In this document: positions 1 to 64,000 of the stretch, in pieces
How positions within the stretch are numbered: position 1 is the first letter of the stretch
Layout of the letters: every line of letters begins with the position of its first letter
Assembly: GCA_902794895.1 (NCBI GenBank)
Contig: CADBIY010000001.1
Span: forward strand, 124,001-188,000
DNA from: Candidatus Avelusimicrobium vaccinum
GTDB taxonomy: Bacteria; Elusimicrobiota; Elusimicrobia; Elusimicrobiales; Elusimicrobiaceae
DNA: 64,000 bases
Direction of reading: 5' to 3'
Made by a program: the position numbers and the translations under genes
The notes under the pieces: model-generated
The model's input: the letters and a program-made list of their open reading frames with translations, nothing else
Told to the model about the DNA's origin: nothing
Database searches by the model: none

Positions 1-36
1 ATTTATTTTGGCCGGACAAAAGCGGGTAATTTTCAT
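1..36 (-). CDS. ispE: Start of IspE-like kinase (partial, runs off the left edge)
   Basis: Only the first 12 codons are inside the window: MKITRFCPAKIN. The PAKIN motif a few residues from the N-terminus is the hallmark start of 4-diphosphocytidyl-2-C-methyl-D-erythritol kinase (IspE, MEP isoprenoid pathway, GHMP kinase family). A strong AAAGGAG sits 6 bases before the ATG, and the ATG overlaps the stop codon of the upstream MORN-repeat gene as ATGA, so the two are probably translationally coupled. The call rests on a very short peptide; another GHMP kinase is possible. Confidence 0.55.
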   Translation of the reverse strand, partial: MKITRFCPAKIN

Positions 37-1097
37 AAGGAACTCCTTTCCGTGTTGTGCACTAAGGATCCCCAATGGTATTCTTCGTTAGAAAGTAATT
101 CGCCGGTTTCCGTATATATTTTGCGGGAGCCTTCTAAAAGACCATCAGTATAAAATTCTTCCAAAAATAATTTTCCGCTGGCAAAGTAGCCCAGGCGCTG
201 ACCGTCGAGGCGGCCTTTTGTGTAATTTTCCTGGTACCATAACCCGCCGGTAGGAAAAAATAATTCACGGTTTCCTTCTAAATTTCCATCCACATAGTTT
301 TCTTTGCTTTCCAAATTCCCATTAGAATAAAAACTGGAACGTACTCCATTTAAACGGCCATTTTTATAATATTCCTTTTTGCGCAATATACCGTTGTTTT
401 GAAATAACGAACGTTCGCCGTCCAAGCGTGCATTTTTGTACATACATTTAGCGGTTAAGATGTCGTGTTGTGTAAATGTAGTATATTGGGCGGGGCCTTC
501 TAAAATGCCGTCTTTATAATTTTCCCGCAATATTTCTTTACCGGCTTCATTATAACGGATCATTTCCCCATTTAATTTATTGTTTTTATAGTAAAATTTT
601 GCTAATACATGGCCATTTTCATCAATCTCCGTTACTTCCCCATCCGGAATATTACCTAACAGTTCTAATCTACTTCCATTGGCGGATATGGTTTCTTCGG
701 CGATTTCTTTCCCGTTGCTATAAAAGGAACGGGCATCCTTACTTGTTTTTACGGTAGTTCCCGGAAAGAATGGAACCGGTTTATGCGGCGTTTTGTTTTT
801 ATCAGCCACCGATTGTTGATCGTCTACACGTAACAACGTTCCATTATGATATTCTTCTTGAAAGTTTACCGTATTGTCGGCTAAATTAATCACTTGCAGC
901 GTGCCATGTAACTTGCTGTTGCGGAAATGCTTTAAAGTGGCGGCTGAAACGGTATATTCCGTAACGGCTCCGTCCGGAATTGCACCGGTGGTATTGATAA
1001 TATTTTGTTCTTTATCAAGAAATTCTTTAGCAACCGTAACCGCACGGTAATACGTACGGCTTTGTGGCGACACAATGCAAATTATTTTTTCTTTCAT
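33..1097 (-). CDS. MORN-variant (YwqK-like) repeat protein, 354 aa
   Basis: The protein is built almost entirely from tandem repeats of about 22-24 residues of the type G-x-x-x-x-Y-x-x-x-G-x-L-x-x-E-x-x-Y-x-x-G-x-L, running from about residue 160 to the end, with two more diverged copies near the N-terminus. This is the MORN-variant repeat found in proteins often labelled YwqK-family antitoxin. No signal peptide or membrane segment is visible, so a cytosolic place is likely. I chose the ATG at 1097 because AAGGA lies 7 bases upstream; an in-frame ATG ten codons earlier has no such site. No toxin gene is next to it; the downstream neighbour is an ispE-like gene whose start overlaps this stop. 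Function unknown. The repeats suggest a protein- or membrane-contact surface rather than an enzyme. Confidence 0.75.
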   Translation of the reverse strand: MKEKIICIVSPQSRTYYRAVTVAKEFLDKEQNIINTTGAIPDGAVTEYTVSAATLKHFRNSKLHGTLQVINLADNTVNFQEEYHNGTLLRVDDQQSVADKNKTPHKPVPFFPGTTVKTSKDARSFYSNGKEIAEETISANGSRLELLGNIPDGEVTEIDENGHVLAKFYYKNNKLNGEMIRYNEAGKEILRENYKDGILEGPAQYTTFTQHDILTAKCMYKNARLDGERSLFQNNGILRKKEYYKNGRLNGVRSSFYSNGNLESKENYVDGNLEGNRELFFPTGGLWYQENYTKGRLDGQRLGYFASGKLFLEEFYTDGLLEGSRKIYTETGELLSNEEYHWGSLVHNTERSSL

Positions 1098-1175
1098 ATA
1101 TTCATCCTTATTAAATCTTTGTTTCATTCTACAATACTTTTTGGATTATTGTCCGTTGTATCTGCCTCGGGCCCC

Positions 1176-1204
1176 TTGACAAAGCGCTTTTGGTCTGGTA
1201 CGCT
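1176..1204 (+). promoter_or_regulatory. Probable trxA promoter
   Basis: A perfect -35 TTGACA at 1176-1181 is followed after 17 bases by TACGCT at 1199-1204, a 3-of-6 match to the -10 consensus. It lies 30 bases before the trxA start and is the only consensus -35 in the gap between the divergent MORN-repeat gene and trxA. The -10 is weak, so the exact start point is uncertain. Confidence 0.5.
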
Positions 1205-1233
1205 GTAGTATATAGATTTTAGGGGGAAATATT

Positions 1234-1554
1234 ATGAGTGAAGTAATTGTTACAGATGCTAATTTTGAACAAGAAGTATTAAAGCATAACGGACCTGTGA
1301 TGGTGGATTTTTGGGCAACTTGGTGCGGCCCGTGCCGGATGTTAGGCCCGGTGGTGGAAGAACTTGCCAAAGAATATGAAGGCAAAGTAAAGGTATGCAA
1401 ACTTAATACAGATGAAGGACCGGATACAAGCATGAAATACCGCATCACTTCTATTCCTACGATTATTTTCTTCAAAAACGGTGAAGTGGCCGGACAGGCG
1501 GTTGGTTTACAATCCAAATCCGCCTTGCAAGAAAAATTAAATTCTCTGTTATAA
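1234..1554 (+). CDS. trxA: Thioredoxin
   Basis: A 106-residue single-domain thioredoxin of normal length. The WCGPC redox motif places the two active cysteines at residues 31 and 34, and the conserved cis-proline follows Ile74 (P75). It has no signal peptide, so it acts in the cytoplasm, reducing protein disulfides with electrons from thioredoxin reductase (not in this window). The ATG is preceded by AGGGGGAA. The next gene, 9 bases downstream, encodes a second thioredoxin-fold protein with a membrane anchor, so the pair may cover the two sides of the inner membrane. There is one extra cysteine at residue 55. Confidence 0.95.
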   Translation: MSEVIVTDANFEQEVLKHNGPVMVDFWATWCGPCRMLGPVVEELAKEYEGKVKVCKLNTDEGPDTSMKYRITSIPTIIFFKNGEVAGQAVGLQSKSALQEKLNSLL

Positions 1555-1563
1555 GGAGATCCT

Positions 1564-2010
1564 ATGAAAAAATGGTTGGTTTTGTTTTTAGTTGTATTGG
1601 TTGTAGCTGGGGGCAGTATATTGTTGCGTGCTGAAAATGAAAAGAAACATGTGGTAGCGCAGATAACCAGTGCACAATATGCAAAGGCAGATCCCGAGAC
1701 CATTCATGTGATGTTAATCGGTTTTGAGGGGTGTGCCCCTTGTAGATTGGCGGAAAATACGGTGTTCTTGCCGTTAGCGGAATATTATGCGGATGATCCG
1801 CAAGTGCAGGTGGTAAAAGTGGATACCGTTCAAGATGCGAAGGAAACTGCCGAAGAGGAACGGATTGTTACCCGGTTTCAAGTAAGTAAACTCCCGGCTA
1901 TTTTAGTCGTCTATCATCAAGGGATCATGTGGCGGCAAGACGGTTTTTCTCTAAGCAAAAAAGATGCACTTAAAGATTCTATTATTAAAGCAGTATCTAA
2001 TTTGAAGTAA
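1564..2010 (+). CDS. Membrane-anchored thioredoxin-like protein
   Basis: 148 residues. Residues 4-22 form a hydrophobic stretch with a short positive N-terminus (signal anchor or signal peptide). The rest looks like a thioredoxin fold with a CAPC motif at residues 57-60 and a Leu-Pro cis-proline context near residue 118. It is probably an extracytoplasmic thiol oxidoreductase. The ATG has an ideal AAGGAG six bases upstream, directly after the trxA stop, so both genes form one operon ended by the hairpin downstream. The partner or substrate is not evident. The family is clear only at the level of the thioredoxin-like fold. Confidence 0.8.
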   Translation: MKKWLVLFLVVLVVAGGSILLRAENEKKHVVAQITSAQYAKADPETIHVMLIGFEGCAPCRLAENTVFLPLAEYYADDPQVQVVKVDTVQDAKETAEEERIVTRFQVSKLPAILVVYHQGIMWRQDGFSLSKKDALKDSIIKAVSNLK

Positions 2011-2015
2011 ATGCT

Positions 2016-2048
2016 ACCGCCCCGGAGGAATCGGGGCGGTTTCACTTT
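2016..2048 (+). terminator. Intrinsic terminator after the thioredoxin pair
   Basis: A nine-base-pair GC-rich stem (ACCGCCCCG with CGGGGCGGT, 2016-2040) is followed by a T-rich run. It ends 11 bases before polA, so polA must rely on read-through or a promoter I cannot place. Confidence 0.8.
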
Positions 2049-2059
2049 TCCAGTTAATC

Positions 2060-4657
2060 ATGACACTATTTTCACCACAATTTTTTTTAGTTGACGCTCA
2101 TAATTTTTTGCACCGCAATTATCATGCGTTACCCAAATTGACTACTTCGTCCGGGCAAGAAGTGGGCGCACTTTATGGTTTTGTGCGTTGGTTGGCGCGC
2201 ATGTTGCAAACGTATCATCCCCCTTATGTTGCGGTGTGTTTTGATTCTCCGGGCGGTTGTGCCCGCCGAAAGGCTTTATGGCCGGAATATAAAGGAACCC
2301 GCAAAAAACCGGATGATGCGCTGATCCGTCAACTTAATTTGGCGCGTGAGTTGGTGCATGGCTTAGGTTTTGCGGTGGTGGCAAAACCCGGGATTGAAGC
2401 CGACGATTTAATGGCATTTTTGGCCCGGCAGGCTGCTGCGCAAAACGTATCAAGTGTTTTGGCGACCACCGATAAAGATGTATACCAATTTTTGAATGAT
2501 CAAATCCATATTTGGCCGGCCGGCGGAAAAGACGGATTTAAAGGCCCGGAAGCCGCCCAGGAGAAATTCGGTGTTACTACGGAATTTCTGCCGGATTATT
2601 TTGCCATTGTCGGGGATGCATCGGATAATGTTCCCGGGGTACGGGGAGTCGGACCGAAAAGTGCCGTGGAACTTATTAATAAGTTTGGCCATTTGGAAGA
2701 TATTATCCGGGCCGTTCATATGGATCATCCGGATTTAAAACCGGCCCTGGCCAAAAAATTACAAGAGCACGAAGGAGATGCTTTACTCTCTAAACAACTG
2801 GTTGTTTTTGATTCGGCGTTGGATATGTCTTTTTCGTTAGAAGATTATGTGGTAAAGGTCCCTTCTAAAGAACAACTGATGCAGGTGTTGGCTCCCTATG
2901 AGTTTAAAAATTTATTGGATCTGTTTGATTCTTCTTCCGGCCCAACGGCGGCTGCGGAGGGTTTACCTGCACAACAGGCCCCCGTTTCTTTACAGCAAAT
3001 TCCGTTAGAAGATGCGCTTAAAAAAGCCGCGCTTGCCTCCCGTGTTTTTTTACATGTGGAATCGGAGTGGTTGGTGTTGGGGGTTAATGAACAGGAATAT
3101 GCATTGCTTCCAATCACGGATTTACAACCTTGGAATTTAGCGGCCTTACAACAGTTAATTGAAAATGATGCGGTAGAAAAAATTGGATACGATTTAAAAC
3201 TTACCTTGCGGGAACTGGATCTCAAAATGCCGGCCCGCTATATTACTTGTTTTGATGAGCGGTTGGCGCGGTATTTATTAAATCCGTCGGGCGATTTAAG
3301 TTTTGCCGGTGCATGTAATGATTATTTTTCCGTACAGATCAGCGAGGAAGAACCGCAAGAACTGTTGCAAACTTATTACCGTTTCGGTTGGAAACTGCGG
3401 GAAACTTTGGAATACAAACTGAAAGAAAGTGGCCAGTATTCTTTATTTATGGAGTTGGAACTGCCGTTAATGGCGGTTTTAGCGAATATGGAGCAAGTGG
3501 GTTTGCGGATAGATCCGGGCTGGTTGGAAAGTTTTAAAGTTTTATTGGAAAAAGAACTGACACAACTTCAGCAAAACATAGATGCCCGCGCCGGTTATGC
3601 GGTTAATATCAATTCTCCCAAACAATTAGGAACGTTACTGTTTGAACAAATGCACATTCCGCCGGTTAAAAAAACAAAAACGGGTTATTCCACAGATGAA
3701 GAAGTGTTGGAACAAATTGCCCAAACATATCCAATCGGCCGCGAAATTTTAGATTACCGCGCCAGTGCTAAGTTAAAATCAACGTATGTGGATAATTTAC
3801 TTTTAATGGCGGATGATGACAATAAAGTCCACTCGTATTTGGACCAAACCGGTACGGTAACGGGTCGTCTGTCCAGTTCCAGCCCCAATCTGCAAAACAT
3901 TCCGGTCCGCACGGAAAAAGGACGCCTGTTGCGTAAAGCATTTTGCGCGGCTCCGGGCAATGTGATGCTCAGTGTGGACTATTCACAAATTGATTTACGC
4001 GTGCTGGCGCATGAAAGCCAGGATCCGGTGCTTATTCAAGCATTTTTAGACGGAGGGGATATCCATACGCAAACCGCGGCCCAAGTGTTTGGCGTGATGC
4101 CGCTGATGGTAACGGATGAAATGCGTGCTAGTGCAAAGGCTATTAATTTTGGTATCATTTATGGGCAGGGGCCGTTGGGCCTTTCCCAAGCGCTGGGGAT
4201 TTCCATGCGCGAAGCCAAAGAATATATTGACAGTTATTTTAAGAACTTCCGTGTAGTCCGGCAGTGGATTGATGATAATATTGCATTAGCGCGTAAAAAC
4301 GGGTATGTGAAAACTATGTTGGGGCATATTCGTTATTTGCCGGAATTTAATATGGGTATTGGATCCATGACTTCCTTTGCCCAACGTGCGGCTATTAATA
4401 CTATTGTGCAGGGCGGTTCGGCCGATATTATTAAAAAAGCCATGTTGGATGTTTTTCAAGCATACCGTAATTCGCCCGTGCAAATGACCATGCAGGTACA
4501 TGACGAACTGATTTTTGAATTGCCGCAAAGCCAGTTGCATCAAACGGCCGCACAAATTAAAAATTATATGCAGCAAGCCGTTAAGTTGCGGGTGCCGTTG
4601 GTAGCGGCGGCTAAGGCCGGAACCAACTGGTACGAAATGGAAAAATTAACTTTATGA
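2060..4657 (+). CDS. polA: DNA polymerase I, proofreading domain apparently inactive
   Basis: 865 residues in the usual three-part layout. Residues 1-290 are the 5'-3' exonuclease, with IEADDL, TTDKDVYQF and GDASDNVPG. Residues 300-480 align with the 3'-5' exonuclease. Residues 480-865 are the polymerase, with motif A DYSQIDLRVLAHES, motif B around NFGIIYGQG and motif C QVHDELIFELP, all intact. The exonuclease catalytic acids are missing: the DTET motif reads HVES, the NLKYD motif reads DLKLT, and the third motif reads ESGQ. The enzyme should do nick translation and gap filling in repair and Okazaki-fragment maturation, without proofreading, as known for Taq-type Pol I. No clear ribosome site precedes the ATG. 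The stop overlaps the coaE start as ATGA. Confidence 0.95.
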   Translation: MTLFSPQFFLVDAHNFLHRNYHALPKLTTSSGQEVGALYGFVRWLARMLQTYHPPYVAVCFDSPGGCARRKALWPEYKGTRKKPDDALIRQLNLARELVHGLGFAVVAKPGIEADDLMAFLARQAAAQNVSSVLATTDKDVYQFLNDQIHIWPAGGKDGFKGPEAAQEKFGVTTEFLPDYFAIVGDASDNVPGVRGVGPKSAVELINKFGHLEDIIRAVHMDHPDLKPALAKKLQEHEGDALLSKQLVVFDSALDMSFSLEDYVVKVPSKEQLMQVLAPYEFKNLLDLFDSSSGPTAAAEGLPAQQAPVSLQQIPLEDALKKAALASRVFLHVESEWLVLGVNEQEYALLPITDLQPWNLAALQQLIENDAVEKIGYDLKLTLRELDLKMPARYITCFDERLARYLLNPSGDLSFAGACNDYFSVQISEEEPQELLQTYYRFGWKLRETLEYKLKESGQYSLFMELELPLMAVLANMEQVGLRIDPGWLESFKVLLEKELTQLQQNIDARAGYAVNINSPKQLGTLLFEQMHIPPVKKTKTGYSTDEEVLEQIAQTYPIGREILDYRASAKLKSTYVDNLLLMADDDNKVHSYLDQTGTVTGRLSSSSPNLQNIPVRTEKGRLLRKAFCAAPGNVMLSVDYSQIDLRVLAHESQDPVLIQAFLDGGDIHTQTAAQVFGVMPLMVTDEMRASAKAINFGIIYGQGPLGLSQALGISMREAKEYIDSYFKNFRVVRQWIDDNIALARKNGYVKTMLGHIRYLPEFNMGIGSMTSFAQRAAINTIVQGGSADIIKKAMLDVFQAYRNSPVQMTMQVHDELIFELPQSQLHQTAAQIKNYMQQAVKLRVPLVAAAKAGTNWYEMEKLTL

Positions 4658-5241
4658 TTAATTCCGCTTCGGGAAAAATTTTAATCGGTTTAACAGGTAG
4701 TATTGCCAGCGGGAAAAGTACCGCCTTGGCGTGTTTTCAAAAACTGGGCGTGGGGATATTATCAGCCGATGAACTGGTGCGGAAGTTGTATCAGAAAACA
4801 TTCGTGCGTAAGCAAGTAACGGCCTGGTTTGGCACAACAGAACCGGCGCAAATTGCCCGGCGTGTGTTTCAGGATGAAACAGCCCGCAAACAGTTGGAAA
4901 ATTTTTTACATCCGCTCGTATGGAAAGAAATGCAAACGCAGTTAAAAAAGTTTTCCGCCCGTTGTGTAGTGCTTGAATTGCCGCTTTTATTTGAGGCTGG
5001 TTGGGAAAAGAAAGTAGATCTTACTTTGTTGATTTGTGGGAGTAAAAAATCGCAAAAGGCGAGATTGCAAGCGCGCGGAATGAGCACAGGAGAGTACCAC
5101 AAACGATTACAAACTCAGTTGCCGGAAACCGAAAAAATACAACGGGCGGATATTTGTATTGTAAATGATAAAACCCCACAAGATTTAGAAGTAAAAATTA
5201 CGCAACTTTATAATGCCTTAAAACAGATTTATCAATTCTAA
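4654..5241 (+). CDS. coaE: Dephospho-CoA kinase
   Basis: 195 residues, normal length. The P-loop GSIASGKST is at residues 15-23, followed by the family segment with an SADEL acid motif and a LEL/PLLFE core typical of CoaE. The enzyme phosphorylates the 3'-hydroxyl of dephospho-CoA with ATP, the last step of coenzyme A synthesis, in the cytosol. The start codon overlaps the polA stop (ATGA), an association of polA with coaE seen in many bacterial genomes, and rho follows after 10 bases. Translation is probably coupled to polA. Confidence 0.93.
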
Positions 5242-5251
5242 AGGAGAACTC

Positions 5252-6700
5252 ATGGAAGAAACTAAAACGCAGGAATCTATGGAGCAACCTGCCCAAGAAC
5301 TAAAAGCAGAAAAACCGGCGCAAACGTCTGTTAAGACGGATCGCCCACGCAACTTTGACCGCCGTAATCATCGCGGGAATAATCGTTCCGTGCATTCGGC
5401 CGCTGTACAGCAAGCGCCCCGTCAACCCAATGGTGCCAAGCCGATGGATGCGCGTGCGCTCAATAAACTGAGCATGGCGGAACTTACTAAATTGGCTATC
5501 AACTATAATATGGAAGATATTGCCAGTTTGCGCAAGCAGGAGTTAATTGGACGCATTGTGGCTGTGCAAGCCAAGCAAAACGGTTCGGTATATGGCGGCG
5601 GTGTGCTGGAAATTCTGCCGGACGGTTTTGGTTTCTTACGCTCGGAAGAAAATAACTATTTAGCCGGGGGGGAAGATATTTACGTTTCTCCTTCCCAAAT
5701 TAAACGCTTCGGCCTTCGTAAAGGTGACACGATTGAAGGACTCATCCGCCCCCCGAAAGACAACGAACGTTATTTCGCCATGCTTCAAGTGCAAAAAGTG
5801 AATGGGCTTGATTCGGACCAAGTTTATAACCGCCCGTTATTTGAAAACTTAACTCCGCTCCACCCCAATGAACGGTTTACCTTAGAAACTGATAAAAACG
5901 CATTAACCCAGCGCGTGATTGATTTAATTGCGCCGATCGGCAAAGGCCAACGTGCGCTGATTGTGGCTCCGCCTAAAAGCGGTAAAACCATGATCTTGCA
6001 AGCCATTGCTCATTCGCTGGCGGAGAATTATAAAGATACGGTTTTAATGGTGCTTTTGATTGATGAACGCCCGGAGGAAGTAACCGAAATGAGCCGCAGT
6101 GTCAAAGGTGAAGTGATTGCTTCTACGTTTGATGAACCGGCCGACCGCCATGTACAAGTTGCCGAAATGGTGATTGAAAAAGCCAAACGCCAAGCGGAAA
6201 TGGGCAAAGATGTGGTCATTTTGCTGGACTCTATTACCCGTTTGGCCCGCGCCTACAATACGGTGGCGCCGTCCTCCGGACGTGTGTTATCCGGCGGGGT
6301 GGAGGCTACTTCTCTGCAACGCCCCAAACGCTTTTTAGGGGCTGCGCGCAATATTGAAGAAGGCGGTTCGCTTACCATTATTGCTACGGCGATGATTGAA
6401 ACCGGCAGCCGCATGGACGAAGTGATCTTTGAAGAGTTCAAAGGAACCGGTAACAGCGAGTTGTGTTTAGACCGTAAACTGTCCGAACGTCGTATTTTCC
6501 CGGCGGTGGATATTAACCGCAGTTCGACCCGTAAGGAAAACTTACTTTTAACGGAAGATGAACTGAATAAAGTATGGATTATGCGTAAAGTACTGGCCCC
6601 TTTAGGTCCGGTGGACGCCATGACCATGCTGCTGGAACGTTTGTCGACCACCAAATCGAATAAAGATTTCTTTAAACAAATGGAACTCGGTTCGTTTTAA
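5252..6700 (+). CDS. rho: Transcription termination factor Rho
   Basis: 482 residues, longer than the roughly 420 of the simplest Rho because of an N-terminal low-complexity extension (residues 1-70, rich in Arg, Asn, Gln and Ala). Then come the Rho N-terminal helical domain (about 70-110), the cold-shock-type RNA-binding domain with GFGFLR (about 115-190), and the RecA-like ATPase with Walker A PPKSGKT beginning near residue 240 and Walker B VVILLDS. The hexameric helicase loads on C-rich RNA and ends transcripts. AAAGGAG precedes the start. It is co-directional with polA-coaE and ended by a hairpin. Low-complexity N-terminal insertions are known in Rho of several phyla and may add RNA contacts. 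Confidence 0.97.
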
Positions 6701-6715
6701 AGTTGACGTTAACGA

Positions 6716-6745
6716 ACAACAGCCCCGAAATATCGGGGCTGTTGT
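6716..6745. terminator. Hairpin between rho and the pilin relic
   Basis: A 13-base-pair perfect stem (6716-6728 with 6733-6745) with an AATA loop and a GC core. It stands between the convergent rho gene and the pilin pseudogene and could serve both strands. The T-tract is poor on both sides, so it may be a weak terminator or an RNA end-stabilising hairpin. Confidence 0.65.
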
Positions 6746-6746
6746 G

Positions 6747-7222
6747 TTATGGTGTATAAATCCATCTGTTGTCATTAGATGTGCAAATCCGTTTACGTAA
6801 TTTTTGGGCATAATCATTATAGGCATAGCAGTCTAAACGTCCGTGACCCGGCCCGTGATCATAATTCCATATCCACAGAAAATCAGGCGAATAGGGCCCA
6901 ACTTCCATATATTCTGTGCCCCCATATAAGGTAATTCGTAGATTACGCTCCCCTGGATATTATAAGACTCAACACCGTCTCCGGAAATACGCATAGGAAA
7001 TGGCAATATATCGGTACCTAGCTCTTCCTAATTTTTAGCATAATGTCCATTTTCCAAATAATACATTTCTTGTGCATTTTTAACAGATCTAGCGAGTGGT
7101 AGGAGCCGTAACAATTTTGTCTTGTCGGTTGCTATTTTATATTGCGGCAGTGCAACTGCCGTCAAAATACCGATAATGAGTACAACAACTAAGAGTTTAA
7201 CTAAGGTGAATCCATTTTTCAT
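6747..7222 (-). pseudogene. Broken type IV prepilin-like gene (nonsense codon plus frameshift)
   Basis: From the ATG at 7222 the product begins MKNGFTLVKLLVVVLIIGIL, a class-III prepilin signal and N-terminal helix, but with Lys where mature residue Glu5 should be. The frame then reads to GHYAKN and hits a TAG at 7028-7030. The same frame continues with EELGTDILPFPMRISGDG until about 6950. There a run of four G (minus strand) must shift by one base to enter a frame giving TLYGGTEYMEVGPYSP, DCYAYNDYAQKLRKR and ending WIYTP at 6747. The C-terminal half is typical of the short Elusimicrobium-style pseudopilins. Two lesions plus loss of Glu5 indicate decay rather than one sequencing error. AGGAAA lies upstream of the ATG but inside a hairpin. 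Confidence 0.8.
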
Positions 7223-7333
7223 ATACCGTTTCCTGTTGTTTTTGGAAACGGCATATAAAACGGCTGCCACCTGAATGATTGTCTTCTCACCTTCAACCAA
7301 GCACAGCCGTAGTTTATCGTCAAAACGATAAAC
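7221..7333 (-). promoter_or_regulatory. Structured leader of the pilin relic
   Basis: Read on the minus strand, three nested or successive hairpins precede the relic: GTTTATCG/CGATAAAC (7312-7333), an ACGGCTG/CAGCCGT pair enclosing about 40 bases (around 7257-7310), and a 13-base-pair stem (7221-7233 with 7244-7256, one G-U pair). The last one contains the ribosome site AGGAAA and runs into the ATG. This could be a translational switch or a former attenuator. I could not match it to a named riboswitch class. Confidence 0.45.
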
Positions 7334-7456
7334 ATTCGGCACAAAGCAAACGCCTCATGACTTCCGTTACAACATAGTCAGTATAGTAAATTTGTATAAT
7401 AGTTGTACTTGAAAGGCCCGGAAAAAATAATACTTCCCTTTCAAAATACAATTTGC

Positions 7457-7462
7457 TATAAT
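7457..7462 (+). promoter_or_regulatory. -10 element of rpmE
   Basis: A perfect TATAAT lies 32 bases before the rpmE ATG and just upstream of its ribosome site. No good -35 lies 16-18 bases upstream (TTCCCT is the best). A second TATAAT at 7395-7400 may be another start or chance in this AT-rich gap. Confidence 0.5.
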
Positions 7463-7494
7463 AAATTACAAGATTTTGATTGAGGAAGAAAAAA

Positions 7495-7845
7495 ATGAAA
7501 GAAAAAATACATCCTACTTATGAATTTGTGGAAGTTACCTGCGCTTGCGGTAATAAATTTATGACCCGCTCCACTGCTAAAACCTTAAAATTGGATATTT
7601 GCTCTGCTTGCCACCCGTTCTTTACCGGTAAACAAAAACTCTTAGATACGGAAGGTATGGTAGATAAATTTAACAAACGCTATGCCAAAACCGAAGGTAA
7701 AACCTTGGTCCGTAAACCGAAAACGGAAGTAAAAGCCAAAGCTAAACTCGCTCGCAAACCGGTAGTGGCAAAAAAAGCAGCTCCTGCCAAAAAGGCCGCT
7801 AAAAAAGCAGCCCCGAAAGCCGAAGCAAAAACCGAAGCGAAATAG
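7495..7845 (+). CDS. rpmE: Ribosomal protein bL31 with a Lys/Ala-rich C-terminal tail
   Basis: 116 residues, against about 70 for ordinary L31. The first 70 residues are a zinc-type L31: [14 protein letters not shown], then CAC at 16-18 and CSAC at 37-40, then the HPFFTGKQK motif. The remaining 45 residues form a basic tail of repeated KKAAPAKKA-like units with Pro and Glu, resembling histone H1-like tails. It is a large-subunit protein that bridges to the small subunit. I start at the ATG at 7495 because GAGGAAG precedes it; a TTG five codons earlier would also be open. The gene is alone, bounded by its own promoter and terminator. Confidence 0.93.
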
Positions 7846-7856
7846 CGTTTCAATTT

Positions 7857-7893
7857 AAAAAGAGCAGACAACCGACCGGTGTCTGCTCTTTTT
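7857..7893 (+). terminator. Terminator after rpmE
   Basis: A stem of ten base pairs (AGAGCAGACA 7861-7870 with TGTCTGCTCT 7880-7889), extended by an A-run before and a T-run after, with a nine-base loop. It is a strong intrinsic terminator and, because of the flanking A and T tracts, could work on both strands. Confidence 0.85.
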
Positions 7894-7916
7894 CTATGTA
7901 ACTAAATAGGAATATT

Positions 7917-8975
7917 ATGGATACCTCTAAATACGTAGCAGAATTTAAACAGTTAGAAGAAGCACTTTCTTCTGGTAATTTATCGGGCCAGGAATTGGCG
8001 GTAAAAGCCAAACGTCATGCTTTCTTAAAACCGATTATTGAAAAAGAAAACGAACTAAATGCGGTAGAAAAAGCCATCGCGGATGACCGCGCTATAATTG
8101 AAGCCGCTGAAGATAAAGAATTGGTTAAAATGGCGGCGGATGAACTGGCCGAGTTAGAAGAAAAATTACCCAAACTGCAAAAAGAACTGCGTATTTTAGT
8201 TATTCCGCCGGATCCGAATGATTCTAAAAATATTTATTTGGAAATCCGTCCCGGAGCCGGGGGGGAAGAGTCTGCCTTGTTTGCCGCCGAACTGTTGCGG
8301 GTTTACCAACACTTTGCGCAAACGAAAGGTTGGAGTACGGAAATTTTGGAATTTACACCCACCGGGCTGAAAGGTTGCAAATATGTGAGTATGTTTATCA
8401 AAGGGGATGGCGCTTATTCCTGGCTGCGTACCGAAGCGGGTACCCACCGCGTACAACGGGTGCCGGATACGGAAACGTCCGGCCGGGTGCATACATCTAC
8501 GGTAACGGTTGCTATTATGCCGGAAGCGGAGGAGATTGATATTGAAATCCGTCCCGAAGATTTAGAAATGGAAACGTGCCGTTCCGGCGGCGCGGGCGGT
8601 CAAAACGTCAATAAAGTAGAAACGGCCGTGCGCATTTTGCATAAACCTACGGGCATTGTCGTTTCCTGTCGCGAAGAACGCCACCAGGGGGCCAACCGCG
8701 AAAAAGCTATGGCTATGCTACGTGCCAAACTTTATCAAATCGAAGAAGAAAAACGCAATAAAGAAATTTACGATGAACGTAAAAGCCAAGTCGGCACCGG
8801 GGACCGCTCGGAAAAAATCCGCACCTACAACTTTCCGCAAAGCCGCGTTACCGATCACCGCACCGATATTTCCTACCACAATATTATGGAAATTATGGCC
8901 GGAAACATTGAGCCGATTCTGGAAGATTTACGCGCGTTTCGTGTTGAGCAAAAACTCAAAAATCTGCAAATCTAA
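7917..8975 (+). CDS. prfA: Peptide chain release factor 1
   Basis: 352 residues, close to the usual 355-360. The peptidyl-tRNA hydrolysis motif GGQ is at residues 227-229 in the context [11 protein letters not shown]. The codon-recognition tripeptide reads P-D-T (in [14 protein letters not shown]), matching the P-x-T form of RF1 and not the S-P-F of RF2, so it should read UAA and UAG. AGGAA precedes the ATG. The stop overlaps the start of prmC, which methylates the GGQ glutamine, the classical prfA-prmC pair. Confidence 0.96.
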
Positions 8976-9811
8976 TGACGATCGCCGAATTATTGCCACA
9001 AGCCGTAGCACGTTTGACGGTTGCCCAATCGGATGAACCGCAAGCCAATGCCGAGTGGCTTTTGGCGTGTGTGCTGAACGTGTCTCGCACCTGGGTACTG
9101 GCGCATCCGGACTATGAACTTTCCGCACAAGAAGAAACTGTTTTTTCCCGCTATATAAAACGTAAAGAGAATGGAGATCCGCTTTCCCATATTGTAGGTT
9201 ATCAACCCTTTTGCGGAATGGATATTCTTGTTTCTCCCGATGTGCTCACGCCCAGACCGGAAACGGAAGAATTGGTGGAAACAGTATCTGTTTTGTGGAA
9301 TCGTAAACATCCTCTTTCTATTTTAGATATGTGTACCGGAAGCGGATGTATTGCGTTAGCCCTTGCCGCTAAATTTCCCAAGGCGCAGATTTTGGCGGTG
9401 GATATTTCTCCCAAAGCGTTAAAAATCGCCCAAGAAAATATCCAAAAATTCCGCCGGCAGGAACAAGTCCATTTATTGCAAAGTGATGTATGGGAACATG
9501 TGCAGGGCACGTTTGATTTGATTATTTCCAATCCGCCGTATATTCCCAGTGAGATTGTGGATACGTTAACGCGGGAAGTGCTAAAAGAACCCCGGTTAGC
9601 GTTAGACGGCGGACCGGACGGTTTAGAGGTCGTACGGACTATTTGCAATGCGGCAGACAGTTATTTGCGTCCGGGCGGATATTTAGCGTTAGAACTTTGC
9701 AAAGGTCAGGCCGGGGCGGTTGCCCGCGGACTTGCCGAAATCGGCTGGAAGGCGGACGTAAAAAAAGATATAGTGGGAATAGAGCGGTTTGTACTGGCTC
9801 AAAAGATTTAA
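8975..9811 (+). CDS. prmC: Release-factor glutamine methyltransferase
   Basis: 278 residues. An N-terminal helical domain (1-80) is followed by a SAM-dependent methyltransferase fold with the motif-I region DMCTGSGCIALAL and the catalytic NPPY at residues 186-189. It N5-methylates the Gln of the GGQ motif in RF1 and RF2. The ATG overlaps the prfA stop (TAATG), so it is translationally coupled to its substrate gene. Normal length, no oddities seen. Confidence 0.94.
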   Translation: MTIAELLPQAVARLTVAQSDEPQANAEWLLACVLNVSRTWVLAHPDYELSAQEETVFSRYIKRKENGDPLSHIVGYQPFCGMDILVSPDVLTPRPETEELVETVSVLWNRKHPLSILDMCTGSGCIALALAAKFPKAQILAVDISPKALKIAQENIQKFRRQEQVHLLQSDVWEHVQGTFDLIISNPPYIPSEIVDTLTREVLKEPRLALDGGPDGLEVVRTICNAADSYLRPGGYLALELCKGQAGAVARGLAEIGWKADVKKDIVGIERFVLAQKI

Positions 9812-9829
9812 TTTTTAGGAGACTATTTT

Positions 9830-11101
9830 ATGGACCGGTTTAAAATTCGCGGCGGAAAAAAATTGAAAGGCAGTGTGGAAATCAGCGGCAGTAAAAATGC
9901 GGCTCTGCCTATTTTAGTGGCTACGTTACTGACGGATGAACCTTGCGTTTTACACCGCGTACCAAATTTACGGGATGTGCGTACAACGCTTAAAATTTTG
10001 GAATATTTAGGCAAAAAAGTGGAGTATAAAAATAATACGGTAACGATTACTGCAAACGGGCCGCTTAAAAATAATTTACCCTACGAATTAGTCAAACAAA
10101 TGCGCGCCAGTTTCTGGGTGGCCGGGCCGCTACTTACTCGTTTTAAAAAGGCCGAAATTCCGCTTCCTGGCGGATGTGCTATCGGCGTACGCCCCGTAGA
10201 TATTCACTTAAAAGGTTTTGAACGCTTGGGAGCAACGTGCCAAACAAAAGCAGGCAACGTGATTATTGAAGCCAAAAAACTTAAACCGGCGAAAATTGTT
10301 TTGCGTTTTCCCAGCGTAGGAGCGACCCAAAATTTACTCATGTGTGCGAGTTTAATCTCCGGAGAAACAATTTTAGAAAACGTGGCTAAAGAGCCGGAAG
10401 TAGATGACGTTATTGCATTTTTAAATAAAATGGGAGCTGCTATTCATGCGGATGATAAAGGCCGTTTAGTCATTCGCGGGCAACATGTATTGCACGGAGC
10501 AGAACATACGATTGTGGCTGACCGTATTGAAACGGGCTCCTTTATTTTGGCGGCGGCGGCTACCCGCGGAGACGTAACGGTTGTTCATTGTGTGCCGGAA
10601 CATAATTCTATTTTGCTGGAAGATTTACAAGAGGCGGGATTTCCGCTGACGATTACCGAAGACAGCGTGCGCGTTCATCCGTATGAAGGGCCGATTAAAG
10701 CACTTCGCATCCGCACGGCACCCTATCCGGGTTTTGCAACGGATTTGCAAGCCCCATGGATGACCCTCATGACCTTGTGTGAGGGTACGGCGGAAGTGGA
10801 TGAAGATATTTTTGAAAACCGCTTTATGCATGCGCCGGAACTCGTGCGTATGGGAGCGGAAATTGCTACTGAGAAAAGTATTGCACGCGTAACGGGAGTA
10901 AAAAAATTATCGGCGGCCCATGTGCAATCTTCCGATTTGCGGGGCGGATTTGCGCTCGTGATGGCAGGTCTTTGCGCGGAAGGGGAAACGGAAGTAGAAC
11001 GTGTCTATCACATTGACCGCGGTTACGAAAATTTAGAGCAAAAACTTACCGCTTTAGGGGCAGATATTGTCCGCTTTAATCCGGATAAAAATGACTTTTG
11101 A
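9830..11101 (+). CDS. murA: UDP-N-acetylglucosamine 1-carboxyvinyltransferase
   Basis: 423 residues, normal length. The N-terminus carries the SGSKNAALPIL motif, and the catalytic cysteine is kept (C116 in PGGCAIGVRP), so the fosfomycin target residue is present. It transfers enolpyruvate from PEP to UDP-GlcNAc, the first committed step of peptidoglycan synthesis, in the cytosol. TAGGAG precedes the ATG. It lies in the run prfA-prmC-murA-folC and overlaps folC by 11 bases. Confidence 0.96.
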   Translation: MDRFKIRGGKKLKGSVEISGSKNAALPILVATLLTDEPCVLHRVPNLRDVRTTLKILEYLGKKVEYKNNTVTITANGPLKNNLPYELVKQMRASFWVAGPLLTRFKKAEIPLPGGCAIGVRPVDIHLKGFERLGATCQTKAGNVIIEAKKLKPAKIVLRFPSVGATQNLLMCASLISGETILENVAKEPEVDDVIAFLNKMGAAIHADDKGRLVIRGQHVLHGAEHTIVADRIETGSFILAAAATRGDVTVVHCVPEHNSILLEDLQEAGFPLTITEDSVRVHPYEGPIKALRIRTAPYPGFATDLQAPWMTLMTLCEGTAEVDEDIFENRFMHAPELVRMGAEIATEKSIARVTGVKKLSAAHVQSSDLRGGFALVMAGLCAEGETEVERVYHIDRGYENLEQKLTALGADIVRFNPDKNDF

Positions 11102-12242
11102 TGAATTGTTTTTTGAAATTTCTAAACGGCAAGGCCCCGGGTTTGGCGCGGGGCTTTGCGCTTTTTCGCAACTGTTAACCCGCTTAAAAAATCCACAAAA
11201 TTCATTTCAAATTATTCATGTGGCCGGCACCAACGGAAAGGGGACGGTCTGTACGCTGTTGGCGCACGTGCTTACGCGTGCAGGTTATCAAACAGGACTT
11301 TTTGTGTCGCCCCATTTAATTAGCCCCACAGAACGTATTTCTATTGACGGGAAAAATATCCTTCCACGCGATTTTTTTCATGCGATTCAAACGGTCCTCA
11401 AACAGGAAAAAGAAACGTTGAATTGTTTTGAAATTCTAACGGCAGCCGCACTTGTGTATTTTGCGGAGCAGAAGGTGAAGTATGCGGTGTTGGAAACGGG
11501 TCTTGGCGGCCGCAAAGATCCCACGAATGTGTGTGTGCCGTGTTTAAGTATCATTACTTCGGTTGGATTGGATCATACGCATCTTTTGGGAAATACACTT
11601 ACACAAATCGCTGCTGAAAAAGCCGGTATTATCAAACCGGGTATTCCTGTGCTGTGCGGTTATTTATCTCCGGGTGTAGCCCGCGTAGTGGCGCAACGCG
11701 TACGTCAACAAAATGCGCCGTTGAAAAAAGTGTGCTTTCAAAAACCGCACGGGGATGCCCAGCGGCAAAATGTGCAGTTGGTGCGCTATGCGGCGGAGCA
11801 ATTGGGCGTGGAAGCGGATGCTCTATCGTGTTTGGAAACAGTTTCTGTCCCGGGGCGTTTTGAGATTATCAAAACGAAAAATAATCAGTTAATTTTAGAT
11901 GGAGCACACAATCCGCCGGCCATGGAAAATTTACTGACCTATTTTCAATCTACTCCTTATGCTAAAGAAACAGTACTTGTATGTGGTTTTATGAAAGATA
12001 AAGATTATAAAAAAATGCTTAATATGCTCTATGCTCACTTTACGCGGATCCTTGTTACCCAGCCGCCTTCTGCCCGCGCGGCGGGGGAAAACGAACTGGC
12101 GGAATTTCTTACGCGGCCCGGGGTGGAATTTCTGCCCGATTACAAAGATGCGCTTTCACGCGCGTGTATGCTTGCCCCCTATGTGTTATGTACCGGTTCT
12201 TTTTATCTAGTGGGGGCCGTACGCCGTTTGGTAAAAAAATAA
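11091..12242 (+). CDS. folC: Bifunctional folylpolyglutamate / dihydrofolate synthase
   Basis: 383 residues, a little shorter than the usual 420-430. It has the Mur-ligase-like P-loop GTNGKGT near residue 50, then TSVGLDHTHLLG and the EKAGIIKPG segment, and a C-terminal domain with DGAHNP. It adds glutamate to dihydropteroate and to reduced folates. The start at 11091 lies inside murA (another frame), giving an 11-base overlap; this start gives the standard N-terminus MTFDELFFEI, while an upstream in-frame ATG would only add murA-derived residues. Confidence 0.9.
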   Translation: MTFDELFFEISKRQGPGFGAGLCAFSQLLTRLKNPQNSFQIIHVAGTNGKGTVCTLLAHVLTRAGYQTGLFVSPHLISPTERISIDGKNILPRDFFHAIQTVLKQEKETLNCFEILTAAALVYFAEQKVKYAVLETGLGGRKDPTNVCVPCLSIITSVGLDHTHLLGNTLTQIAAEKAGIIKPGIPVLCGYLSPGVARVVAQRVRQQNAPLKKVCFQKPHGDAQRQNVQLVRYAAEQLGVEADALSCLETVSVPGRFEIIKTKNNQLILDGAHNPPAMENLLTYFQSTPYAKETVLVCGFMKDKDYKKMLNMLYAHFTRILVTQPPSARAAGENELAEFLTRPGVEFLPDYKDALSRACMLAPYVLCTGSFYLVGAVRRLVKK

Positions 12243-12269
12243 AATCCAGTTTTACCGTCTTGAAATCAG

Positions 12270-12299
12270 TTGACATAGGGCCTAGGTTTGTGGTTAAAT
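12270..12299 (+). promoter_or_regulatory. Promoter of the coiled-coil gene
   Basis: TTGACA at 12270-12275 and TTAAAT at 12294-12299 (4 of 6) are separated by 18 bases. They lie in the only gap between folC and the coiled-coil gene, 30 bases before its ATG. Confidence 0.65.
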
Positions 12300-12329
12300 T
12301 GAATGTAGAGAATTTCGGCGGAGATAGAA

Positions 12330-14198
12330 ATGGACTTACAAAACAATTCATTAGAAAACCGTAATGAAATAGCGCAATTTTTGGAAAAATTTAAAGAACC
12401 GTCTTTTCCTTCGTCTGAAACGATGGATGACATACATGTTGCGCCGGAAATTCCGAATCTTACCAAATCTTTTCAGTATAAAAAAACTTTTGAAAAACTG
12501 GAACAAAAAATTGAAGAATTGGAAGCCCGCTTTGAAGCATCTGCCGGGCAAAACCAGTTAATTTTGGCGGAATTGGCCCGTCAGCGGGAAGCCTTGGCTA
12601 ACCAAAAAGACCGGGATGCGTTTGTGGAACATTTATCCCATACGATTGCTAATTTAAAAGCAAGTGTGGAAAATTTATCGCGCGTACCGCAACCGTATCC
12701 GCCGGTATTTCCCTCCGCGGATGTACAACGCGGGTTTGATACCGTGCCGAATTCCTCTTATGCTTCCAATTACGGCATGGATAACTACCGTGCCTTTCAG
12801 CAACAACGCCAACAAGCAGCCGCAGAAGAAAGAGAGCGTATCATCGCAAGTTTACACCAAAAAGCCTCTCAATTAAAAGCGGTAAATAGCGCCTTAGACC
12901 GCGAAATTAAAAAAGTACAACAGGAAAAATTGGCGGCACTGAAAAAATCGGCGGAACAAGCCAAAGAAATTTTATCTTTACGAGAACAATTAAGCGCGGC
13001 GGAAGAAAAGTTTAAGTCGTTTGATTTTGAAGGGCGTATTATTTCTATCCGGCAGGAATACGAACAAAAAGTCAACAGTTTGGAAACACAATTGCAGGAA
13101 ATTTCGGCTACTTGTATGAAACAGGTAGAAGAAATAGAATCGTTGCGTGCACAAAATATCAAATTACAGCGGGCTGTAGAAGAAAAAGAACAAGTGCAGT
13201 CTTATTTGAAAGCCAAAGAGGCAGAAGTATCTGCTTTGAAAGAAAAAATTGCGCGCTTAGAACAAGACCGTGAGGAAATTTCCAAACAGCAACTTAGCGT
13301 TTTTGCCGAACGTTTGCGTCAACTGGAAACGCAACGTGATGAGTTAGCGGTTAAGTTGAAAGAGGCCCAATCCGCCTTGGAAGGAGTGCGCGCAGAAAAA
13401 GAATTACTGGAAAAGAAATTCCAAGAACTTATAGAAAAAATTAACCAAAATGATGCGGTTATTGCACAACTCAAGCAAAAAATTGATGTGCTTGGGCAAC
13501 AAAACCAAACTCTTTCTCAGCAAAATGCGCAACTTGCGGGAGAAAAAACACGTTGGGAAGATGAAAAAATTTCTTATCAAATGCGTGCCCGTTCCGCCGA
13601 ACAGGACCGCGAAGTATTAATTTCCCGTACGGAAGCGCTTGCCCACGCCAAACAAACCGTGGAAGCCCAAGTAGAGAAACTGGCGCAAACGAATGCCGCT
13701 TTAATGCAAGAAAAACAGTCCGCACAGGCTCAGGTGCGCCAATTATCCGATGAAAAGGAAACCCTTGCCAAACAGGCAGAACAATTTCAACATAAAACGA
13801 ATTTCTTACTCAATGAGAAGGCCGCCTTGAATGAAGAAAACCAACAACTTCGTAACCAAAGCGCCGCTTTGTTAGCAGCCCGGTTAGTGCAAGATAAAAA
13901 TCATCGTTCTAACGAAAATACAGTCCCAAAAGAAACTGCTGAAAAGAAACAGACGTTACCCGATCATCAGCCGGAAAAACCAGTCACTTCCGTGGAAGAG
14001 GCCCCTTTATTTGATGGGCCGGTTACGATTACAGAACGGGCTAAAGCCAGCGTTACGACTTCGGCCGATCTGCCGGAAATTAAAGTAGCCGAGCCGGTTC
14101 CCCAGCCGCAACCGGTGTTTGACGGAGAGGATTTTTTGGAAAAAACAGATAGTTTTATCGGGCGGATGAAATGGTCTCTTTTCCGGGAAGATAAATAA
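12330..14198 (+). CDS. Large coiled-coil protein of unknown function, 622 aa
   Basis: I do not recognise a named family. Residues 1-50 are polar and acidic. Residues 50-110 and about 165-520 are almost continuous heptad-type coiled coil, rich in Glu, Gln, Lys, Leu and Ala, with a Pro/Tyr-rich gap near 110-150. Residues 520-590 are a charged, Pro-rich linker, and the C-terminus ends in a short amphipathic segment (EDFLEKTDSFIGRMKWSLF). There is no signal peptide or membrane helix, so it is probably a cytosolic filament or scaffold. GGAG precedes the ATG. It is a single-gene unit with its own promoter and terminator. SMC-like ATPase motifs are absent. Confidence 0.7.
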   Translation: MDLQNNSLENRNEIAQFLEKFKEPSFPSSETMDDIHVAPEIPNLTKSFQYKKTFEKLEQKIEELEARFEASAGQNQLILAELARQREALANQKDRDAFVEHLSHTIANLKASVENLSRVPQPYPPVFPSADVQRGFDTVPNSSYASNYGMDNYRAFQQQRQQAAAEERERIIASLHQKASQLKAVNSALDREIKKVQQEKLAALKKSAEQAKEILSLREQLSAAEEKFKSFDFEGRIISIRQEYEQKVNSLETQLQEISATCMKQVEEIESLRAQNIKLQRAVEEKEQVQSYLKAKEAEVSALKEKIARLEQDREEISKQQLSVFAERLRQLETQRDELAVKLKEAQSALEGVRAEKELLEKKFQELIEKINQNDAVIAQLKQKIDVLGQQNQTLSQQNAQLAGEKTRWEDEKISYQMRARSAEQDREVLISRTEALAHAKQTVEAQVEKLAQTNAALMQEKQSAQAQVRQLSDEKETLAKQAEQFQHKTNFLLNEKAALNEENQQLRNQSAALLAARLVQDKNHRSNENTVPKETAEKKQTLPDHQPEKPVTSVEEAPLFDGPVTITERAKASVTTSADLPEIKVAEPVPQPQPVFDGEDFLEKTDSFIGRMKWSLFREDK

Positions 14199-14206
14199 AT
14201 TTGAGG

Positions 14207-14233
14207 AAGGCCTGATACAAATCAGGCCTTTTT
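14207..14233 (+). terminator. Terminator after the coiled-coil gene
   Basis: A perfect ten-base-pair stem AAGGCCTGAT / ATCAGGCCTT with an ACAA loop, followed by T residues. Confidence 0.85.
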
Positions 14234-14246
14234 ATAAGGAATAATT

Positions 14247-15317
14247 ATGAGTTTACAAGTAGTCGTATTGTATGGTGGTAAATCAACGGAGCATGAAGTA
14301 TCGGTACATAGTGCCCAGACGGTATGCCGTCTATTGGCTGCCCAGCCTGAAAAATATCAGATATTTCCGGTTTTTATTGATAAAAAGGGTCATTGGTTTT
14401 TGCAAAAAACGTGTGGCCCTAAAACGGCGCATGACAAAGCCATTACCCCGGTATTGCAGGAAGATGTTACGTTGCAATCTCTAGATGGAACATGGTGTCT
14501 CAAGGCAGATGTCTTTTTCCCGGTATTACACGGTTCAAACGGGGAAGACGGCACCATGCAGGGTTTTTTGGAAACGTTAGATGTTCCGTATGTGGGTTGC
14601 CAGGTATTGGCTTCGGCTTTAGGAATGGATAAAGAAATCGCCAAACTTTTAGCTCGCGAGGCGGGAGTGCCGGTGTTGCCTTATCAGGTTGTGCACCGTG
14701 GAGAACCGTACGCTAAAAAACAATTGGAAGAATGGGTCCGTTTGCAGGGATTTCCTGTTTTTGTAAAGCCGGTGCGGTTGGGGTCATCTGTAGGGGTACG
14801 TAAAGTAAAAAACATCAGCGAACTACATGATGCTATTGATTTTGCCTTACAATTTGATACGGATGCCATGATAGAAAAAGGAGTAGACCGCGCGCGCGAG
14901 ATTTTCTGTGCGCTATACGGGCAAGGCGCTGCTATCCAATGTTCCGCTTGCGGCGAATTACGTACGTTAGCCGGTGAGTTTTTTGATTACAATGCCAAAT
15001 ATATAGTGGCTGGCGGGTGCGAAACGAAAGTGCCGGCGGATATTGCGGAACCTATTGCTAGGCAAATGCAAAAAGATAGTAAAATAGTTTTCCGGATGTT
15101 ACGCGGCAGCGGGTTAGCACGGGTAGATTTTTTGATGGATAAAGACGGAAATTATTATTTTTCGGAAATTAATACAATCCCGGGGATGAGTGAAACAAGT
15201 TTGTTCCCCCAGTTATTTGAAGCCAGCGGTGCTGATTACCCGAAAATTTTAGACGGACTGATCACGCAGGCCCTCCTTGCTTATAAACAAAAAAAGTCGC
15301 TGGTATTGGAGCATTAA
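14247..15317 (+). CDS. ddl: D-alanine--D-alanine ligase
   Basis: 356 residues with an ATP-grasp fold. The N-terminus LYGGKSTEHEVSVHSA is the Ddl signature, and the omega-loop motif DYNAKY carries the Lys-Tyr pair typical of ligases that make D-Ala-D-Ala, not the vancomycin-resistance D-Ala-D-Lac type. ATP and Mg ligands appear in the C-terminal EINTIPGMSETS. It makes the dipeptide for the peptidoglycan stem. AAGGAA precedes the ATG. It follows directly after a terminator, so it must have its own promoter, which I could not place with confidence. Confidence 0.95.
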   Translation: MSLQVVVLYGGKSTEHEVSVHSAQTVCRLLAAQPEKYQIFPVFIDKKGHWFLQKTCGPKTAHDKAITPVLQEDVTLQSLDGTWCLKADVFFPVLHGSNGEDGTMQGFLETLDVPYVGCQVLASALGMDKEIAKLLAREAGVPVLPYQVVHRGEPYAKKQLEEWVRLQGFPVFVKPVRLGSSVGVRKVKNISELHDAIDFALQFDTDAMIEKGVDRAREIFCALYGQGAAIQCSACGELRTLAGEFFDYNAKYIVAGGCETKVPADIAEPIARQMQKDSKIVFRMLRGSGLARVDFLMDKDGNYYFSEINTIPGMSETSLFPQLFEASGADYPKILDGLITQALLAYKQKKSLVLEH

Positions 15318-15321
15318 TTTC

Positions 15322-15804
15322 ATGCATTACTTCATTTCCCGTTGGCAAGAACTGAATGGGTGGTTAAAACTTATTGTATGTTTTTGCGCGTTGGGATGCT
15401 TGGCAAACGGAATTTTAATCGGTCGGGATTTGTCTTCATCCGGCGTGTTATTGCGCTTACATATTGGTTTTTTGGTCTTGTATGCCGCACAGATTATATT
15501 TATTTTTCTTCAAGAACGCATGGTATGGGTGATTGCCGTACTGCAAGGCATATTGGCCTTATTGACGAATGCTGATTTTACATTTGTTCCGCTCGTGCGC
15601 GTGGTAGGCAGAATCGTGTATAGTTTGTCTACCCCGACGGTTGAATCGTTAAAAGAATATAAGTATGTGCTGATCTCGCTTTCTTTTACTTTACAAATGC
15701 TGAGCGCCTATGCGGAATTTTCCTTACTTCCTAAAAAAAATCCGCCTGTAAGCCCTGCTTCTACAACAACGGAAGAAAAAACGGCCGATCACACCAACCC
15801 CTGA
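15322..15804 (+). CDS. Small integral membrane protein, unknown
   Basis: 160 residues with four predicted membrane helices (about residues 14-32, 41-62, 66-90 and 106-130) and a short polar C-terminal tail rich in Thr and Pro. I do not recognise the family. The ATG at 15322 lies 5 bases after the ddl stop with GGAG about 12 bases upstream, so it is probably in one operon with ddl. Its 3' end overlaps the 3' end of gdhA on the other strand by 16 bases, and no terminator is visible between them. Confidence 0.7.
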   Translation: MHYFISRWQELNGWLKLIVCFCALGCLANGILIGRDLSSSGVLLRLHIGFLVLYAAQIIFIFLQERMVWVIAVLQGILALLTNADFTFVPLVRVVGRIVYSLSTPTVESLKEYKYVLISLSFTLQMLSAYAEFSLLPKKNPPVSPASTTTEEKTADHTNP

Positions 15805-17138
15805 TCGAGCATCGCATCCGCCACTTTTTTAAATCCGGCAATATTCGCTCCGGCCACATAATTGCCGGGCATATTATATTCTTTGGCAGAGGCTAAGCAA
15901 CTTTCATGAATATTTTTCATGATCTTTTGCAGATACGCATCCACTTCTTCCCGTGTCCAATAAATACGCATACTGTTTTGGGTCATTTCCAGGCCGGAAA
16001 CAGCGACTCCGCCTGCATTGGAGGCTTTACCGGGAGAGTATAAAATAGAAGCCGCTTGAAATTGGTTGGCTGCTTGGGGAGTGCAAGGCATGTTAGATCC
16101 TTCGCATAGGCAAATGCATCCGTTTTGCAGTAAAGTTTTGGCAGCCGGTTCATCTAATTCATTTTCACAGGCGGTTGGACAAGCCACTTGGCAGGGAATA
16201 TCCCACGGTTTTTTTCCGGGGCGGAATTGGGAATGCGTAAATTGGGTACCATATTCGCGGATGCTGCCCCGGCGTACAAAAACAAGGTCTTTTAAGAAGG
16301 CGAGTTTTTCTGCATCTATGCCGTCTGGGTCATAGATACTGCCGTCATAATCCATAAACCCGACTACCTTACCGCCCAGTTGAAGCAATTTTTCCATGGC
16401 ATAAATCCCCACATTTCCGCAACCGGAAATAATACAAGTTTTTCCTTGTAAACTATCCTGACGGGTGGCTAACATGTTTTGAGCAAAATAAGCCACTCCA
16501 TACCCGGTTGCTTCCGGACGTAATAAACTGCCGCCCCAATTGGGTTTTTTGCCGGTGAAAGCGCCGGTAAAGTCATTGGTTAGTTTTTTATATTGTCCAA
16601 ACATATAACCGATTTCGCGCGCCCCGCATCCCAGATCTCCGGCGGGAATATCGGTATGGTAGCCGATATGATGATACAGTTCATTAATAAAAGAATGGCA
16701 AAACCGCATGACTTCGGCAGCGGATTTTCCGCGGGTATCAAAATCGCTGCCGCCTTTTCCTCCGCCTAAGGGGAGGGTGGTTAGACTGTTTTTAAAGGTT
16801 TGTTCAAACCCTAAAAATTTAAGGGAATCTTGTGTAACGCTTTCATGAAAGCGGATGCCGCCTTTATAAGGGCCTAAGGCACTGTTAAATTGCACGCGAA
16901 ACCCGCGGTTAACATGAATTTCGCCCTTATCATCTTGCCAGGGAACACGAAAACTAATAATACGTTCCGGTTCAATCATGCGCTCCAAAATTTTTTCTTT
17001 TACGTAAACGGGATGACGTTCCAACACGGTAGCCAGGGAACTTACTACTTCACGAACGGCTTGATGAAATACTTTTTGAGCCGGGTCTTTTTTGGTTTGT
17101 GCGGCTAGAAAATCAGCAAGATAATTTTGTGTGTTCAT
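15789..17138 (-). CDS. gdhA: NADP-type glutamate dehydrogenase
   Basis: 449 residues, the typical length of hexameric bacterial GdhA. The glutamate-binding region GPYKGGIRFH and the GGGKGGSDFD loop are intact, as is the Rossmann-like GCGNVG. It assimilates ammonia by reductive amination of 2-oxoglutarate, a common route in gut anaerobes. I chose the ATG at 17138 because AGGAGG lies 5 bases upstream; a start 23 codons earlier has no ribosome site and would lie inside the promoter. It is divergent from a DtxR-like regulator, with which it shares a 113-base control region. Confidence 0.95.
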   Translation of the reverse strand: MNTQNYLADFLAAQTKKDPAQKVFHQAVREVVSSLATVLERHPVYVKEKILERMIEPERIISFRVPWQDDKGEIHVNRGFRVQFNSALGPYKGGIRFHESVTQDSLKFLGFEQTFKNSLTTLPLGGGKGGSDFDTRGKSAAEVMRFCHSFINELYHHIGYHTDIPAGDLGCGAREIGYMFGQYKKLTNDFTGAFTGKKPNWGGSLLRPEATGYGVAYFAQNMLATRQDSLQGKTCIISGCGNVGIYAMEKLLQLGGKVVGFMDYDGSIYDPDGIDAEKLAFLKDLVFVRRGSIREYGTQFTHSQFRPGKKPWDIPCQVACPTACENELDEPAAKTLLQNGCICLCEGSNMPCTPQAANQFQAASILYSPGKASNAGGVAVSGLEMTQNSMRIYWTREEVDAYLQKIMKNIHESCLASAKEYNMPGNYVAGANIAGFKKVADAMLDQGLV

Positions 17139-17162
17139 AATGCCTCCTAGACGGCTACCCTT

Positions 17163-17220
17163 ATTTAACATATCTTTTGCCTTTTTTTCAAGTGCCGGAC
17201 CCTTCAAAATATGTTAAGAT
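17163..17220. promoter_or_regulatory. Divergent gdhA / dtxR-like promoter region with inverted repeat
   Basis: For gdhA (minus strand): TTGAAA at 17186-17191 and TTAAAT at 17163-17168, 17 bases apart. For the regulator (plus strand): an extended -10, TGTTAAGAT, at 17212-17220. The two -10 regions sit in the two arms of an inverted repeat, TTAACATAT (17165-17173) and ATATGTTAA (17209-17217), so both promoters show the same ATATGTTAA context. The repeat could be a shared operator for the adjacent regulator; this is inference. Confidence 0.6.
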
Positions 17221-17251
17221 GTAACAAACCTAACTCTGTTGGAGAGAACTC

Positions 17252-17641
17252 ATGGTAAAACTTACCTCAAACATGGAAGATTATTTGGAAGCAATTGCCT
17301 TTTGTGCTAACCAGGAAGGAATCGCCCGGGTGAGTGATATTCGTGATATGTTGGGGGTGAAAACGCCCAGCGTAACAGGTGCTATGAAAGCCCTTGCGGA
17401 AGAGGGGTTTGTCCTGCATGAACCGTATGGCGGAATTAAATTAACGGCCAAAGGCCGACGCACGGCCGAAGAAGTAAAAAAGCGTCACGCTATTTTTAAA
17501 CGGTTTTTAGAGCAAGTGTTGAAGGTTAATCCGAAAACGGCCGAAGAAGATGCCTGTAAAATGGAACATGCTGTCAGTAAAGAAACCATGGAAAAACTCC
17601 ACGCCTACTTGCATCAAATTGCCGGGGATGGAACCAAGTAA
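17252..17641 (+). CDS. DtxR/MntR-family metal-dependent regulator
   Basis: 129 residues: an N-terminal winged helix (MEDYLEAIAF, then VSDIRDMLGVKTPSVTGAM as the recognition region) and a short dimerisation domain with potential metal ligands (H, E, D, C and H in the segment EEDACKMEH). The SH3-like third domain of DtxR is absent, as in MntR. Such proteins bind DNA when loaded with Mn or Fe and repress metal uptake. No metal transporter lies beside it here; the divergent neighbour is gdhA and the next gene is ileS. GGAG precedes the ATG. The exact metal cannot be told from the sequence. Confidence 0.85.
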   Translation: MVKLTSNMEDYLEAIAFCANQEGIARVSDIRDMLGVKTPSVTGAMKALAEEGFVLHEPYGGIKLTAKGRRTAEEVKKRHAIFKRFLEQVLKVNPKTAEEDACKMEHAVSKETMEKLHAYLHQIAGDGTK

Positions 17642-17684
17642 ATAAAATTGGTTTTCCCTATATACGAAACTCGTTATTTTTTCC

Positions 17685-17690
17685 TATAAT
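17685..17690 (+). promoter_or_regulatory. -10 element upstream of ileS
   Basis: TATAAT 33 bases before the ileS ATG; no convincing -35. I looked for a T-box leader between the regulator and ileS; the gap is only 81 bases, which is too short. Confidence 0.4.
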
Positions 17691-17722
17691 ATAAATATCC
17701 TTGATTATTGGAGTTTTTTACC

Positions 17723-20530
17723 ATGGCAAAAAATAAATATTCTCATACCGTCTTGTTACCTAAAACGGAATTTCCCATGCGCGCCGGACTTGCGCAAAAA
17801 GAACCGAAAATTTTAGAGTTTTGGAAGTCTATTCACCTCTACGAAGCAATCCTTAAAAAAAATGAACAAGGAAAACATTTTGTGTTGCATGACGGACCGC
17901 CTTATGCAAACGGTAAAATTCATATTGGCCACGCACTGGATAAAACCATCAAGGATATTATTTTAAAATCCCGCGCGATGAATGGCTATTATACCCCTTA
18001 TGTTCCGGGGTGGGACTGCCATGGTCTGCCTATTGAACAAGCCCTTTTAAAAGAACTGAAACAAAATAAAAAACATATTACGGATGTTCCTGCATTTCGT
18101 AAAAAAGCGCGTGAATTTGCCGCCAAATTTATTGATTTGCAACGTCAGGGCTTTAAACGCCTGGGCGTACAGGGAGATTGGGAGAATCCATACTTAACGA
18201 TGTCTCCGCGCTATGAAGGCATTACCATTGGCGTATTTTTAGACTTAATTGAAAAAGGTTATGTTTATAAAGGTAAAAAAACCATTACCTGGTGCCCTAC
18301 TTGCGAAACGGCATTAGCCGATGCGGAAACCGAATATAAAGATATTTCTTCTCCTTCAATTTATTTGCGTTTTAAGTTGGCTAAATTTGATAAATCCATT
18401 TTGGGAGATTTGGATTATTCTAAACCCATTAGTTTGGCGGTATGGACGACCACTCCATGGACTATTCCCGCTAACCAGGCAGCGGCTGTTTCCAATACGG
18501 AAGATTATGCAATTTTGCAAGATCAAAAAACGGGCGAATATTACATTGTAGCCGAAAAGTTGATGGAAGAGTTTTTGAAAAATACCGGATTGGATTGTAC
18601 CCAAGCCGGCAAAGTAGCCGGTGCCGATTTGGTGGGAATGACGTATTATCATCCGCTTTCGCAAAAAGAAAACCCGGTGATTTGGACCGATTTTGTAACC
18701 ATGGATGCCGGGGTGGGTATTGTGCATATCGCTCCCGGACACGGGGAAGAAGATGCTCAGGCCGGCAAACAATGGAAGTTGGATATGTTCTGCCCGGTAG
18801 ACGAAAAAGGTTGCTACACGAAAGAAGCCGGAATTTTTGAAGGCATGCATGTATTTGAAGCCAATCCGTTAATGGTTAAAAAATTAGACGAATTGGGTGC
18901 CTTGATTAAAGAACAGGAAATCTCTCACAGTTATCCGCATTGTTGGCGTTGCCATAACCCGATTATTTTCCGTGCGACGGAACAATGGTTTATGTCCATT
19001 GATAAAGACGGCCTGCGCCAAAAACTCATGAAGAATTTGGACCAGGTGAAATTTTATCCCGAAGGCGGCGTGGAACGCATGCGCTCTATGATCGGCCTGC
19101 GCCCGGATTGGTGTTTGTCCCGCCAGCGCTTTTGGGGAAGCCCGGTTACAATTTTATATTGTAAGGAATGCGGTAAACCTCAAATTGATCATGAATTGTT
19201 TGAATTTATTAAGGCTCGCGCTATGCAGGAAGGTTCCGATTTTTGGTTTACCGATCCGGTAGAAAAATTAGTTCCGCAAGGGTATCATTGCGCGTGCGGC
19301 TGTCATGAATTTAGAAAAGAAACCGATATTTTAGATGTATGGTTGGATTCCGGTGTTTCGTGGGCTGCTGTACTTAAGGACCGGGGACTGGATTTTCCGG
19401 CAGATGTTTACTCCGAAGGGTCCGATCAACACCGGGGTTGGTTCCAAAGTTCCTACATCCCGTCATTTACCCTGGAGGGCAAAGCACCGTTTAAAACCAT
19501 TTTAACCCATGGTATGGTATTAGACGGGCAAGGTAAACCCATGCATAAATCAGCCGGAAATGCAGTGGATCCGGAGGATGTTATTAACCAATACGGAGCC
19601 GATATTTTGCGCTTATGGGTGGCTTTTGCCGATTATCAGGGCGATGTGCGCATTTCTAAAGAAATTTTAGGCGGGCCTATTGATACCTATCGTAAAATCC
19701 GCAATACGATTCGTTACGCCTTGGGTAACTTGTCGGACTATGATCCGGCCCTTCATCAAGTGCCCGGTAAAGAATTGGCCGAAATGGACCAGTATATGTT
19801 AGGCCGGTTAGACCGGTTAATTCAAGAAGTACATGCCGGTTATCAGGAATTTAATTTCCGCCGTGCCATGCGTGCCATTACCGATTTTTGTATTTTGGAC
19901 CTATCTTCTTTTATGTTAGATGCCTCTAAAGACCGGCTATACACGTTGGGTGCTTCCTCGCCCGCGCGCCGGAGTGCCCAGACGGTATTAGCCGAAATTG
20001 CGGTTACGTTACTTCAACTGATGGCACCGGTGCTTTCATTTACCGCGGAAGAGGCCTGGCAGGAATTGCGCAAAACTGCTTTGGGCAGAGAACTTGCGCA
20101 AAGTATTTTCCTTTCTAATATGCCAAAAAATGCTTCGTTAGTACCGCAGGTTAAATTGGAAGAAAAATGGAATGAAATCCGCCGTGTTCGCGAACAAGTG
20201 CAGAAAACCTTGGAAGATGCCCGCCAAAAAGGGATTATCGGCTCTTCGTTAGAAGCGTGTATCGTTTTTAAAACGAATGATTCGGCTATGAAAGCATTTT
20301 TAGAAGATACGCAGCATCTCTGGCCGGAAATTGCCATCGTGTCGGATGTAAAAATAAAAGAAGGATCTGAAAAATTAACAGTGGAAACGGAGCATGCTTC
20401 CGGCCAAAAATGTGCCCGCTGCTGGCAATGGAAAGAAGATGTCGGCACGCATGCCGTACATAAAGATGTATGTCAGCGCTGTGCCACCGTGTTAGAAAAA
20501 GAAGGTTTTGTTATCAGTACGGAGGAGTAA
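17723..20530 (+). CDS. ileS: Isoleucyl-tRNA synthetase
   Basis: 935 residues, class I. The HIGH motif is HIGH in GKIHIGHALDK, the editing domain is in the middle, and the C-terminal zinc ribbon shows CARCW and CQRC. The KMSKS loop reads PMHKSAGN instead of the textbook sequence; I believe MHKS forms occur in IleRS of some other lineages, so this is probably a lineage variant that keeps the second lysine. The ATG at 17723 has GGAG nine bases upstream; a TTG five codons earlier is also open. It heads a compact run with lspA, whose ribosome site lies in the ileS 3' end, an arrangement common in bacteria. Confidence 0.96.
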   Translation: MAKNKYSHTVLLPKTEFPMRAGLAQKEPKILEFWKSIHLYEAILKKNEQGKHFVLHDGPPYANGKIHIGHALDKTIKDIILKSRAMNGYYTPYVPGWDCHGLPIEQALLKELKQNKKHITDVPAFRKKAREFAAKFIDLQRQGFKRLGVQGDWENPYLTMSPRYEGITIGVFLDLIEKGYVYKGKKTITWCPTCETALADAETEYKDISSPSIYLRFKLAKFDKSILGDLDYSKPISLAVWTTTPWTIPANQAAAVSNTEDYAILQDQKTGEYYIVAEKLMEEFLKNTGLDCTQAGKVAGADLVGMTYYHPLSQKENPVIWTDFVTMDAGVGIVHIAPGHGEEDAQAGKQWKLDMFCPVDEKGCYTKEAGIFEGMHVFEANPLMVKKLDELGALIKEQEISHSYPHCWRCHNPIIFRATEQWFMSIDKDGLRQKLMKNLDQVKFYPEGGVERMRSMIGLRPDWCLSRQRFWGSPVTILYCKECGKPQIDHELFEFIKARAMQEGSDFWFTDPVEKLVPQGYHCACGCHEFRKETDILDVWLDSGVSWAAVLKDRGLDFPADVYSEGSDQHRGWFQSSYIPSFTLEGKAPFKTILTHGMVLDGQGKPMHKSAGNAVDPEDVINQYGADILRLWVAFADYQGDVRISKEILGGPIDTYRKIRNTIRYALGNLSDYDPALHQVPGKELAEMDQYMLGRLDRLIQEVHAGYQEFNFRRAMRAITDFCILDLSSFMLDASKDRLYTLGASSPARRSAQTVLAEIAVTLLQLMAPVLSFTAEEAWQELRKTALGRELAQSIFLSNMPKNASLVPQVKLEEKWNEIRRVREQVQKTLEDARQKGIIGSSLEACIVFKTNDSAMKAFLEDTQHLWPEIAIVSDVKIKEGSEKLTVETEHASGQKCARCWQWKEDVGTHAVHKDVCQRCATVLEKEGFVISTEE

Positions 20531-20533
20531 CGG

Positions 20534-21025
20534 GTGTCTGGCAAAGGTGCACAGGTCAAAGCCTGGTTGTTTAAGTATCGGTGGGAACTTGGAATTGGTA
20601 GTGTTATATTTTTAATAGACCACTTTACCAAAGTGTTGGCACTTTGGTATTTGCCGGACCGGGTAGTGAAAATTTTTCCGTTTTTCCAGTTGCGTTATGT
20701 AGAGAATACCGGAGCGGCGTTTGGCATGATGCAGGGCGGAAATTGGATATTAGTCTTTGTGATGTTGGGAATTATTCTCTATATTTTAAAGAGTTGGAAA
20801 GAACTCTGTTCCCAGGGAAGGGTTGTCCGCTGGGGGTGTGTATTTATTTTAGCCGGTGCCATAGGGAATCTTTATGATAGAATTACTTTAGGGTATGTGG
20901 TTGATTTTTTGGATTTTTTAGTTTGGCCGGTGTTTAATGTGGCCGACTCTTTTATTACAATAGGCGGTTGTTTATTTGCATATTCACTTTTAGTTGACCG
21001 TAAACCCAAGCAGGAGGAAAAATGA
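20534..21025 (+). CDS. lspA: Lipoprotein signal peptidase (SPase II)
   Basis: 163 residues and four membrane helices. The catalytic aspartates lie in GNLYDR...VVDF and FNVADS, and the conserved ENTGAAFG is present. It cleaves prolipoproteins before the lipidated cysteine in the inner membrane. It starts at a GTG preceded by GGAGGAG that overlaps the ileS end. The next gene, overlapping by ATGA, encodes a lipoprotein substrate. Globomycin-sensitive aspartyl protease family. Confidence 0.95.
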   Translation: MSGKGAQVKAWLFKYRWELGIGSVIFLIDHFTKVLALWYLPDRVVKIFPFFQLRYVENTGAAFGMMQGGNWILVFVMLGIILYILKSWKELCSQGRVVRWGCVFILAGAIGNLYDRITLGYVVDFLDFLVWPVFNVADSFITIGGCLFAYSLLVDRKPKQEEK

Positions 21026-22005
21026 AAAACTTATCAGTAGTTGTTTTAGTAGCGCTTTTGTTGGCGGCTTGCAGTGATGATAAACGAATGTTTAAAAAGG
21101 CCCAATTGGCAACTTCTAAGGGATCTTATACACAGGCGATACAAATTTATACCCATATTTTGAAAAAAGATCCTAAAAACTATGCGGCTTTGATTAACAG
21201 GGGTATTTTGTGGGAAAGATTACCTGTTAAAGATGTCAGGGAACGTGCTAAAAACCGCAATTTTGCCGAACAGGATTATTTGGCAGCCATAGAAATTAAC
21301 CCCAATGTGCCGGAAACCTATAATAACTTGGGGGCTTTGTATATTGATATGAACCAAAATATGGATGCCATTTCTAATTTTACCGAAGCTATTAACTTGA
21401 GCCCGCGCTATTTTACGGCTTTGATGAACCGGGCGATTGCTAATTATAAATTAGGACGTACCATGGCTGCTTTAGAAGATTTTAACAAGGCAGACCGGAT
21501 TCGCCAAAATGATCCCCTTTTATTACTGAACCGGGGGGTTGCCTATTATGATATGGGGCAATATGAATCGGCAGTTGCCGATTTTACGCATTTGATTTCC
21601 ATCGATTCGGATAATGCTCGCGCTTACTTGGAACGGGCACGTGCTTTTATCCGCTTGGGATATCCTTCCAATGCATATGCGGACTTAGAGGAGGCGGTAA
21701 CCATTAAACCGTCTTATGCGTTGGCGTATTATTATATGGGCGATCTGATGTTTCGTAAAGGGGAGAAAGATTATGCTTTGGGACTTTTGGTTAAATCCAA
21801 AGAGTTGGCTAACCAATATGTTCCCACCTATGAACTGATGGGTGATATGTTAGCCATGGAGGATCCGGTGGCTGCCACGGCTAATTATATGGTGGCAAAA
21901 AAATTAGATCCGCAACATGCCCGGCGCTATGATGCTAAAATCCGGTTGATGCGTAGTGAAGAAGGCCGGGAGCGGGTGCTGGCTAACCGTTTTTTCCCGC
22001 GCTAA
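21022..22005 (+). CDS. TPR-repeat lipoprotein
   Basis: 327 residues. The signal peptide ends in the lipobox LLAAC (cysteine near residue 18), so it should be lipidated and sorted after LspA cleavage. The remainder consists of about seven tetratricopeptide repeats of 34 residues (for example AIQIYTHILKKDPKNYAAL), a scaffold for protein contacts. The start overlaps the lspA stop (ATGA), and the P-type ATPase-like gene follows 3 bases later. Role unknown; candidates are an outer-membrane assembly accessory or a factor for the neighbouring membrane proteins. Confidence 0.85.
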   Translation: MKNLSVVVLVALLLAACSDDKRMFKKAQLATSKGSYTQAIQIYTHILKKDPKNYAALINRGILWERLPVKDVRERAKNRNFAEQDYLAAIEINPNVPETYNNLGALYIDMNQNMDAISNFTEAINLSPRYFTALMNRAIANYKLGRTMAALEDFNKADRIRQNDPLLLLNRGVAYYDMGQYESAVADFTHLISIDSDNARAYLERARAFIRLGYPSNAYADLEEAVTIKPSYALAYYYMGDLMFRKGEKDYALGLLVKSKELANQYVPTYELMGDMLAMEDPVAATANYMVAKKLDPQHARRYDAKIRLMRSEEGRERVLANRFFPR

Positions 22006-22008
22006 AGA

Positions 22009-23958
22009 ATGACCACGTTTGCTTCTTTTTCAACTTCTTATCTGCCGGCAGCCTTACAGGTGCCGGCAAAAAAGTTTTCCTATCGCTTTTTGCTTTCTTT
22101 GTGTTTGTTTTTCCTGATTTTATTTTCACGGATGCTAAATTATACCGGTGTGAGTGTTTTTATTTTATTTTTTATAAATGTTGCCTTTTGTGCCGATATT
22201 TTTTTGCGTTGTGCCTGTAAAGATTTACTCCGCGTTCATGGCTCGTTTGCCGTATTGATTAGCCTTTCGGTCTTGTCCGGATTTATTTATTGTGCTTTAA
22301 ATACGTTTCTTACCCGGCCTTTAGCAGGCCCATACATATCCTTAGAGGTGTATGTTTCCTTTTTGCTTACGTTGGCACTTTGGGCGCAGTACCGTATGAC
22401 TCGGGGGCAAGAACGGGTGGATATCTTTATCAAAAAATTGGATGACTTTTTGCCTAAATCAGGCCGTATATGTCATATGGATAAATCTTATATGATATTT
22501 GTAAATGAATTGAAGATAGGGGACCGCGTACGGGTATATCCGGGGGAACGGATTCCCTGTGACGGATTTATTCAAAGCGGCACCAGTTCGATTGACGAGC
22601 AACTGATCTCGGGAAATATGCTTGCAACGGCTAAACAGCCTGGAGATGCTGTTTATGCCGGAACCCTCAATAAAACAGGTCAACTTGAAATAGAAGTTTC
22701 GGCTCCGCTATCTTCCAGTGTTGTGATGGGGGTTTTGAATGCGATTAAACAAAATGAGCAACGGCATACTCAAGTCAAAGACCCTTTGGAACAGGCCGCT
22801 CCCTGGCTGGTATTTATGCTACTGGGGGCCGGAATCGGTGGATATATGTGGGCGTTACATACCTACACGGCTTCTGATTGGCTACATCAAACGGGTATAT
22901 TATGGTTCATTTTATCATTAGGTTGCCCGGCGGCCTGGCTATTTTCTGCAATTTTTCCGCGGTTATTTGTACGTCGTGGGGCTGAGCGTTTAGGGGTTGT
23001 CATTAATAATATAGATACTTTGCAAAGGTTTGTTCAGGCGGATACTATTTTCTTAGATAAAACAGGTACTGTAACGGTAGGAGATTTGCGTATTGGGCGG
23101 TTGGTGCCGACACCCAGGGTATTAGAAGCGCAGTTACTGGAAGCCTTGGCCTATGCGGAACAGCAGGTGGATGGTCCCTTTGCTCAAGCGGTACATTTGT
23201 TTATTTCCTCCAAAAATATACCTATGCAGAAAGTAAAATCAACAGAGATATTCCCCGGGAAAGGGGTGCGCGTACAAATCAAAAAGGATACGATCCTAGC
23301 AGGAAAAGCCGCTTGGTTAAGGGATCAAAAATTGGCGGTTCCTACTATCCAAACGGGAGATGAAACGGTGGTTTTTGTGGCGCGTAATAATCAATATTTG
23401 GGATATGTTACTTTAACGGATTGCTTGCGTGAGGGAGCCAAACAAACCGTAGAATTTCTTAAAAACAAACATAAAGAAGTGATTCTGATTTCCGGCGATA
23501 CAGAATCTTCTGTCCAAGCCGTAGCGAATCAGTTAGGTATTACGAAGTTTAATTTTAGCGTTCTTCCCAAAACGAAAGCCGAGATTATTACTAATTTACG
23601 TAATTTAGGAAAACAGGTCATCATGATCGGGGATGGATTTAACGATATTTTAGCACTTTTAAAAGCAGACGGCGGTATTGTATTCGCTTCAGAAAAGAAT
23701 CTCTACAATCATTGGGTAGATATGGTAATTAAAAGGCAAGACTTGTTTGCCCTTACAGATTTATTTACAATAAATAAGAGGTTGCATTATACTATTTGGA
23801 GCAATATGTTCTTATCGGTCATAGGCCAGGGAGGACTGATTGCTTGGATAGGATGGCATAGCCCACAGGGGTCCGGCTGGCAAATTTTGCTGGGGGGATC
23901 TTTAGGCGTGATTATGTGTTTATTAATTCATTCCATGAGGTTATTAAGAATAAAATGA
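22009..23958 (+). CDS. Degenerate P1B-like P-type ATPase
   Basis: 649 residues with a P1B layout: several N-terminal helices (about 25-130), actuator domain, helix pair (265-320), P- and N-domains, and two C-terminal helices. The phosphorylation site DKTGT is present (Asp350), as is GDGFND in the hinge. Other signatures are altered: the actuator TGES reads ISGN (200-203), so the glutamate needed for dephosphorylation is gone; the membrane CPC reads GCPAAW (Cys306 only); the N-domain His-Pro reads Gly-Pro; and there is no N-terminal metal-binding domain. It may be a non-transporting or altered-specificity member. The start follows the TPR lipoprotein closely with no clear ribosome site, so it is probably coupled; its stop overlaps queF. 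Confidence 0.85.
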   Translation: MTTFASFSTSYLPAALQVPAKKFSYRFLLSLCLFFLILFSRMLNYTGVSVFILFFINVAFCADIFLRCACKDLLRVHGSFAVLISLSVLSGFIYCALNTFLTRPLAGPYISLEVYVSFLLTLALWAQYRMTRGQERVDIFIKKLDDFLPKSGRICHMDKSYMIFVNELKIGDRVRVYPGERIPCDGFIQSGTSSIDEQLISGNMLATAKQPGDAVYAGTLNKTGQLEIEVSAPLSSSVVMGVLNAIKQNEQRHTQVKDPLEQAAPWLVFMLLGAGIGGYMWALHTYTASDWLHQTGILWFILSLGCPAAWLFSAIFPRLFVRRGAERLGVVINNIDTLQRFVQADTIFLDKTGTVTVGDLRIGRLVPTPRVLEAQLLEALAYAEQQVDGPFAQAVHLFISSKNIPMQKVKSTEIFPGKGVRVQIKKDTILAGKAAWLRDQKLAVPTIQTGDETVVFVARNNQYLGYVTLTDCLREGAKQTVEFLKNKHKEVILISGDTESSVQAVANQLGITKFNFSVLPKTKAEIITNLRNLGKQVIMIGDGFNDILALLKADGGIVFASEKNLYNHWVDMVIKRQDLFALTDLFTINKRLHYTIWSNMFLSVIGQGGLIAWIGWHSPQGSGWQILLGGSLGVIMCLLIHSMRLLRIK

Positions 23959-24362
23959 AAAATAATCAGATTGATTTTGGATATACTTCTGCGCATGCGC
24001 GAAAAAATGCGGATGCCGTTTTACCGGAAATTCAATGCTGGCCCAACCAATATAAACGGGACTATGATATTAAAATTGAACTTCCGGAGTTTACGTCCGT
24101 ATGCCCTAAAACGGGGTTACCGGATTTTGGTATCATTACGATTGAATATATCCCGGATGAATTGTGCTTGGAGTTAAAGTCGCTAAAGTATTACTTGCTG
24201 GAATACCGGGATATGGGTATTTTTATGGAAAATATCGCCAATAAAATTTTAGATGATGTGGTGAAAGCCTGTCATCCTAAAAAAGCAACTGTTACCGGCG
24301 TATTTACTCCGCGCGGCGGGTTGCGATCTGTGATTACCGCACGTTACGAGAAAGCCCAATGA
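23955..24362 (+). CDS. queF: NADPH-dependent 7-cyano-7-deazaguanine reductase
   Basis: 135 residues, the short unimodular (YkvM-type) QueF. The catalytic cysteine is C50 in SVCPKTGLPDFG with the following Asp57, and the ESLK-like substrate segment reads ELKSLKYYLLEYR. It reduces preQ0 to preQ1 for queuosine in tRNA. I start at the ATG at 23955, which overlaps the ATPase stop; a start 13 codons earlier would only add residues encoded inside the ATPase gene. No other queuosine gene lies in the window. Confidence 0.92.
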   Translation: MKNNQIDFGYTSAHARKNADAVLPEIQCWPNQYKRDYDIKIELPEFTSVCPKTGLPDFGIITIEYIPDELCLELKSLKYYLLEYRDMGIFMENIANKILDDVVKACHPKKATVTGVFTPRGGLRSVITARYEKAQ

Positions 24363-25075
24363 AACAGAAAATTATATTTGTGGGCTGTTGTGTTGTTTGC
24401 TTTTTAATGGGGCTGGCTTTGATGCGTGTATGGAATGCGCATTCCCTGGCGAAAAACAAATCATTAACACTCTTCTCCACATCTGTCCCGGCGGCAGAAA
24501 TAGCGGATACCATTGATTTGGAAATGGCTACGGATCCGGAAGATTTACGAGCGGTGGATGACCCGGGAGAACCCCGGTTGGCTACCGAATCCCAGTTAGC
24601 CCCGATTCACATGCCTGAGATTGAAATGATTATTTCCCGGTCCGGAAAATCTTATCCAACCGAAGAACAAGAGCCGCCTGCCAAAACAGCGGTTCCGTTG
24701 GGCGACGTGCAATATAATACTTCGCCCACCGCACAAACCAGTGAACAAGAGGCGCCCAAAAGCAATATTGTGATGATTGCGGCGCCGGTGGAGCCTTTAC
24801 TCATCAAAACATTAGAAGAGTATAAGAAGTTCAAACGGCGTGCCCGGGGGAATTATCCGGTGGCCAATTTTGCTACTGAAAATGTACTTGTATTAGAATC
24901 CGCCAGCAACTTACCGGACAAGGTTTTTGAAATTCAAAATGTGGAAGAAAAAGACGGCAAGATGCTGGTTACATATCGGGTAAATGTTTTTGGATTGGAC
25001 CAAAAAACAAATACGCATAGCGCCGTGTTGATTCGCAAGCGAGATCTGCCAATTGAACTGAAGCAAGTTTTGTAG
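24359..25075 (+). CDS. Anchored extracytoplasmic protein, unknown
   Basis: 238 residues. Residues 5-24 form one N-terminal membrane segment with three cysteines. Residues 45-140 are acidic, Pro- and Glu-rich and probably disordered. A C-terminal domain of about 90 residues begins at VEPLLIKTLEEYKKF and has alternating strand-like sequence. I recognise no family. The start overlaps the queF stop (ATGA) and the gene ends the ileS-to-here cluster before a strong terminator, which suggests joint expression with the TPR lipoprotein and ATPase-like protein. Confidence 0.7.
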   Translation: MKQKIIFVGCCVVCFLMGLALMRVWNAHSLAKNKSLTLFSTSVPAAEIADTIDLEMATDPEDLRAVDDPGEPRLATESQLAPIHMPEIEMIISRSGKSYPTEEQEPPAKTAVPLGDVQYNTSPTAQTSEQEAPKSNIVMIAAPVEPLLIKTLEEYKKFKRRARGNYPVANFATENVLVLESASNLPDKVFEIQNVEEKDGKMLVTYRVNVFGLDQKTNTHSAVLIRKRDLPIELKQVL

Positions 25076-25088
25076 GGAAAGATTGAAT

Positions 25089-25123
25089 AAAAATAATCCC
25101 CGTTGAATTCGGGGATTATTTTT
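25089..25123. terminator. Bidirectional terminator
   Basis: An 11-base-pair stem AATAATCCCCG / CGGGGATTATT flanked by A and T runs. It lies between the end of the ileS cluster (plus) and the HU-like gene (minus) and can serve both. Confidence 0.85.
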
Positions 25124-25388
25124 ATTTGTTTTTAAGCAGATTGGCGGACGGTTTAAAACGAACTTTTGGTTTAGCAGGAACCTGTACTTTTTCTCCGGTC
25201 TTCGGATTATGCCGTACTACGGGCCGTGCCATTTTTAAATGAAAAGACCCAAAATTGCTAATGACCACTTTACCGTCTCTTTTAAGTCCATGTTTAATGA
25301 TTTCAAAGACGGTATCTACCGATAATTTGGCCTGTTTTTTATCTAATACTTGTCTGGTTAAACGGCGAATTACATCATCTTTATTCAT
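25122..25388 (-). CDS. HU/IHF-family DNA-binding protein
   Basis: 88 residues. The N-terminal helices MNKDDVIRRLTRQVLD are followed by the beta-arm region, with NFGSFHLK and VVRHNPKTGEKVQVPAK, the conserved R-NPKTG loop that enters the minor groove. It bends and compacts DNA as a dimer. I start at the ATG at 25388 because AGAGG lies 8 bases upstream; the in-frame ATG nine codons earlier has none. HU and IHF cannot be separated by eye. gpsA lies 68 bases upstream on the same strand. Confidence 0.9.
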   Translation of the reverse strand: MNKDDVIRRLTRQVLDKKQAKLSVDTVFEIIKHGLKRDGKVVISNFGSFHLKMARPVVRHNPKTGEKVQVPAKPKVRFKPSANLLKNK

Positions 25389-25456
25389 ATCATATCCTCT
25401 TGGTATATTCAGCAACCGGCTGTACTTGTAAAGTCGTGCCGGTATAGGTAAAATTA

Positions 25457-26461
25457 CTATTTATTCCCCCGGTTTACAAAGCCCATGGCTTGCAATAGAA
25501 CATGAGGTTGCTTCCCTTGGCAGATGATTTGCCAAACCGCATCTAAAATAGGCGTGTTTAAATGATTTTTGCGGGCAATATCGTAGACACTTTGTACCGA
25601 ATTGACCCCTTCGGCAATGGTTCCTACCTGTTTTTTAGCCTCTTCTAACGAAAGTCCCGCCCCTAGTTTTTCACCTAACCGGCGGTTGCGGGAAATGGCA
25701 GACATGCCTGTTAAAATAGCATCCCCGAAACCGGCTAAACTATATACGGTATCAGGAGCCCCTCCTTGACTGACAATAATTTGATTCATTTCTTGCAAGG
25801 CTTGGGTGATTAAGGCCGCTTTTGCGTTTGCTCCGTCTCCAATTCCGTCAATGACACCGCACCCAATGGCGAGTACATTTTTAATACCGCCGCCATATTC
25901 TACTCCTCGGCGGTCTTGGGATGGAACTACGAGGATTGGATCTCCGCTCATTACTTCGGCGATTTGTTGCACCAGTTGCAAATCCTTCCCGGCCAACATA
26001 ATTTTAGTCGGCACCCCTTGGGCTACTTCCAAGGCGAAACTCGGCCCGGAAAAAGCAAGTACTTTATCCTGCAATTCCGGCAGTTCTTCTTCTACTAATT
26101 CACAAATTGTTTTAAAAGTTTTGTCTTCAATTCCTTTTGAAGCACTGACAACCGGTACTACTTTCCCATGAAGCAGTGGTTTTAACTGTTCGCGGCAAAA
26201 AGTACGGATTGCTTTAGAAGAAATGACAAAGATAATTAAATCGGTATTATCAACCGCTTCGGCTACATTTCCGGTTAAGCGGATATTATCGTGGATTTTA
26301 AAGTTTGGGATATTGGGGTGGCGACCCATGGTTTTAAGAACATTGAGCAGTTGTTCATTATATTCCCACAAGGATACAGCATATCCTTTTTGGGCTAAAT
26401 GTTGCGCAATAACACTGCCCCAAATACCGGCACCGAACACGGTAATTTTATTGATTTGCAT
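25457..26461 (-). CDS. gpsA: NAD(P)-dependent glycerol-3-phosphate dehydrogenase
   Basis: 334 residues. The Rossmann motif is GAGIWGSVIA at the N-terminus, with the SKGIE motif and catalytic lysine context YGGGIKNVLAIG. It makes sn-glycerol-3-phosphate for phospholipids from DHAP. The ATG at 26461 lies inside the 3' end of plsY (14-base overlap), and the ribosome site is a weak AAAGAGAAAAG. plsY, the next enzyme in phosphatidic acid synthesis, is directly upstream, so the two form a functional operon. Confidence 0.94.
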   Translation of the reverse strand: MQINKITVFGAGIWGSVIAQHLAQKGYAVSLWEYNEQLLNVLKTMGRHPNIPNFKIHDNIRLTGNVAEAVDNTDLIIFVISSKAIRTFCREQLKPLLHGKVVPVVSASKGIEDKTFKTICELVEEELPELQDKVLAFSGPSFALEVAQGVPTKIMLAGKDLQLVQQIAEVMSGDPILVVPSQDRRGVEYGGGIKNVLAIGCGVIDGIGDGANAKAALITQALQEMNQIIVSQGGAPDTVYSLAGFGDAILTGMSAISRNRRLGEKLGAGLSLEEAKKQVGTIAEGVNSVQSVYDIARKNHLNTPILDAVWQIICQGKQPHVLLQAMGFVNRGNK

Positions 26462-27077
26462 TTTCTTTTCTCTTTTTTGAGCCGTCTTCAAATTTCAGTT
26501 CTTTCTGTTGTAAAAGCCGTTTAATATTAGGCACATGTTTGTAAATAACTAACGCCCCAATAGCCGTAACCATTAAATTGACTGACATGGGGTGGTGGCC
26601 AATAAAGAAACTACAAATAGGCAGTACAATACATGCACAGATAGAGCCAATTGAAATACGGCCCCACAAGGCCACACAAATCACAAAAGATGCAAAAGCC
26701 AAGGCGGTTGGGATGGGCAGTAATGCTGCAAATACGCCGGCAGAGGTGGCGACCCCTTTACCCCCGCGAAATTTCAGGTAAATTGTCCACATATGTCCTA
26801 AAATTGCAATCACCCCGCATCCGATGGCTACCCAATATGCATCCGGACAATAATGTCTGGCTAAACAAACCGGGATAAATCCCTTAAGTGCGTCAATTAA
26901 AAAAGTAGAAATGCCAGCCCATTTCCCGACAATCCGGTACACGTTAGCCGCGCCGGGGTTTCCGGAACCATGCTGGCGGATATCAATCCCCATTATTTTT
27001 TTTGAAATTAAATAGCCCGTGGGAATGGAGCCGAGTAAATAACTAAATACAATTAACGAGATAATTTTGATAGTCAT
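26448..27077 (-). CDS. plsY: Acyl-phosphate:glycerol-3-phosphate acyltransferase
   Basis: 209 residues and about five membrane helices, with the PlsY motifs LLGSIPTGYL near the start, SGNPGAANV and GGKGVATSAGV. It transfers the acyl group from acyl-phosphate to glycerol-3-phosphate in the inner membrane. Two starts are possible: ATG 27086 or ATG 27077. I prefer 27077 because two overlapping TATAAT hexamers end at 27090 and 27085, which would put the transcript start at or after the first ATG. It overlaps gpsA. The C-terminal tail is basic. Confidence 0.9.
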   Translation of the reverse strand: MTIKIISLIVFSYLLGSIPTGYLISKKIMGIDIRQHGSGNPGAANVYRIVGKWAGISTFLIDALKGFIPVCLARHYCPDAYWVAIGCGVIAILGHMWTIYLKFRGGKGVATSAGVFAALLPIPTALAFASFVICVALWGRISIGSICACIVLPICSFFIGHHPMSVNLMVTAIGALVIYKHVPNIKRLLQQKELKFEDGSKKRKENANQ

Positions 27078-27084
27078 ATATTTC

Positions 27085-27095
27085 ATTATATTATA
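27085..27095 (-). promoter_or_regulatory. Overlapping -10 elements at the plsY start
   Basis: TATAAT occurs twice, at 27095-27090 and 27090-27085 (minus strand). The inner copy ends seven bases before the second in-frame ATG, close to the leaderless spacing seen at four other genes here. No convincing -35. Confidence 0.45.
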
Positions 27096-27170
27096 TTTCT
27101 TTTAGGTGCAACAGGTTATTTATAAAAAGGAATGGTTTTTTGAAGAAATTTTATATACACTTATTAATAT

Positions 27171-28166
27171 ATGAAGAATTTGCTAACAATCAGTTTATTT
27201 TTATTGAGTGCCGTTTGGGGTGCTTATGCACAAGAAAAAGAAAATCCAATACGGGAAGATGCCTTTTTGGTGCAAAAAGAAATTGAAATTTGGCGTACAG
27301 ATTTAGCCGCTTCTTCTAAATTACCGATTTATAACTGCCAGGCTGTCCAAATAGATCCTAATTGGTTTTTAACCGCAGCGCATTGTGTTTACCCTGCCTG
27401 CAAAGGCTCTCTGCCTTGTACGGTACAACTGACACTGGCGGAGGGGGAAATGCGTCAGCAGGTGCGTGTGTATCATAGTAATAATTCTCCCCATGTATTT
27501 ATTTATCCGGGGTTTTTCCCGGGGCAAAACCGGATTAGTAGTGTGGACGTGGCCTTAATACGGTTAGATCCGCAGCAAGCCACGTATTCCCATACGACTT
27601 GGCAGGAAGATCAATGGGTCAAAATTAGTCCGGAGCAATTCCGCAAGCAATTAAAATTTTCCCCGGAAACGAAGGCACAATTGGCTACAAAAAGTGTTCG
27701 TTTAATCAGTGTAGCGAACGTGCCTAATGTCCATTTTTTACAACGAATCGTGGTGCCCCGTATGACTTCCGGGAGTCTTTCGTACTTAGTTGATCCGTCG
27801 ACAGAGGTTTACTATATTTCTTCCTTGCAACATTTTGTGTCCCCTGGTTTTGGGGTGCGGCGCGGCAATTCAGGCGGAGGGGTATTTACCGAAAATGGGG
27901 ATTTGGCGGGGATTGTGTCTTCCCTGTTGTATTCCAAAGACGGAAGTGCTTCGTTTCAGGATGATGAAGGAAAAACCCTGTTGACGTTGCGCAATGCCAA
28001 TGATTATTTTCTGTTTGCCGGATTTAATGCTTCTACGCTTAATTTTATCCGCAATCATATTCCAAATTTGCGGACCATGAGTGCTTTAGACGGATTTGCG
28101 GAGCCGACGAAGAAAAATTTTCAATCTATTATTAAAAGTATCGATCGCACTCCCATGAATTTTTAG
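27171..28166 (+). CDS. Secreted trypsin-like serine protease
   Basis: 331 residues. Signal peptide at residues 1-20, ending AYAQ. The chymotrypsin-fold triad is visible: His in LTAAHC, Asp in SSVDVALIRL, and Ser in RGNSGGGVF. Four cysteines around the His loop could form disulfides. It is probably exported to the periplasm or outside. No PDZ domain is seen, so it is not a DegP-type protease. No ribosome site precedes the ATG; TACACT ends nine bases before it, so the leader may be only a few bases. It is divergent from plsY and convergent with miaA. Confidence 0.85.
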   Translation: MKNLLTISLFLLSAVWGAYAQEKENPIREDAFLVQKEIEIWRTDLAASSKLPIYNCQAVQIDPNWFLTAAHCVYPACKGSLPCTVQLTLAEGEMRQQVRVYHSNNSPHVFIYPGFFPGQNRISSVDVALIRLDPQQATYSHTTWQEDQWVKISPEQFRKQLKFSPETKAQLATKSVRLISVANVPNVHFLQRIVVPRMTSGSLSYLVDPSTEVYYISSLQHFVSPGFGVRRGNSGGGVFTENGDLAGIVSSLLYSKDGSASFQDDEGKTLLTLRNANDYFLFAGFNASTLNFIRNHIPNLRTMSALDGFAEPTKKNFQSIIKSIDRTPMNF

Positions 28167-28173
28167 TGGATGA

Positions 28174-29112
28174 TTATCTATTAGCACACGCCAAAATGGC
28201 CTGTGCTAATTTTTTGGGTTCAAAGTCTGCGTGTGCGTTTAAAGCAATGCGTTGCGCTTGTGTATAACGGTTAAACCAAGTGCGTTGCCGTTTAGCATAT
28301 TGACGGGTAAGCGTAGTAATTTTTTCCAACGCGTTTTCTGAAGAAAGTGTTCCCCGGATACATTCAATGGCTTGAGGATAACCTAAACTTTTTAAGGCAG
28401 GGGTTTGGCTTGAAAATCCTTCTAAAAGTAGTTGCCGGGCTTCTGCGCACATTCCCGGAAAAATTTGTTTGGTTCTTGTATTAATCCGTTCGGCCAAAAC
28501 GTCCCGAGCCCAGTCCAAATAAACCCAATGAGATTCTGCTGGATTTGGTAATTTAAAAAACTGCCCGCTTTTCAGTTCGCTGGCCGGTTTTCCGGTCAAC
28601 AGATACAACTCCAAGGCGCGCATGGTGCGTTGTACATTCCCAACGGGAATTTGAGTGGCGGAAAGAGGATCTTTTTGACGGAGTAACTGATGTAATCCTT
28701 CTTTGCCATATTGTTGTAGTAATTGCTCCAGTTGCTTGCGGGATTGAGGAGTGCTGGCCGGTAAATCATCCATTCCGACAAAATACGCATGTAGATACAT
28801 CCCGGTCCCTCCGGCAAAAATGAGCGGAATTTGCGGGTCTTGTTGTGTGAGACTGTGCACGCGCGTACAAAAATCTCCGGCATTAAAGATGTCGGTAACT
28901 TCCAAAAAATCTACTAAATGATAGGCAATTCCATCTACAAGATACTGTCCGTTTTGCCATACACCTTGCGGTTTAGCCGTTCCGATAGTCAGCCGCTTAT
29001 ATACTTGGCGGGAATCTGCGGAAATAATCATTCCGCCCGTTTGGCGGGCAAGTTCTAACGCGAGTTCTGTTTTCCCGGACGCGGTGGGTCCGCAAAGGAC
29101 AATCGGTTTCAT
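28174..29112 (-). CDS. miaA: tRNA dimethylallyltransferase
   Basis: 312 residues. The P-loop GPTASGKTELA is at the N-terminus, with the SADSRQVYK motif that binds the isoprenoid donor and a DLPAST/QRTMRALE segment typical of MiaA. It adds the dimethylallyl group to A37 of tRNAs reading UNN codons. MiaB, encoded upstream on the same strand, then methylthiolates that base. No ribosome site precedes the ATG at 29112; instead a TACAAT ends exactly six bases before it. The ATG at 29112 gives the canonical MKPIVLCGPTASGK start. Confidence 0.93.
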   Translation of the reverse strand: MKPIVLCGPTASGKTELALELARQTGGMIISADSRQVYKRLTIGTAKPQGVWQNGQYLVDGIAYHLVDFLEVTDIFNAGDFCTRVHSLTQQDPQIPLIFAGGTGMYLHAYFVGMDDLPASTPQSRKQLEQLLQQYGKEGLHQLLRQKDPLSATQIPVGNVQRTMRALELYLLTGKPASELKSGQFFKLPNPAESHWVYLDWARDVLAERINTRTKQIFPGMCAEARQLLLEGFSSQTPALKSLGYPQAIECIRGTLSSENALEKITTLTRQYAKRQRTWFNRYTQAQRIALNAHADFEPKKLAQAILACANR

Positions 29113-29118
29113 ACTTAT

Positions 29119-29147
29119 ATTGTAACTTATATCGGACGCTGTATAAG
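29119..29147 (-). promoter_or_regulatory. Leaderless-type promoter of miaA
   Basis: Minus strand: -10 TACAAT (29124-29119), a six-base gap, then ATG, so transcription would start at the A of the start codon. A weak -35 CTTATA (29147-29142) lies 17 bases upstream. A terminator separates miaA from the PilZ gene upstream, so an own promoter is needed here. Confidence 0.55.
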
Positions 29148-29161
29148 GGCTCTGATAAAAT

Positions 29162-29195
29162 AAAAATCCCCAACACATATAATTGCATTGGGGAT
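29162..29195 (-). terminator. Terminator after the PilZ gene
   Basis: Minus strand: ATCCCCAA and TTGGGGAT form an eight-base-pair stem around a 14-base loop, followed by TTTTATTTT. Confidence 0.75.
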
Positions 29196-29210
29196 CGGTT
29201 GAAGTAAAAA

Positions 29211-29675
29211 TTATTTCCCTTCAAAAAAACTGTCGTCTTTTTGAATTTTATTGCAAATTTTATTGCATTTGCAGTTCGGCACGCACACTTCGGGCAATTT
29301 TAACAAAATGCGCGTATCGCAATCGTTAAAATCATCCGCCATTTCACTGATGAGTTTTGCGTGTTTTTCCGCCATTTTTACAAATTCAATCCCAATGGTG
29401 TAGACGTTTTCCCGTTGTTTTACCCAAGCGAGCCGTGCTTCTACTTCCATTTTATTGGTGCCGGGTAATTGCAAACTAATGGAAAAATGGTCGGCCAGCG
29501 GGGCCCCTAAAAAACTGATCATGCGCATCCCGGAAGCGGATAAGTCCGCCAGAATAGCCACTAAAGAAGTTTCTTTTCCGTCTTGTGTTTTATAGTGCAA
29601 GTTGACGGGTTCAATTAAATTGCTGATTACCGGCATACGCGGATGGCGGCGTTTTTCGGAAAAATTTTTAGTCAT
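29211..29675 (-). CDS. PilZ-domain protein with C-terminal cysteine cluster
   Basis: 154 residues. The PilZ signature is present: R-x-x-x-R as RRHPR near residues 9-13, and D-x-S-x-x-G as DLSASG near residue 46, the residues that bind cyclic di-GMP. The barrel runs to about residue 110. The last 36 residues add five cysteines (C119, C131, C135, C137 and C141, a C-x3-C-x-C-x3-C pattern) not found in simple PilZ proteins; these could bind a metal or an iron-sulfur cluster. GAGGAA precedes the ATG, which lies 2 bases after the miaB stop, so they are cotranscribed. The target process is unknown. Confidence 0.85.
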   Translation of the reverse strand: MTKNFSEKRRHPRMPVISNLIEPVNLHYKTQDGKETSLVAILADLSASGMRMISFLGAPLADHFSISLQLPGTNKMEVEARLAWVKQRENVYTIGIEFVKMAEKHAKLISEMADDFNDCDTRILLKLPEVCVPNCKCNKICNKIQKDDSFFEGK

Positions 29676-29677
29676 AG

Positions 29678-30907
29678 TTAATTCCTCGCAAATAATAAAG
29701 TTCCGTCGGCTTTTTCAATTTCCGTTCGGACGATACTTCCAACCGGGTGTGCTTGTTTTGTTTGTACCCAAAAATTACTGGAGGAGCGGCCCTTCTCCGG
29801 CGATTCCATTAACACTTCTTGCACACTTCCGATTTGCGCCTGATAGGCGTCTTCTGCTAAACTTCTTACTTTATTTAACAAAATATCCAGCCGTTGTTCC
29901 AGTACATTTTGGGGATGCAACTTCATTTGGGCGGCCGGGGTCCCTTGCCGGGGGGAATATTTATAACAAAATGCAGCGGAAAATCCGGCTTGTTCAACAA
30001 GTGAGAGCGTTTGGTTAAAATCGTCTTCCGTTTCGGTGGGAAAGCCAACAATTAAATCGGTGGAAATCTGAAACCCAACTGCTTTAAGTTCCTGGATTTT
30101 TTCCAGTAAAATCTCGCGCGTATATCCGCGTTTCATCTCCGAGAGCACCTTGGAAGAACCGCTTTGGGCCGGCATATGCACATGTTTGGCGATTTTTGGA
30201 TTATCTTTTACCGCCGATAAAAATTCCGGCGTAAAATAAATTGGATGCGGGCTGGTAAACCGTACACGTTCTACACCGGGAATTTCGGTCGTTTTATTCA
30301 TTAAATCGGCAAACGAACAGGTTCCGTCTTTGTAGGCATTGACCGTTTGTCCTAATAACATAATTTCTTTCGCTCCGGCTTTTACCTTGCGGTGTACATT
30401 TGCCAAAATATCCGCCACAGGCAAACATTTAATCGGTCCGCGCACACTGGGTACAATACAATAGGTACATGCAAAATTACACCCGCGCATAATAGTTACA
30501 TAACCGGTTAATCCGGGAGACAAAATTTCTCCTTGGGGAGCCGCTGGCGGGAAAAGGCTGCTTTCATCCAGGGTGTCGCCGAATTGTTCAATTTCTTTGG
30601 CGCCGGATAACAAATCTAAGAACGGAAATTGTTTTTTTAGTTGTTGGCCTAATCGTTGTGCGGCACAACCGGCGAAAATAATGCGCCGACCCGGTTTTTC
30701 CCGTTTCCATGCGCCGAGCCGTCCTAAAAAGGAAACGGCTTTATGTTCGGCATGATCCCGCACCGTACAAGTATTAATGAGAACAACATCTGCTTGTTCC
30801 AAACAATCCGTTTGCACAAAACCGCGCGCGGCTAATTGCGCGAACATTTCTTCAGAGTCCGCTAAGTTCATTTGGCAACCGTAAGTTTGGATAAATACTT
30901 TTTTCAT
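29678..30907 (-). CDS. miaB: tRNA-2-methylthio-N6-dimethylallyladenosine synthase
   Basis: 409 residues, a little shorter than typical MiaB. The N-terminal MTTase domain has the start VFIQTYGCQMNLADSE and cysteines for one cluster; the radical-SAM motif is CNFACTYC; and a TRAM-like domain closes the C-terminus. It methylthiolates i6A37 in tRNA, downstream of MiaA. The ATG lies only two bases after the T-run of the pgi terminator, with no ribosome site, an odd arrangement discussed in the findings. Archaeal-type MtaB is less likely because of the operon context and N-terminus. Confidence 0.93.
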   Translation of the reverse strand: MKKVFIQTYGCQMNLADSEEMFAQLAARGFVQTDCLEQADVVLINTCTVRDHAEHKAVSFLGRLGAWKREKPGRRIIFAGCAAQRLGQQLKKQFPFLDLLSGAKEIEQFGDTLDESSLFPPAAPQGEILSPGLTGYVTIMRGCNFACTYCIVPSVRGPIKCLPVADILANVHRKVKAGAKEIMLLGQTVNAYKDGTCSFADLMNKTTEIPGVERVRFTSPHPIYFTPEFLSAVKDNPKIAKHVHMPAQSGSSKVLSEMKRGYTREILLEKIQELKAVGFQISTDLIVGFPTETEDDFNQTLSLVEQAGFSAAFCYKYSPRQGTPAAQMKLHPQNVLEQRLDILLNKVRSLAEDAYQAQIGSVQEVLMESPEKGRSSSNFWVQTKQAHPVGSIVRTEIEKADGTLLFARN

Positions 30908-30909
30908 GC

Positions 30910-30948
30910 AAAAAAATGCGACGGCTCTCTTTTAGAGAACCGCCGCAT
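30910..30948 (-). terminator. Terminator after pgi, abutting the miaB start
   Basis: Minus strand: a 14-base-pair stem (30948-30935 with 30929-30916; two mismatched or wobble positions) with a short loop, followed by seven T. The T-run ends within three bases of the miaB start codon. Confidence 0.8.
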
Positions 30949-30953
30949 GTTCC

Positions 30954-32618
30954 TTAAAATAAGTCGCTAATTTTTTTGATGTTTTCGGCCACAGGTTGTT
31001 GCAAGTGGATTTTAATCGCACGGCGACCTTTAGATTCTAACGCTTGAAAATCGCCCAATGCTTGTGCGTTACACAATTGTCCAAACGTATATTGTTGACC
31101 CGGAATCTTAATATCATTGGCCGGCTCAGCAGATAAAATCAAAAATACACCATTGTTTCCGTCTCCTTTATGGAGTTGCCCGGTAGAGTGTAAATAGCGC
31201 GGACCGTAGCCGAACAATACGGCTCTTTTGGTGCGCAACATAATCCGGTCGCGCAAGGCCAAGAGGGTTTCTTCCGTTTCTTTAGACGGATACACATAAG
31301 GAAGAATAGCCACATAGTCATTGCTTTCCAGCAAGGAGTAAATATCCTGTGCTAACGTATCCAATTTTACTTCTCCGGCAATATCTTTGGAAACTAAAAT
31401 CGGAGCGGAAATCGTAGCCGGAATATCCCCGGCGGCTAATTTAGCCAGTACGTTTTTAGTCATGGTTTTGGCTTCTTGTACGTTGGGTTGATCAAACGGA
31501 TCAATCGCTAAAATAGCACCTGCGGCGGCGGTGGCAATTTCCCATAACAGAAATAAGGCCCCTAAATAGTACGGATCTTTTACTTCAATGGTTAGTACCG
31601 GGAAACTGCGTTCTGTCAGTTCCTTCGCAATAGCACGCACGCGTTTATCGTCATCACTATTAGTAGCCAAGTGAACGAAGAAACGGTCTTCCCTGTAATC
31701 AAAATTAGCGTGTAAGTTTTCACCGGTAACGGGAACAATTCCTTTTCCTTCTTTGCCGGTAGATTCCGCTACTAATTGTTCGGCCCACAAACCGAAAGTT
31801 TCTAAATCTTTGGGAATCAGTAAGGTAAGTTTATCCTTGCCATGGTTCACATTGCAAGCACCCATTAAAGCCCCTAATTTAACGGCGGCATTTTCTTTCA
31901 CAGGTGCTTCCGGCCCAAAAGTAGCCGCTTCTTCTTTGGCAATAGTTAAGATTTTTTTTACGTCTACTCCCATGATAGCCGCGGGTACAATACCAAAGAA
32001 TGATAACGCGGAGAAACGGCCCCCAATATCCGACGGGTTAATGAACGTATGGCGGAAATGATGTTCAGCCGCTAATTTTTGAAGACCGGTGTTTTGATCT
32101 GTAATAGCTGCAAAGTTGTTGCCGGGTTCTTTGACGCCGGATTTTTTTACTTCATCTAAGAAATAAGCAAATTGTGAAGAAGGTTCTACCGTTCCGCCGG
32201 ATTTACTGGCAAAAATAAACAAGGTTTCGGCAGGATTGATGCGTGCGCGTGCAGCAGCTACCCAATCCGGTTGGGTGGTGTCTAATACGATCAGTTCCGG
32301 CCAGCCGTTTTGTTTGCCAAATACGGTGCGGAAAACTTCCGGAGCGAGGGAAGAACCGCCCATTCCCATAATCACACAATGTTTAAAGTTCTTTTTGACG
32401 TCTTGGGCAAAAGAAATTACTTCTTCCAAGCGTTCCAAGGTCCAATCATATACTTTTTGCCAACCTAAAAATTTAACAATGAATTCTTGGTGTTCTTTAT
32501 CTTGTTTCCACAGGGAAGGATTACGGGCCCAGAACTTCGTGTTAAATTCCAGGTTTTCTAATTTGAATGCGCCTTCACGAATAATTCCTTCGGCGAGGGG
32601 ATTTGCTTGTGTGTTCAT
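30954..32618 (-). CDS. pgi: Glucose-6-phosphate isomerase
   Basis: 554 residues, two SIS domains. It resembles the isomerase half of the transaldolase-isomerase fusion proteins (for example the C-terminal GYGPRYLHSTGQLHKG signature and the SSLAPEVF segment), but no transaldolase domain is attached. It interconverts glucose-6-P and fructose-6-P, and would take the fructose-6-P produced from GlcNAc by NagB in either direction. I start at 32618: AAGGA lies 11 bases upstream, while the ATG at 32630 overlaps the AAGG itself. It follows rpiB and gmhA on the same strand. Confidence 0.93.
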   Translation of the reverse strand: MNTQANPLAEGIIREGAFKLENLEFNTKFWARNPSLWKQDKEHQEFIVKFLGWQKVYDWTLERLEEVISFAQDVKKNFKHCVIMGMGGSSLAPEVFRTVFGKQNGWPELIVLDTTQPDWVAAARARINPAETLFIFASKSGGTVEPSSQFAYFLDEVKKSGVKEPGNNFAAITDQNTGLQKLAAEHHFRHTFINPSDIGGRFSALSFFGIVPAAIMGVDVKKILTIAKEEAATFGPEAPVKENAAVKLGALMGACNVNHGKDKLTLLIPKDLETFGLWAEQLVAESTGKEGKGIVPVTGENLHANFDYREDRFFVHLATNSDDDKRVRAIAKELTERSFPVLTIEVKDPYYLGALFLLWEIATAAAGAILAIDPFDQPNVQEAKTMTKNVLAKLAAGDIPATISAPILVSKDIAGEVKLDTLAQDIYSLLESNDYVAILPYVYPSKETEETLLALRDRIMLRTKRAVLFGYGPRYLHSTGQLHKGDGNNGVFLILSAEPANDIKIPGQQYTFGQLCNAQALGDFQALESKGRRAIKIHLQQPVAENIKKISDLF

Positions 32619-32657
32619 ACGTTTTATCATCCTTGTTGTAAGTACAGACGAGTCGTC

Positions 32658-33110
32658 TTATTTAAAATTTGCTTCTTCAATGTTTTTTACTTTATGGATA
32701 CGGTCTTCATGCCGAGTTCCCACCAAAAAAGAAGCATTTAAAAATCGTTTCACTAATTCTTCTGCTACTGCGGGGCCAATGATTCGGGCTCCCAAGCACA
32801 GTATATTTAAAGCATCATGTTCAACCGCTTGTTGCGCACTGTAAGCATCATGACATACACAGGCGCGGATTCCTTTGATTTTGTTGGCAGTAATACATAC
32901 ACCTACGCCAGATCCGCATAGTAAAATACCGCGGTCGGCTTGTCCGTGTGCAACACAAGAGGCCGCTTTTTGTGCAAAATCCGGATAATCCACACGTTCG
33001 GTACTGTTTGTACCGCAATCAATCACTTCATGCCCTAACTGGCGCACGACTTCTATGACTGTATTTTTTAACGGGAACCCCGCATGATCGCAACCAACTG
33101 CTATTTTCAT
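32658..33110 (-). CDS. rpiB: Ribose-5-phosphate isomerase B
   Basis: 150 residues, RpiB/LacAB family. It starts MKIAVGCDHAGFPLK, with the active-site cysteine in LLCGSGVGV and the catalytic context YPDFA. It interconverts ribose-5-P and ribulose-5-P in the pentose phosphate pathway. It starts 1 base after the gmhA stop, so it is cotranscribed. Allose-6-P isomerase activity is known for some relatives; the motif pattern fits RpiB. Confidence 0.93.
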   Translation of the reverse strand: MKIAVGCDHAGFPLKNTVIEVVRQLGHEVIDCGTNSTERVDYPDFAQKAASCVAHGQADRGILLCGSGVGVCITANKIKGIRACVCHDAYSAQQAVEHDALNILCLGARIIGPAVAEELVKRFLNASFLVGTRHEDRIHKVKNIEEANFK

Positions 33111-33111
33111 T

Positions 33112-33669
33112 TTAATACGCCTGATCTACTAAATCGCATATACAGTGCCCCATAAAAATATGACATTCCTGAATATGGGGGGTATTGTTACAATTTACGA
33201 TTAACGGTAAATCGCAAACAGATTTAACGGTTCCTCCGTCTTTACCTAAAAACCCGGCCGTAAAACATCCTTTTTGTTTCGCCAAGGCTAAAGCCAAGTA
33301 AACATTTTTGCTATTACCGGAAGTGGAAATCCCAATGACCACATCTCCCTTTTGGGCAAAACCGTCAATTTGGCGGGAGAAAACCACATCATAAGAATAA
33401 TCGTTGCCAATGGCGGTTAAGGTAGATGAATTGGTATTTAATGCCAACGCCGGTAAAGAGGGGCGTTCTTTTTTAAACCGGCCAACAAATTCAGCGGCAA
33501 TATGTTGTGCATCGGAGGCACTTCCGCCATTACCCAAGAGAATTACTTTATGTCCTTCGCGGAATGCTTTGACAATCCGGTCCGCCAATTGTTCTACTTG
33601 GGCGGATAAATTTTCTTTGACGTATGTAACGGCTTGAATTAATTCTTCTGCTTGTTTTTGCACAAACAT
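33112..33669 (-). CDS. gmhA: Phosphoheptose isomerase (SIS family)
   Basis: 185 residues, one SIS domain with GNGGSASDAQHIAAEF near residue 50 and STSGNSKNV, matching GmhA, which converts sedoheptulose-7-P to D-glycero-manno-heptose-7-P for LPS or surface glycan. I start at the ATG at 33669, preceded by GGAGG at 5 bases; an ATG four codons upstream overlaps this site. It follows the BatE-like gene after 11 bases. No hldE/gmhB lies in the window, so the product class (LPS heptose or another glycan) stays open. Confidence 0.9.
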   Translation of the reverse strand: MFVQKQAEELIQAVTYVKENLSAQVEQLADRIVKAFREGHKVILLGNGGSASDAQHIAAEFVGRFKKERPSLPALALNTNSSTLTAIGNDYSYDVVFSRQIDGFAQKGDVVIGISTSGNSKNVYLALALAKQKGCFTAGFLGKDGGTVKSVCDLPLIVNCNNTPHIQECHIFMGHCICDLVDQAY

Positions 33670-33680
33670 ATATGCCTCCA

Positions 33681-34403
33681 TTAAATTTTTTCTACAGCGT
33701 TTTTTTCAACCCAACCTTTTAATCCCTGCGATTTGACAATCACTTCATACCAGGTATCTTTACTATCTTGTATAGTTAATAAATGCCCTTGGGTGATACT
33801 GGCACTGGCCGGGAAATTGGTTCCCGGTCCGCTACGTATTTCGGCAACCGGGGATGCAATCACCGCCAGCGTTTGGTTTTCCCATTGTATGCGTGTATAC
33901 CACCAACCGGCAACGCATATCCAGAGCCCCAACAGCGTTATCAAAACAGGAAATCCCTTACGTTTTAACACCCAAAAGCAACCTAACAAGCAACAAATCC
34001 AAAATAGTACAAATAAAAGTCCGGTCAGTTCGGTAACAGATAACGCAAAATACAACCGGTGAATACTTTCCGGCACGCCGGACGGAACAAGCCGTTCCCC
34101 GCATGCCGCGCGTGTAAGAGATAAATTGTGGCGAATATCCAAATCACGCGGAGCACGTTTAAATGCCCGGTAGTAATTAGCAACGGCTAAACCTTTGCTG
34201 CCCATTTTAAAATAACAGTTACCTATATTGTAGTAAAGAAAAGGGTCGTTTGGGTGATTTTTTAATTCCTGTTCATACAGGCTGAGGGCTTGGGAGAATT
34301 TTCCTTGACGGTATAAACTTTCCCCTTGCGAAAGGGCCGGTTGGGCGGAGGACACCCTTATTAAACTAAGTAGTAAAATGCCCATTAAAAAGATACGCTT
34401 CAT
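33681..34403 (-). CDS. batE: BatE-like TPR-SH3 membrane protein
   Basis: 240 residues: signal peptide (1-21), a pair of TPR repeats (about 25-90), two membrane helices (about 125-165), and a C-terminal bacterial SH3 domain (about 175-240, with AEIRSGPGTNFPA). This layout is that of BatE in Bacteroides-type aerotolerance clusters. The ATG at 34403 overlaps the batD stop (ATGA) and has GGAG eight bases upstream. It would anchor in the inner membrane with the SH3 part outside, perhaps binding peptidoglycan. Last Bat gene before gmhA. Confidence 0.85.
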   Translation of the reverse strand: MKRIFLMGILLLSLIRVSSAQPALSQGESLYRQGKFSQALSLYEQELKNHPNDPFLYYNIGNCYFKMGSKGLAVANYYRAFKRAPRDLDIRHNLSLTRAACGERLVPSGVPESIHRLYFALSVTELTGLLFVLFWICCLLGCFWVLKRKGFPVLITLLGLWICVAGWWYTRIQWENQTLAVIASPVAEIRSGPGTNFPASASITQGHLLTIQDSKDTWYEVIVKSQGLKGWVEKNAVEKI

Positions 34404-36175
34404 GATTTGGTCTCCTCCTCTATTAAACTTAATACATCCATGGCTTGTTCGGAGAGATCCATTGCGCTTTGCATGGCACTGTCTGCCGGAGCAAATCGTG
34501 CTGCATCCAACCGCTGCCATAAAAGGGAAAAGGATTCCACCGTTGCCGGACGTACCCCACACTTTTTTAAAGAAGCGGCAATATCTTTTAATGGCAAACT
34601 GCCGGTATTAATATGAAATTTTTGATGTAGATAAGAAGCCGTTGCTTCTGCTACGTCGTTGACAGAAGCGGCTTTTTTGAGTTGGTTTTTTGCCGTAGCG
34701 AATGTTTTTTTCTTCACGAGCGATTTACGTCCGACAGAAGCAAATAATACACATCCGGCAAGCAGCCCTAACAGGATTGCATTTATTATTTTCCATCCTG
34801 CAAGTTGCGATAGCCACCCCGGTTCCGGGGCATAAGTAGTTTTTAGATAACGTACATCTGTATTCAAAGTTTGGAAGCCGCTTCCTGTGGGGTGAGAGGC
34901 GGAAAAATCATAACCGTCTGCTTCCCGGGTAGAAGGGGTAACCGTAATAGATACAGGTTGTGTCTTGAGGGTTTGATAACGGGCGGTAGCCGGATTGAAA
35001 AAAGACCACTCAATAGCAGGGAGTGTATAAATACCGGAAGCAGAAGGTACTAATACCGTTTTAAAAGTTTTATAGTTTAGTGCATTGCCGGAAACAGATC
35101 CGGATGCGGACGCGGCCGGATAATTTTTAAATCCTTCCACATTAGGAAATATTAGCTCTTTCGTTGGTTTTAGATTGGTGGCTCCATAGACGGTAGCCGT
35201 CCAGTTAACAGCCTCTCCTGCTTCGACTTGTTGGGGTTGTGCTTCTGCCCGAAAGGTGTATCCGGTTCCCACCGCCCCGTAAAAAGACGAAGGCTGTCCT
35301 CCGGGTAATGGGCGGATTTGTAACGGAATAGGGGCAGAGGAGGCACTTCGCTCTTCACTGACCGCAGAACCGCCAAATAAACGGTCTAAGGCAGATAGCG
35401 GGGAGGAACCCACATGATAGGTGACGGTTGCAGCCCCAATTGTAGCCGGGCCGGGGGCCGCTCCCATCAAACGGTAACGCTGTTCCTGATAACGGAAAAG
35501 AGTTCCGCGGATGGTTTGCGTTCCTTCCGAAGAGGATGCATCTTCCATAAAAATATTGGATACGGTTGGTTTTTGATAGGGGGCATCATAAAAATTTTGA
35601 GAATAGTAAAAACGAATAGCCAACGTAATTTCCTGATTTACATAAGGGGAACGGTTGCTGACGGCTGCCACCATGAAAAAAGGTTGCGTTCCCAATGCAT
35701 AGGCTTGAGAGGCTAATGCGGACTCCAAGGGGGGGAGGTTCGGATCGGGTTGTTGGGTGGGCGCAAGGTCCGTGTTCGTGTGGGAGGAATCCGACGGTTT
35801 GGCAGGGGAGCCGTTTCGGTATATGCGCACAGATATAGGCTCTGTTTTGTAGGTGGAGCCTTGGTAATGAAAGGTAATAGGTCCAATGATAGTTTGTCCT
35901 ACAAATCGAGGTAACATGGTATAGCGAAAGGTTAGTGTGGTATTACGGTTAATAGAACTTTGCTCCACTTCACGCGAATAAACATTAAAAGCCGGTAAAC
36001 TGGGCAATTGGGGCATGGTTACATTTCCTTTCACTCCGGTTACCCGAACCGTGAGTGTAAGTTCGTCATCCAGCGTTAGTACCGTTTTGTCGGCGTTAGC
36101 CGTTAAAGTTACCTGGGCAAATACAGAACCGGCCAGTAAAATAAACAAGAAAAGAGCGAACAGTTTTTTATGCAT
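34400..36175 (-). CDS. batD: BatD-like protein
   Basis: 591 residues. Signal peptide 1-20, then repeated beta-sandwich segments (SVFAQ|VTLTANADKTVLTLDDE at the start is typical of the BatD/oxygen-tolerance family), one membrane helix near residue 455-480, and a cytosolic helical tail. Thought to work with the VWA proteins BatA and BatB in a periplasmic complex. It starts one base after the batC stop and overlaps batE. No enzyme motif is seen. Confidence 0.88.
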   Translation of the reverse strand: MHKKLFALFLFILLAGSVFAQVTLTANADKTVLTLDDELTLTVRVTGVKGNVTMPQLPSLPAFNVYSREVEQSSINRNTTLTFRYTMLPRFVGQTIIGPITFHYQGSTYKTEPISVRIYRNGSPAKPSDSSHTNTDLAPTQQPDPNLPPLESALASQAYALGTQPFFMVAAVSNRSPYVNQEITLAIRFYYSQNFYDAPYQKPTVSNIFMEDASSSEGTQTIRGTLFRYQEQRYRLMGAAPGPATIGAATVTYHVGSSPLSALDRLFGGSAVSEERSASSAPIPLQIRPLPGGQPSSFYGAVGTGYTFRAEAQPQQVEAGEAVNWTATVYGATNLKPTKELIFPNVEGFKNYPAASASGSVSGNALNYKTFKTVLVPSASGIYTLPAIEWSFFNPATARYQTLKTQPVSITVTPSTREADGYDFSASHPTGSGFQTLNTDVRYLKTTYAPEPGWLSQLAGWKIINAILLGLLAGCVLFASVGRKSLVKKKTFATAKNQLKKAASVNDVAEATASYLHQKFHINTGSLPLKDIAASLKKCGVRPATVESFSLLWQRLDAARFAPADSAMQSAMDLSEQAMDVLSLIEEETKS

Positions 36176-36176
36176 A

Positions 36177-36848
36177 TTACCAATCTTCCTCTATATAAGA
36201 ACTTGCAGCCTGGTTTCCTTGGCTTTGCGGCTTTTGCTCATTTTCGCGGGCCATTTGCATGACACGTTGTGCCATTTCTTTATCTGTTTGGGCAGAAGGA
36301 GATTCTTGCGGCTGGGTGTCTTGCGTGTCTTCGGGTTTACTTCCGGCCGGATTATTTTGATTTCCGTTTTGCTGGTTGGAGGAAGAGTCCTGTGAATTAT
36401 TGTTATTTTGATTATTTTGTGAATTAGAATTATCTTGCTCTTGTAAAATAATTTGCAAATTATGAATGGCCTCTTTATCTTTTGGGTTTTTTAAAATGGC
36501 TTGCCGGTAGGCTTCAATGGCTTTTTCTTTTTGTCCGGCCCGGTAATATGTATTGCCTAAATTAAACAAAGCATCCTGCTTGCGGAGGCCGTCTTTTTCG
36601 GCAATTTGTTTAAAAGCGGTTTCGGCTGTTTTGTAATCTTTTAAATAATAGGCGGAGGCTCCGGCGCCGAAAGCGGCCTGTTCGTTTTGTGGGTTTTTTT
36701 GCCAGGCTTCCGTATATTCCGCCATGGCTTGGCCATATTTTTTTTGCTGATATAACTTGCTACCTTGCCGCAAGTTCCCCTGCACTCCGGCATATAAAGG
36801 GAGTGTGAGCAAAAGTAAACCTGCCAAAAACCAGCGTTTCATAAGCAT
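36177..36848 (-). CDS. batC: BatC-like TPR protein
   Basis: 223 residues: a signal peptide (about 1-20, ending LYAG), then about three TPR repeats (25-125), then a Gln/Asn/Ser-rich, Pro-containing low-complexity tail that ends in an acidic EEDW. The start at 36848 has AAGG six bases upstream; ATG 36842 is an alternative. Upstream in-frame ATGs lie inside batB. BatC is the TPR partner of BatA and BatB in Bat complexes. Confidence 0.85.
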   Translation of the reverse strand: MLMKRWFLAGLLLLTLPLYAGVQGNLRQGSKLYQQKKYGQAMAEYTEAWQKNPQNEQAAFGAGASAYYLKDYKTAETAFKQIAEKDGLRKQDALFNLGNTYYRAGQKEKAIEAYRQAILKNPKDKEAIHNLQIILQEQDNSNSQNNQNNNNSQDSSSNQQNGNQNNPAGSKPEDTQDTQPQESPSAQTDKEMAQRVMQMARENEQKPQSQGNQAASSYIEEDW

Positions 36849-36868
36849 ATTGTACCTTATTTCTATTG

Positions 36869-37900
36869 CTATTTGTTCAGGGACCTCTGGAAATATTTCC
36901 GTCGGCCGGTCGGCCATAATAAATAGATGCTGAGCAAAAGAAAGGCCGCCGTTAGCGGAATTTGATACCTGTTTTTATAAGAAAGGTTGCGCGCCGTCCG
37001 CGCGGTTGTTTTATCCAGTTCCCGTACCTGATCTTCCACTTGGGCGGCTACTTGGGCGGGAGTGGTGTACGAAATGAAAACTCCACCCGTTGCTTTGGCT
37101 AATTCCAAAAGCGATTTATCATCTAATTTAGAAACAACGGTATTGCCGTTTTTATCTTTTTTATATTCTAAAATCCGGCCGTCAGGATCAATTTTATCCG
37201 GAATCAGGGAACCGTCTTTTGTACCGATTCCGATGGCAATAATCCGTATCCCGTTTTTCAGGGCCGCTTCTTGGGCTTGGGCGAGTTCTTTGTCGGTATG
37301 GTCTTCCCCGTCGGTAAGTAAAATTAAAGCCTTTTTGCCCGGATATTTGGATAAAATTCGTGCCGCTAAATTGACCGGGGCTGCCAAGGAAGTACCCGGA
37401 ACCGGCAACATATCCGGCTGTAAGGCTGTAATAAAGTAATTGAGGGCTTCCTGGTCTGTTGTAATCGGGCATTGTACAAAGGCTTGGGATGTAAATGCAA
37501 TTAAACCAATGCGTTCTTCTTTCAAATTGCTAATGAGCATACGAAGCATCATTTTTGCGTTTTCAAGCCGGTCCGGTTTTAGGTCTCTTGCTTGCATAGA
37601 GGCAGAAACGTCTACCGCAATGATGGTTTGGGCAAAAGAGCCGTGCGCTTCAATAATTTCCGTTCCCCATTGCGGGCCAGCCAATGCCACAAACAAGAGT
37701 AAAATACTGGCCACCAAGCAAACATTCCGCCAGGGACTAATGGGGCGTAAATGATGGGTCAGTTTTGTATAGACGTTCCCGGAAAAGAGGTGGGTTAAAA
37801 TTCGTTTTTTAAGAGCAGCACCTGCCCATAAAACAAGAAGCAATACCAGCAGTGCAGGAATCAGGGCAAGCAGAAAGAAAGGACGTGCAAATAAAGTCAT
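36869..37900 (-). CDS. batB: BatB-like VWA membrane protein
   Basis: 343 residues. Two N-terminal helices (about 7-27 and 55-75), a von Willebrand factor A domain with an intact MIDAS (DVSASMQ, a conserved Thr, LLTDGED), and one C-terminal helix (about 315-333). It should bind Mg or Mn at the MIDAS and hold the VWA domain in the periplasm. It starts one base after batA. Confidence 0.9.
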   Translation of the reverse strand: MTLFARPFFLLALIPALLVLLLVLWAGAALKKRILTHLFSGNVYTKLTHHLRPISPWRNVCLVASILLLFVALAGPQWGTEIIEAHGSFAQTIIAVDVSASMQARDLKPDRLENAKMMLRMLISNLKEERIGLIAFTSQAFVQCPITTDQEALNYFITALQPDMLPVPGTSLAAPVNLAARILSKYPGKKALILLTDGEDHTDKELAQAQEAALKNGIRIIAIGIGTKDGSLIPDKIDPDGRILEYKKDKNGNTVVSKLDDKSLLELAKATGGVFISYTTPAQVAAQVEDQVRELDKTTARTARNLSYKNRYQIPLTAAFLLLSIYLLWPTGRRKYFQRSLNK

Positions 37901-37901
37901 A

Positions 37902-39029
37902 TTAAGGCACCTTGATGAAACAGATTTTTTCTAACACTAACGCCAAAAGTACCAATCCCAAGGCGAGTAACAAAAAGGACTGATAGGTATCCGTCCGTTG
38001 GACGGTAGTGCTGGGAGCAAATTCTGTTTTTTCCAATTCATTAATAGTATCGTAAATCTGTTGTAATTCGGCTTCGTTTTTAGCGCGGTAGAATTTTCCG
38101 CCGGTACGTTGGGCGATTTCCATTAAAAGGCCTTCATTAATTTCATCCGCCTGGCTGGCATAGGGATTTTGATCCGGGGCGCTGGCAGTTCCTATGGTAT
38201 ACACTTTAATTCCATAGGCCGCGGCGGCTTTTGCGGCCAGTAAAGGTTCAATGGTTCCGGCGTTGGAGTCCCCGTCTGTAAGCAGGATAATTACCTTGCT
38301 TTTGGCTTTACTGTCTTTTAAGTGATTGGCGGCTACCCCGAGGGCATCTCCGATGGCTGTATAATCCGGACTGACCATCCCGATATACATGGAGGCAATA
38401 TATTCTTGCAGAGCATCATGGTCTAGCGTTAATGGGGCTTGGAGTAAAGCAGATTTTGCAAAGACCACGATACCGATACGGTCTGTAAGGCGCTTCTCAA
38501 TAAAACGTTTCGCCGTTTGTTGGGAGGCTGTAAAGCGGTTGGGATAAAAGTCTTTATTTTGCATGGAAGCAGACGCGTCCATCAGTAAAATAATATCGAT
38601 CCCTTCTGTAGGCGGCAAAATGGTGCGGTCTACTTTTACCGGGCGTGCCAACGCAATGACCAGGATCAGTAAAGCCAGGGTGTATAGGGAAATAGGAAGC
38701 CAGCGGGTTAGTAGAACCCGCAAGGAATCCTGGGTAATTTTTAAATGAGTCAACGGAAAAGGAACGGCTCTCTCAAAGAGTTGGCGGGCCCCCATGCAAA
38801 AAATGAAAACACAAAAAGGAAATATCAGTAGAAAAAATGCCGCGGGGCTTAAAAAATCTATCTGTCCGGCAAAAAAACGGCGGAATAGTAAAATACTGGC
38901 TGCCAGCAATACCAAGCAGGCCCCCACCGCAGAAAGAATGCCCCATAAAACACTACCCTTTTTTACAAACATGGAAGCAATTAAAATCCCTAAAAAAAAT
39001 CCAATGCTGAGGATAAAGAGTAAGTTCAT
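37902..39029 (-). CDS. batA: BatA-like VWA membrane protein
   Basis: 375 residues. Several N-terminal helices (about 2-20, 28-50, 57-80, 110-130), a VWA domain with MIDAS DASASMQ and LLTDGDS, and a C-terminal helix near 350-372. It is a paralogue of the next gene (BatB). The ATG overlaps the stop of the DUF4381-like gene as ATGA. BatA and BatB are expected to form one complex. Confidence 0.9.
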   Translation of the reverse strand: MNLLFILSIGFFLGILIASMFVKKGSVLWGILSAVGACLVLLAASILLFRRFFAGQIDFLSPAAFFLLIFPFCVFIFCMGARQLFERAVPFPLTHLKITQDSLRVLLTRWLPISLYTLALLILVIALARPVKVDRTILPPTEGIDIILLMDASASMQNKDFYPNRFTASQQTAKRFIEKRLTDRIGIVVFAKSALLQAPLTLDHDALQEYIASMYIGMVSPDYTAIGDALGVAANHLKDSKAKSKVIILLTDGDSNAGTIEPLLAAKAAAAYGIKVYTIGTASAPDQNPYASQADEINEGLLMEIAQRTGGKFYRAKNEAELQQIYDTINELEKTEFAPSTTVQRTDTYQSFLLLALGLVLLALVLEKICFIKVP

Positions 39030-39931
39030 TTAGAGGCCTCCTGTATGGGGGAAGGCGGAGGGGTGGTTTGGCGGATAAGTTCCCGTAAAATAATAATATG
39101 CTGGTTTCGTTGCGGTTCGGTAGGAACGGCTTTCGCAAATTTTACCAAATCACTGTCGGTCAAGAAAGTTCTAAGTGCATTGATAAACGGCGTTAATTCT
39201 TTTTCTTTTTTGATGCGGGCTAACAGTTCGGACGAAGTTTCTGCCGATACATCCCACTGAAAGCGGCGTTGTAAATATTCACGCAGAATATCTACGAGGG
39301 AAATGTAAAAAATCTTGTATTGTTTCTGCTCCCAAAGCCCGCTTTGAAGCAAGGCCTCTATTTGGGAAAGTGCAATCACATGACAAGGGCGAGTATCCCT
39401 CACCATTGCCACGCTGCCGGCCCGGGGCGCCGTCATTCGTTTTGTCCATAGATATAACACATAAAATAAAGCAACGACCGCTAATAGTACCAGCAACCAG
39501 GTGAACCAATTATACATTTTAAAAGGAGATCGTATTTCGCGGAGTTTTTTATCTTGAAAAGTGGTTACCGGTTTAATATCTATAGGGGTTGATTCGGTCA
39601 ATGCGGCCAAGACTTCATTGCCTTGCCGGAGTTGAAAGGTAACCGTGAAGGTGGATTTTCCGATAGAAAACGGAAGAACTGTAAATTGGTACGACGTGTT
39701 CTGCGCAGTGGTGGCATTCGTTTCTTGTTTTTGAATGGAAAAATCACCGGAGAGTGACTGCTCATCCACGGCGACGGTATAACCGGGTGTATGGGATATT
39801 TGGTACTGCACGCTGAAAGGTTGCGCAAAAGAGGCTTGGGCCGGAACCTGTTTTTCCGTGAGATGCAATTCTTGGCTGAAAAGCAAGTTTACCGGAAGCA
39901 AGGAAATCAAAATAAAAAATAAGGCGCGCAT
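39026..39931 (-). CDS. Bat-cluster membrane protein (DUF4381-like)
   Basis: 301 residues: a signal peptide (1-19), a beta-rich extracytoplasmic domain (20-130), one membrane helix (about 146-167), and a cytosolic helical domain with the conserved EYLQRRF-type segment. This layout fits the DUF4381-like gene often found between the DUF58 gene and batA. GGAGA precedes the start, two bases after the DUF58 stop. Function not defined. Confidence 0.8.
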   Translation of the reverse strand: MRALFFILISLLPVNLLFSQELHLTEKQVPAQASFAQPFSVQYQISHTPGYTVAVDEQSLSGDFSIQKQETNATTAQNTSYQFTVLPFSIGKSTFTVTFQLRQGNEVLAALTESTPIDIKPVTTFQDKKLREIRSPFKMYNWFTWLLVLLAVVALFYVLYLWTKRMTAPRAGSVAMVRDTRPCHVIALSQIEALLQSGLWEQKQYKIFYISLVDILREYLQRRFQWDVSAETSSELLARIKKEKELTPFINALRTFLTDSDLVKFAKAVPTEPQRNQHIIILRELIRQTTPPPSPIQEASK

Positions 39932-39933
39932 GG

Positions 39934-40824
39934 CTATCTCCGTAAAGTTTTTGCGCGGCGTTTGAAAAAAGCAATTACCGGGTCCGCCGCATTTTGGGTG
40001 GTATCTACTACAATGGGTGAAATTTTGTACGGATTGAATAAATGGTTTAAGTCATCACTATTTTTTTTGAAATACGCCTGGAGTTGCTGATTAAGGAAAG
40101 GATCCGCTAAACTGATTAAATCGGTTTCGCCGGTTTCCGGATCGGTTATTTCTACACAGGCCCCTACTACCGGCATGTGATGTTCTAACGGATCTTGTAA
40201 GACGACGGGGATTAGATCAAATTTTTTAGCAGCCAATTTAAAAGGGGTTGCAAATTGGTTTACCTGAGATAAAAAGTCCGAAATTAAAATTAAAATGCCT
40301 TGTCGTTTAATCACTTTATTGAGTGTTTCAAGGGCCAGGTCAATGCGGGTGCCGGTATGTTTCGGTTCAAAAGCAACTACTTCACGGATGAGACGTAAAA
40401 TGTGTTTTTTCCCTTTGCGGGGAGGAACAAATAATTCAATTTGATCCGAAAATAATAACAGACCCACTTTATCACTGTTGGTAAGTGCGCTCAAAGCAAA
40501 CAGGGCCGTTAGTTCAGCGGCGACTTCCTGCTTGAGTTTTTTGGTAGAACCAAAATATTGGGAGCCGGATACGTCGCAAGCAATAATAAGGGTTAATTCC
40601 CGTTCTTCATTGTATTTTTTAATATAGGGGGTACCGGTTCGCGCGGTTACGTTCCAATCAATAGAACGGATATCATCTCCGGGGGTATATTCCCGCACTT
40701 CGGCGAATTCAATTCCTTGTCCTTTAAAAGCACTCAAATATTCTCCGGCAAATGTTTCGGAAACTAACTTACCGGTTTTAATTTCAATTTGGCGTACTTT
40801 TTGTAAAATTTCTGCCGTATCCAT
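39934..40824 (-). CDS. DUF58 protein of the MoxR/Bat cluster
   Basis: 296 residues with the DUF58 signature GDDIRSIDWNVTAR near residue 50, followed by a VWA-like fold with DVSGSQYFG. No membrane helix, so it is cytosolic. DUF58 proteins almost always accompany a MoxR ATPase and are probably its direct partner. GGAGG precedes the ATG. It starts 19 bases downstream of moxR. Confidence 0.9.
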   Translation of the reverse strand: MDTAEILQKVRQIEIKTGKLVSETFAGEYLSAFKGQGIEFAEVREYTPGDDIRSIDWNVTARTGTPYIKKYNEERELTLIIACDVSGSQYFGSTKKLKQEVAAELTALFALSALTNSDKVGLLLFSDQIELFVPPRKGKKHILRLIREVVAFEPKHTGTRIDLALETLNKVIKRQGILILISDFLSQVNQFATPFKLAAKKFDLIPVVLQDPLEHHMPVVGACVEITDPETGETDLISLADPFLNQQLQAYFKKNSDDLNHLFNPYKISPIVVDTTQNAADPVIAFFKRRAKTLRR

Positions 40825-40843
40825 GGGCAGATTCCTCCCTTAA

Positions 40844-41827
40844 CTACGGTACATCTACGGCATCAAAAATCTGTTTAACAATTTGATCGGCAGAAATATT
40901 TTCGGCTTCGGCTTCGTATGAAAGCAGTACCCGGTGGCGCAGCACATCTAAACCAATGGCTTTGATATCTTCTGGAGTTACATAACCCCGTCCGTTGAGA
41001 AACGCATAGGCCTTGGCTGCTTGGGTCAGGAAAATGGTTGCGCGAGGGCTGGCCCCATAGGTAATAAATGAGGCTAATTTTTCCAAACCGGCGGCTTTCG
41101 GATCCCGGGTGGCAAAGACCAGGTCTACAATATAATTCTTAATTTTTTCATCTACGTAAATGGAATCAGTTACTTGGCGTGCCTTTAAAATCATTTCTGG
41201 AGTAATTTGCGTATTTAACTCAATTTTTTGGTGGGAAGCCATGCGTTCCAAAATGATTTTTTCCTCTTCTTTGGTTGGATAAGTAACCAATACTTTAAGC
41301 ATAAAACGGTCAACTTGGGCTTCCGGGAGTGGGTAAGTACCTTCCTGCTCTACCGGGTTTTGCGTGGCCATAACCATAAAAGGTTCCGGCAGTTTATAAG
41401 TTTGTTCGCCAATGGTAACTTGGCGTTCTTGCATGGCTTCTAATAGTGCACTTTGTACTTTGGCGGGAGAACGGTTAATTTCGTCAGCGAGTACAAAGTT
41501 GGCAAACACCGGGCCGCGTTTCGGGTAGAACATACCGTCTTTAGGATTGAAAATAAGCGTACCGGTAATATCCGCCGGCAACAAATCCGGGGTAAATTGA
41601 ATGCGTTGGAACTGGGCATGAATGGCTTGCGCTAATGTTTTAACGGCTAACGTTTTAGCGAGTCCGGGAACGCCTTCAATTAAAATATGTCCGTCTGCGA
41701 GTAAAGCAACAAACATTTTTTCAATTAAGGCTTCCTGCCCCACAATTACTTTGCTGATTTCGCGTTTCAGATCTTGTAAGAACAAACTTTCTTCTTGTAC
41801 TTGTTTGTTAATGGTTGAAATTTCCAT
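40844..41827 (-). CDS. moxR: MoxR-family AAA+ ATPase
   Basis: 327 residues. Walker A GVPGLAKT, Walker B with DEINRSPAKVQSALLEAM, and sensor MATQNP are all present. These chaperone-like ATPases remodel VWA-domain proteins (here BatA, BatB and the DUF58 protein). It is the first gene of the cluster. The ATG at 41827 has GGGAG upstream; a start seven codons earlier includes that site within the coding sequence. Confidence 0.94.
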   Translation of the reverse strand: MEISTINKQVQEESLFLQDLKREISKVIVGQEALIEKMFVALLADGHILIEGVPGLAKTLAVKTLAQAIHAQFQRIQFTPDLLPADITGTLIFNPKDGMFYPKRGPVFANFVLADEINRSPAKVQSALLEAMQERQVTIGEQTYKLPEPFMVMATQNPVEQEGTYPLPEAQVDRFMLKVLVTYPTKEEEKIILERMASHQKIELNTQITPEMILKARQVTDSIYVDEKIKNYIVDLVFATRDPKAAGLEKLASFITYGASPRATIFLTQAAKAYAFLNGRGYVTPEDIKAIGLDVLRHRVLLSYEAEAENISADQIVKQIFDAVDVP

Positions 41828-41878
41828 ATTCCATTCTCCCTTTGGCACATATGCACCCCATGCAGTGGTGTTTCCTAT

Positions 41879-41907
41879 ATTATAGAAAACAGTGCCTGAC
41901 TTGGAAA
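41879..41907 (-). promoter_or_regulatory. Promoter of the moxR-bat operon
   Basis: Minus strand: -35 TTTCCA (41907-41902), 17-base spacer, -10 TATAAT (41884-41879), giving a leader of about 45 bases before moxR. No other promoter or terminator is obvious until the terminator after pgi, so one transcript of about 11 kb is possible. Confidence 0.65.
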
Positions 41908-41974
41908 GTTATTTTTTTAGACTAGGTAGGGTGTATTGCCTTCTAATACTTTGGCTGGAATCAATTCAATGGAT

Positions 41975-42904
41975 TTAGAATGGGTGCCGGTATGATTTGA
42001 TTTCCTGTTCTAATTTTTCGTCTGTTCGTACTCGGTAGAAGAATAGGCACGACAGAGAAGTAATTAGAATATAAGGAATCATTAAAAATAAGATAAAAGG
42101 AATGGCGTTTGCATCGCGCGCCGAACTTTTTATCATATCGTAAAGCATGGGCGCAGTAATCAGTAACAACCCGCCCACTGTAAGTAGTAATACCCATGCT
42201 AAAAAACGAATCTCCCGACGTTGTTTGGAGGAATATCTCAGCATTTTTCCGCAAAGTTGGTAGTTTTTAATTTGGTTTTGTACATATTGAACCAAATCGC
42301 GTTCGTTCTCATTTCCGATTCCATATAAAGATACTACCCTGGATGAAAACTGCTGAAAACGCGGGGCAAAATCCAACACTTGCTTTATAAAGTTTAAGGA
42401 TCCTACTTGAGCAATAGTTTGTTCTGTTTCCGGAGTATGAAAAGAAAGTGTAATTTTGTCAATACAACGGCGTACGGCTCCTTTCCTTTCCCGGCGGATA
42501 TAAGTGGTTACTTCCATAGAGCAAGTGGTTTGGGTGTACGGAAAATAACAAGTCTTTTCGGGCAGTGTATGTTCTAAAATCAATTGGTCTTCCGTAAAAT
42601 TAAACGAAGAAAAAAATTCACTTTTAGGATGTTTACGAATCGAAAGAAAAATTTCTAGGATACTGACAAAAGGAAGAACAACAAGCAGTACTGTTAAAAT
42701 AGTAACCATTAAAAAAATTTCAAGTCCTTCTTGTTTTAGTGCGTTAAATTCCTCCGCCAGCGTGCGAAACATGATTGTCCATTGTCCATTGCTTCCTATA
42801 TAAAGTGCGGTTAACACCCCTATAAGAATGACAGAGGATACAATTCCTATAATTTGTGTTGTGTTCCTGTTATGTTGAATTGGAGATTTAATTCTAATAC
42901 GCAT
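41975..42904 (-). CDS. Membrane protein of unknown function
   Basis: 309 residues with four predicted membrane helices: two near the N-terminus (about 20-40 and 62-87) and two near the C-terminus (about 228-250 and 268-290), with a soluble domain of about 130 residues between them. I do not recognise the family. The ATG at 42904 lacks a spaced ribosome site (GGG only 3 bases before it), but TACGAT ends six bases upstream, as at other leaderless candidates. It is divergent from the C_GCAxxG_C_C gene, with starts 57 bases apart. Confidence 0.7.
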   Translation of the reverse strand: MRIRIKSPIQHNRNTTQIIGIVSSVILIGVLTALYIGSNGQWTIMFRTLAEEFNALKQEGLEIFLMVTILTVLLVVLPFVSILEIFLSIRKHPKSEFFSSFNFTEDQLILEHTLPEKTCYFPYTQTTCSMEVTTYIRRERKGAVRRCIDKITLSFHTPETEQTIAQVGSLNFIKQVLDFAPRFQQFSSRVVSLYGIGNENERDLVQYVQNQIKNYQLCGKMLRYSSKQRREIRFLAWVLLLTVGGLLLITAPMLYDMIKSSARDANAIPFILFLMIPYILITSLSCLFFYRVRTDEKLEQEIKSYRHPF

Positions 42905-42910
42905 ATCCCT

Positions 42911-42955
42911 ATCGTACTAAATATGAAGGAAAAAATTTATGATTTTTGCTAAGAT
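42911..42955. promoter_or_regulatory. Two divergent leaderless-type promoters
   Basis: Minus strand: TACGAT (42916-42911), six bases, ATG. Plus strand: extended -10 TGCTAAGAT (42947-42955), six bases, ATG. In each case the expected transcript start is the A of the start codon. No -35 is visible for either. Confidence 0.55.
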
Positions 42956-42961
42956 AATTTT

Positions 42962-43417
42962 ATGACAAACAAAGGGGAAGAAGCAAAACAACGTTTTTTA
43001 TCCGGCCAAAATTGTGCACAAGCCGTTTTAGGGGCTTTTGCGAAGGATTTTAATTTTGACGAGAAAACAGCCCTGACATTATCCGCTTGTTTTGGTGGAG
43101 GTTTAGGCCGGCAACGCGAAGTATGCGGTGCGGTAAGCGGGATGTGCATGGCCTTGGCCCTAAAATATGCTCCGCAAGATCCTACGGATCACGCGGCCAA
43201 AGCAGCCTTTTATGCGCGGATCCAAGAAGTATGTAACCGCTTTAAGGAAGAAAACGGTTCTATTATTTGCCGGGAATTACTCGCCTTGCCGCCCGGCTCC
43301 AGCGTTCCTACACCGGAAAAACGGACTACCGCCTATTATGGCACGCGTCCGTGTCCTGATAAAGTAAAGAGTGCGGCGGCTATTTTAGAAGCATATTTAA
43401 AAGAACAAGAAAAATAG
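42962..43417 (+). CDS. C_GCAxxG_C_C family protein
   Basis: 151 residues. It carries the spaced cysteine pattern of the C_GCAxxG_C_C family: NCAQAV, then ACFGGGLGR, then VCGAVSGMCM. This is thought to be a redox or metal-binding protein, often in anaerobes. Two further cysteines lie near residue 100 and 130. No signal peptide. The preA gene follows after 73 bases. No ribosome site; leaderless-type promoter. Function in the cell is not established. Confidence 0.88.
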   Translation: MTNKGEEAKQRFLSGQNCAQAVLGAFAKDFNFDEKTALTLSACFGGGLGRQREVCGAVSGMCMALALKYAPQDPTDHAAKAAFYARIQEVCNRFKEENGSIICRELLALPPGSSVPTPEKRTTAYYGTRPCPDKVKSAAAILEAYLKEQEK

Positions 43418-43490
43418 ATATGATGTTAGGTGGAAATAACATAGAAAATTAAAGTATTTACACCCTATTTTGAGCAGGAGTTTATATTCG

Positions 43491-44672
43491 ATGAGCACAT
43501 TGCATACGCGTATTTTAGGTATTGATTTTGAAAACCCATTTTTACTGGCTTCGGCTCCGCCCACAGCACTTATTGAAAGCATAGACCAAGCATTTGAAAT
43601 GGGCTGGGGCGGCGCAGTGCTGAAAACGATTACGCCGGATGATTTGGAGATGGAGGAAGCTAGCCCGCGCTATGCGGCTTTATATGATAAAAAGCATATT
43701 ATTGGGTTTCAAAATATTGAATTGTTAAGTCACCAAACAGTGCAGTATTGGTGCGACGGTATTAAATACTTGAAACAAAAACATCCGCATAAAGTGATTA
43801 TAGCCAGCATCATGGCCCCGGTTCAAAAAGAGCAATGGCAAGATTTAGTACAGCGGTTAAATAACACGCCTGCAGATGCATATGAATTGAATTTTTCATG
43901 TCCGCACGGAATGCCGGAAAAAGGAATCGGTATGGCAATTGGTACGGATGCGCAAGTGTCGGCACAAATTACCCAATGGGTTAAACAAGTCGCCCAGAAA
44001 CCGGTTTTTGTAAAACTAACCCCGAATGTAACAGACATTGCCACCATTGCCCGAGCCGTTGAAAAAGCCGGAGCCGACGGACTGGCTGCGATCAATACCG
44101 TGCAGGGTTTTATGGGGATTGATTTACATACCTTGCGTCCCGTATTAGATGTAAACGGGAAAACTACTTTTGGCGGGTGCTCCGGGCCAATTGTTCGGCC
44201 CATTGGCTTGCGTTGCGTGGCACAGATCCGGCAAGTCAGTTCGCTGCCTATCTTGGGGCAAGGAGGAATCTCGTCTTGGGAGGATGCCGCGCAATACCTG
44301 GCGGTCGGTGCGGATGCTGTGCAAGTATGTACGGAAGTGATGTTGCATGGGTATCAAGTCATCGGGCCGATGCTCAAAGGATTGCAAACGTATTTAGAGG
44401 AGAAAAAATTTGCGGACATTCAAACACTCCAAAACCGGGCTATTTCACTGATTTCAACCCACGAAAATCTTCCCAAACAACCTGTGGCCTATCCGCAAAT
44501 TAATCAAGAAATTTGTGTACGTTGTGGTAAGTGTATCTCGATTTGCCAAGAGTCGGAACATCAGGCATTGCGGTTAGAGGACGGTTATGTGCAAGTGGAA
44601 CAAGCACGTTGCGTAGGTTGTGGTTTATGTCGGTTGGTTTGCCCCAAGCAAGCCATTGGAATTAAGCAGTAA
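43491..44672 (+). CDS. preA: Dihydropyrimidine dehydrogenase subunit PreA-like
   Basis: 393 residues: a dihydroorotate-dehydrogenase-type FMN barrel (1-310), with the catalytic cysteine in NFSCPHGM as in dihydropyrimidine dehydrogenase, followed by a two-cluster ferredoxin domain (CVRCGKCISIC and CVGCGLCRLVC). PreA reduces uracil or thymine with a PreT flavoprotein partner; no preT lies in the window, so the electron source is open. The start at 43491 has AGGAG 11 bases upstream. Other DHOD-like functions cannot be ruled out. Confidence 0.88.
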   Translation: MSTLHTRILGIDFENPFLLASAPPTALIESIDQAFEMGWGGAVLKTITPDDLEMEEASPRYAALYDKKHIIGFQNIELLSHQTVQYWCDGIKYLKQKHPHKVIIASIMAPVQKEQWQDLVQRLNNTPADAYELNFSCPHGMPEKGIGMAIGTDAQVSAQITQWVKQVAQKPVFVKLTPNVTDIATIARAVEKAGADGLAAINTVQGFMGIDLHTLRPVLDVNGKTTFGGCSGPIVRPIGLRCVAQIRQVSSLPILGQGGISSWEDAAQYLAVGADAVQVCTEVMLHGYQVIGPMLKGLQTYLEEKKFADIQTLQNRAISLISTHENLPKQPVAYPQINQEICVRCGKCISICQESEHQALRLEDGYVQVEQARCVGCGLCRLVCPKQAIGIKQ

Positions 44673-44689
44673 TCCAAGATTTGTTGAAT

Positions 44690-45529
44690 ATGTATATGAG
44701 ATTCTGTCAACTAAGACGATCGTTTTTCCTTACTCTTCTAAGTTGGTGTTTACTGTCGGGCTGTGCTTCCGTATTCAATCGGCAAACATTTACGTTGCAG
44801 GGGGATCATGGTCGTTTGGCGGTGGATTTTCACGGGAAATCTTCTTGCCCGTTGGTTATTATTTTACATGGCTTTAATGCTAACAAAGATATGCCGCTAC
44901 TGACGGAACTTTCCAACCAATTGCGTAGTCGGGGTGCATGTACGTTGCTTTTTGACTTTAACGGACACGGACGAAGTGACGGTGCGTTTGTAGATATGAC
45001 CATTCCCAATGAATTGGAAGATGCACGGCGGGTGTATCAATTTGCCAGCCAACTGCCGCAGATATCTTCTATTTCGTTAGTCGGTCATTCGCAAGGGGCG
45101 GTAGTGGCGGCCATGCTAGCCGGAGAGTTGGGGGCGGATCAAATCAAGGCATTAGTTTTAATGTCGCCTGCGCCGGAATTAAAAGAAGATGTGACAAAAG
45201 GCAATTTATTCGGGATTATCTTTGATCCTAAAAATCCGCCTGCTTTTATTACTCTTTCTAATGGTTTAAAGGTGGGGCGCGCTTATTTGCAAACTACGCA
45301 ACACTTGCCTATTTATGAAGTATCTGCCAAATACACTGGTCCGGTGCTGGTGCTTCACAGTCAAGATGACCAGTTAGTGCCGTATAAATATGGGGAAGAA
45401 ATGAGTAAAATTTACAAACAGGGCCGTTTGGAAACGGTTCGGGGATTTGATCATAACTTTACGCAAAATACTCCAAAGGCGGATGCAATAGTAACTGATT
45501 TCTTAGTAGAGCAATTATTCAGTAAATAA
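44690..45529 (+). CDS. Alpha/beta-hydrolase lipoprotein
   Basis: About 279 residues. N-terminal signal with lipobox LLSGC (lipidated Cys near residue 25). Alpha/beta-hydrolase fold: oxyanion HGFNANK, nucleophile elbow GHSQGA, the Asp in HSQDDQLVPY, and the His in GFDHNF. It is probably an esterase or lipase-like enzyme tethered in the periplasm. The start is uncertain (TTG 44681, ATG 44690 or ATG 44696) because no clear ribosome site is present. It follows preA by about 17 bases and precedes vanX by 11. Confidence 0.82.
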   Translation: MYMRFCQLRRSFFLTLLSWCLLSGCASVFNRQTFTLQGDHGRLAVDFHGKSSCPLVIILHGFNANKDMPLLTELSNQLRSRGACTLLFDFNGHGRSDGAFVDMTIPNELEDARRVYQFASQLPQISSISLVGHSQGAVVAAMLAGELGADQIKALVLMSPAPELKEDVTKGNLFGIIFDPKNPPAFITLSNGLKVGRAYLQTTQHLPIYEVSAKYTGPVLVLHSQDDQLVPYKYGEEMSKIYKQGRLETVRGFDHNFTQNTPKADAIVTDFLVEQLFSK

Positions 45530-45540
45530 ACGGAGGTTGT

Positions 45541-46218
45541 ATGAAGAAAATTATCTTAGGTGTTATTTTATGTTTGGGCTTAATGCCTTTTGCGAAGGCA
45601 GATACTATTTCTACTGATAAAAGCGGTTTTGATAAAATCTATAATGTCATTTATGATGCGGCCTTTGATTTACGTTACTATTCTACGTATAATTTTACCG
45701 GCCAGCGAATCAGAGGTTATCAAGCGCCTGTTGCATATATGACCAAAGAAGCGTTGTCAGCATTGGCGGTTGCCGCCGAAGATTTACGTGCGCAAGGGTA
45801 CCGTATTTTAGTGTGGGATTCTTACCGCCCGCAAAAAGCCGTAGATCATTTTGTAGCGTGGATCAACGATCCGAACGATATGGGTAATAAAAGTTTTTAT
45901 CCCACATTGCAAAAGTCTGATTTAATTGCCGGGGATTATATCATGCCTAAATCCGGTCATACCCGCGGCAGTACGATTGATTTAACTCTTATTAAACAGG
46001 ATGGTTCTTTTGTAGATATGGGGGGGACGTTTGATTTGTTTAGCGAACGTTCTCATCCTGATTACAAGAAATTGACCAGAAAGCAAAAACGTAACCGTAA
46101 GATTTTACGTGATGCCATGCTTAAAGCCGGTTTTAAGGGAATTGATTCGGAATGGTGGCATTTTACCTTGAAAGATGAACCCTACCCAGATACCTATTTT
46201 AACTTTGACGTGGAATAA
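45541..46218 (+). CDS. Exported D-alanyl-D-alanine dipeptidase (VanX/DdpX type)
   Basis: 225 residues. Signal peptide 1-20 (ending AKA). The zinc motifs are SGHTRGSTID and the catalytic SEWWHF (ExxWH). It splits D-Ala-D-Ala to two D-Ala. Because it is exported and not accompanied by vanH/vanA, it probably recycles or scavenges wall dipeptide, as DdpX does, rather than giving vancomycin resistance. CGGAGG precedes the ATG. It lies between two exported hydrolase genes. Confidence 0.92.
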   Translation: MKKIILGVILCLGLMPFAKADTISTDKSGFDKIYNVIYDAAFDLRYYSTYNFTGQRIRGYQAPVAYMTKEALSALAVAAEDLRAQGYRILVWDSYRPQKAVDHFVAWINDPNDMGNKSFYPTLQKSDLIAGDYIMPKSGHTRGSTIDLTLIKQDGSFVDMGGTFDLFSERSHPDYKKLTRKQKRNRKILRDAMLKAGFKGIDSEWWHFTLKDEPYPDTYFNFDVE

Positions 46219-46223
46219 ACGTG

Positions 46224-47246
46224 ATGAAAAACCGTCAGCTACATTTTGGAATGATCTGCGTAACGTTATTATTAAGCATAGGTTGCGCATCTATTCAAAA
46301 AGATCCTTTATCCTTATGGAATGACCAAGCACCGGCTAAACAAGCCTTGGAAGCGTATGTGACTGCAACAACCGTTCCTGGGTCGCCGGAGTTTATTCCG
46401 GTTGGAAACCGTATTGCCGTATTTGATTTAGACGGTACCTTAATTCTGGAAACAGATCCGACTTATTTTGACTGGCTGCTTTTTGAACACCGCGTATTGG
46501 ATGATCCGAATTATCAGGCCACCCAGTCACAAATTGCGGCGGCCCGTTTATCGCGTGAAAAAGGAGTTTTTCCGGAATTAAGTGCCCAGCGGGAGCGGAT
46601 GGTGGCGGAAGCATATAAAGGCCTTACCGTAGATGAATTTTATGTCTTTGTCCGAGCCTTTATGCAAGAGGAGCAACCCGGATTTATCGGCATGAAACGC
46701 GGAGATATTTTCTATAAACCGATGGTGGAAGTCATAGCGTATCTGTTGAAAAATAAATTTACGGTATATATTTCCAGCGGGACTGACCGTTTGACGGTTC
46801 GTCCGTTGGTGTCGGCAAATTTGCCGGAGATTCCCGCTAAGCAAATTATTGGTTCGGATAGCACGATTATCACACGTAAACAAGGGGATACGGACGGACT
46901 TTCCTATACGTTTACAAAGGGTGATGAATTAGTACTGGGTGGAAGGAATTTAATTAAAAATTTGCAAATGAATAAGGTAAGTACAATTATTCAGGAAATA
47001 GGAGTACAGCCGGTACTGGCCTTTGGCAATAGTTCAAGTGATGCAAGTATGCTTAATTATACGATTACTAATAATAAGTATAAAGCACTTGGGTTTATGA
47101 TTTTGTGTGATGATGTAGAACGAGAATATGGAAATAGGCAAAAAGCCGAAAAAATGAAAGAGGCTAGCAAAAAATACGGTTGGATTTCTATTTCCATGCG
47201 GGATGATTGGAAAACGATTTACGGGCCCCATATTAAACGCCGGTAA
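46224..47246 (+). CDS. HAD-superfamily phosphatase lipoprotein
   Basis: About 340 residues. Signal with lipobox SIGC (Cys near residue 21). HAD motifs: FDLDGTL (motif I), SSGT (motif II), a lysine in EIPAK, and GNSSSDASML (motif IV). It is probably an extracytoplasmic acid phosphatase for phosphomonoesters. The start could be GTG 46221 or ATG 46224. It ends the exported-hydrolase trio, before a strong terminator. Confidence 0.85.
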   Translation: MKNRQLHFGMICVTLLLSIGCASIQKDPLSLWNDQAPAKQALEAYVTATTVPGSPEFIPVGNRIAVFDLDGTLILETDPTYFDWLLFEHRVLDDPNYQATQSQIAAARLSREKGVFPELSAQRERMVAEAYKGLTVDEFYVFVRAFMQEEQPGFIGMKRGDIFYKPMVEVIAYLLKNKFTVYISSGTDRLTVRPLVSANLPEIPAKQIIGSDSTIITRKQGDTDGLSYTFTKGDELVLGGRNLIKNLQMNKVSTIIQEIGVQPVLAFGNSSSDASMLNYTITNNKYKALGFMILCDDVEREYGNRQKAEKMKEASKKYGWISISMRDDWKTIYGPHIKRR

Positions 47247-47283
47247 GAACAAATATAATGTTCCGTTCTCTCATTTTTCATTT

Positions 47284-47314
47284 AAAAAAAATCCGCTTTT
47301 CAGCGGATTTTTTT
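47284..47314. terminator. Bidirectional terminator
   Basis: AAAAATCCGCT / AGCGGATTTTT stem (47287-47312) with a TTTC loop and longer A and T flanks. It separates the hydrolase operon (plus) from the tRNA pair (minus). Confidence 0.85.
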
Positions 47315-47317
47315 AAA

Positions 47318-47393
47318 TGGTCGGGGCGACTGGATTTGAACCAGCGACCTCACGGTCCCGAACCGTGCGCGCTACCATCTGCGCTACGCCCCG
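47318..47393 (-). tRNA. tRNA-Pro (anticodon CGG)
   Basis: Minus-strand cloverleaf of 76 bases including an encoded CCA: acceptor CGGGGCG/CGCCCCG, D-stem GCGC/GCGC, anticodon stem CACGG/CCGTG with loop TTCGGGA (anticodon CGG), T-stem GCTGG/CCAGT with TTCAAAT. It reads CCG. Confidence 0.95.
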
Positions 47394-47416
47394 TAAAACT
47401 ACATTAAATTTTTAAA

Positions 47417-47491
47417 TGGTCGGGAAGGCGGGAATCGAACCCGCGATCTCTCGCACCCCAAGCGAGCGCTCTACCTCTGAGCCACTCCCCG
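47417..47491 (-). tRNA. tRNA-Pro (anticodon GGG)
   Basis: Minus-strand cloverleaf of 75 bases with encoded CCA: acceptor CGGGGAG/CTTCCCG (one G-U), D-stem GCTC/GAGC, anticodon stem CTCGC/GCGAG with loop TTGGGGT (anticodon GGG), T-stem GCGGG/CCCGC with TTCGATT. It reads CCC and CCU. It lies 23 bases upstream of the CGG tRNA, so they are probably one transcript. Confidence 0.95.
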
Positions 47492-47528
47492 TAAAAAACA
47501 CCCCTCTTGGGGCTACCTACATATTATA
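47492..47528 (-). promoter_or_regulatory. tRNA leader with -10 and a small hairpin
   Basis: Minus strand: TATAAT (47528-47523) lies just past the merR stop. Then a short CCCC-AAGA-GGGG hairpin (around 47513-47500) is followed by a T-run before the first tRNA. The -10 may drive the tRNA pair; the hairpin may be a weak terminator for merR. Confidence 0.35.
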
Positions 47529-47870
47529 TCATTGTTTGAGCAAATCTTCCAGCGTTTCTTTTATTTCCGTCAATAATTTGATATCTATTCGGGATGGAGT
47601 TGCATTTTCTTGAGAAGGTAACCGATAGTTATGCAATTGCTTTTTTGCGCCTTCCAAAGTAAGTTTATGTTTATAAATGAGGTCTTTAATTTTCAAAATA
47701 GTGTATACATCTTGTTTGGTATAGCGGCGGTGTCCGCTTTCCAACCGAATAGGGCGGATGAGGTTAAATTCGGCTTCCCAATACCGAATAGAATATTCCG
47801 GTACGCCCGTCAAACGCTTTACGTCGCCGATAGAAAAATATTCACGATTTTCTAATTCCTCTAGTCCCAT
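47529..47870 (-). CDS. MerR-family regulator
   Basis: 113 residues. Winged helix at the N-terminus with the MerR motif YFSIGDVKRLTGVPEYSIRY and the HRRYTKQDV segment, then a coiled-coil dimerisation helix. No cysteine-rich sensor domain, so it belongs to the short HU/IHF-neighbour type. The ATG at 47870 has no ribosome site; TGCTATAAT ends exactly six bases before it. Upstream in-frame sequence is interrupted by a terminator hairpin, so a longer protein is unlikely. Confidence 0.9.
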   Translation of the reverse strand: MGLEELENREYFSIGDVKRLTGVPEYSIRYWEAEFNLIRPIRLESGHRRYTKQDVYTILKIKDLIYKHKLTLEGAKKQLHNYRLPSQENATPSRIDIKLLTEIKETLEDLLKQ

Positions 47871-47876
47871 AAATTT

Positions 47877-47885
47877 ATTATAGCA
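47877..47885 (-). promoter_or_regulatory. Leaderless-type promoter of the merR-like gene
   Basis: Minus strand: extended -10 TGCTATAAT, then AAATTT, then ATG. The predicted transcript start is the A of the start codon. The terminator at 47897-47924 sits where a -35 would be. Confidence 0.6.
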
Positions 47886-47896
47886 TTTATCATAAA

Positions 47897-47924
47897 AAAA
47901 TCCCCGCCGCTTGGCGGGGATTTT
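47897..47924. terminator. Strong hairpin upstream of the merR-like gene
   Basis: AAAATCCCCGCC / GGCGGGGATTTT with a four-base loop. The longer T-run is on the minus strand, so it would end a minus-strand transcript coming from 47930-48016, where no protein gene is seen. Confidence 0.8.
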
Positions 47925-48016
47925 CTCAATACAGGTAAAACCATTGCCTACCAGCCTAGGGCTTAATTCCTTCTTAACGGTTTGTCGTGCGTACAAGTCC
48001 AGCCGTTATAAATAAA
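47925..48016 (-). ncRNA. Possible small RNA before a terminator
   Basis: No protein gene is visible in this stretch, yet it ends (minus strand) in a strong intrinsic terminator that has no other user before the MITE-like element and the adhE terminator. A transcript of roughly 90-120 bases from about 48000 is possible. I could not match it to 6S, SRP RNA or tmRNA, and the promoter is unclear. Confidence 0.25.
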
Positions 48017-48145
48017 GTGTCATCCCCGAAGGTTGTAATCGGGGATCTCCCGATTTCTGGGCTGTGGTTAACATAAGGATTTTTTCTTATTTCATTAACT
48101 ACATATAATGGGGAGATTGCCGATAGAAACACTCGGCAATGACAG
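48017..48145. repeat. Nested palindromic MITE-like element
   Basis: 129 bases with terminal inverted repeats of about 38 bases (27 of 38 identical), beginning TGTCAT and ending ATGACA. Each arm holds its own hairpin with a nine-base loop: ATCCCCGA/TCGGGGAT at 48022-48046 and ATTGCCGA/TCGGCAAT at 48116-48140, both followed inward by CTCCC. The 60-base core is AT-rich with a further GTTAA/TTAAC pair. No open reading frame. The arms differ by compensatory changes that keep both stems. Confidence 0.6.
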
Positions 48146-48192
48146 TTTTTTGTGCGTGGGGGTAGTAACGGCTTTTAAACTGCAAAAATTAA

Positions 48193-48217
48193 CCCCGGGC
48201 CAACTAACTGCCCGGGG
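48193..48217 (-). terminator. Terminator after adhE
   Basis: CCCCGGGC / GCCCGGGG stem with a nine-base loop, followed on the minus strand by TTAATTTTT. Confidence 0.8.
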
Positions 48218-48243
48218 ATTAAGATTTTTACTTAAAAGCCTGC

Positions 48244-50886
48244 TTATTTGTTCTTGTGTTTTACAGGTTCACCATAATAGGCTTTTAAGAACAATTCCTT
48301 AATTTCGCTGATTAACGGATAGCGGGCGTTTCCGCCGGTGCATTGATCATCAAAGGCGAGTTCGGAAAGTTTGTCCAGGTTATCCAAAAATTCTTTTTCC
48401 TGAATACCATATTCTTTGAGCGAGCGCGGAATATTGAGTTTGTGTTTCAATTCTTCCACCATGTCAATCAGTTTTTGCACTTTGGCATCTTTATCGTCGC
48501 CCAGGTTGTTATGCGGCAAGAGGAAGTCAATAATCTTGGCATAGCGTCCTTTTACAAACGGATATTTGTATTGCGGGAACAAGCCTTGTTTGGTGGGTTT
48601 ATCCGTAGCGTTAAATTCAATCACGTAGGACAATAACATCGCATTGGCTAACCCGTGCGGTACGTGATACATGGCCCCTAATTTATGCGCCATGGAGTGA
48701 CATAATCCCAAGAAGGCGTTGGCAAAAGCCATACCTGCGATGGTGGCTGCATAGTGCATTTTTTCGCGGGCATTGACGTCTTTGGCGCCTAACGTGTAAG
48801 ATCGTTCCAAATACTTGAATACCAAGCGCATGGCTTCCAATGCTTGGCCTTCCGTAAAGTTGGTCGAGTACACGGAAGTGTAGGCTTCAATGGCGTGGGT
48901 CAACACGTCTAATCCGGAGAAAGCCGTTAAAGATTTAGGCATACCGAGTACAAATTCCGGATCAATAATGGCTACATCCGGGGTTAAGGCATAGTCGGTA
49001 ATAGCATATTTGGTGCCTGTTTTTTCATCCGTAATAATGGTAAACGGCGTTACTTCGGAACCGGTACCGGAAGTGGTGGGAATTGCCACCATGGTTGCTT
49101 TTTTGCCCAACGGACCGGCTGCATAAATACGTTTGCGAATATCCATAAAGCGCATGGCAATATCTTCAAAACTGGTATCCGGGTTTTCGTACATCAGCCA
49201 TACCATTTTTCCTTCGTCCATAGCAGAACCGCCACCCAAGGTAATGATTAAATCAGGTTGCCAGGAATTGGCAATGGCGAGGGCTTCTGTTACGTTCGAA
49301 ATATTGGGATCCGGTAACACATCGGAAAATACACGGAACTTAATATTTAGGCTTTCCAACACGTCGGCAACGGCGCGCACATGGCCCAGTTGTTCCATGG
49401 TTTTATCGGTAATGATGTAAGCGCGTTTTTTATCTTTCAGTTCCGCTAACGCTTGCGATAAAGCACCGCGTTTGAAATAGATTTTGGAAGGCACTTTGTA
49501 CCAGTACATGTTTTCGCGGCGTTCCGCGACGGATTTTACGTTCATAAGGTGTTTAACTCCAATATTTTCGCTGACTGAGTTGCCGCCCCAAGAACCGCAT
49601 CCTAACGTTAACGACGGGGCAAGTTTAAAGTTATATACATCACCAATGGCGCCTTGAGAAGACGGGATATTAATTAATGTACGTGCGGTAGGCATATCCT
49701 GGAAGGCGGTAATGTGGTCTTCATTAGTTTCAGCCGTATAGAGTACGGAAGTATGTCCGGCTCCGCCGTAAAGAATAAGATCGCGCGCCAAGGTAACGGC
49801 ATGCGGAAAATCTTTCGCGCGGTAGAAGCCCAGCACCGGAGATAATTTTTCGCGGGCAAACACTTCTTCGTCGTTTACTTCTTTGGCTTCGGCAATTAAA
49901 ATTTTGGTGCCGGCGGGAACTTTAATGCCGGCCATTTCAGCAATTTTTTCCGCACTTTGACCGACAATGCCGGAATTTAATTTACCGTTTACCACAATGG
50001 TTTCGGCTAGTTTTTTGCGGTCTTTACCTGTTACAAAATGGCAACCGCGGGTGATAAATTCTTGCTTTACGGCGTCGTAAACGCTGTCTTCCACGATAAC
50101 GGATTGTTCGCTGGCGCAAATCATACCGTTATCAAAGGTTTTACTCATGATAATGGAACTGACAGCCATTTTAATATCGGCGGTGGCATCAATTACGGCC
50201 GGCGTGTTTCCGGCGCCTACACCGATAGCCGGTTTGCCGGAGGAGTAGGCCGCGCGAACCATGCCCGGGCCGCCAGTGGCTAAAATTAAGTTGATGTGCG
50301 GGTGATGCATCAGCGCATTGGAAAGCGGCATGGTCGGGTTTTCAATCCAGCCGATAATTCCTTCCGGGGCACCGGCTTCCACGGCGGCATTAAGCACAAT
50401 GCGGGCCGCTTCAATGGTGCATTTTTTGGCACGCGGATGGGGGGAGAAAACAATCCCGTTGCGTGTTTTTAACGCAAGTAAACTCTTGAAAATTGCGGTG
50501 GAAGTCGGGTTGGTGGTAGGAATAACCCCGGCGATTACCCCAATCGGCTCGGCTACTTGGCGGTATCCAAAAGCATCATCATCCGATAATACCCCACAGG
50601 TTTTGGTGTCTTTATATTGGTTGTAAATATATTCGGAAGCAAATTGGTTTTTAATTACTTTATCTTCCATAACGCCCATACCACTTTCTTCAACAGCCAT
50701 TTTGGAAAGGGGGATACGGTTTTGGGCGGCTGCAATGGCAGCGGCACGGAAAATTTTATCTACTTGTTCTTGCGTATAAGTAGCATAGATTTGCTGGGCG
50801 GCTTTTACTTTATCAACGATTTTATCTAACATAGCGAGTTCTTCGCCAGTGGCAACAGCGGGAGCAGTTTTCTTTTTTTCTGCCAT
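48244..50886 (-). CDS. adhE: Bifunctional acetaldehyde-CoA / alcohol dehydrogenase
   Basis: 880 residues, the usual AdhE size. The N-terminal half is a CoA-acylating aldehyde dehydrogenase with the catalytic cysteine in NGMICASEQ. The C-terminal half is an iron-type alcohol dehydrogenase with GGGSAMDEGK and the metal-ligand histidines in DVLTHAIEAY and LCHSMAHKLGAMYHVPHG. It reduces acetyl-CoA to ethanol and reoxidises two NADH, the main redox sink of a mixed fermentation. AAGGAG precedes the ATG. It is divergent from rex, the NADH-sensing repressor expected to control it. Confidence 0.97.
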   Translation of the reverse strand: MAEKKKTAPAVATGEELAMLDKIVDKVKAAQQIYATYTQEQVDKIFRAAAIAAAQNRIPLSKMAVEESGMGVMEDKVIKNQFASEYIYNQYKDTKTCGVLSDDDAFGYRQVAEPIGVIAGVIPTTNPTSTAIFKSLLALKTRNGIVFSPHPRAKKCTIEAARIVLNAAVEAGAPEGIIGWIENPTMPLSNALMHHPHINLILATGGPGMVRAAYSSGKPAIGVGAGNTPAVIDATADIKMAVSSIIMSKTFDNGMICASEQSVIVEDSVYDAVKQEFITRGCHFVTGKDRKKLAETIVVNGKLNSGIVGQSAEKIAEMAGIKVPAGTKILIAEAKEVNDEEVFAREKLSPVLGFYRAKDFPHAVTLARDLILYGGAGHTSVLYTAETNEDHITAFQDMPTARTLINIPSSQGAIGDVYNFKLAPSLTLGCGSWGGNSVSENIGVKHLMNVKSVAERRENMYWYKVPSKIYFKRGALSQALAELKDKKRAYIITDKTMEQLGHVRAVADVLESLNIKFRVFSDVLPDPNISNVTEALAIANSWQPDLIITLGGGSAMDEGKMVWLMYENPDTSFEDIAMRFMDIRKRIYAAGPLGKKATMVAIPTTSGTGSEVTPFTIITDEKTGTKYAITDYALTPDVAIIDPEFVLGMPKSLTAFSGLDVLTHAIEAYTSVYSTNFTEGQALEAMRLVFKYLERSYTLGAKDVNAREKMHYAATIAGMAFANAFLGLCHSMAHKLGAMYHVPHGLANAMLLSYVIEFNATDKPTKQGLFPQYKYPFVKGRYAKIIDFLLPHNNLGDDKDAKVQKLIDMVEELKHKLNIPRSLKEYGIQEKEFLDNLDKLSELAFDDQCTGGNARYPLISEIKELFLKAYYGEPVKHKNK

Positions 50887-50909
50887 ATTATTTCTCCTTA
50901 AATTGGGTG

Positions 50910-50970
50910 CAAAATATCCAAATGGATATTTTGTTATCTATATTGTAACTTTTGGGGATTTGCTTGTCAA
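50910..50970 (-). promoter_or_regulatory. adhE promoter with perfect palindrome at the start point
   Basis: Minus strand: TTGACA (50970-50965), 17-base spacer, TACAAT (50947-50942), predicted start near 50935. Immediately downstream, 50910-50933 is a perfect 24-base inverted repeat (ten-base arms CAAAATATCC/GGATATTTTG, AAAT centre), well placed as a repressor operator. Rex from the divergent gene is the natural candidate, although the site is not the textbook TTGTGAA/TTCACAA sequence. Confidence 0.75.
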
Positions 50971-51000
50971 TGTACATTCGGAAAAAATTTTAAAATAAAG

Positions 51001-51046
51001 TTGACATATATCATAAAAATACATATTATAGATATTATAATATCTA
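51001..51046 (+). promoter_or_regulatory. rex promoter with perfect palindrome over the start point
   Basis: TTGACA (51001-51006), 17-base spacer, TATTAT (51024-51029). A perfect 18-base palindrome, TAGATATTATAATATCTA at 51029-51046, covers the predicted start near 51036. It suggests autoregulation; it shares a GATATT core with the adhE palindrome. Confidence 0.7.
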
Positions 51047-51062
51047 CAAAAGAGGTTATCCC

Positions 51063-51698
51063 ATGTCTCTTCAGAAGAAGCCTAAAATTAGTGTGCAAAC
51101 GATTCGCCGTCTGCCGCAATATTTACGTATTTTTTATAATTTTCACGCATATGGACGGGAACTTATTTCTTCCACGGATTTAGCCCAACAAACTCATTTA
51201 TTGCCGATCGTGATAAAAAAAGATTTACAAGCCGTCGGCGCACCCAGCAAGCGGCGGGCCGGTTTTAAGGTGGCGGGCACAATTAATGTGATAGAGCAAT
51301 TTTTAGGGTGGAATAATTTAAACAAAGCCTTTTTGATCGGTGTGGGGCATTTGGGGGCGGCACTGCTGGGGTTTGGCGGATTTAAAAATCATGGGCTGGA
51401 AATTGTGGCCGCGTTTGATACCGAGCCGGACAAAGTGGGCCAAACAATTCACGGCGTGCCGGTGTATCACACGGCGCAACTGACCAGTATTATTGAAAAA
51501 CAAAATTTAAAAATAGCGGTGCTTACACTACCTTCTTCTGCTGCGCAAGGGGTAACGGATACATTAATAAGTGCCGGTATCAAGGCTATTTGGAATTTTG
51601 CCCCGGTAAATTTAAAAGTTCCGGCGGATGTTGTGGTACAGAAGGAAGATATTTCTTCGGGATTGGCGGAATTGTGTGCGAAACTCAAAAGCAAGTAA
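51063..51698 (+). CDS. rex: Redox-sensing transcriptional repressor Rex
   Basis: 211 residues. N-terminal winged helix (about 1-80; YFRIFY-like segment YLRIFYNFHAYGRE and the wing KKDLQAVGAPSKRRAGF), then a Rossmann domain with GVGHLGAALL for NADH and a C-terminal swapped helix. It releases DNA when NADH/NAD is high, switching on fermentative genes such as adhE, which lies divergently. AGAGG precedes the ATG. The nucleotide motif has His in place of the commoner Asn (GxGNLG), probably a minor variant. Confidence 0.95.
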   Translation: MSLQKKPKISVQTIRRLPQYLRIFYNFHAYGRELISSTDLAQQTHLLPIVIKKDLQAVGAPSKRRAGFKVAGTINVIEQFLGWNNLNKAFLIGVGHLGAALLGFGGFKNHGLEIVAAFDTEPDKVGQTIHGVPVYHTAQLTSIIEKQNLKIAVLTLPSSAAQGVTDTLISAGIKAIWNFAPVNLKVPADVVVQKEDISSGLAELCAKLKSK

Positions 51699-51713
51699 AT
51701 ATAATTGGTAAAA

Positions 51714-52859
51714 TCAGATACACTTTCCGTCAATAAATATTTGGACCGGATGAAAATTATCATCTAACAGAGTAATATCTGCCCGGTAACCTGCTTCCAA
51801 TTTCCCCGTATTTTTCAACCCAATAATTTCTGCCGGATTCGTGCTGGCATAGCGTACGGCTTGCGGTAAGGAAATCCCAAAATCCACTAAATTTTTGACT
51901 CCGCGCGCCATGGTCAATGCCGACCCGGCAATTACTTTGTCCGTTTTTCGTTTCCATACACCGCCTTCAAAAATTACTTCTTCGCGGTTGGCGAAAAAGG
52001 GGCCTTGTTTTTGTCCGGTAGGCAGTAGCGCATCGGTTACCAAAACAACCTTATCAACCGGTTTAATATGTCCTAAAAATTGCACCAGGGCCGGATGTAC
52101 ATGCACCCCGTCCGCAATAATTTCACACGAGATTTCCGGCATCATTAAGACGGCTCCCGCCGCGCCCGGAGCACGGTGTAACAACGGGCTCATCGCATTG
52201 AATAAATGGGTGGCATGACGTACTCCTTGTTGCGCTCCTGTTAAAAATTCCTCATAGGTCGCATTCGTGTGGCCACCTTGCATTAAAATGTGTTTTGATT
52301 TACAAAATTCAATGATAGGACCGATATTTTTTAACTCCGGAGCGAAGGTCATGGCAGCAATATGGCCTTGTGCCGCTTGGTATAATTTTTCCAGCACCTG
52401 CACGTTTGCCGGAGCAATATCTTGCGGTTTCATCACTCCCGGTTTTGCGGGGGAAATAAAAGGTCCTTCCAAATGAAATCCAATGATTTTTGCCCCGGTT
52501 TCTTTTCCTAAAGCAGGGGCTAGCCGCACCAACAGTTTTTCCATTTCTTCCGGCTTTGCACAATAAAGGGTAGGGCAGAAGGCGGTTACGCCTTGTTTGG
52601 CCAGTTCATCAGACATTAACAATAATTCTTCCGGGGTCCCCAGTTCCGGTCCGTGTCCGGCAAATCCATGAATATGTAAATCAATCAGTCCGGGGATCGC
52701 ATAAGCCTGATGTCCATTTAGTAACGCAAGTTCTGTTTGCGGACGTTGATCCTGCGGGTAGATAGTAACAATTTTTCCATTTTGCACAAAAATACCATAA
52801 CCGGAAAGTATTTTATCGGTTGTTATCAAACGGATATTTTCGAGCAAAAAGGAATTCAT
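51714..52859 (-). CDS. nagA: N-acetylglucosamine-6-phosphate deacetylase
   Basis: 381 residues, amidohydrolase fold. It shows the metal-site segment IDLHIHGFAGHG, the EGPF motif, the HATHLFNAM motif and the catalytic Asp in LVTDALLPTG. It removes acetate from GlcNAc-6-P to give GlcN-6-P. AGGAG precedes the ATG at 52859; longer in-frame starts reach into nagB. It is the last gene of the operon from the PTS fusion gene and ends 15 bases from rex (convergent) with no terminator between them. Confidence 0.95.
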   Translation of the reverse strand: MNSFLLENIRLITTDKILSGYGIFVQNGKIVTIYPQDQRPQTELALLNGHQAYAIPGLIDLHIHGFAGHGPELGTPEELLLMSDELAKQGVTAFCPTLYCAKPEEMEKLLVRLAPALGKETGAKIIGFHLEGPFISPAKPGVMKPQDIAPANVQVLEKLYQAAQGHIAAMTFAPELKNIGPIIEFCKSKHILMQGGHTNATYEEFLTGAQQGVRHATHLFNAMSPLLHRAPGAAGAVLMMPEISCEIIADGVHVHPALVQFLGHIKPVDKVVLVTDALLPTGQKQGPFFANREEVIFEGGVWKRKTDKVIAGSALTMARGVKNLVDFGISLPQAVRYASTNPAEIIGLKNTGKLEAGYRADITLLDDNFHPVQIFIDGKCI

Positions 52860-52867
52860 AAGGACTC

Positions 52868-53677
52868 CTAACACAAAATTTCCGCCGGCTCGAGCGGATT
52901 TTGCGTAAACTGTGTAAGAATATCTTTTTGTATCGTTTCCGGCAATTCGATCGCGGCAGTTACATCTATAAGGAGCGTTGCTTGTGCGTGCGTTTTCAAT
53001 GCCGTGATCGGCCATTGCGGAGTGATTTTACCCAGCGCTAATCGTGCAACGGCTTGCGCTTTTGCTTCTCCGCTGGCTAAAAATAAAATTTCTTGTGCAT
53101 CTAATACGGTTCCGATTCCTACGGACAATGCATGCGTAGGAACGCGGGAAAGATCTCCGTTAAAAAAGCGCGCATTGGCTTGGCGGGTATTTTCTTCCAA
53201 GGTTACCAAACGGGTACGGGAATCAAAGGCCGAACCTGGTTCGTTAAAGGCAATGTGTCCGTTCCGGCCGACCCCGCCTAAAAATAAGTGAATGCCTCCT
53301 GCCTGTCGAATGGCTTGTTCATAGGAGGCGCACTCCGCAGTCAAATCCGGTGCTATTCCATTTAAAATATGGCGTTGGTTTTGGGGAATGTTGCTTCCGT
53401 TGAACAAGTGATGTTGCATATAGTAGTGGTAACTTTGCGGATCTTGCGCAGAAAGGCCCGCATATTCGTCCATGTTAAAGGAAACTACATGGCTTAAATC
53501 AAGTTGTCCGCTTTGGCAAAGTTGGCATAAACAGGCATACATCCCTTCCACCGTGCCCCCTGTCGGCAAACCGAGCACAAACGGTTTTTGTGCAGTGGGT
53601 TGAAACTGTTGGATTTTTTTACGTATATAATTGGCTGCCCAATTCCCTAGATCTTGTTGCAATACGAGTAAACGCAT
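52868..53677 (-). CDS. nagB: Glucosamine-6-phosphate deaminase
   Basis: 269 residues, normal size. It contains GLPTGGTVEGMYACL, the catalytic FNMDEY with its Asp, and GGVGRNGHIAFNEPGS with the general-acid His. It converts GlcN-6-P to fructose-6-P and ammonia, feeding glycolysis and also Pgi. A run of six G precedes the ATG as ribosome site. In the nag operon between the permease gene and nagA. Confidence 0.96.
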   Translation of the reverse strand: MRLLVLQQDLGNWAANYIRKKIQQFQPTAQKPFVLGLPTGGTVEGMYACLCQLCQSGQLDLSHVVSFNMDEYAGLSAQDPQSYHYYMQHHLFNGSNIPQNQRHILNGIAPDLTAECASYEQAIRQAGGIHLFLGGVGRNGHIAFNEPGSAFDSRTRLVTLEENTRQANARFFNGDLSRVPTHALSVGIGTVLDAQEILFLASGEAKAQAVARLALGKITPQWPITALKTHAQATLLIDVTAAIELPETIQKDILTQFTQNPLEPAEILC

Positions 53678-53689
53678 AAATACCCCCCA

Positions 53690-55129
53690 TTATAAACAAG
53701 TTTTAATTTCATCCGCCAATAATTCTACTTCCGGGCCAATGACTACTTGCACCATACCGGACGCCGTTTTTATGACTCCCCGGGCTCCGGCTTGTTTTAA
53801 GGCAGTTTCATCTACTTTAGAAGTATCATTGACTTCCAAACGGAGCCGGGTTGCACAGGAGCCGAGCGATTTAATATTTTCCTTACCGCCTAATGCTTGG
53901 AAGTAGATTGCGCCGCGCGTAGAAGCCGTTTCGTTCGCTGAAGTGCTTGCCGGTGAAGCGGCCGGTTGTTGAGCCGGTGTGGTAACGGGTTGGTCTTCAC
54001 GGCCGGGCGTTTTTAAATTCCAGCGGGTAATCGCGATATAAAATACCAAGTAATAAACGACCGCATAAATCAGACCGACCGGTAGCAAGCGTAACGGATG
54101 GGTACCTAAGCCGTAACTGAGTAAATAGTCAAAGAGTCCGGCTGAAAAAGTAAAGCCCAATTTCACCTGAAGAATATTCATAATAACCAGGGATAATCCG
54201 GTTAAAATGGCATGTAAGATATATAAGGGGAATGCTAAAAACATGAATGCAAATTCAATGGGTTCGGTAATTCCGGTTAAAAATGAAGTGAGTGCCATGG
54301 AAAGTAGTAACCCGGCGGTTGCTTTTTGGCGTGCAGTAGATGCTGTTTTTATCATGGCGAAACAAGCGGCCGGTAAACCGAACATCATCACTGGGAAAAA
54401 ACCGGCCATAAAGGCTCCGGCTGTTGGATCTTGTGCAAAGAAACGGGTTAAATCACCATGCACAACAGTTTCCACTCCGTTTTGTAAGGTGGCAAAATCG
54501 CCGAATTGGAACCAGACTAAATTATTTAAGATATGGTGCAGCCCTAATGGGATTAACATACGGTTTGCAAAACCATAGAAAAACAGACCGATATTTCCCG
54601 AAGCAATCGTCCATTGGCCAAATCCGTTAATCAAGCGCCCAATCGGGGGCCAAATAAAATAGGCGAGACCGGCAATCAGTAAACAAACGGCACCCGTAAT
54701 AATAGGCACGAAACGGCGTCCGCCAAAAAAGGCTAAATAGGGGGGGAGTTTAATACTTTTGTAACGGTTATACAACGTGCCGGCTACCACCCCGGAGATG
54801 ATACCGCCTAAAACGCCCATGTTAATGGATTTATCAAGTGCTTCTAAGGCGGCAGTCATGATCACATATCCGATAAAAGAGGCCAACGCTGCTGCCCCAT
54901 GGTTTTCGTGAGCAAACCCGATTGCCACCCCGATTGCAAAAATAAGGGGCAAGTTGTTAAATACGGCTCCTCCCGCTTGGGAAATAAATGCAATATTGAG
55001 CAAATCCGGTTGCCCTAAACGGAGTAAAAGTCCGGCAATCGGCAGCACCGCAATTGGCAACATTAATGCCTTACCTAATTGAACGAGTCCGTTTCCTATC
55101 CATACACCAAACGTTTTAATTTTTTGCAT
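53690..55129 (-). CDS. GlcNAc-type PTS permease, IIC-IIB
   Basis: 479 residues. The IIC membrane domain (1-360, about ten helices, starting FGVWIGNGLVQLGKALMLPI and with the substrate-site segment GITEPIEF) is followed by a Pro/Ala/Ser linker (385-405) and an IIB domain with its phospho-cysteine in GSCATRLR. It imports and phosphorylates N-acetylglucosamine (NagE/NagP type). Its missing IIA domain is supplied by the fusion protein encoded next upstream. Glucose-type specificity is a less likely alternative given nagA and nagB. Confidence 0.93.
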   Translation of the reverse strand: MQKIKTFGVWIGNGLVQLGKALMLPIAVLPIAGLLLRLGQPDLLNIAFISQAGGAVFNNLPLIFAIGVAIGFAHENHGAAALASFIGYVIMTAALEALDKSINMGVLGGIISGVVAGTLYNRYKSIKLPPYLAFFGGRRFVPIITGAVCLLIAGLAYFIWPPIGRLINGFGQWTIASGNIGLFFYGFANRMLIPLGLHHILNNLVWFQFGDFATLQNGVETVVHGDLTRFFAQDPTAGAFMAGFFPVMMFGLPAACFAMIKTASTARQKATAGLLLSMALTSFLTGITEPIEFAFMFLAFPLYILHAILTGLSLVIMNILQVKLGFTFSAGLFDYLLSYGLGTHPLRLLPVGLIYAVVYYLVFYIAITRWNLKTPGREDQPVTTPAQQPAASPASTSANETASTRGAIYFQALGGKENIKSLGSCATRLRLEVNDTSKVDETALKQAGARGVIKTASGMVQVVIGPEVELLADEIKTCL

Positions 55130-55140
55130 GAAACCTCCCT

Positions 55141-57636
55141 TTATTTATTTAGAAAATCTTTCACTAGATTGCGTACGGCTTGAGCGCTGGATAATCGCAA
55201 TGCTTGTTGGGCTAAAGTTTGGCATTCTTGTACGTTTAATTTACGTACCAATGCTTTAATTTTTGCTACAGAACCCGCTCCTACTGCCAGTTCGGTAACC
55301 CCTAAACCGATCAGTAAAGCAACAGCCGCCGGATCGGCGGCTACTGCGCCGCAGACGGCTACTGGTTTATGATACGGTTGTGCTCCCCGTGCTGTACATT
55401 CTATTAACTTCAATACACCCGGATGAAGCGGATCTGCCCACGAACTAATTTGTTTGTGCCCGCGGTCAATGGCAAGCGTGTATTGTGTTAAATCATTTGT
55501 TCCAATTGAAAAGAAGGCGGCTTCTTGGGCCAGTTGTGAGGAAGTGAGGGCCGCGGCAGGGACTTCAATCATAATTCCCAACTGTACGGACTCGTTCATT
55601 CCTAACGATTTTTTTTCTTGTTCAACGATTTGTTGAAATTGTTTTAATTCATCCAAGAAAGTAACCATGGGTAACATCAACCGTACTCGGTTGAATGGAC
55701 GTACCCGTAATAAAGCGCGTAATTGGGTGCGGAAAAACGATTCATTGTTTTTAAACGCGCGTACCCCGCGGATTCCAACGATCGGATTTTCTTCCGGCGG
55801 GATATTTACGAATGGAACCGGTTTATCTCCGCCGGCATCCATGGTGCGAAAGGTAACCGTCCCGCGGGAAGCATCTAAAATAGATTGGTATACGGCAAGT
55901 TGTTCATCTTCTGTAGGGGCGATAGCCCGGTTTTGAAATAAAAATTCGGTGCGAACGAGGCCTAGACCGTCGGCTCCGGATTTTTTTGCACGGGCGGATT
56001 CTTCTGCGTTGGAAACGTTTCCTTCAATTAAAATTTGAATCCCGTCTTTTGTAATGGCGGCTTCTTGGGCAGTTTGGGAGGCCTGTTCATTTTCGGCAGC
56101 GGATTGCTTGCGTTGATTTTCAAAAATTTGTTTTTGACCGGAGGATGGATTAATCCAGGCGGTCGCGGTATCTGCATCTAATAACAGTAGCGTTCCGTTT
56201 GGAACTGCCAAAATTTCTGTTCCCGCCTGTACGATTGCAGGAATATTACGGTTGCGGAGCAAAATTCCTGCATGGGCAGTTGGCGAACCGTTGGCAAGCA
56301 AAACCCCGGCAATATGTTCCGGTAAAGCCGAAACGTCTGAAGGAAGTAAATCGTCTGCCACCACAATGCTTCCGGGGGCAATGTCCGGCAAACGGTAATG
56401 CTCGCCCGTTAACTGGCAGAGCACTTCTCGGCGTACATCTTTCAAATCGGCAATCCGTTCCATGAGAAAACGGTTTTTTGTCTTTTTGAGAATATCAATA
56501 CTTTGGCGGATTGCCGTATTAAATGCAAAGGCGGCCGTTTTTCCTTGTAAAATAGTTTGACGGGTCGTATCCGTGAGTAAAGGATCTCGAAGCAAAAGTA
56601 AATGCGCATTTAAAATATCACGGGATTCGTTACTTTTTTCCGCCGCAATTTGCGCCTCCATTTGTTCGGTTAAGGTATGCAAAGCGTGTTCGAGGGCGGC
56701 GCATTCCTCTTGCGGATCGGCTGCATTTTCTTCAAAGGCAAGCGTTTTAACGGTTAAAACGGCAGCGGGTCCACTTACCATACCTCCGCAGGCAGAAAGG
56801 CCCTTGATGTGGGCAGGCAGCGGTTTTTGGGGGGTAGGTTCCGTTTGAACTTCTTGCGGTTGGGAAAGAATATTTTTTTCTCCTAATCCGTTTTGAAAGG
56901 CCTCTTGCAATTTGATCAGCATAACATCGGCTTGTTCTTGAGGTCCATACACCCGTAAAATTAGTGTATCTTGAGCAGATAGAGATAATCCCATAAGCCC
57001 TACAATACTTTTGGCATTGGCCGTTTTAGTTCCGTGAAAAACTAGAATATCATGCGGATATTGAGCCGCCAGATTGGCTAAGACGGCAGCAGGACGGGCA
57101 TGTAAGCCGTTGGGATTTAAGAGGGTAATAGGACCGGATTCGGAAAAAACAGTCATATCAGGCAAGGGCTTTTTAGTGGCTTGACCTTCAAACTGAAATA
57201 AGCACTGTCCGGTCCGTACTAGGCCGGAAGTTTTTTCTGTTACGGTAGCATCTGTCGGAGAAGTGAGCACGACTAACACTAACGGACTGGCTGCTTTATG
57301 TTGTAAAATTTCGAGATCAAACTCCAATAATTTTTGACCTACTTTGACAGTATCCCCTTCTTTAACAAACGCTTTAAAGCCCTCTCCGTTTAAGGCGACC
57401 GTTTCCAACCCGACATGTACTAAAATTTCTGCATCTTGTGTGCGTAATACAATAGCATGGAGCGCCTTATTTAAATTTGCCACCACTCCATCAACCGGTG
57501 CAAGAATTTCACTATTTCGTGGTAAAATGGCCAACCCGTCACCTAGCATATGTTCGCTGAAAACGGGATCGGGTACTTGTTCCAACGGAACAACGGTTCC
57601 TTCCAACGGACTAAGCACTTCAAGGCATGTAGACAT
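55141..57636 (-). CDS. EIIA-HPr-enzyme I fusion phosphotransferase
   Basis: 831 residues in three PTS parts. Residues 1-150 are a glucose-type IIA with histidines H60 and H74 (the latter in HVGLETV). Residues 165-250 are HPr with the phospho-His H179 in GLHARPA and a regulatory-type Ser in NAKSIVGLMG. Residues 275-831 are enzyme I with the active His in SPTAHAG and the PEP-binding C-terminal domain (GIMIEVPAAA, SIGTNDLTQY). One chain can carry phosphate from PEP to the IIBC permease encoded directly downstream. Similar IIA-HPr-EI fusions exist in GlcNAc systems of other bacteria (for example Caulobacter NagF). AGGAG lies ten bases before the ATG at 57636; a start 17 codons earlier has no site. 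Confidence 0.95.
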   Translation of the reverse strand: MSTCLEVLSPLEGTVVPLEQVPDPVFSEHMLGDGLAILPRNSEILAPVDGVVANLNKALHAIVLRTQDAEILVHVGLETVALNGEGFKAFVKEGDTVKVGQKLLEFDLEILQHKAASPLVLVVLTSPTDATVTEKTSGLVRTGQCLFQFEGQATKKPLPDMTVFSESGPITLLNPNGLHARPAAVLANLAAQYPHDILVFHGTKTANAKSIVGLMGLSLSAQDTLILRVYGPQEQADVMLIKLQEAFQNGLGEKNILSQPQEVQTEPTPQKPLPAHIKGLSACGGMVSGPAAVLTVKTLAFEENAADPQEECAALEHALHTLTEQMEAQIAAEKSNESRDILNAHLLLLRDPLLTDTTRQTILQGKTAAFAFNTAIRQSIDILKKTKNRFLMERIADLKDVRREVLCQLTGEHYRLPDIAPGSIVVADDLLPSDVSALPEHIAGVLLANGSPTAHAGILLRNRNIPAIVQAGTEILAVPNGTLLLLDADTATAWINPSSGQKQIFENQRKQSAAENEQASQTAQEAAITKDGIQILIEGNVSNAEESARAKKSGADGLGLVRTEFLFQNRAIAPTEDEQLAVYQSILDASRGTVTFRTMDAGGDKPVPFVNIPPEENPIVGIRGVRAFKNNESFFRTQLRALLRVRPFNRVRLMLPMVTFLDELKQFQQIVEQEKKSLGMNESVQLGIMIEVPAAALTSSQLAQEAAFFSIGTNDLTQYTLAIDRGHKQISSWADPLHPGVLKLIECTARGAQPYHKPVAVCGAVAADPAAVALLIGLGVTELAVGAGSVAKIKALVRKLNVQECQTLAQQALRLSSAQAVRNLVKDFLNK

Positions 57637-57667
57637 GGGATATATTCTCCTAAGTAGGTTTACCACC

Positions 57668-57673
57668 ATTATA
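57668..57673 (-). promoter_or_regulatory. -10 of the nag/PTS operon
   Basis: Minus strand TATAAT 32 bases before the fusion gene. A TTGACA (57687-57682) lies only eight bases upstream of it, too close for a normal promoter; the true -35 is unclear, and the TTGACA may belong to a different start. Confidence 0.45.
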
Positions 57674-57711
57674 GTATATTCTGTCAAGAAACAAACAGTA
57701 ATTTTTCATAA

Positions 57712-57741
57712 AAACTCCCGAGTATCAAAACCCGGGAGTTT
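57712..57741 (-). terminator. Terminator after the alpha-2-macroglobulin gene
   Basis: AAACTCCCG / CGGGAGTTT stem with a 12-base loop, followed by T residues on the minus strand. Confidence 0.8.
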
Positions 57742-57757
57742 GAAATGTAATTCGTAT

Positions 57758-60700
57758 TTATTTTTGAACTTTAATTTGCAAAGTTTCCGTATGTGCTCCA
57801 TATTGAGGGGCATACATGGATTGTGTTTGGGCCGCGGCCGCATGGAAATCACCGGCTACCGTGGGACGTAATACATAGCGAAGTGTTAACGTGCCGTTAG
57901 GTAACCAGTTGATAAAGAAATTGGTACTGGCATCTCGAATTTCCCGGTAGAAACTAACGGGATTCCATTCCCAGGAACTAACCAATTCGCTGCTTTCAAA
58001 TCCGGCCGGTTTGGGATCGGTTACTTGCACATATTCAAATGCACTGCGTGTATGTAAAGTAAGATGTACTTCAATTTCATCTCCGATTTGCACATGTTCT
58101 AAATCGGCGAGCGGGATTAATTTGGTTTTGTTTGCCTCTTTTACGCGGCGGAAATACTGCCGGGTAAGATGGATGACTCCCTGGGGGGAAGCCGTTACTT
58201 TGTTGGATTGGTAAATAGCACTTAGTGAAGCAAAATCCGTCATTTTCCCTTGTTTGCGGATCGTGGCTTCTATATCTGTTGAAGTAATTTGCCGGCCGGA
58301 GTGTACCCATTGTAGGTTTTCTGTCCAATCCATGGGTTGGAACGATAAATTCTGCCGGGTATTACCCCAATTGATTTGATAACCGGATGGGGTCGATAAA
58401 GCCCCTTTGATTTTCATGATATCAAGGAGTGTAAATACGGCTTGGGCCGCCGCTTGCGTATCCGTCCAATCGTTTACCTGGCGGTTGAAAAGAAGCCATT
58501 GGGTCATAGCATCAAGTTGCGGTGCTTGCGGACGGATTTCCAGTAGCGTGCGTAACGTAACCGTTTGGGTAGTTAGCGTGTCGTTGTACCAAAGCCAACT
58601 TTCCGGTTCTGGAGCAAAATAAGCGCCGGTTAAAGGGTCTTCTTTTAAGCGGGAGAGCACTAAATTTAAGTATTTATTGGCTTTTACATCATCTCCCAAC
58701 CGGTGGTAAATAGCGGCTGCATAAATTTGACCGAGAGGTGTCATAAATTTTGCATACTCATCGGCATAATCTACCCACCGCTTGATATACGGTTTAGCGG
58801 CATTATAGGACGGCCAGGTTTTCGGAAATGCCGATAAGGTATATGCCGCATACAACGCATAGGCAACGGATTCTTTGGAATCTTTTTTTAACCGAGCCTC
58901 AATTTTAGGATGAATAAATTCAAAAGCCTTTTGGGCCGCAGCCTGCGGAATTTCCGCTTGATAGGTAAGCGCTTGGCTGAAGGCATGAAGGGCATAGAGT
59001 GTTAAATATTCGTCATCCGGTCCTCCCGCAAACCAGGTAAAAGCCCCTGTTGGATTTTGGAACTTTAAGATGTTTTTAAGTTCTTTTTCTAAATAAGAAG
59101 CAACTAATTTATTGTCAAATAAACTAATCATGTCGGCGTTATGAACCTGGCGTCCCTGCGCTTGGCGCAACCAAGGGGTTTGGGTGAGAAGTTCCAACCG
59201 TAAGGGATCATTTTCGTTCCAGGAAGCCGTAAGACCGGTTCGTTTCGGTAATTTTTGAACTGCTTGTTTAAGTTCCGGATACGTTGTATAGAACTGATGC
59301 ACAACGGCTAGCGGTACATAACGGTTCAAGGTAGAAACGAGGTCCTTATGGGTGGTAGTTAATAAGTTTGGCATGGAATTTAATACCTGCAAGGCTAAAC
59401 TGGGATGTAAGGACAAAGAAGTCAATTCAATATCTTGGGAAGGTATATTAGCGATTTCGCGGAGGTTTAATAAATTTGTCCCTTCCTTTAGGGCCGTATG
59501 TACCGACGCTAATAAACGTTGCTTAGCGGGAAGAACCGGCAATTCGCGTTGCTCTGCATCATTTTCTTTGCCGGCCCGGACAATGGCTAAAACCGTGTAT
59601 AGATCCGGTTGATTCGGGGCTTGGATTTCCCAAGTTACAAATTGCGTGCTTTGTGCCTCCACAGAAACCGTTTTAACCGGCTGTAAAATATGCCAATCTG
59701 GTAACACGTTTTGACCGTTACGTGTAAGTTGCAAAGTAACTTGTGCAGTTAGTTTTTGGTTGGTTTGGTTTGTAACAGCCGCTTGCAGGGTGCCGCGGTC
59801 TCCTTCCCGGTAAAAACGCGGTAAGGTAAGGCGGATCATTAAGTCTTTACGGGTTACGGTTTGTGCCATGAAAGAACCGAAATCAGCCGCAGGGGTCAAT
59901 ACATATCCCAAAATGTTCCACGCGGTTAAACTTTGCGGTAAGGTGAAGCGTAGAGAAGCCTTGCCGTTTGTTACCGGTACGGCTGAATTAAAATAGGCTG
60001 TTTCCGCAAAATCAGTTCTTACCGTTGTTTGGTCGGTTGACCCGGTATCGGCTTCGCTTTCTTGGACACTTTCTAAAGTATCTGCGGAAAATGAGGCTCC
60101 GGCTGCCATGGCGGCAGGTTCTTCCATGGCATTCGTGGTTATCATTTTATTATCTTGCACTCCTGCCGCCTTAGCCATCATAGGCATGGCAGCCCGGCTG
60201 CCTAACATTCTGTGTAGGCCGTATCCGCGTACAAACATGTGTAAATTAAAGGAAGGCAACGGTAGTTGGTTAAATGCGTGTTTCCTGTTTAAAGCAGGTA
60301 TACGTACGGAGTGTGTGAATCCGGCCCGGTTACTTTTGGTGTAAGAAGGAACATCCTTTTGCTGGGAAAAGAGTTGAGAAAAATCAAGAGAGAGGTTATT
60401 TTTTTCGTAATAATCCAGCGATTTATCATAAATAGTTACCAGGGCTTGCCCGTTTACCGGAGTGTCGGAAGCACTCCGTGCCGTCAATGTCCAATGAACG
60501 GAGGATCCGGGTTTAACTGATTCGGGAAGATGCATATCTACGGCGAGTTTTTTGTTGTCAAAGGGAACGTCTACCGAAGTTTCTCCGTCATAAAACTGGT
60601 AGTTACTGGCTCCAAACCAGCGTACCGCAAGTCCACCCCGGTGGGTATCCTGAATTGGAAATTCCAATACAGTTACACCGCTGTCTAATTTTTGTTTATG

Positions 60701-63700
60701 AATGACAAAATTATTTTGTTGGTAAATTTCCACTTGCTTGGTGCCTTGTAGTTCGGCTGCGCCCAGTAACACGCGCATCGTTTCTCCCGGATAATAAGTA
60801 TCCCGCTGAGTCAGTGTAATAGCCGGGAGTTTTAAGGCCGATTTCGCTTGAGTTACTACAAAAACCAACGATTGTGTAGCCGCTTTTGGGCTGGAAACGC
60901 TCAGACGATAAACCCCTTCCTCTAAAGCCGGCAAAGAAATACGTTGCGGGCCGGGCTCGTTAAAGTAGAGGGTCTTTTCAAAAGCCGTTTTTGTGGTCGC
61001 AAAATCTTGATAATATGCTTCCAAGGAAGGCTGGCGGCTACAGGAAAAATGGCGGCAACTGCTTTGCACGGCGGGGGGAAGTTTATTTTCCAACAAGTGT
61101 ACCTTGACTTGTACTTTTCCGGTTACGGAGTTGCCGTCTGCATTTGTTAAGTCCAGTTGTGCAAGTTCGGTAGCGGTGCGGGCATCATAAAAACCTTGTG
61201 AAAAATCGATCTTAAATAAATGAGGATGTGCGCTGAGTTGATACGAACGGGTGGTTTCTATGGGCCGCCCGCTTTCATCAAAAACTTCTGCCTGTACAAC
61301 AAATTGGGAAAATTCCTCATCTTCCTGTACTTTGGAAGGAGTAAAAGAAACGAAAAATTGACCTTTATCGTTGGTGGTCGTTTCCCCTTGCAAAACAAGT
61401 TCTTCCTGAACAGGCATCCAACGGGTCCACCACCAGTAAAAAGGCGGATGATACTCTTGACGTTTAATGGAGTAATTTACTTTTGCGTTGGCTAACGGAG
61501 CCCCAAAATAGTAATTGGCTTGTCCTTCCAAGCGGGCCGGTTTGCCATATTCCAATGTTTGCACCGGGGAAAGCAAGGTAACTTCATAATCCGGACGTTT
61601 AAATTCTTCCACGCGAAAGGAGCGTCCGGTTTGATAGGTCCGTTTGCCGTCAGGTAATTCAGTCTCCAGATAATAATGTCCCAATACCCCTTCTTGCGGT
61701 AAGGAAAATTGGGCTTGCGCCGAACCCATTTCATTTAAGGGTTGGGTGCTTGTAAAAATAGTTTTCCAATTCGGATCCCTGACCGTAAATTTAATCTTTT
61801 TACCGCTGAGTGTTTTCCAACCGCGTACTTGGCGTTCCAATGCTTGAACGGACAGATATACTTTTTGTCCGGGCCGGTAAATGGGGCGGTCCGTTTGGGC
61901 CGATAACAGTACCGGATCCGGGTTGTAGAAAGAAAAATGGATCGGTTGGATATAAGCAACGGAATGATCCTTTTTACCTAAGGCGCTGATTTGATAGTTT
62001 GAAGAACGGTTTTGGTTTCCTACCGTTACAGCGCGCGGTAAAGCCACTTGCCCATTTTTATCAGTTTGGGTTTGTTCGCGGGCTCCTTGCCAACTGGTTA
62101 ATAAATCCAACGGTACTTGGGCGGCCGGTTGACCCGTTTTCAAATCGACCGTATATAAATGGAACACATTGGGATGTAGTGTCTTTTGCGGGGCTGAGCG
62201 TAGTGTAGTAAAATCAGCGGGATTGGCTTCAATCGCGGAGGTTGCAAATACCGTAAGATCTGTTACGTTTAACACAACGGCTTGTACTGGGGTTGTTTTT
62301 TGGTTAAAATCGGCTTCCGGGCAGGATAATACGACATAAATCCCGACAGGTAAAGCCGTTAAAGAAAGCGTCCCGGTTTGTTCTTTAGCAACGGATTGAT
62401 ACGCAATGGGAAACGTTTGCTCGTGTAAGGGCTTTTCGTTTAAAAATTGTAAGTAATCTTCTTCCCGTAGAGAAGAAAAAACAGATCCCCAGTTATTGGG
62501 TTTATTTTTGGGGTTGTGGCGTGCGTAAATTTTACTTAATTGTTCAAAAGAAGAAGCATAGATCTTTACATAGATATGGTGCAAATTCTTCCCGGAATAT
62601 TGCAAAACGGGCGATTGGGGATGGATGGCTCCCTGAGGAACCTCCAGATGAAGTTGGACTTGTTGCAATTGGGCTGCCAAATTGGCGCATTCCTGGGTAA
62701 AATAGGAAGGCTCTAATTGTTGGGCATCTTGGCAGATCTGTAAGGCATCTGCTTGCCGTTGTTGATTTTGTAAAAAATGCGCAGTTTCCAGTGCTGTATA
62801 TCCGCGTGCATAAGAGGTATTATCCGAACTCCAATATCTTTTTAAGCGGTTTAACCAAGCCGGGCTTGTTTTTGCGGAAAATCCGCCTAATTCTTGGAGT
62901 AAGTTGGTAGCCAAGGTAACTGATTTTTCTTTATTTTCCCATATAAAATCAGCCGAGTTTGTAAATGGGAACAAAATAAAATCTGTCTTCCAAAAAACGA
63001 TGGCATTTTGACGGTTTTTACCGGATAGAGAAAATGCTTGTTCAAGTAACTGTGCCTGCAGGGTAAGCGCCGCTTCCCGGCCTCCCTTTTTAAGACGGAC
63101 TGTTTTGTTTAAAAAAATGGGTTTATCAATCCCGGTAAGAGGAGCGGTTACCGTATCATTGTTTTGATGATTTAACGAGTGGATCCATTGTTGTACGGTA
63201 AAATCAAATAAGGTAGGGATGCGGCGGATATCGGTATCTTTCAAAGTAAGAATTAAATTTTCCTGTTCAATGGGGGCTTGAAGCAAGGTGTTTTTTAAGG
63301 ACCATAATTGGCGGAAATCTTGGTCGATTTGTTCTTGCCACTGTTGTTGTGTCCAGGTAGTTATATCTTGGGAGGCTTGCGGGGTATCAATCGGGTTTTC
63401 GTTTAGGATGCGGGAAAACTGACTGGCCGCATTTTGAAAAACAAAAGTACGGTAAAGCAAAAAACGGGCTTTCCATAAAGGATCTTGCGGCAATTCATAG
63501 CCGTACAGCGTTTTGGCCGCATTTAAAAATTCTCCTAAATGATACTGACAGGCTGCTACGCGTAGTTGTGCCTGGTATTTTTGGGAACCGGAGGCAGTAG
63601 TTAAAATTTCTTCGTATTGCTTTTTGGCCGTTGTAAAATCATTATTTTGAAAATTTGTTTCTGCTTGGGTTAAGTTTGGTACGGCTCCCGCATATAAAGG

Positions 63701-63739
63701 AATCAGCAAAGCCAAATATACTTGGATTATTTTTCTCAT
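57758..63739 (-). CDS. Alpha-2-macroglobulin-like protein without thioester
   Basis: 1993 residues. The signal peptide (1-19, ending YAGA) has no lipobox, so it should be periplasmic rather than lipidated. It has an N-terminal TPR-like helical part (about 20-400), then a row of macroglobulin beta domains starting with TDRPIYRPGQKVYL, a low-complexity Ala/Met/Ser-rich stretch near residues 1160-1226 that may be the bait region, the A2M domain marker FTLPQSLTAWNILGY, and an alpha-helical toroid (about 1450-1800). The CxEQ thioester that normally opens the toroid is absent: the matching place (near residue 1455) reads MPNLLTTTHKDL. It may trap or shield proteases without covalent capture, as known for the thioester-less bacterial class. 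No pbpC neighbour. GAGG precedes the ATG. Confidence 0.9.
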   Translation of the reverse strand: MRKIIQVYLALLIPLYAGAVPNLTQAETNFQNNDFTTAKKQYEEILTTASGSQKYQAQLRVAACQYHLGEFLNAAKTLYGYELPQDPLWKARFLLYRTFVFQNAASQFSRILNENPIDTPQASQDITTWTQQQWQEQIDQDFRQLWSLKNTLLQAPIEQENLILTLKDTDIRRIPTLFDFTVQQWIHSLNHQNNDTVTAPLTGIDKPIFLNKTVRLKKGGREAALTLQAQLLEQAFSLSGKNRQNAIVFWKTDFILFPFTNSADFIWENKEKSVTLATNLLQELGGFSAKTSPAWLNRLKRYWSSDNTSYARGYTALETAHFLQNQQRQADALQICQDAQQLEPSYFTQECANLAAQLQQVQLHLEVPQGAIHPQSPVLQYSGKNLHHIYVKIYASSFEQLSKIYARHNPKNKPNNWGSVFSSLREEDYLQFLNEKPLHEQTFPIAYQSVAKEQTGTLSLTALPVGIYVVLSCPEADFNQKTTPVQAVVLNVTDLTVFATSAIEANPADFTTLRSAPQKTLHPNVFHLYTVDLKTGQPAAQVPLDLLTSWQGAREQTQTDKNGQVALPRAVTVGNQNRSSNYQISALGKKDHSVAYIQPIHFSFYNPDPVLLSAQTDRPIYRPGQKVYLSVQALERQVRGWKTLSGKKIKFTVRDPNWKTIFTSTQPLNEMGSAQAQFSLPQEGVLGHYYLETELPDGKRTYQTGRSFRVEEFKRPDYEVTLLSPVQTLEYGKPARLEGQANYYFGAPLANAKVNYSIKRQEYHPPFYWWWTRWMPVQEELVLQGETTTNDKGQFFVSFTPSKVQEDEEFSQFVVQAEVFDESGRPIETTRSYQLSAHPHLFKIDFSQGFYDARTATELAQLDLTNADGNSVTGKVQVKVHLLENKLPPAVQSSCRHFSCSRQPSLEAYYQDFATTKTAFEKTLYFNEPGPQRISLPALEEGVYRLSVSSPKAATQSLVFVVTQAKSALKLPAITLTQRDTYYPGETMRVLLGAAELQGTKQVEIYQQNNFVIHKQKLDSGVTVLEFPIQDTHRGGLAVRWFGASNYQFYDGETSVDVPFDNKKLAVDMHLPESVKPGSSVHWTLTARSASDTPVNGQALVTIYDKSLDYYEKNNLSLDFSQLFSQQKDVPSYTKSNRAGFTHSVRIPALNRKHAFNQLPLPSFNLHMFVRGYGLHRMLGSRAAMPMMAKAAGVQDNKMITTNAMEEPAAMAAGASFSADTLESVQESEADTGSTDQTTVRTDFAETAYFNSAVPVTNGKASLRFTLPQSLTAWNILGYVLTPAADFGSFMAQTVTRKDLMIRLTLPRFYREGDRGTLQAAVTNQTNQKLTAQVTLQLTRNGQNVLPDWHILQPVKTVSVEAQSTQFVTWEIQAPNQPDLYTVLAIVRAGKENDAEQRELPVLPAKQRLLASVHTALKEGTNLLNLREIANIPSQDIELTSLSLHPSLALQVLNSMPNLLTTTHKDLVSTLNRYVPLAVVHQFYTTYPELKQAVQKLPKRTGLTASWNENDPLRLELLTQTPWLRQAQGRQVHNADMISLFDNKLVASYLEKELKNILKFQNPTGAFTWFAGGPDDEYLTLYALHAFSQALTYQAEIPQAAAQKAFEFIHPKIEARLKKDSKESVAYALYAAYTLSAFPKTWPSYNAAKPYIKRWVDYADEYAKFMTPLGQIYAAAIYHRLGDDVKANKYLNLVLSRLKEDPLTGAYFAPEPESWLWYNDTLTTQTVTLRTLLEIRPQAPQLDAMTQWLLFNRQVNDWTDTQAAAQAVFTLLDIMKIKGALSTPSGYQINWGNTRQNLSFQPMDWTENLQWVHSGRQITSTDIEATIRKQGKMTDFASLSAIYQSNKVTASPQGVIHLTRQYFRRVKEANKTKLIPLADLEHVQIGDEIEVHLTLHTRSAFEYVQVTDPKPAGFESSELVSSWEWNPVSFYREIRDASTNFFINWLPNGTLTLRYVLRPTVAGDFHAAAAQTQSMYAPQYGAHTETLQIKVQK

Positions 63740-63766
63740 AACAGAACCTCGCAATTGATAAATACC

Positions 63767-63803
63767 AAAAATCTCTTTTGCCGGTAAGGGAAAAAGAGAT
63801 TTT
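63767..63803 (-). terminator. Terminator after argS
   Basis: AAAATCTCTTTT / AAAAGAGATTTT stem (63768-63779 with 63792-63803) with a 12-base loop, followed by a short T-rich stretch on the minus strand. AT-rich and therefore moderate. Confidence 0.6.
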
Positions 63804-63827
63804 AAGCGTGTACAAAGTGGCCCGGGA

Positions 63828-64000
63828 CTACATTTCTTCCGGTGCACTTACGCCAATAAATTCCAATCCTTTTTTGATTCGTTCCGCCACCCGTTGGCAA
63901 ATAAATAAACGGGATTTAGTCTGTTCCAGGTTGTTTTCATCCAGTACGCGGCACGTATCATAAAATGCGTGGAATAGACCGGCCAGTTCAATCAAATAAG
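63828..64000 (-). CDS. argS: Arginyl-tRNA synthetase, C-terminal end (partial)
   Basis: The last 57 codons are in the window; the 5' part lies beyond the right edge. The peptide contains ELAGLFHAFYDTCRVL and ends LEFIGVSAPEEM, the classical C-terminus of class I ArgRS (the anticodon-binding DALR domain). It charges tRNA-Arg. The stop TAG is at 63828-63830 and a hairpin follows. The A2M-like gene comes next on the same strand. Confidence 0.93.
   Translation of the reverse strand, partial: YLIELAGLFHAFYDTCRVLDENNLEQTKSRLFICQRVAERIKKGLEFIGVSAPEEM

What the first reader, a model, noticed from the sequence alone, without database searches (positions are those of the whole stretch)
42902..42964. 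Divergent gene pair with two mirror-image leaderless promoters
Both start codons lack a usable ribosome site, and each has a -10-like hexamer ending exactly six bases before ATG: TACGAT on the minus strand and TGCTAAGAT on the plus strand. With the usual seven-base distance from the -10 to the start point, both transcripts would begin at the A of ATG. Together with miaA and the merR-like gene (reported separately) this makes four exact cases in one window, with plsY a near fit, while most genes here have AGGAG sites. TANNNT-based leaderless promoters are known from Deinococcus and Actinobacteria; I know of no description for this lineage.
Basis: partly seen in the sequence, partly recalled or inferred. 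Interest (0 to 1): 0.7.

Follow-up and report, generated by a model that had tools for sequence, protein, structure and literature searches.

The report
Leaderless gene starts in Elusimicrobium
In this gut bacterium (Elusimicrobium) a sizeable minority of genes have their transcription-start signal pressed directly against the start codon, so their messages would begin at the first codon with no ribosome-binding leader; this way of starting genes is known elsewhere but I found no description of it for this branch of bacteria.

Summary
TACGAT-N6-ATG (minus) and TGCTAAGAT-N6-ATG (plus) are at the stated places. The lineage is Elusimicrobium (Elusimicrobiota). In 830 kb of the same genome, with starts called without upstream information, -10-like hexamers sit at exactly 6 (42) or 7 (18) bases before the start of 338 first-in-transcript genes, against 7.9 per position expected (3.8-fold, p = 4e-18). 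The signal is absent from in-operon genes, and motif genes are depleted of Shine-Dalgarno sites (13/60 vs 188/278). Of 25 plus-gene orthologues with their own upstream region, 21 keep the -10 at exactly 6 bases, without a conserved -35; 0 of 8 in-operon orthologues have it. The minus-gene family keeps it at 5-8 bases in 12 of 15 members. A 150-genome census finds the TATAAT-N6/7-ATG excess in Elusimicrobium and its own class, and none overall in the rest of the phylum. The mirror-image pairing is not special: double-leaderless divergent pairs are no commoner than independence predicts. This is a known kind of promoter in a lineage for which I found no description; transcript ends remain unmapped.

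The parts
42911..42916 (-). -10 element TACGAT of the minus gene, 6 bases before its ATG
   Evidence: sequence; relatives have TATAAT/TACAAT with TGT/TGC before it, at spacing 5
42905..42910 (-). 6-base gap AGGGAT between -10 and ATG; T at -1
41975..42904 (-). minus gene, 309 aa, predicted leaderless; no Pfam or NCBIfam family
   Evidence: homologues in 14 of 61 genomes
42947..42955 (+). extended -10 element TGCTAAGAT of the plus gene, 6 bases before ATG
   Evidence: sequence; conserved at exactly this distance in 21 of 25 orthologues with their own upstream region
42956..42961 (+). 6-base gap AATTTT; first base A and last base pyrimidine conserved in orthologues
42962..43417 (+). plus gene, C_GCAxxG_C_C putative redox protein (PF09719), 151 aa, predicted leaderless
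29119..29124 (-). miaA leaderless -10 (TACAAT, N6, ATG at 29112)
47877..47882 (-). merR-like gene leaderless -10 (TATAAT, N6, ATG at 47870)
27085..27090 (-). plsY leaderless -10 (TATAAT, N7, ATG of Met4 at 27077)

Best explanation
Both genes are transcribed by the housekeeping RNA polymerase from their own sigma-70-type, mostly extended -10 (TGn-TATAAT) promoters with no conserved -35. Each -10 ends 6 bases before the ATG, so with the normal -10-to-start distance of 7-8 bases transcription begins at the A of ATG and the mRNA is leaderless; ribosomes then start directly at the 5'-terminal AUG. This promoter class is used by roughly 13% of first-in-transcript genes (about 6% of all genes) here and is shared across the Elusimicrobium genus and its class. 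Shown: motif, exact spacing, genome-wide enrichment, SD depletion, evolutionary conservation. Inferred: actual 5' ends, sigma factor, leaderless translation.
For: Position-specific peak at spacing 6-7 in first genes: 42+18 of 338 against 7.9 per position, p = 3.7e-18, no significant peak in inner genes. Motif genes start with ATG in 60/60 and have SD>=4 in 13/60 against 188/278. Features not used in the selection appear: TGn before the hexamer in 15/42 (N6) and 10/18 (N7) against 3-5% elsewhere, and T at -1 in 90% at N6 against 63% in other first genes, which fits a pyrimidine(-1)/A(+1) start point. Plus-gene orthologues: 21/25 at exactly N6, 0/25 at 5 or 7, 0/8 when in an operon (p = 4e-5); flanks -45 to -19 mostly below 0.5 bits against 1.7-2 bits at five of six -10 positions. 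Minus-gene homologues: 12/15 at 5-8 bases, often TTTTGCTACACT, mostly at other loci. Census: pooled ratio N6-7 to N10-11 2.68 in genus (30/30 genomes above 1), 1.82 family, 1.66 order, 1.95 class, 0.97 in 79 genomes of the rest of the phylum. Start-anchored peak also in an order-level relative, 30 against 8 expected.
Against: No transcript data. TACGAT is a poor -10 and lacks TGn in this genome. The minus gene's three closest relatives have spacing 5, which is not enriched genome-wide (4 against 7.9). A second -10-like TATGAT lies 18 bases before the plus ATG, which would give a leader of about 11 bases, but it is not conserved in the relatives.
Confidence: 0.88

Rival explanations
1. The hexamers are chance A+T-rich matches; the genes are transcribed from further upstream and translated without a recognisable Shine-Dalgarno site (S1/A-rich or unstructured start).
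For: The spacer is A+T-rich; each loose motif appears in 5.8% of shuffles; the raw TANNNT-N6-ATG count in the genome is only 804 against 746 for the reversed pattern.
Against: Sharp peak at 6-7 bases in first genes only, conservation of hexamer plus distance against randomised flanks, TGn enrichment. An A-rich translation enhancer would not give a fixed TATAAT register.
Confidence: 0.04
2. The -10 elements are real but the transcripts carry very short leaders (1-4 bases), or the annotated ATG is not the start and translation begins downstream.
For: Spacing 7 occurs in 18 genes and 8 in one homologue, so start points may be offset by a base or two.
Against: The dominant spacing 6 with T at -1 and A at +1 fits initiation at the A of ATG; all 60 motif starts are ATG; homologues of miaA align from residue 1.
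Confidence: 0.06
3. The pair is a regulated bidirectional promoter in which the mirror arrangement itself matters (polymerase competition). This could be true in addition to the best explanation.
For: Both promoters are kept in four species (window, L047, L022, L023); in L047 the two -10s are only 20 bp apart; the same plus gene in L070, L071, L073 and L074 is paired with a different gene (MKAIIVTIGD..., cinA-like) that again has TACAAT-N6-ATG.
Against: Start points would be 58 bp apart, outside the 10-23 bp of bidirectional promoters (PMC12825309); double pairs are not enriched in this genome, 2-3 against about 5 expected; no notable inverted repeat within the spacer.
Confidence: 0.12

Closest known systems
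-10-motif (TANNNT) leaderless promoters of Deinococcus-Thermus (Zhong 2025, PMC12340547; Zheng 2011, PMC3160421)
   Same: -10 element placed a few bases before the start codon, no Shine-Dalgarno site, coexists with SD genes, -35 not required.
   Different: About 6% of genes here against about 30-40% there; consensus is the fuller TGn-TATAAT rather than TANNNT; genome is 44% GC; no experiment yet.
TG-extended TA-like signals of low-GC leaderless genes, e.g. Lactococcus (Zheng 2011, PMC3160421)
   Same: TG peak before TATAAT, apparently replacing the -35 region.
   Different: Unrelated phylum; here supported by an orthologue footprint at single-base spacing.
Bidirectional promoters (Warman 2026, PMC12825309)
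   Same: Two opposed -10 elements in a short spacer; polymerase footprints must overlap.
   Different: Start points 58 bp apart rather than 10-23; separate -10s, no shared symmetric element.

Membership tests
Leaderless bacterial promoter (TA-like signal) | -10-like hexamer at a distance that puts the start point at the start codon | tested here: met
   N6 on both strands; genome-wide peak at 6-7
Leaderless bacterial promoter (TA-like signal) | Enriched above chance at starts of first-in-transcript genes | tested here: met
   60 against about 16 expected, p = 3.7e-18; no significant excess in inner genes
Leaderless bacterial promoter (TA-like signal) | No Shine-Dalgarno site at these genes | tested here: met
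   SD>=4 in 13/60 against 188/278; none usable at the pair
Leaderless bacterial promoter (TA-like signal) | Hexamer and spacing conserved in orthologues | tested here: met
   21/25 at N6; minus family 12/15 at 5-8
Leaderless bacterial promoter (TA-like signal) | Mapped 5' end at the start codon | not testable with these tools
   no transcript data
Leaderless bacterial promoter (TA-like signal) | Loss of expression when the -10 is mutated | not testable with these tools
   experiment needed
Extended -10 (TGn) sigma-70 promoter | TG one base before the -10 hexamer: plus gene | tested here: met
   TGC in the window; T at -15 in 17/21 and G at -14 in 16/21 orthologues
Extended -10 (TGn) sigma-70 promoter | TG one base before the -10 hexamer: minus gene | tested here: not met
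   TAG in the window; TGT/TGC in relatives L021-L023
Bidirectional promoter | Divergent start points 10-23 bp apart with overlapping or shared -10 elements | tested here: not met
   58 bp apart, 33 bp between -10s; definition from PMC12825309

The most novel reading that the evidence does not exclude
A leaderless, -35-less extended -10 promoter is an ancestral trait of one class of Elusimicrobiota (Elusimicrobium and its class), weak or absent in the other classes of the phylum, so that leaderless initiation was gained or lost once within a phylum; and the compact back-to-back versions force mutually exclusive expression of the two genes.
Probability: 0.3. Interest if true: 0.55.

Novelty: new member of a known kind. 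Interest (0 to 1): 0.45.

Why it matters
It adds a deep and mostly uncultured bacterial lineage to those with a coherent leaderless promoter class, and gives a rule (TGnTATAAT, 6-7 bases, ATG) that improves gene-start calls, as shown by miaA and plsY. The contrast between one class and the rest of the same phylum makes gain or loss of leaderless initiation testable. Drugs reported to inhibit leadered but not leaderless initiation (noted in PMC9581028) would be expected to act differently on such genes.

Tried and rejected
Raw pattern count (TANNNT-N6-ATG) is too noisy: 804 against 746. Mirror-pair enrichment was tested and not found in this genome. No operator-like repeat within the spacer. 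CarD as a helper for promoters without a -35: the only PF02559 match in the genome lies in a 1054-aa frame, probably Mfd, so no CarD was found. Three literature queries failed on syntax. Supplementary tables of the surveys were not open to me. Class-level start-anchored tests in G083 and G087 had too few genes to be decisive (4 against about 1, p = 0.017; 1 gene).

Full report
What is there. The 57-bp spacer between the minus gene (ATG at 42904) and the plus gene (ATG at 42962) carries TACGAT-AGGGAT-ATG on the minus strand and TGCTAAGAT-AATTTT-ATG on the plus strand. The plus gene is a C_GCAxxG_C_C putative redox protein (PF09719, 118 bits); the minus gene matches no Pfam or NCBIfam family. 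The closest named relatives of the plus protein (74-88% identity) are all uncultured Elusimicrobium genomes. The window is part of a 1.45-Mb draft genome.

Is it more than chance? A shuffle of the spacer gives both loose motifs in 0.3% of cases, and the raw count of TANNNT-N6-ATG in the genome is barely above its control (804 against 746), so neither alone is convincing. I therefore called genes in 830 kb of the same genome with a coding-score method that ignores everything upstream of the start and profiled -10-like hexamers (TANNAT or TATANT) by distance. First-in-transcript genes show 42 at distance 6 and 18 at distance 7, against 7.9 per position; distances 5 and 8 are at or below background, and inner-operon genes show no significant excess (earlier versions). 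The motif genes all start with ATG and mostly lack Shine-Dalgarno sites (13/60 against 188/278). Properties that played no part in the selection also stand out: TG one base before the hexamer, a G/C-poor stretch upstream, A just after the hexamer and T just before ATG. Subtracting background gives about 44 genes in the sample, about 13% of first genes and 6% of all genes.

Footprint. Upstream regions of 33 plus-gene orthologues were compared. Of 25 not sitting close behind another gene, 21 have the -10 at exactly 6 bases and none at 5 or 7; of 8 inside operons, none has it (Fisher p = 4e-5). Across the 21 distinct sequences, the region from -45 to -19 is close to random while -12, -11, -8 and -7 are invariant; TTTGC typically precedes the hexamer and -1 is always T or C. 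There is no conserved -35. Note that selecting sequences with the motif makes the hexamer columns partly circular; the independent evidence is the 21/25 count at one exact distance, the TTTG, the A at -6 and the pyrimidine at -1. Two exceptions (L061, L066) appear to have a promoter further up and an SD-like site, so leadered and leaderless forms seem to interchange. The minus gene's homologues, at 20-43% identity and mostly at other loci, keep a -10 (TANNNT) at 5-8 bases in 12 of 15 cases; its nearest relatives have spacing 5, a small departure from the genome rule.

How it most likely works. With the usual 7-8 bases from the end of the -10 to the start point, RNA starts at the A of ATG (pyrimidine at -1, A at +1), and the ribosome must recognise the 5'-terminal AUG. 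The start point and the translation step are inferred, not shown.

The pair. The two promoters would have start points 58 bp apart (33 bp between -10s here; 20 bp in L047, from the spacer length and spacings), so by standard polymerase footprints both are unlikely to be occupied at once, but double-leaderless pairs are not over-represented in this genome (2-3 observed, about 5 expected). The same plus gene in L070, L071, L073 and L074 is paired with a different, cinA-like gene that again has TACAAT-N6-ATG. I read the mirror image as two common promoters meeting in a short spacer.

Distribution. TATAAT-N6/7-ATG against TATAAT-N10/11-ATG in 150 genomes (computed): ratio 2.68 in the genus, 1.82 in the rest of the family, 1.66 order, 1.95 class, 0.97 for 79 genomes outside the class. 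Start-anchored checks: order relative G109 30 against 8 expected (p = 1e-9); two genomes outside the class 9 against 4 (p = 0.02) and 5 against 3 (p = 0.15), so weak use there is not excluded.

Known or new. Leaderless TA-like promoters are well described (PMC3160421; PMC12340547), and GeneMarkS-2 predicted them in 21.6% of bacterial species (quoted in PMC9581028). No held paper that I found connects them with Elusimicrobia (PMC10783764 only lists the class under anti-SD types). This is a new member of a known kind, with a lineage-limited distribution as its most interesting aspect.

Noticed in passing
window 28174-29178 (-): The longest ORF of miaA begins 22 codons too early; the true start is 29112, supported by homologues aligning from residue 1 and by TACAAT-N6-ATG.
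   Followed up: yes
window 26448-27086 (-): plsY probably starts at Met4 (27077), where an overlapping second TATAAT gives spacing 7.
   Followed up: partly
L070, L071, L073, L074 upstream of the plus-gene orthologue: A cinA-like gene (MKAIIVTIGD...) is divergent from the same redox gene, again with TACAAT-N6-ATG: a mirror pair with a different partner.
   Followed up: partly
minus-gene family, L076-L090: Fast-evolving protein family without Pfam match, found only in the same genus in this search, two copies in G016; many members share TTTTGCTACACT before the start.
   Followed up: partly
G000:C1:39453-39623: The only CarD/TRCF-domain match in the genome lies in a 1054-aa frame (probably Mfd); no stand-alone CarD.
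   Followed up: partly
window 57758-63847 (-): A 2029-aa open reading frame, not identified.
   Followed up: no
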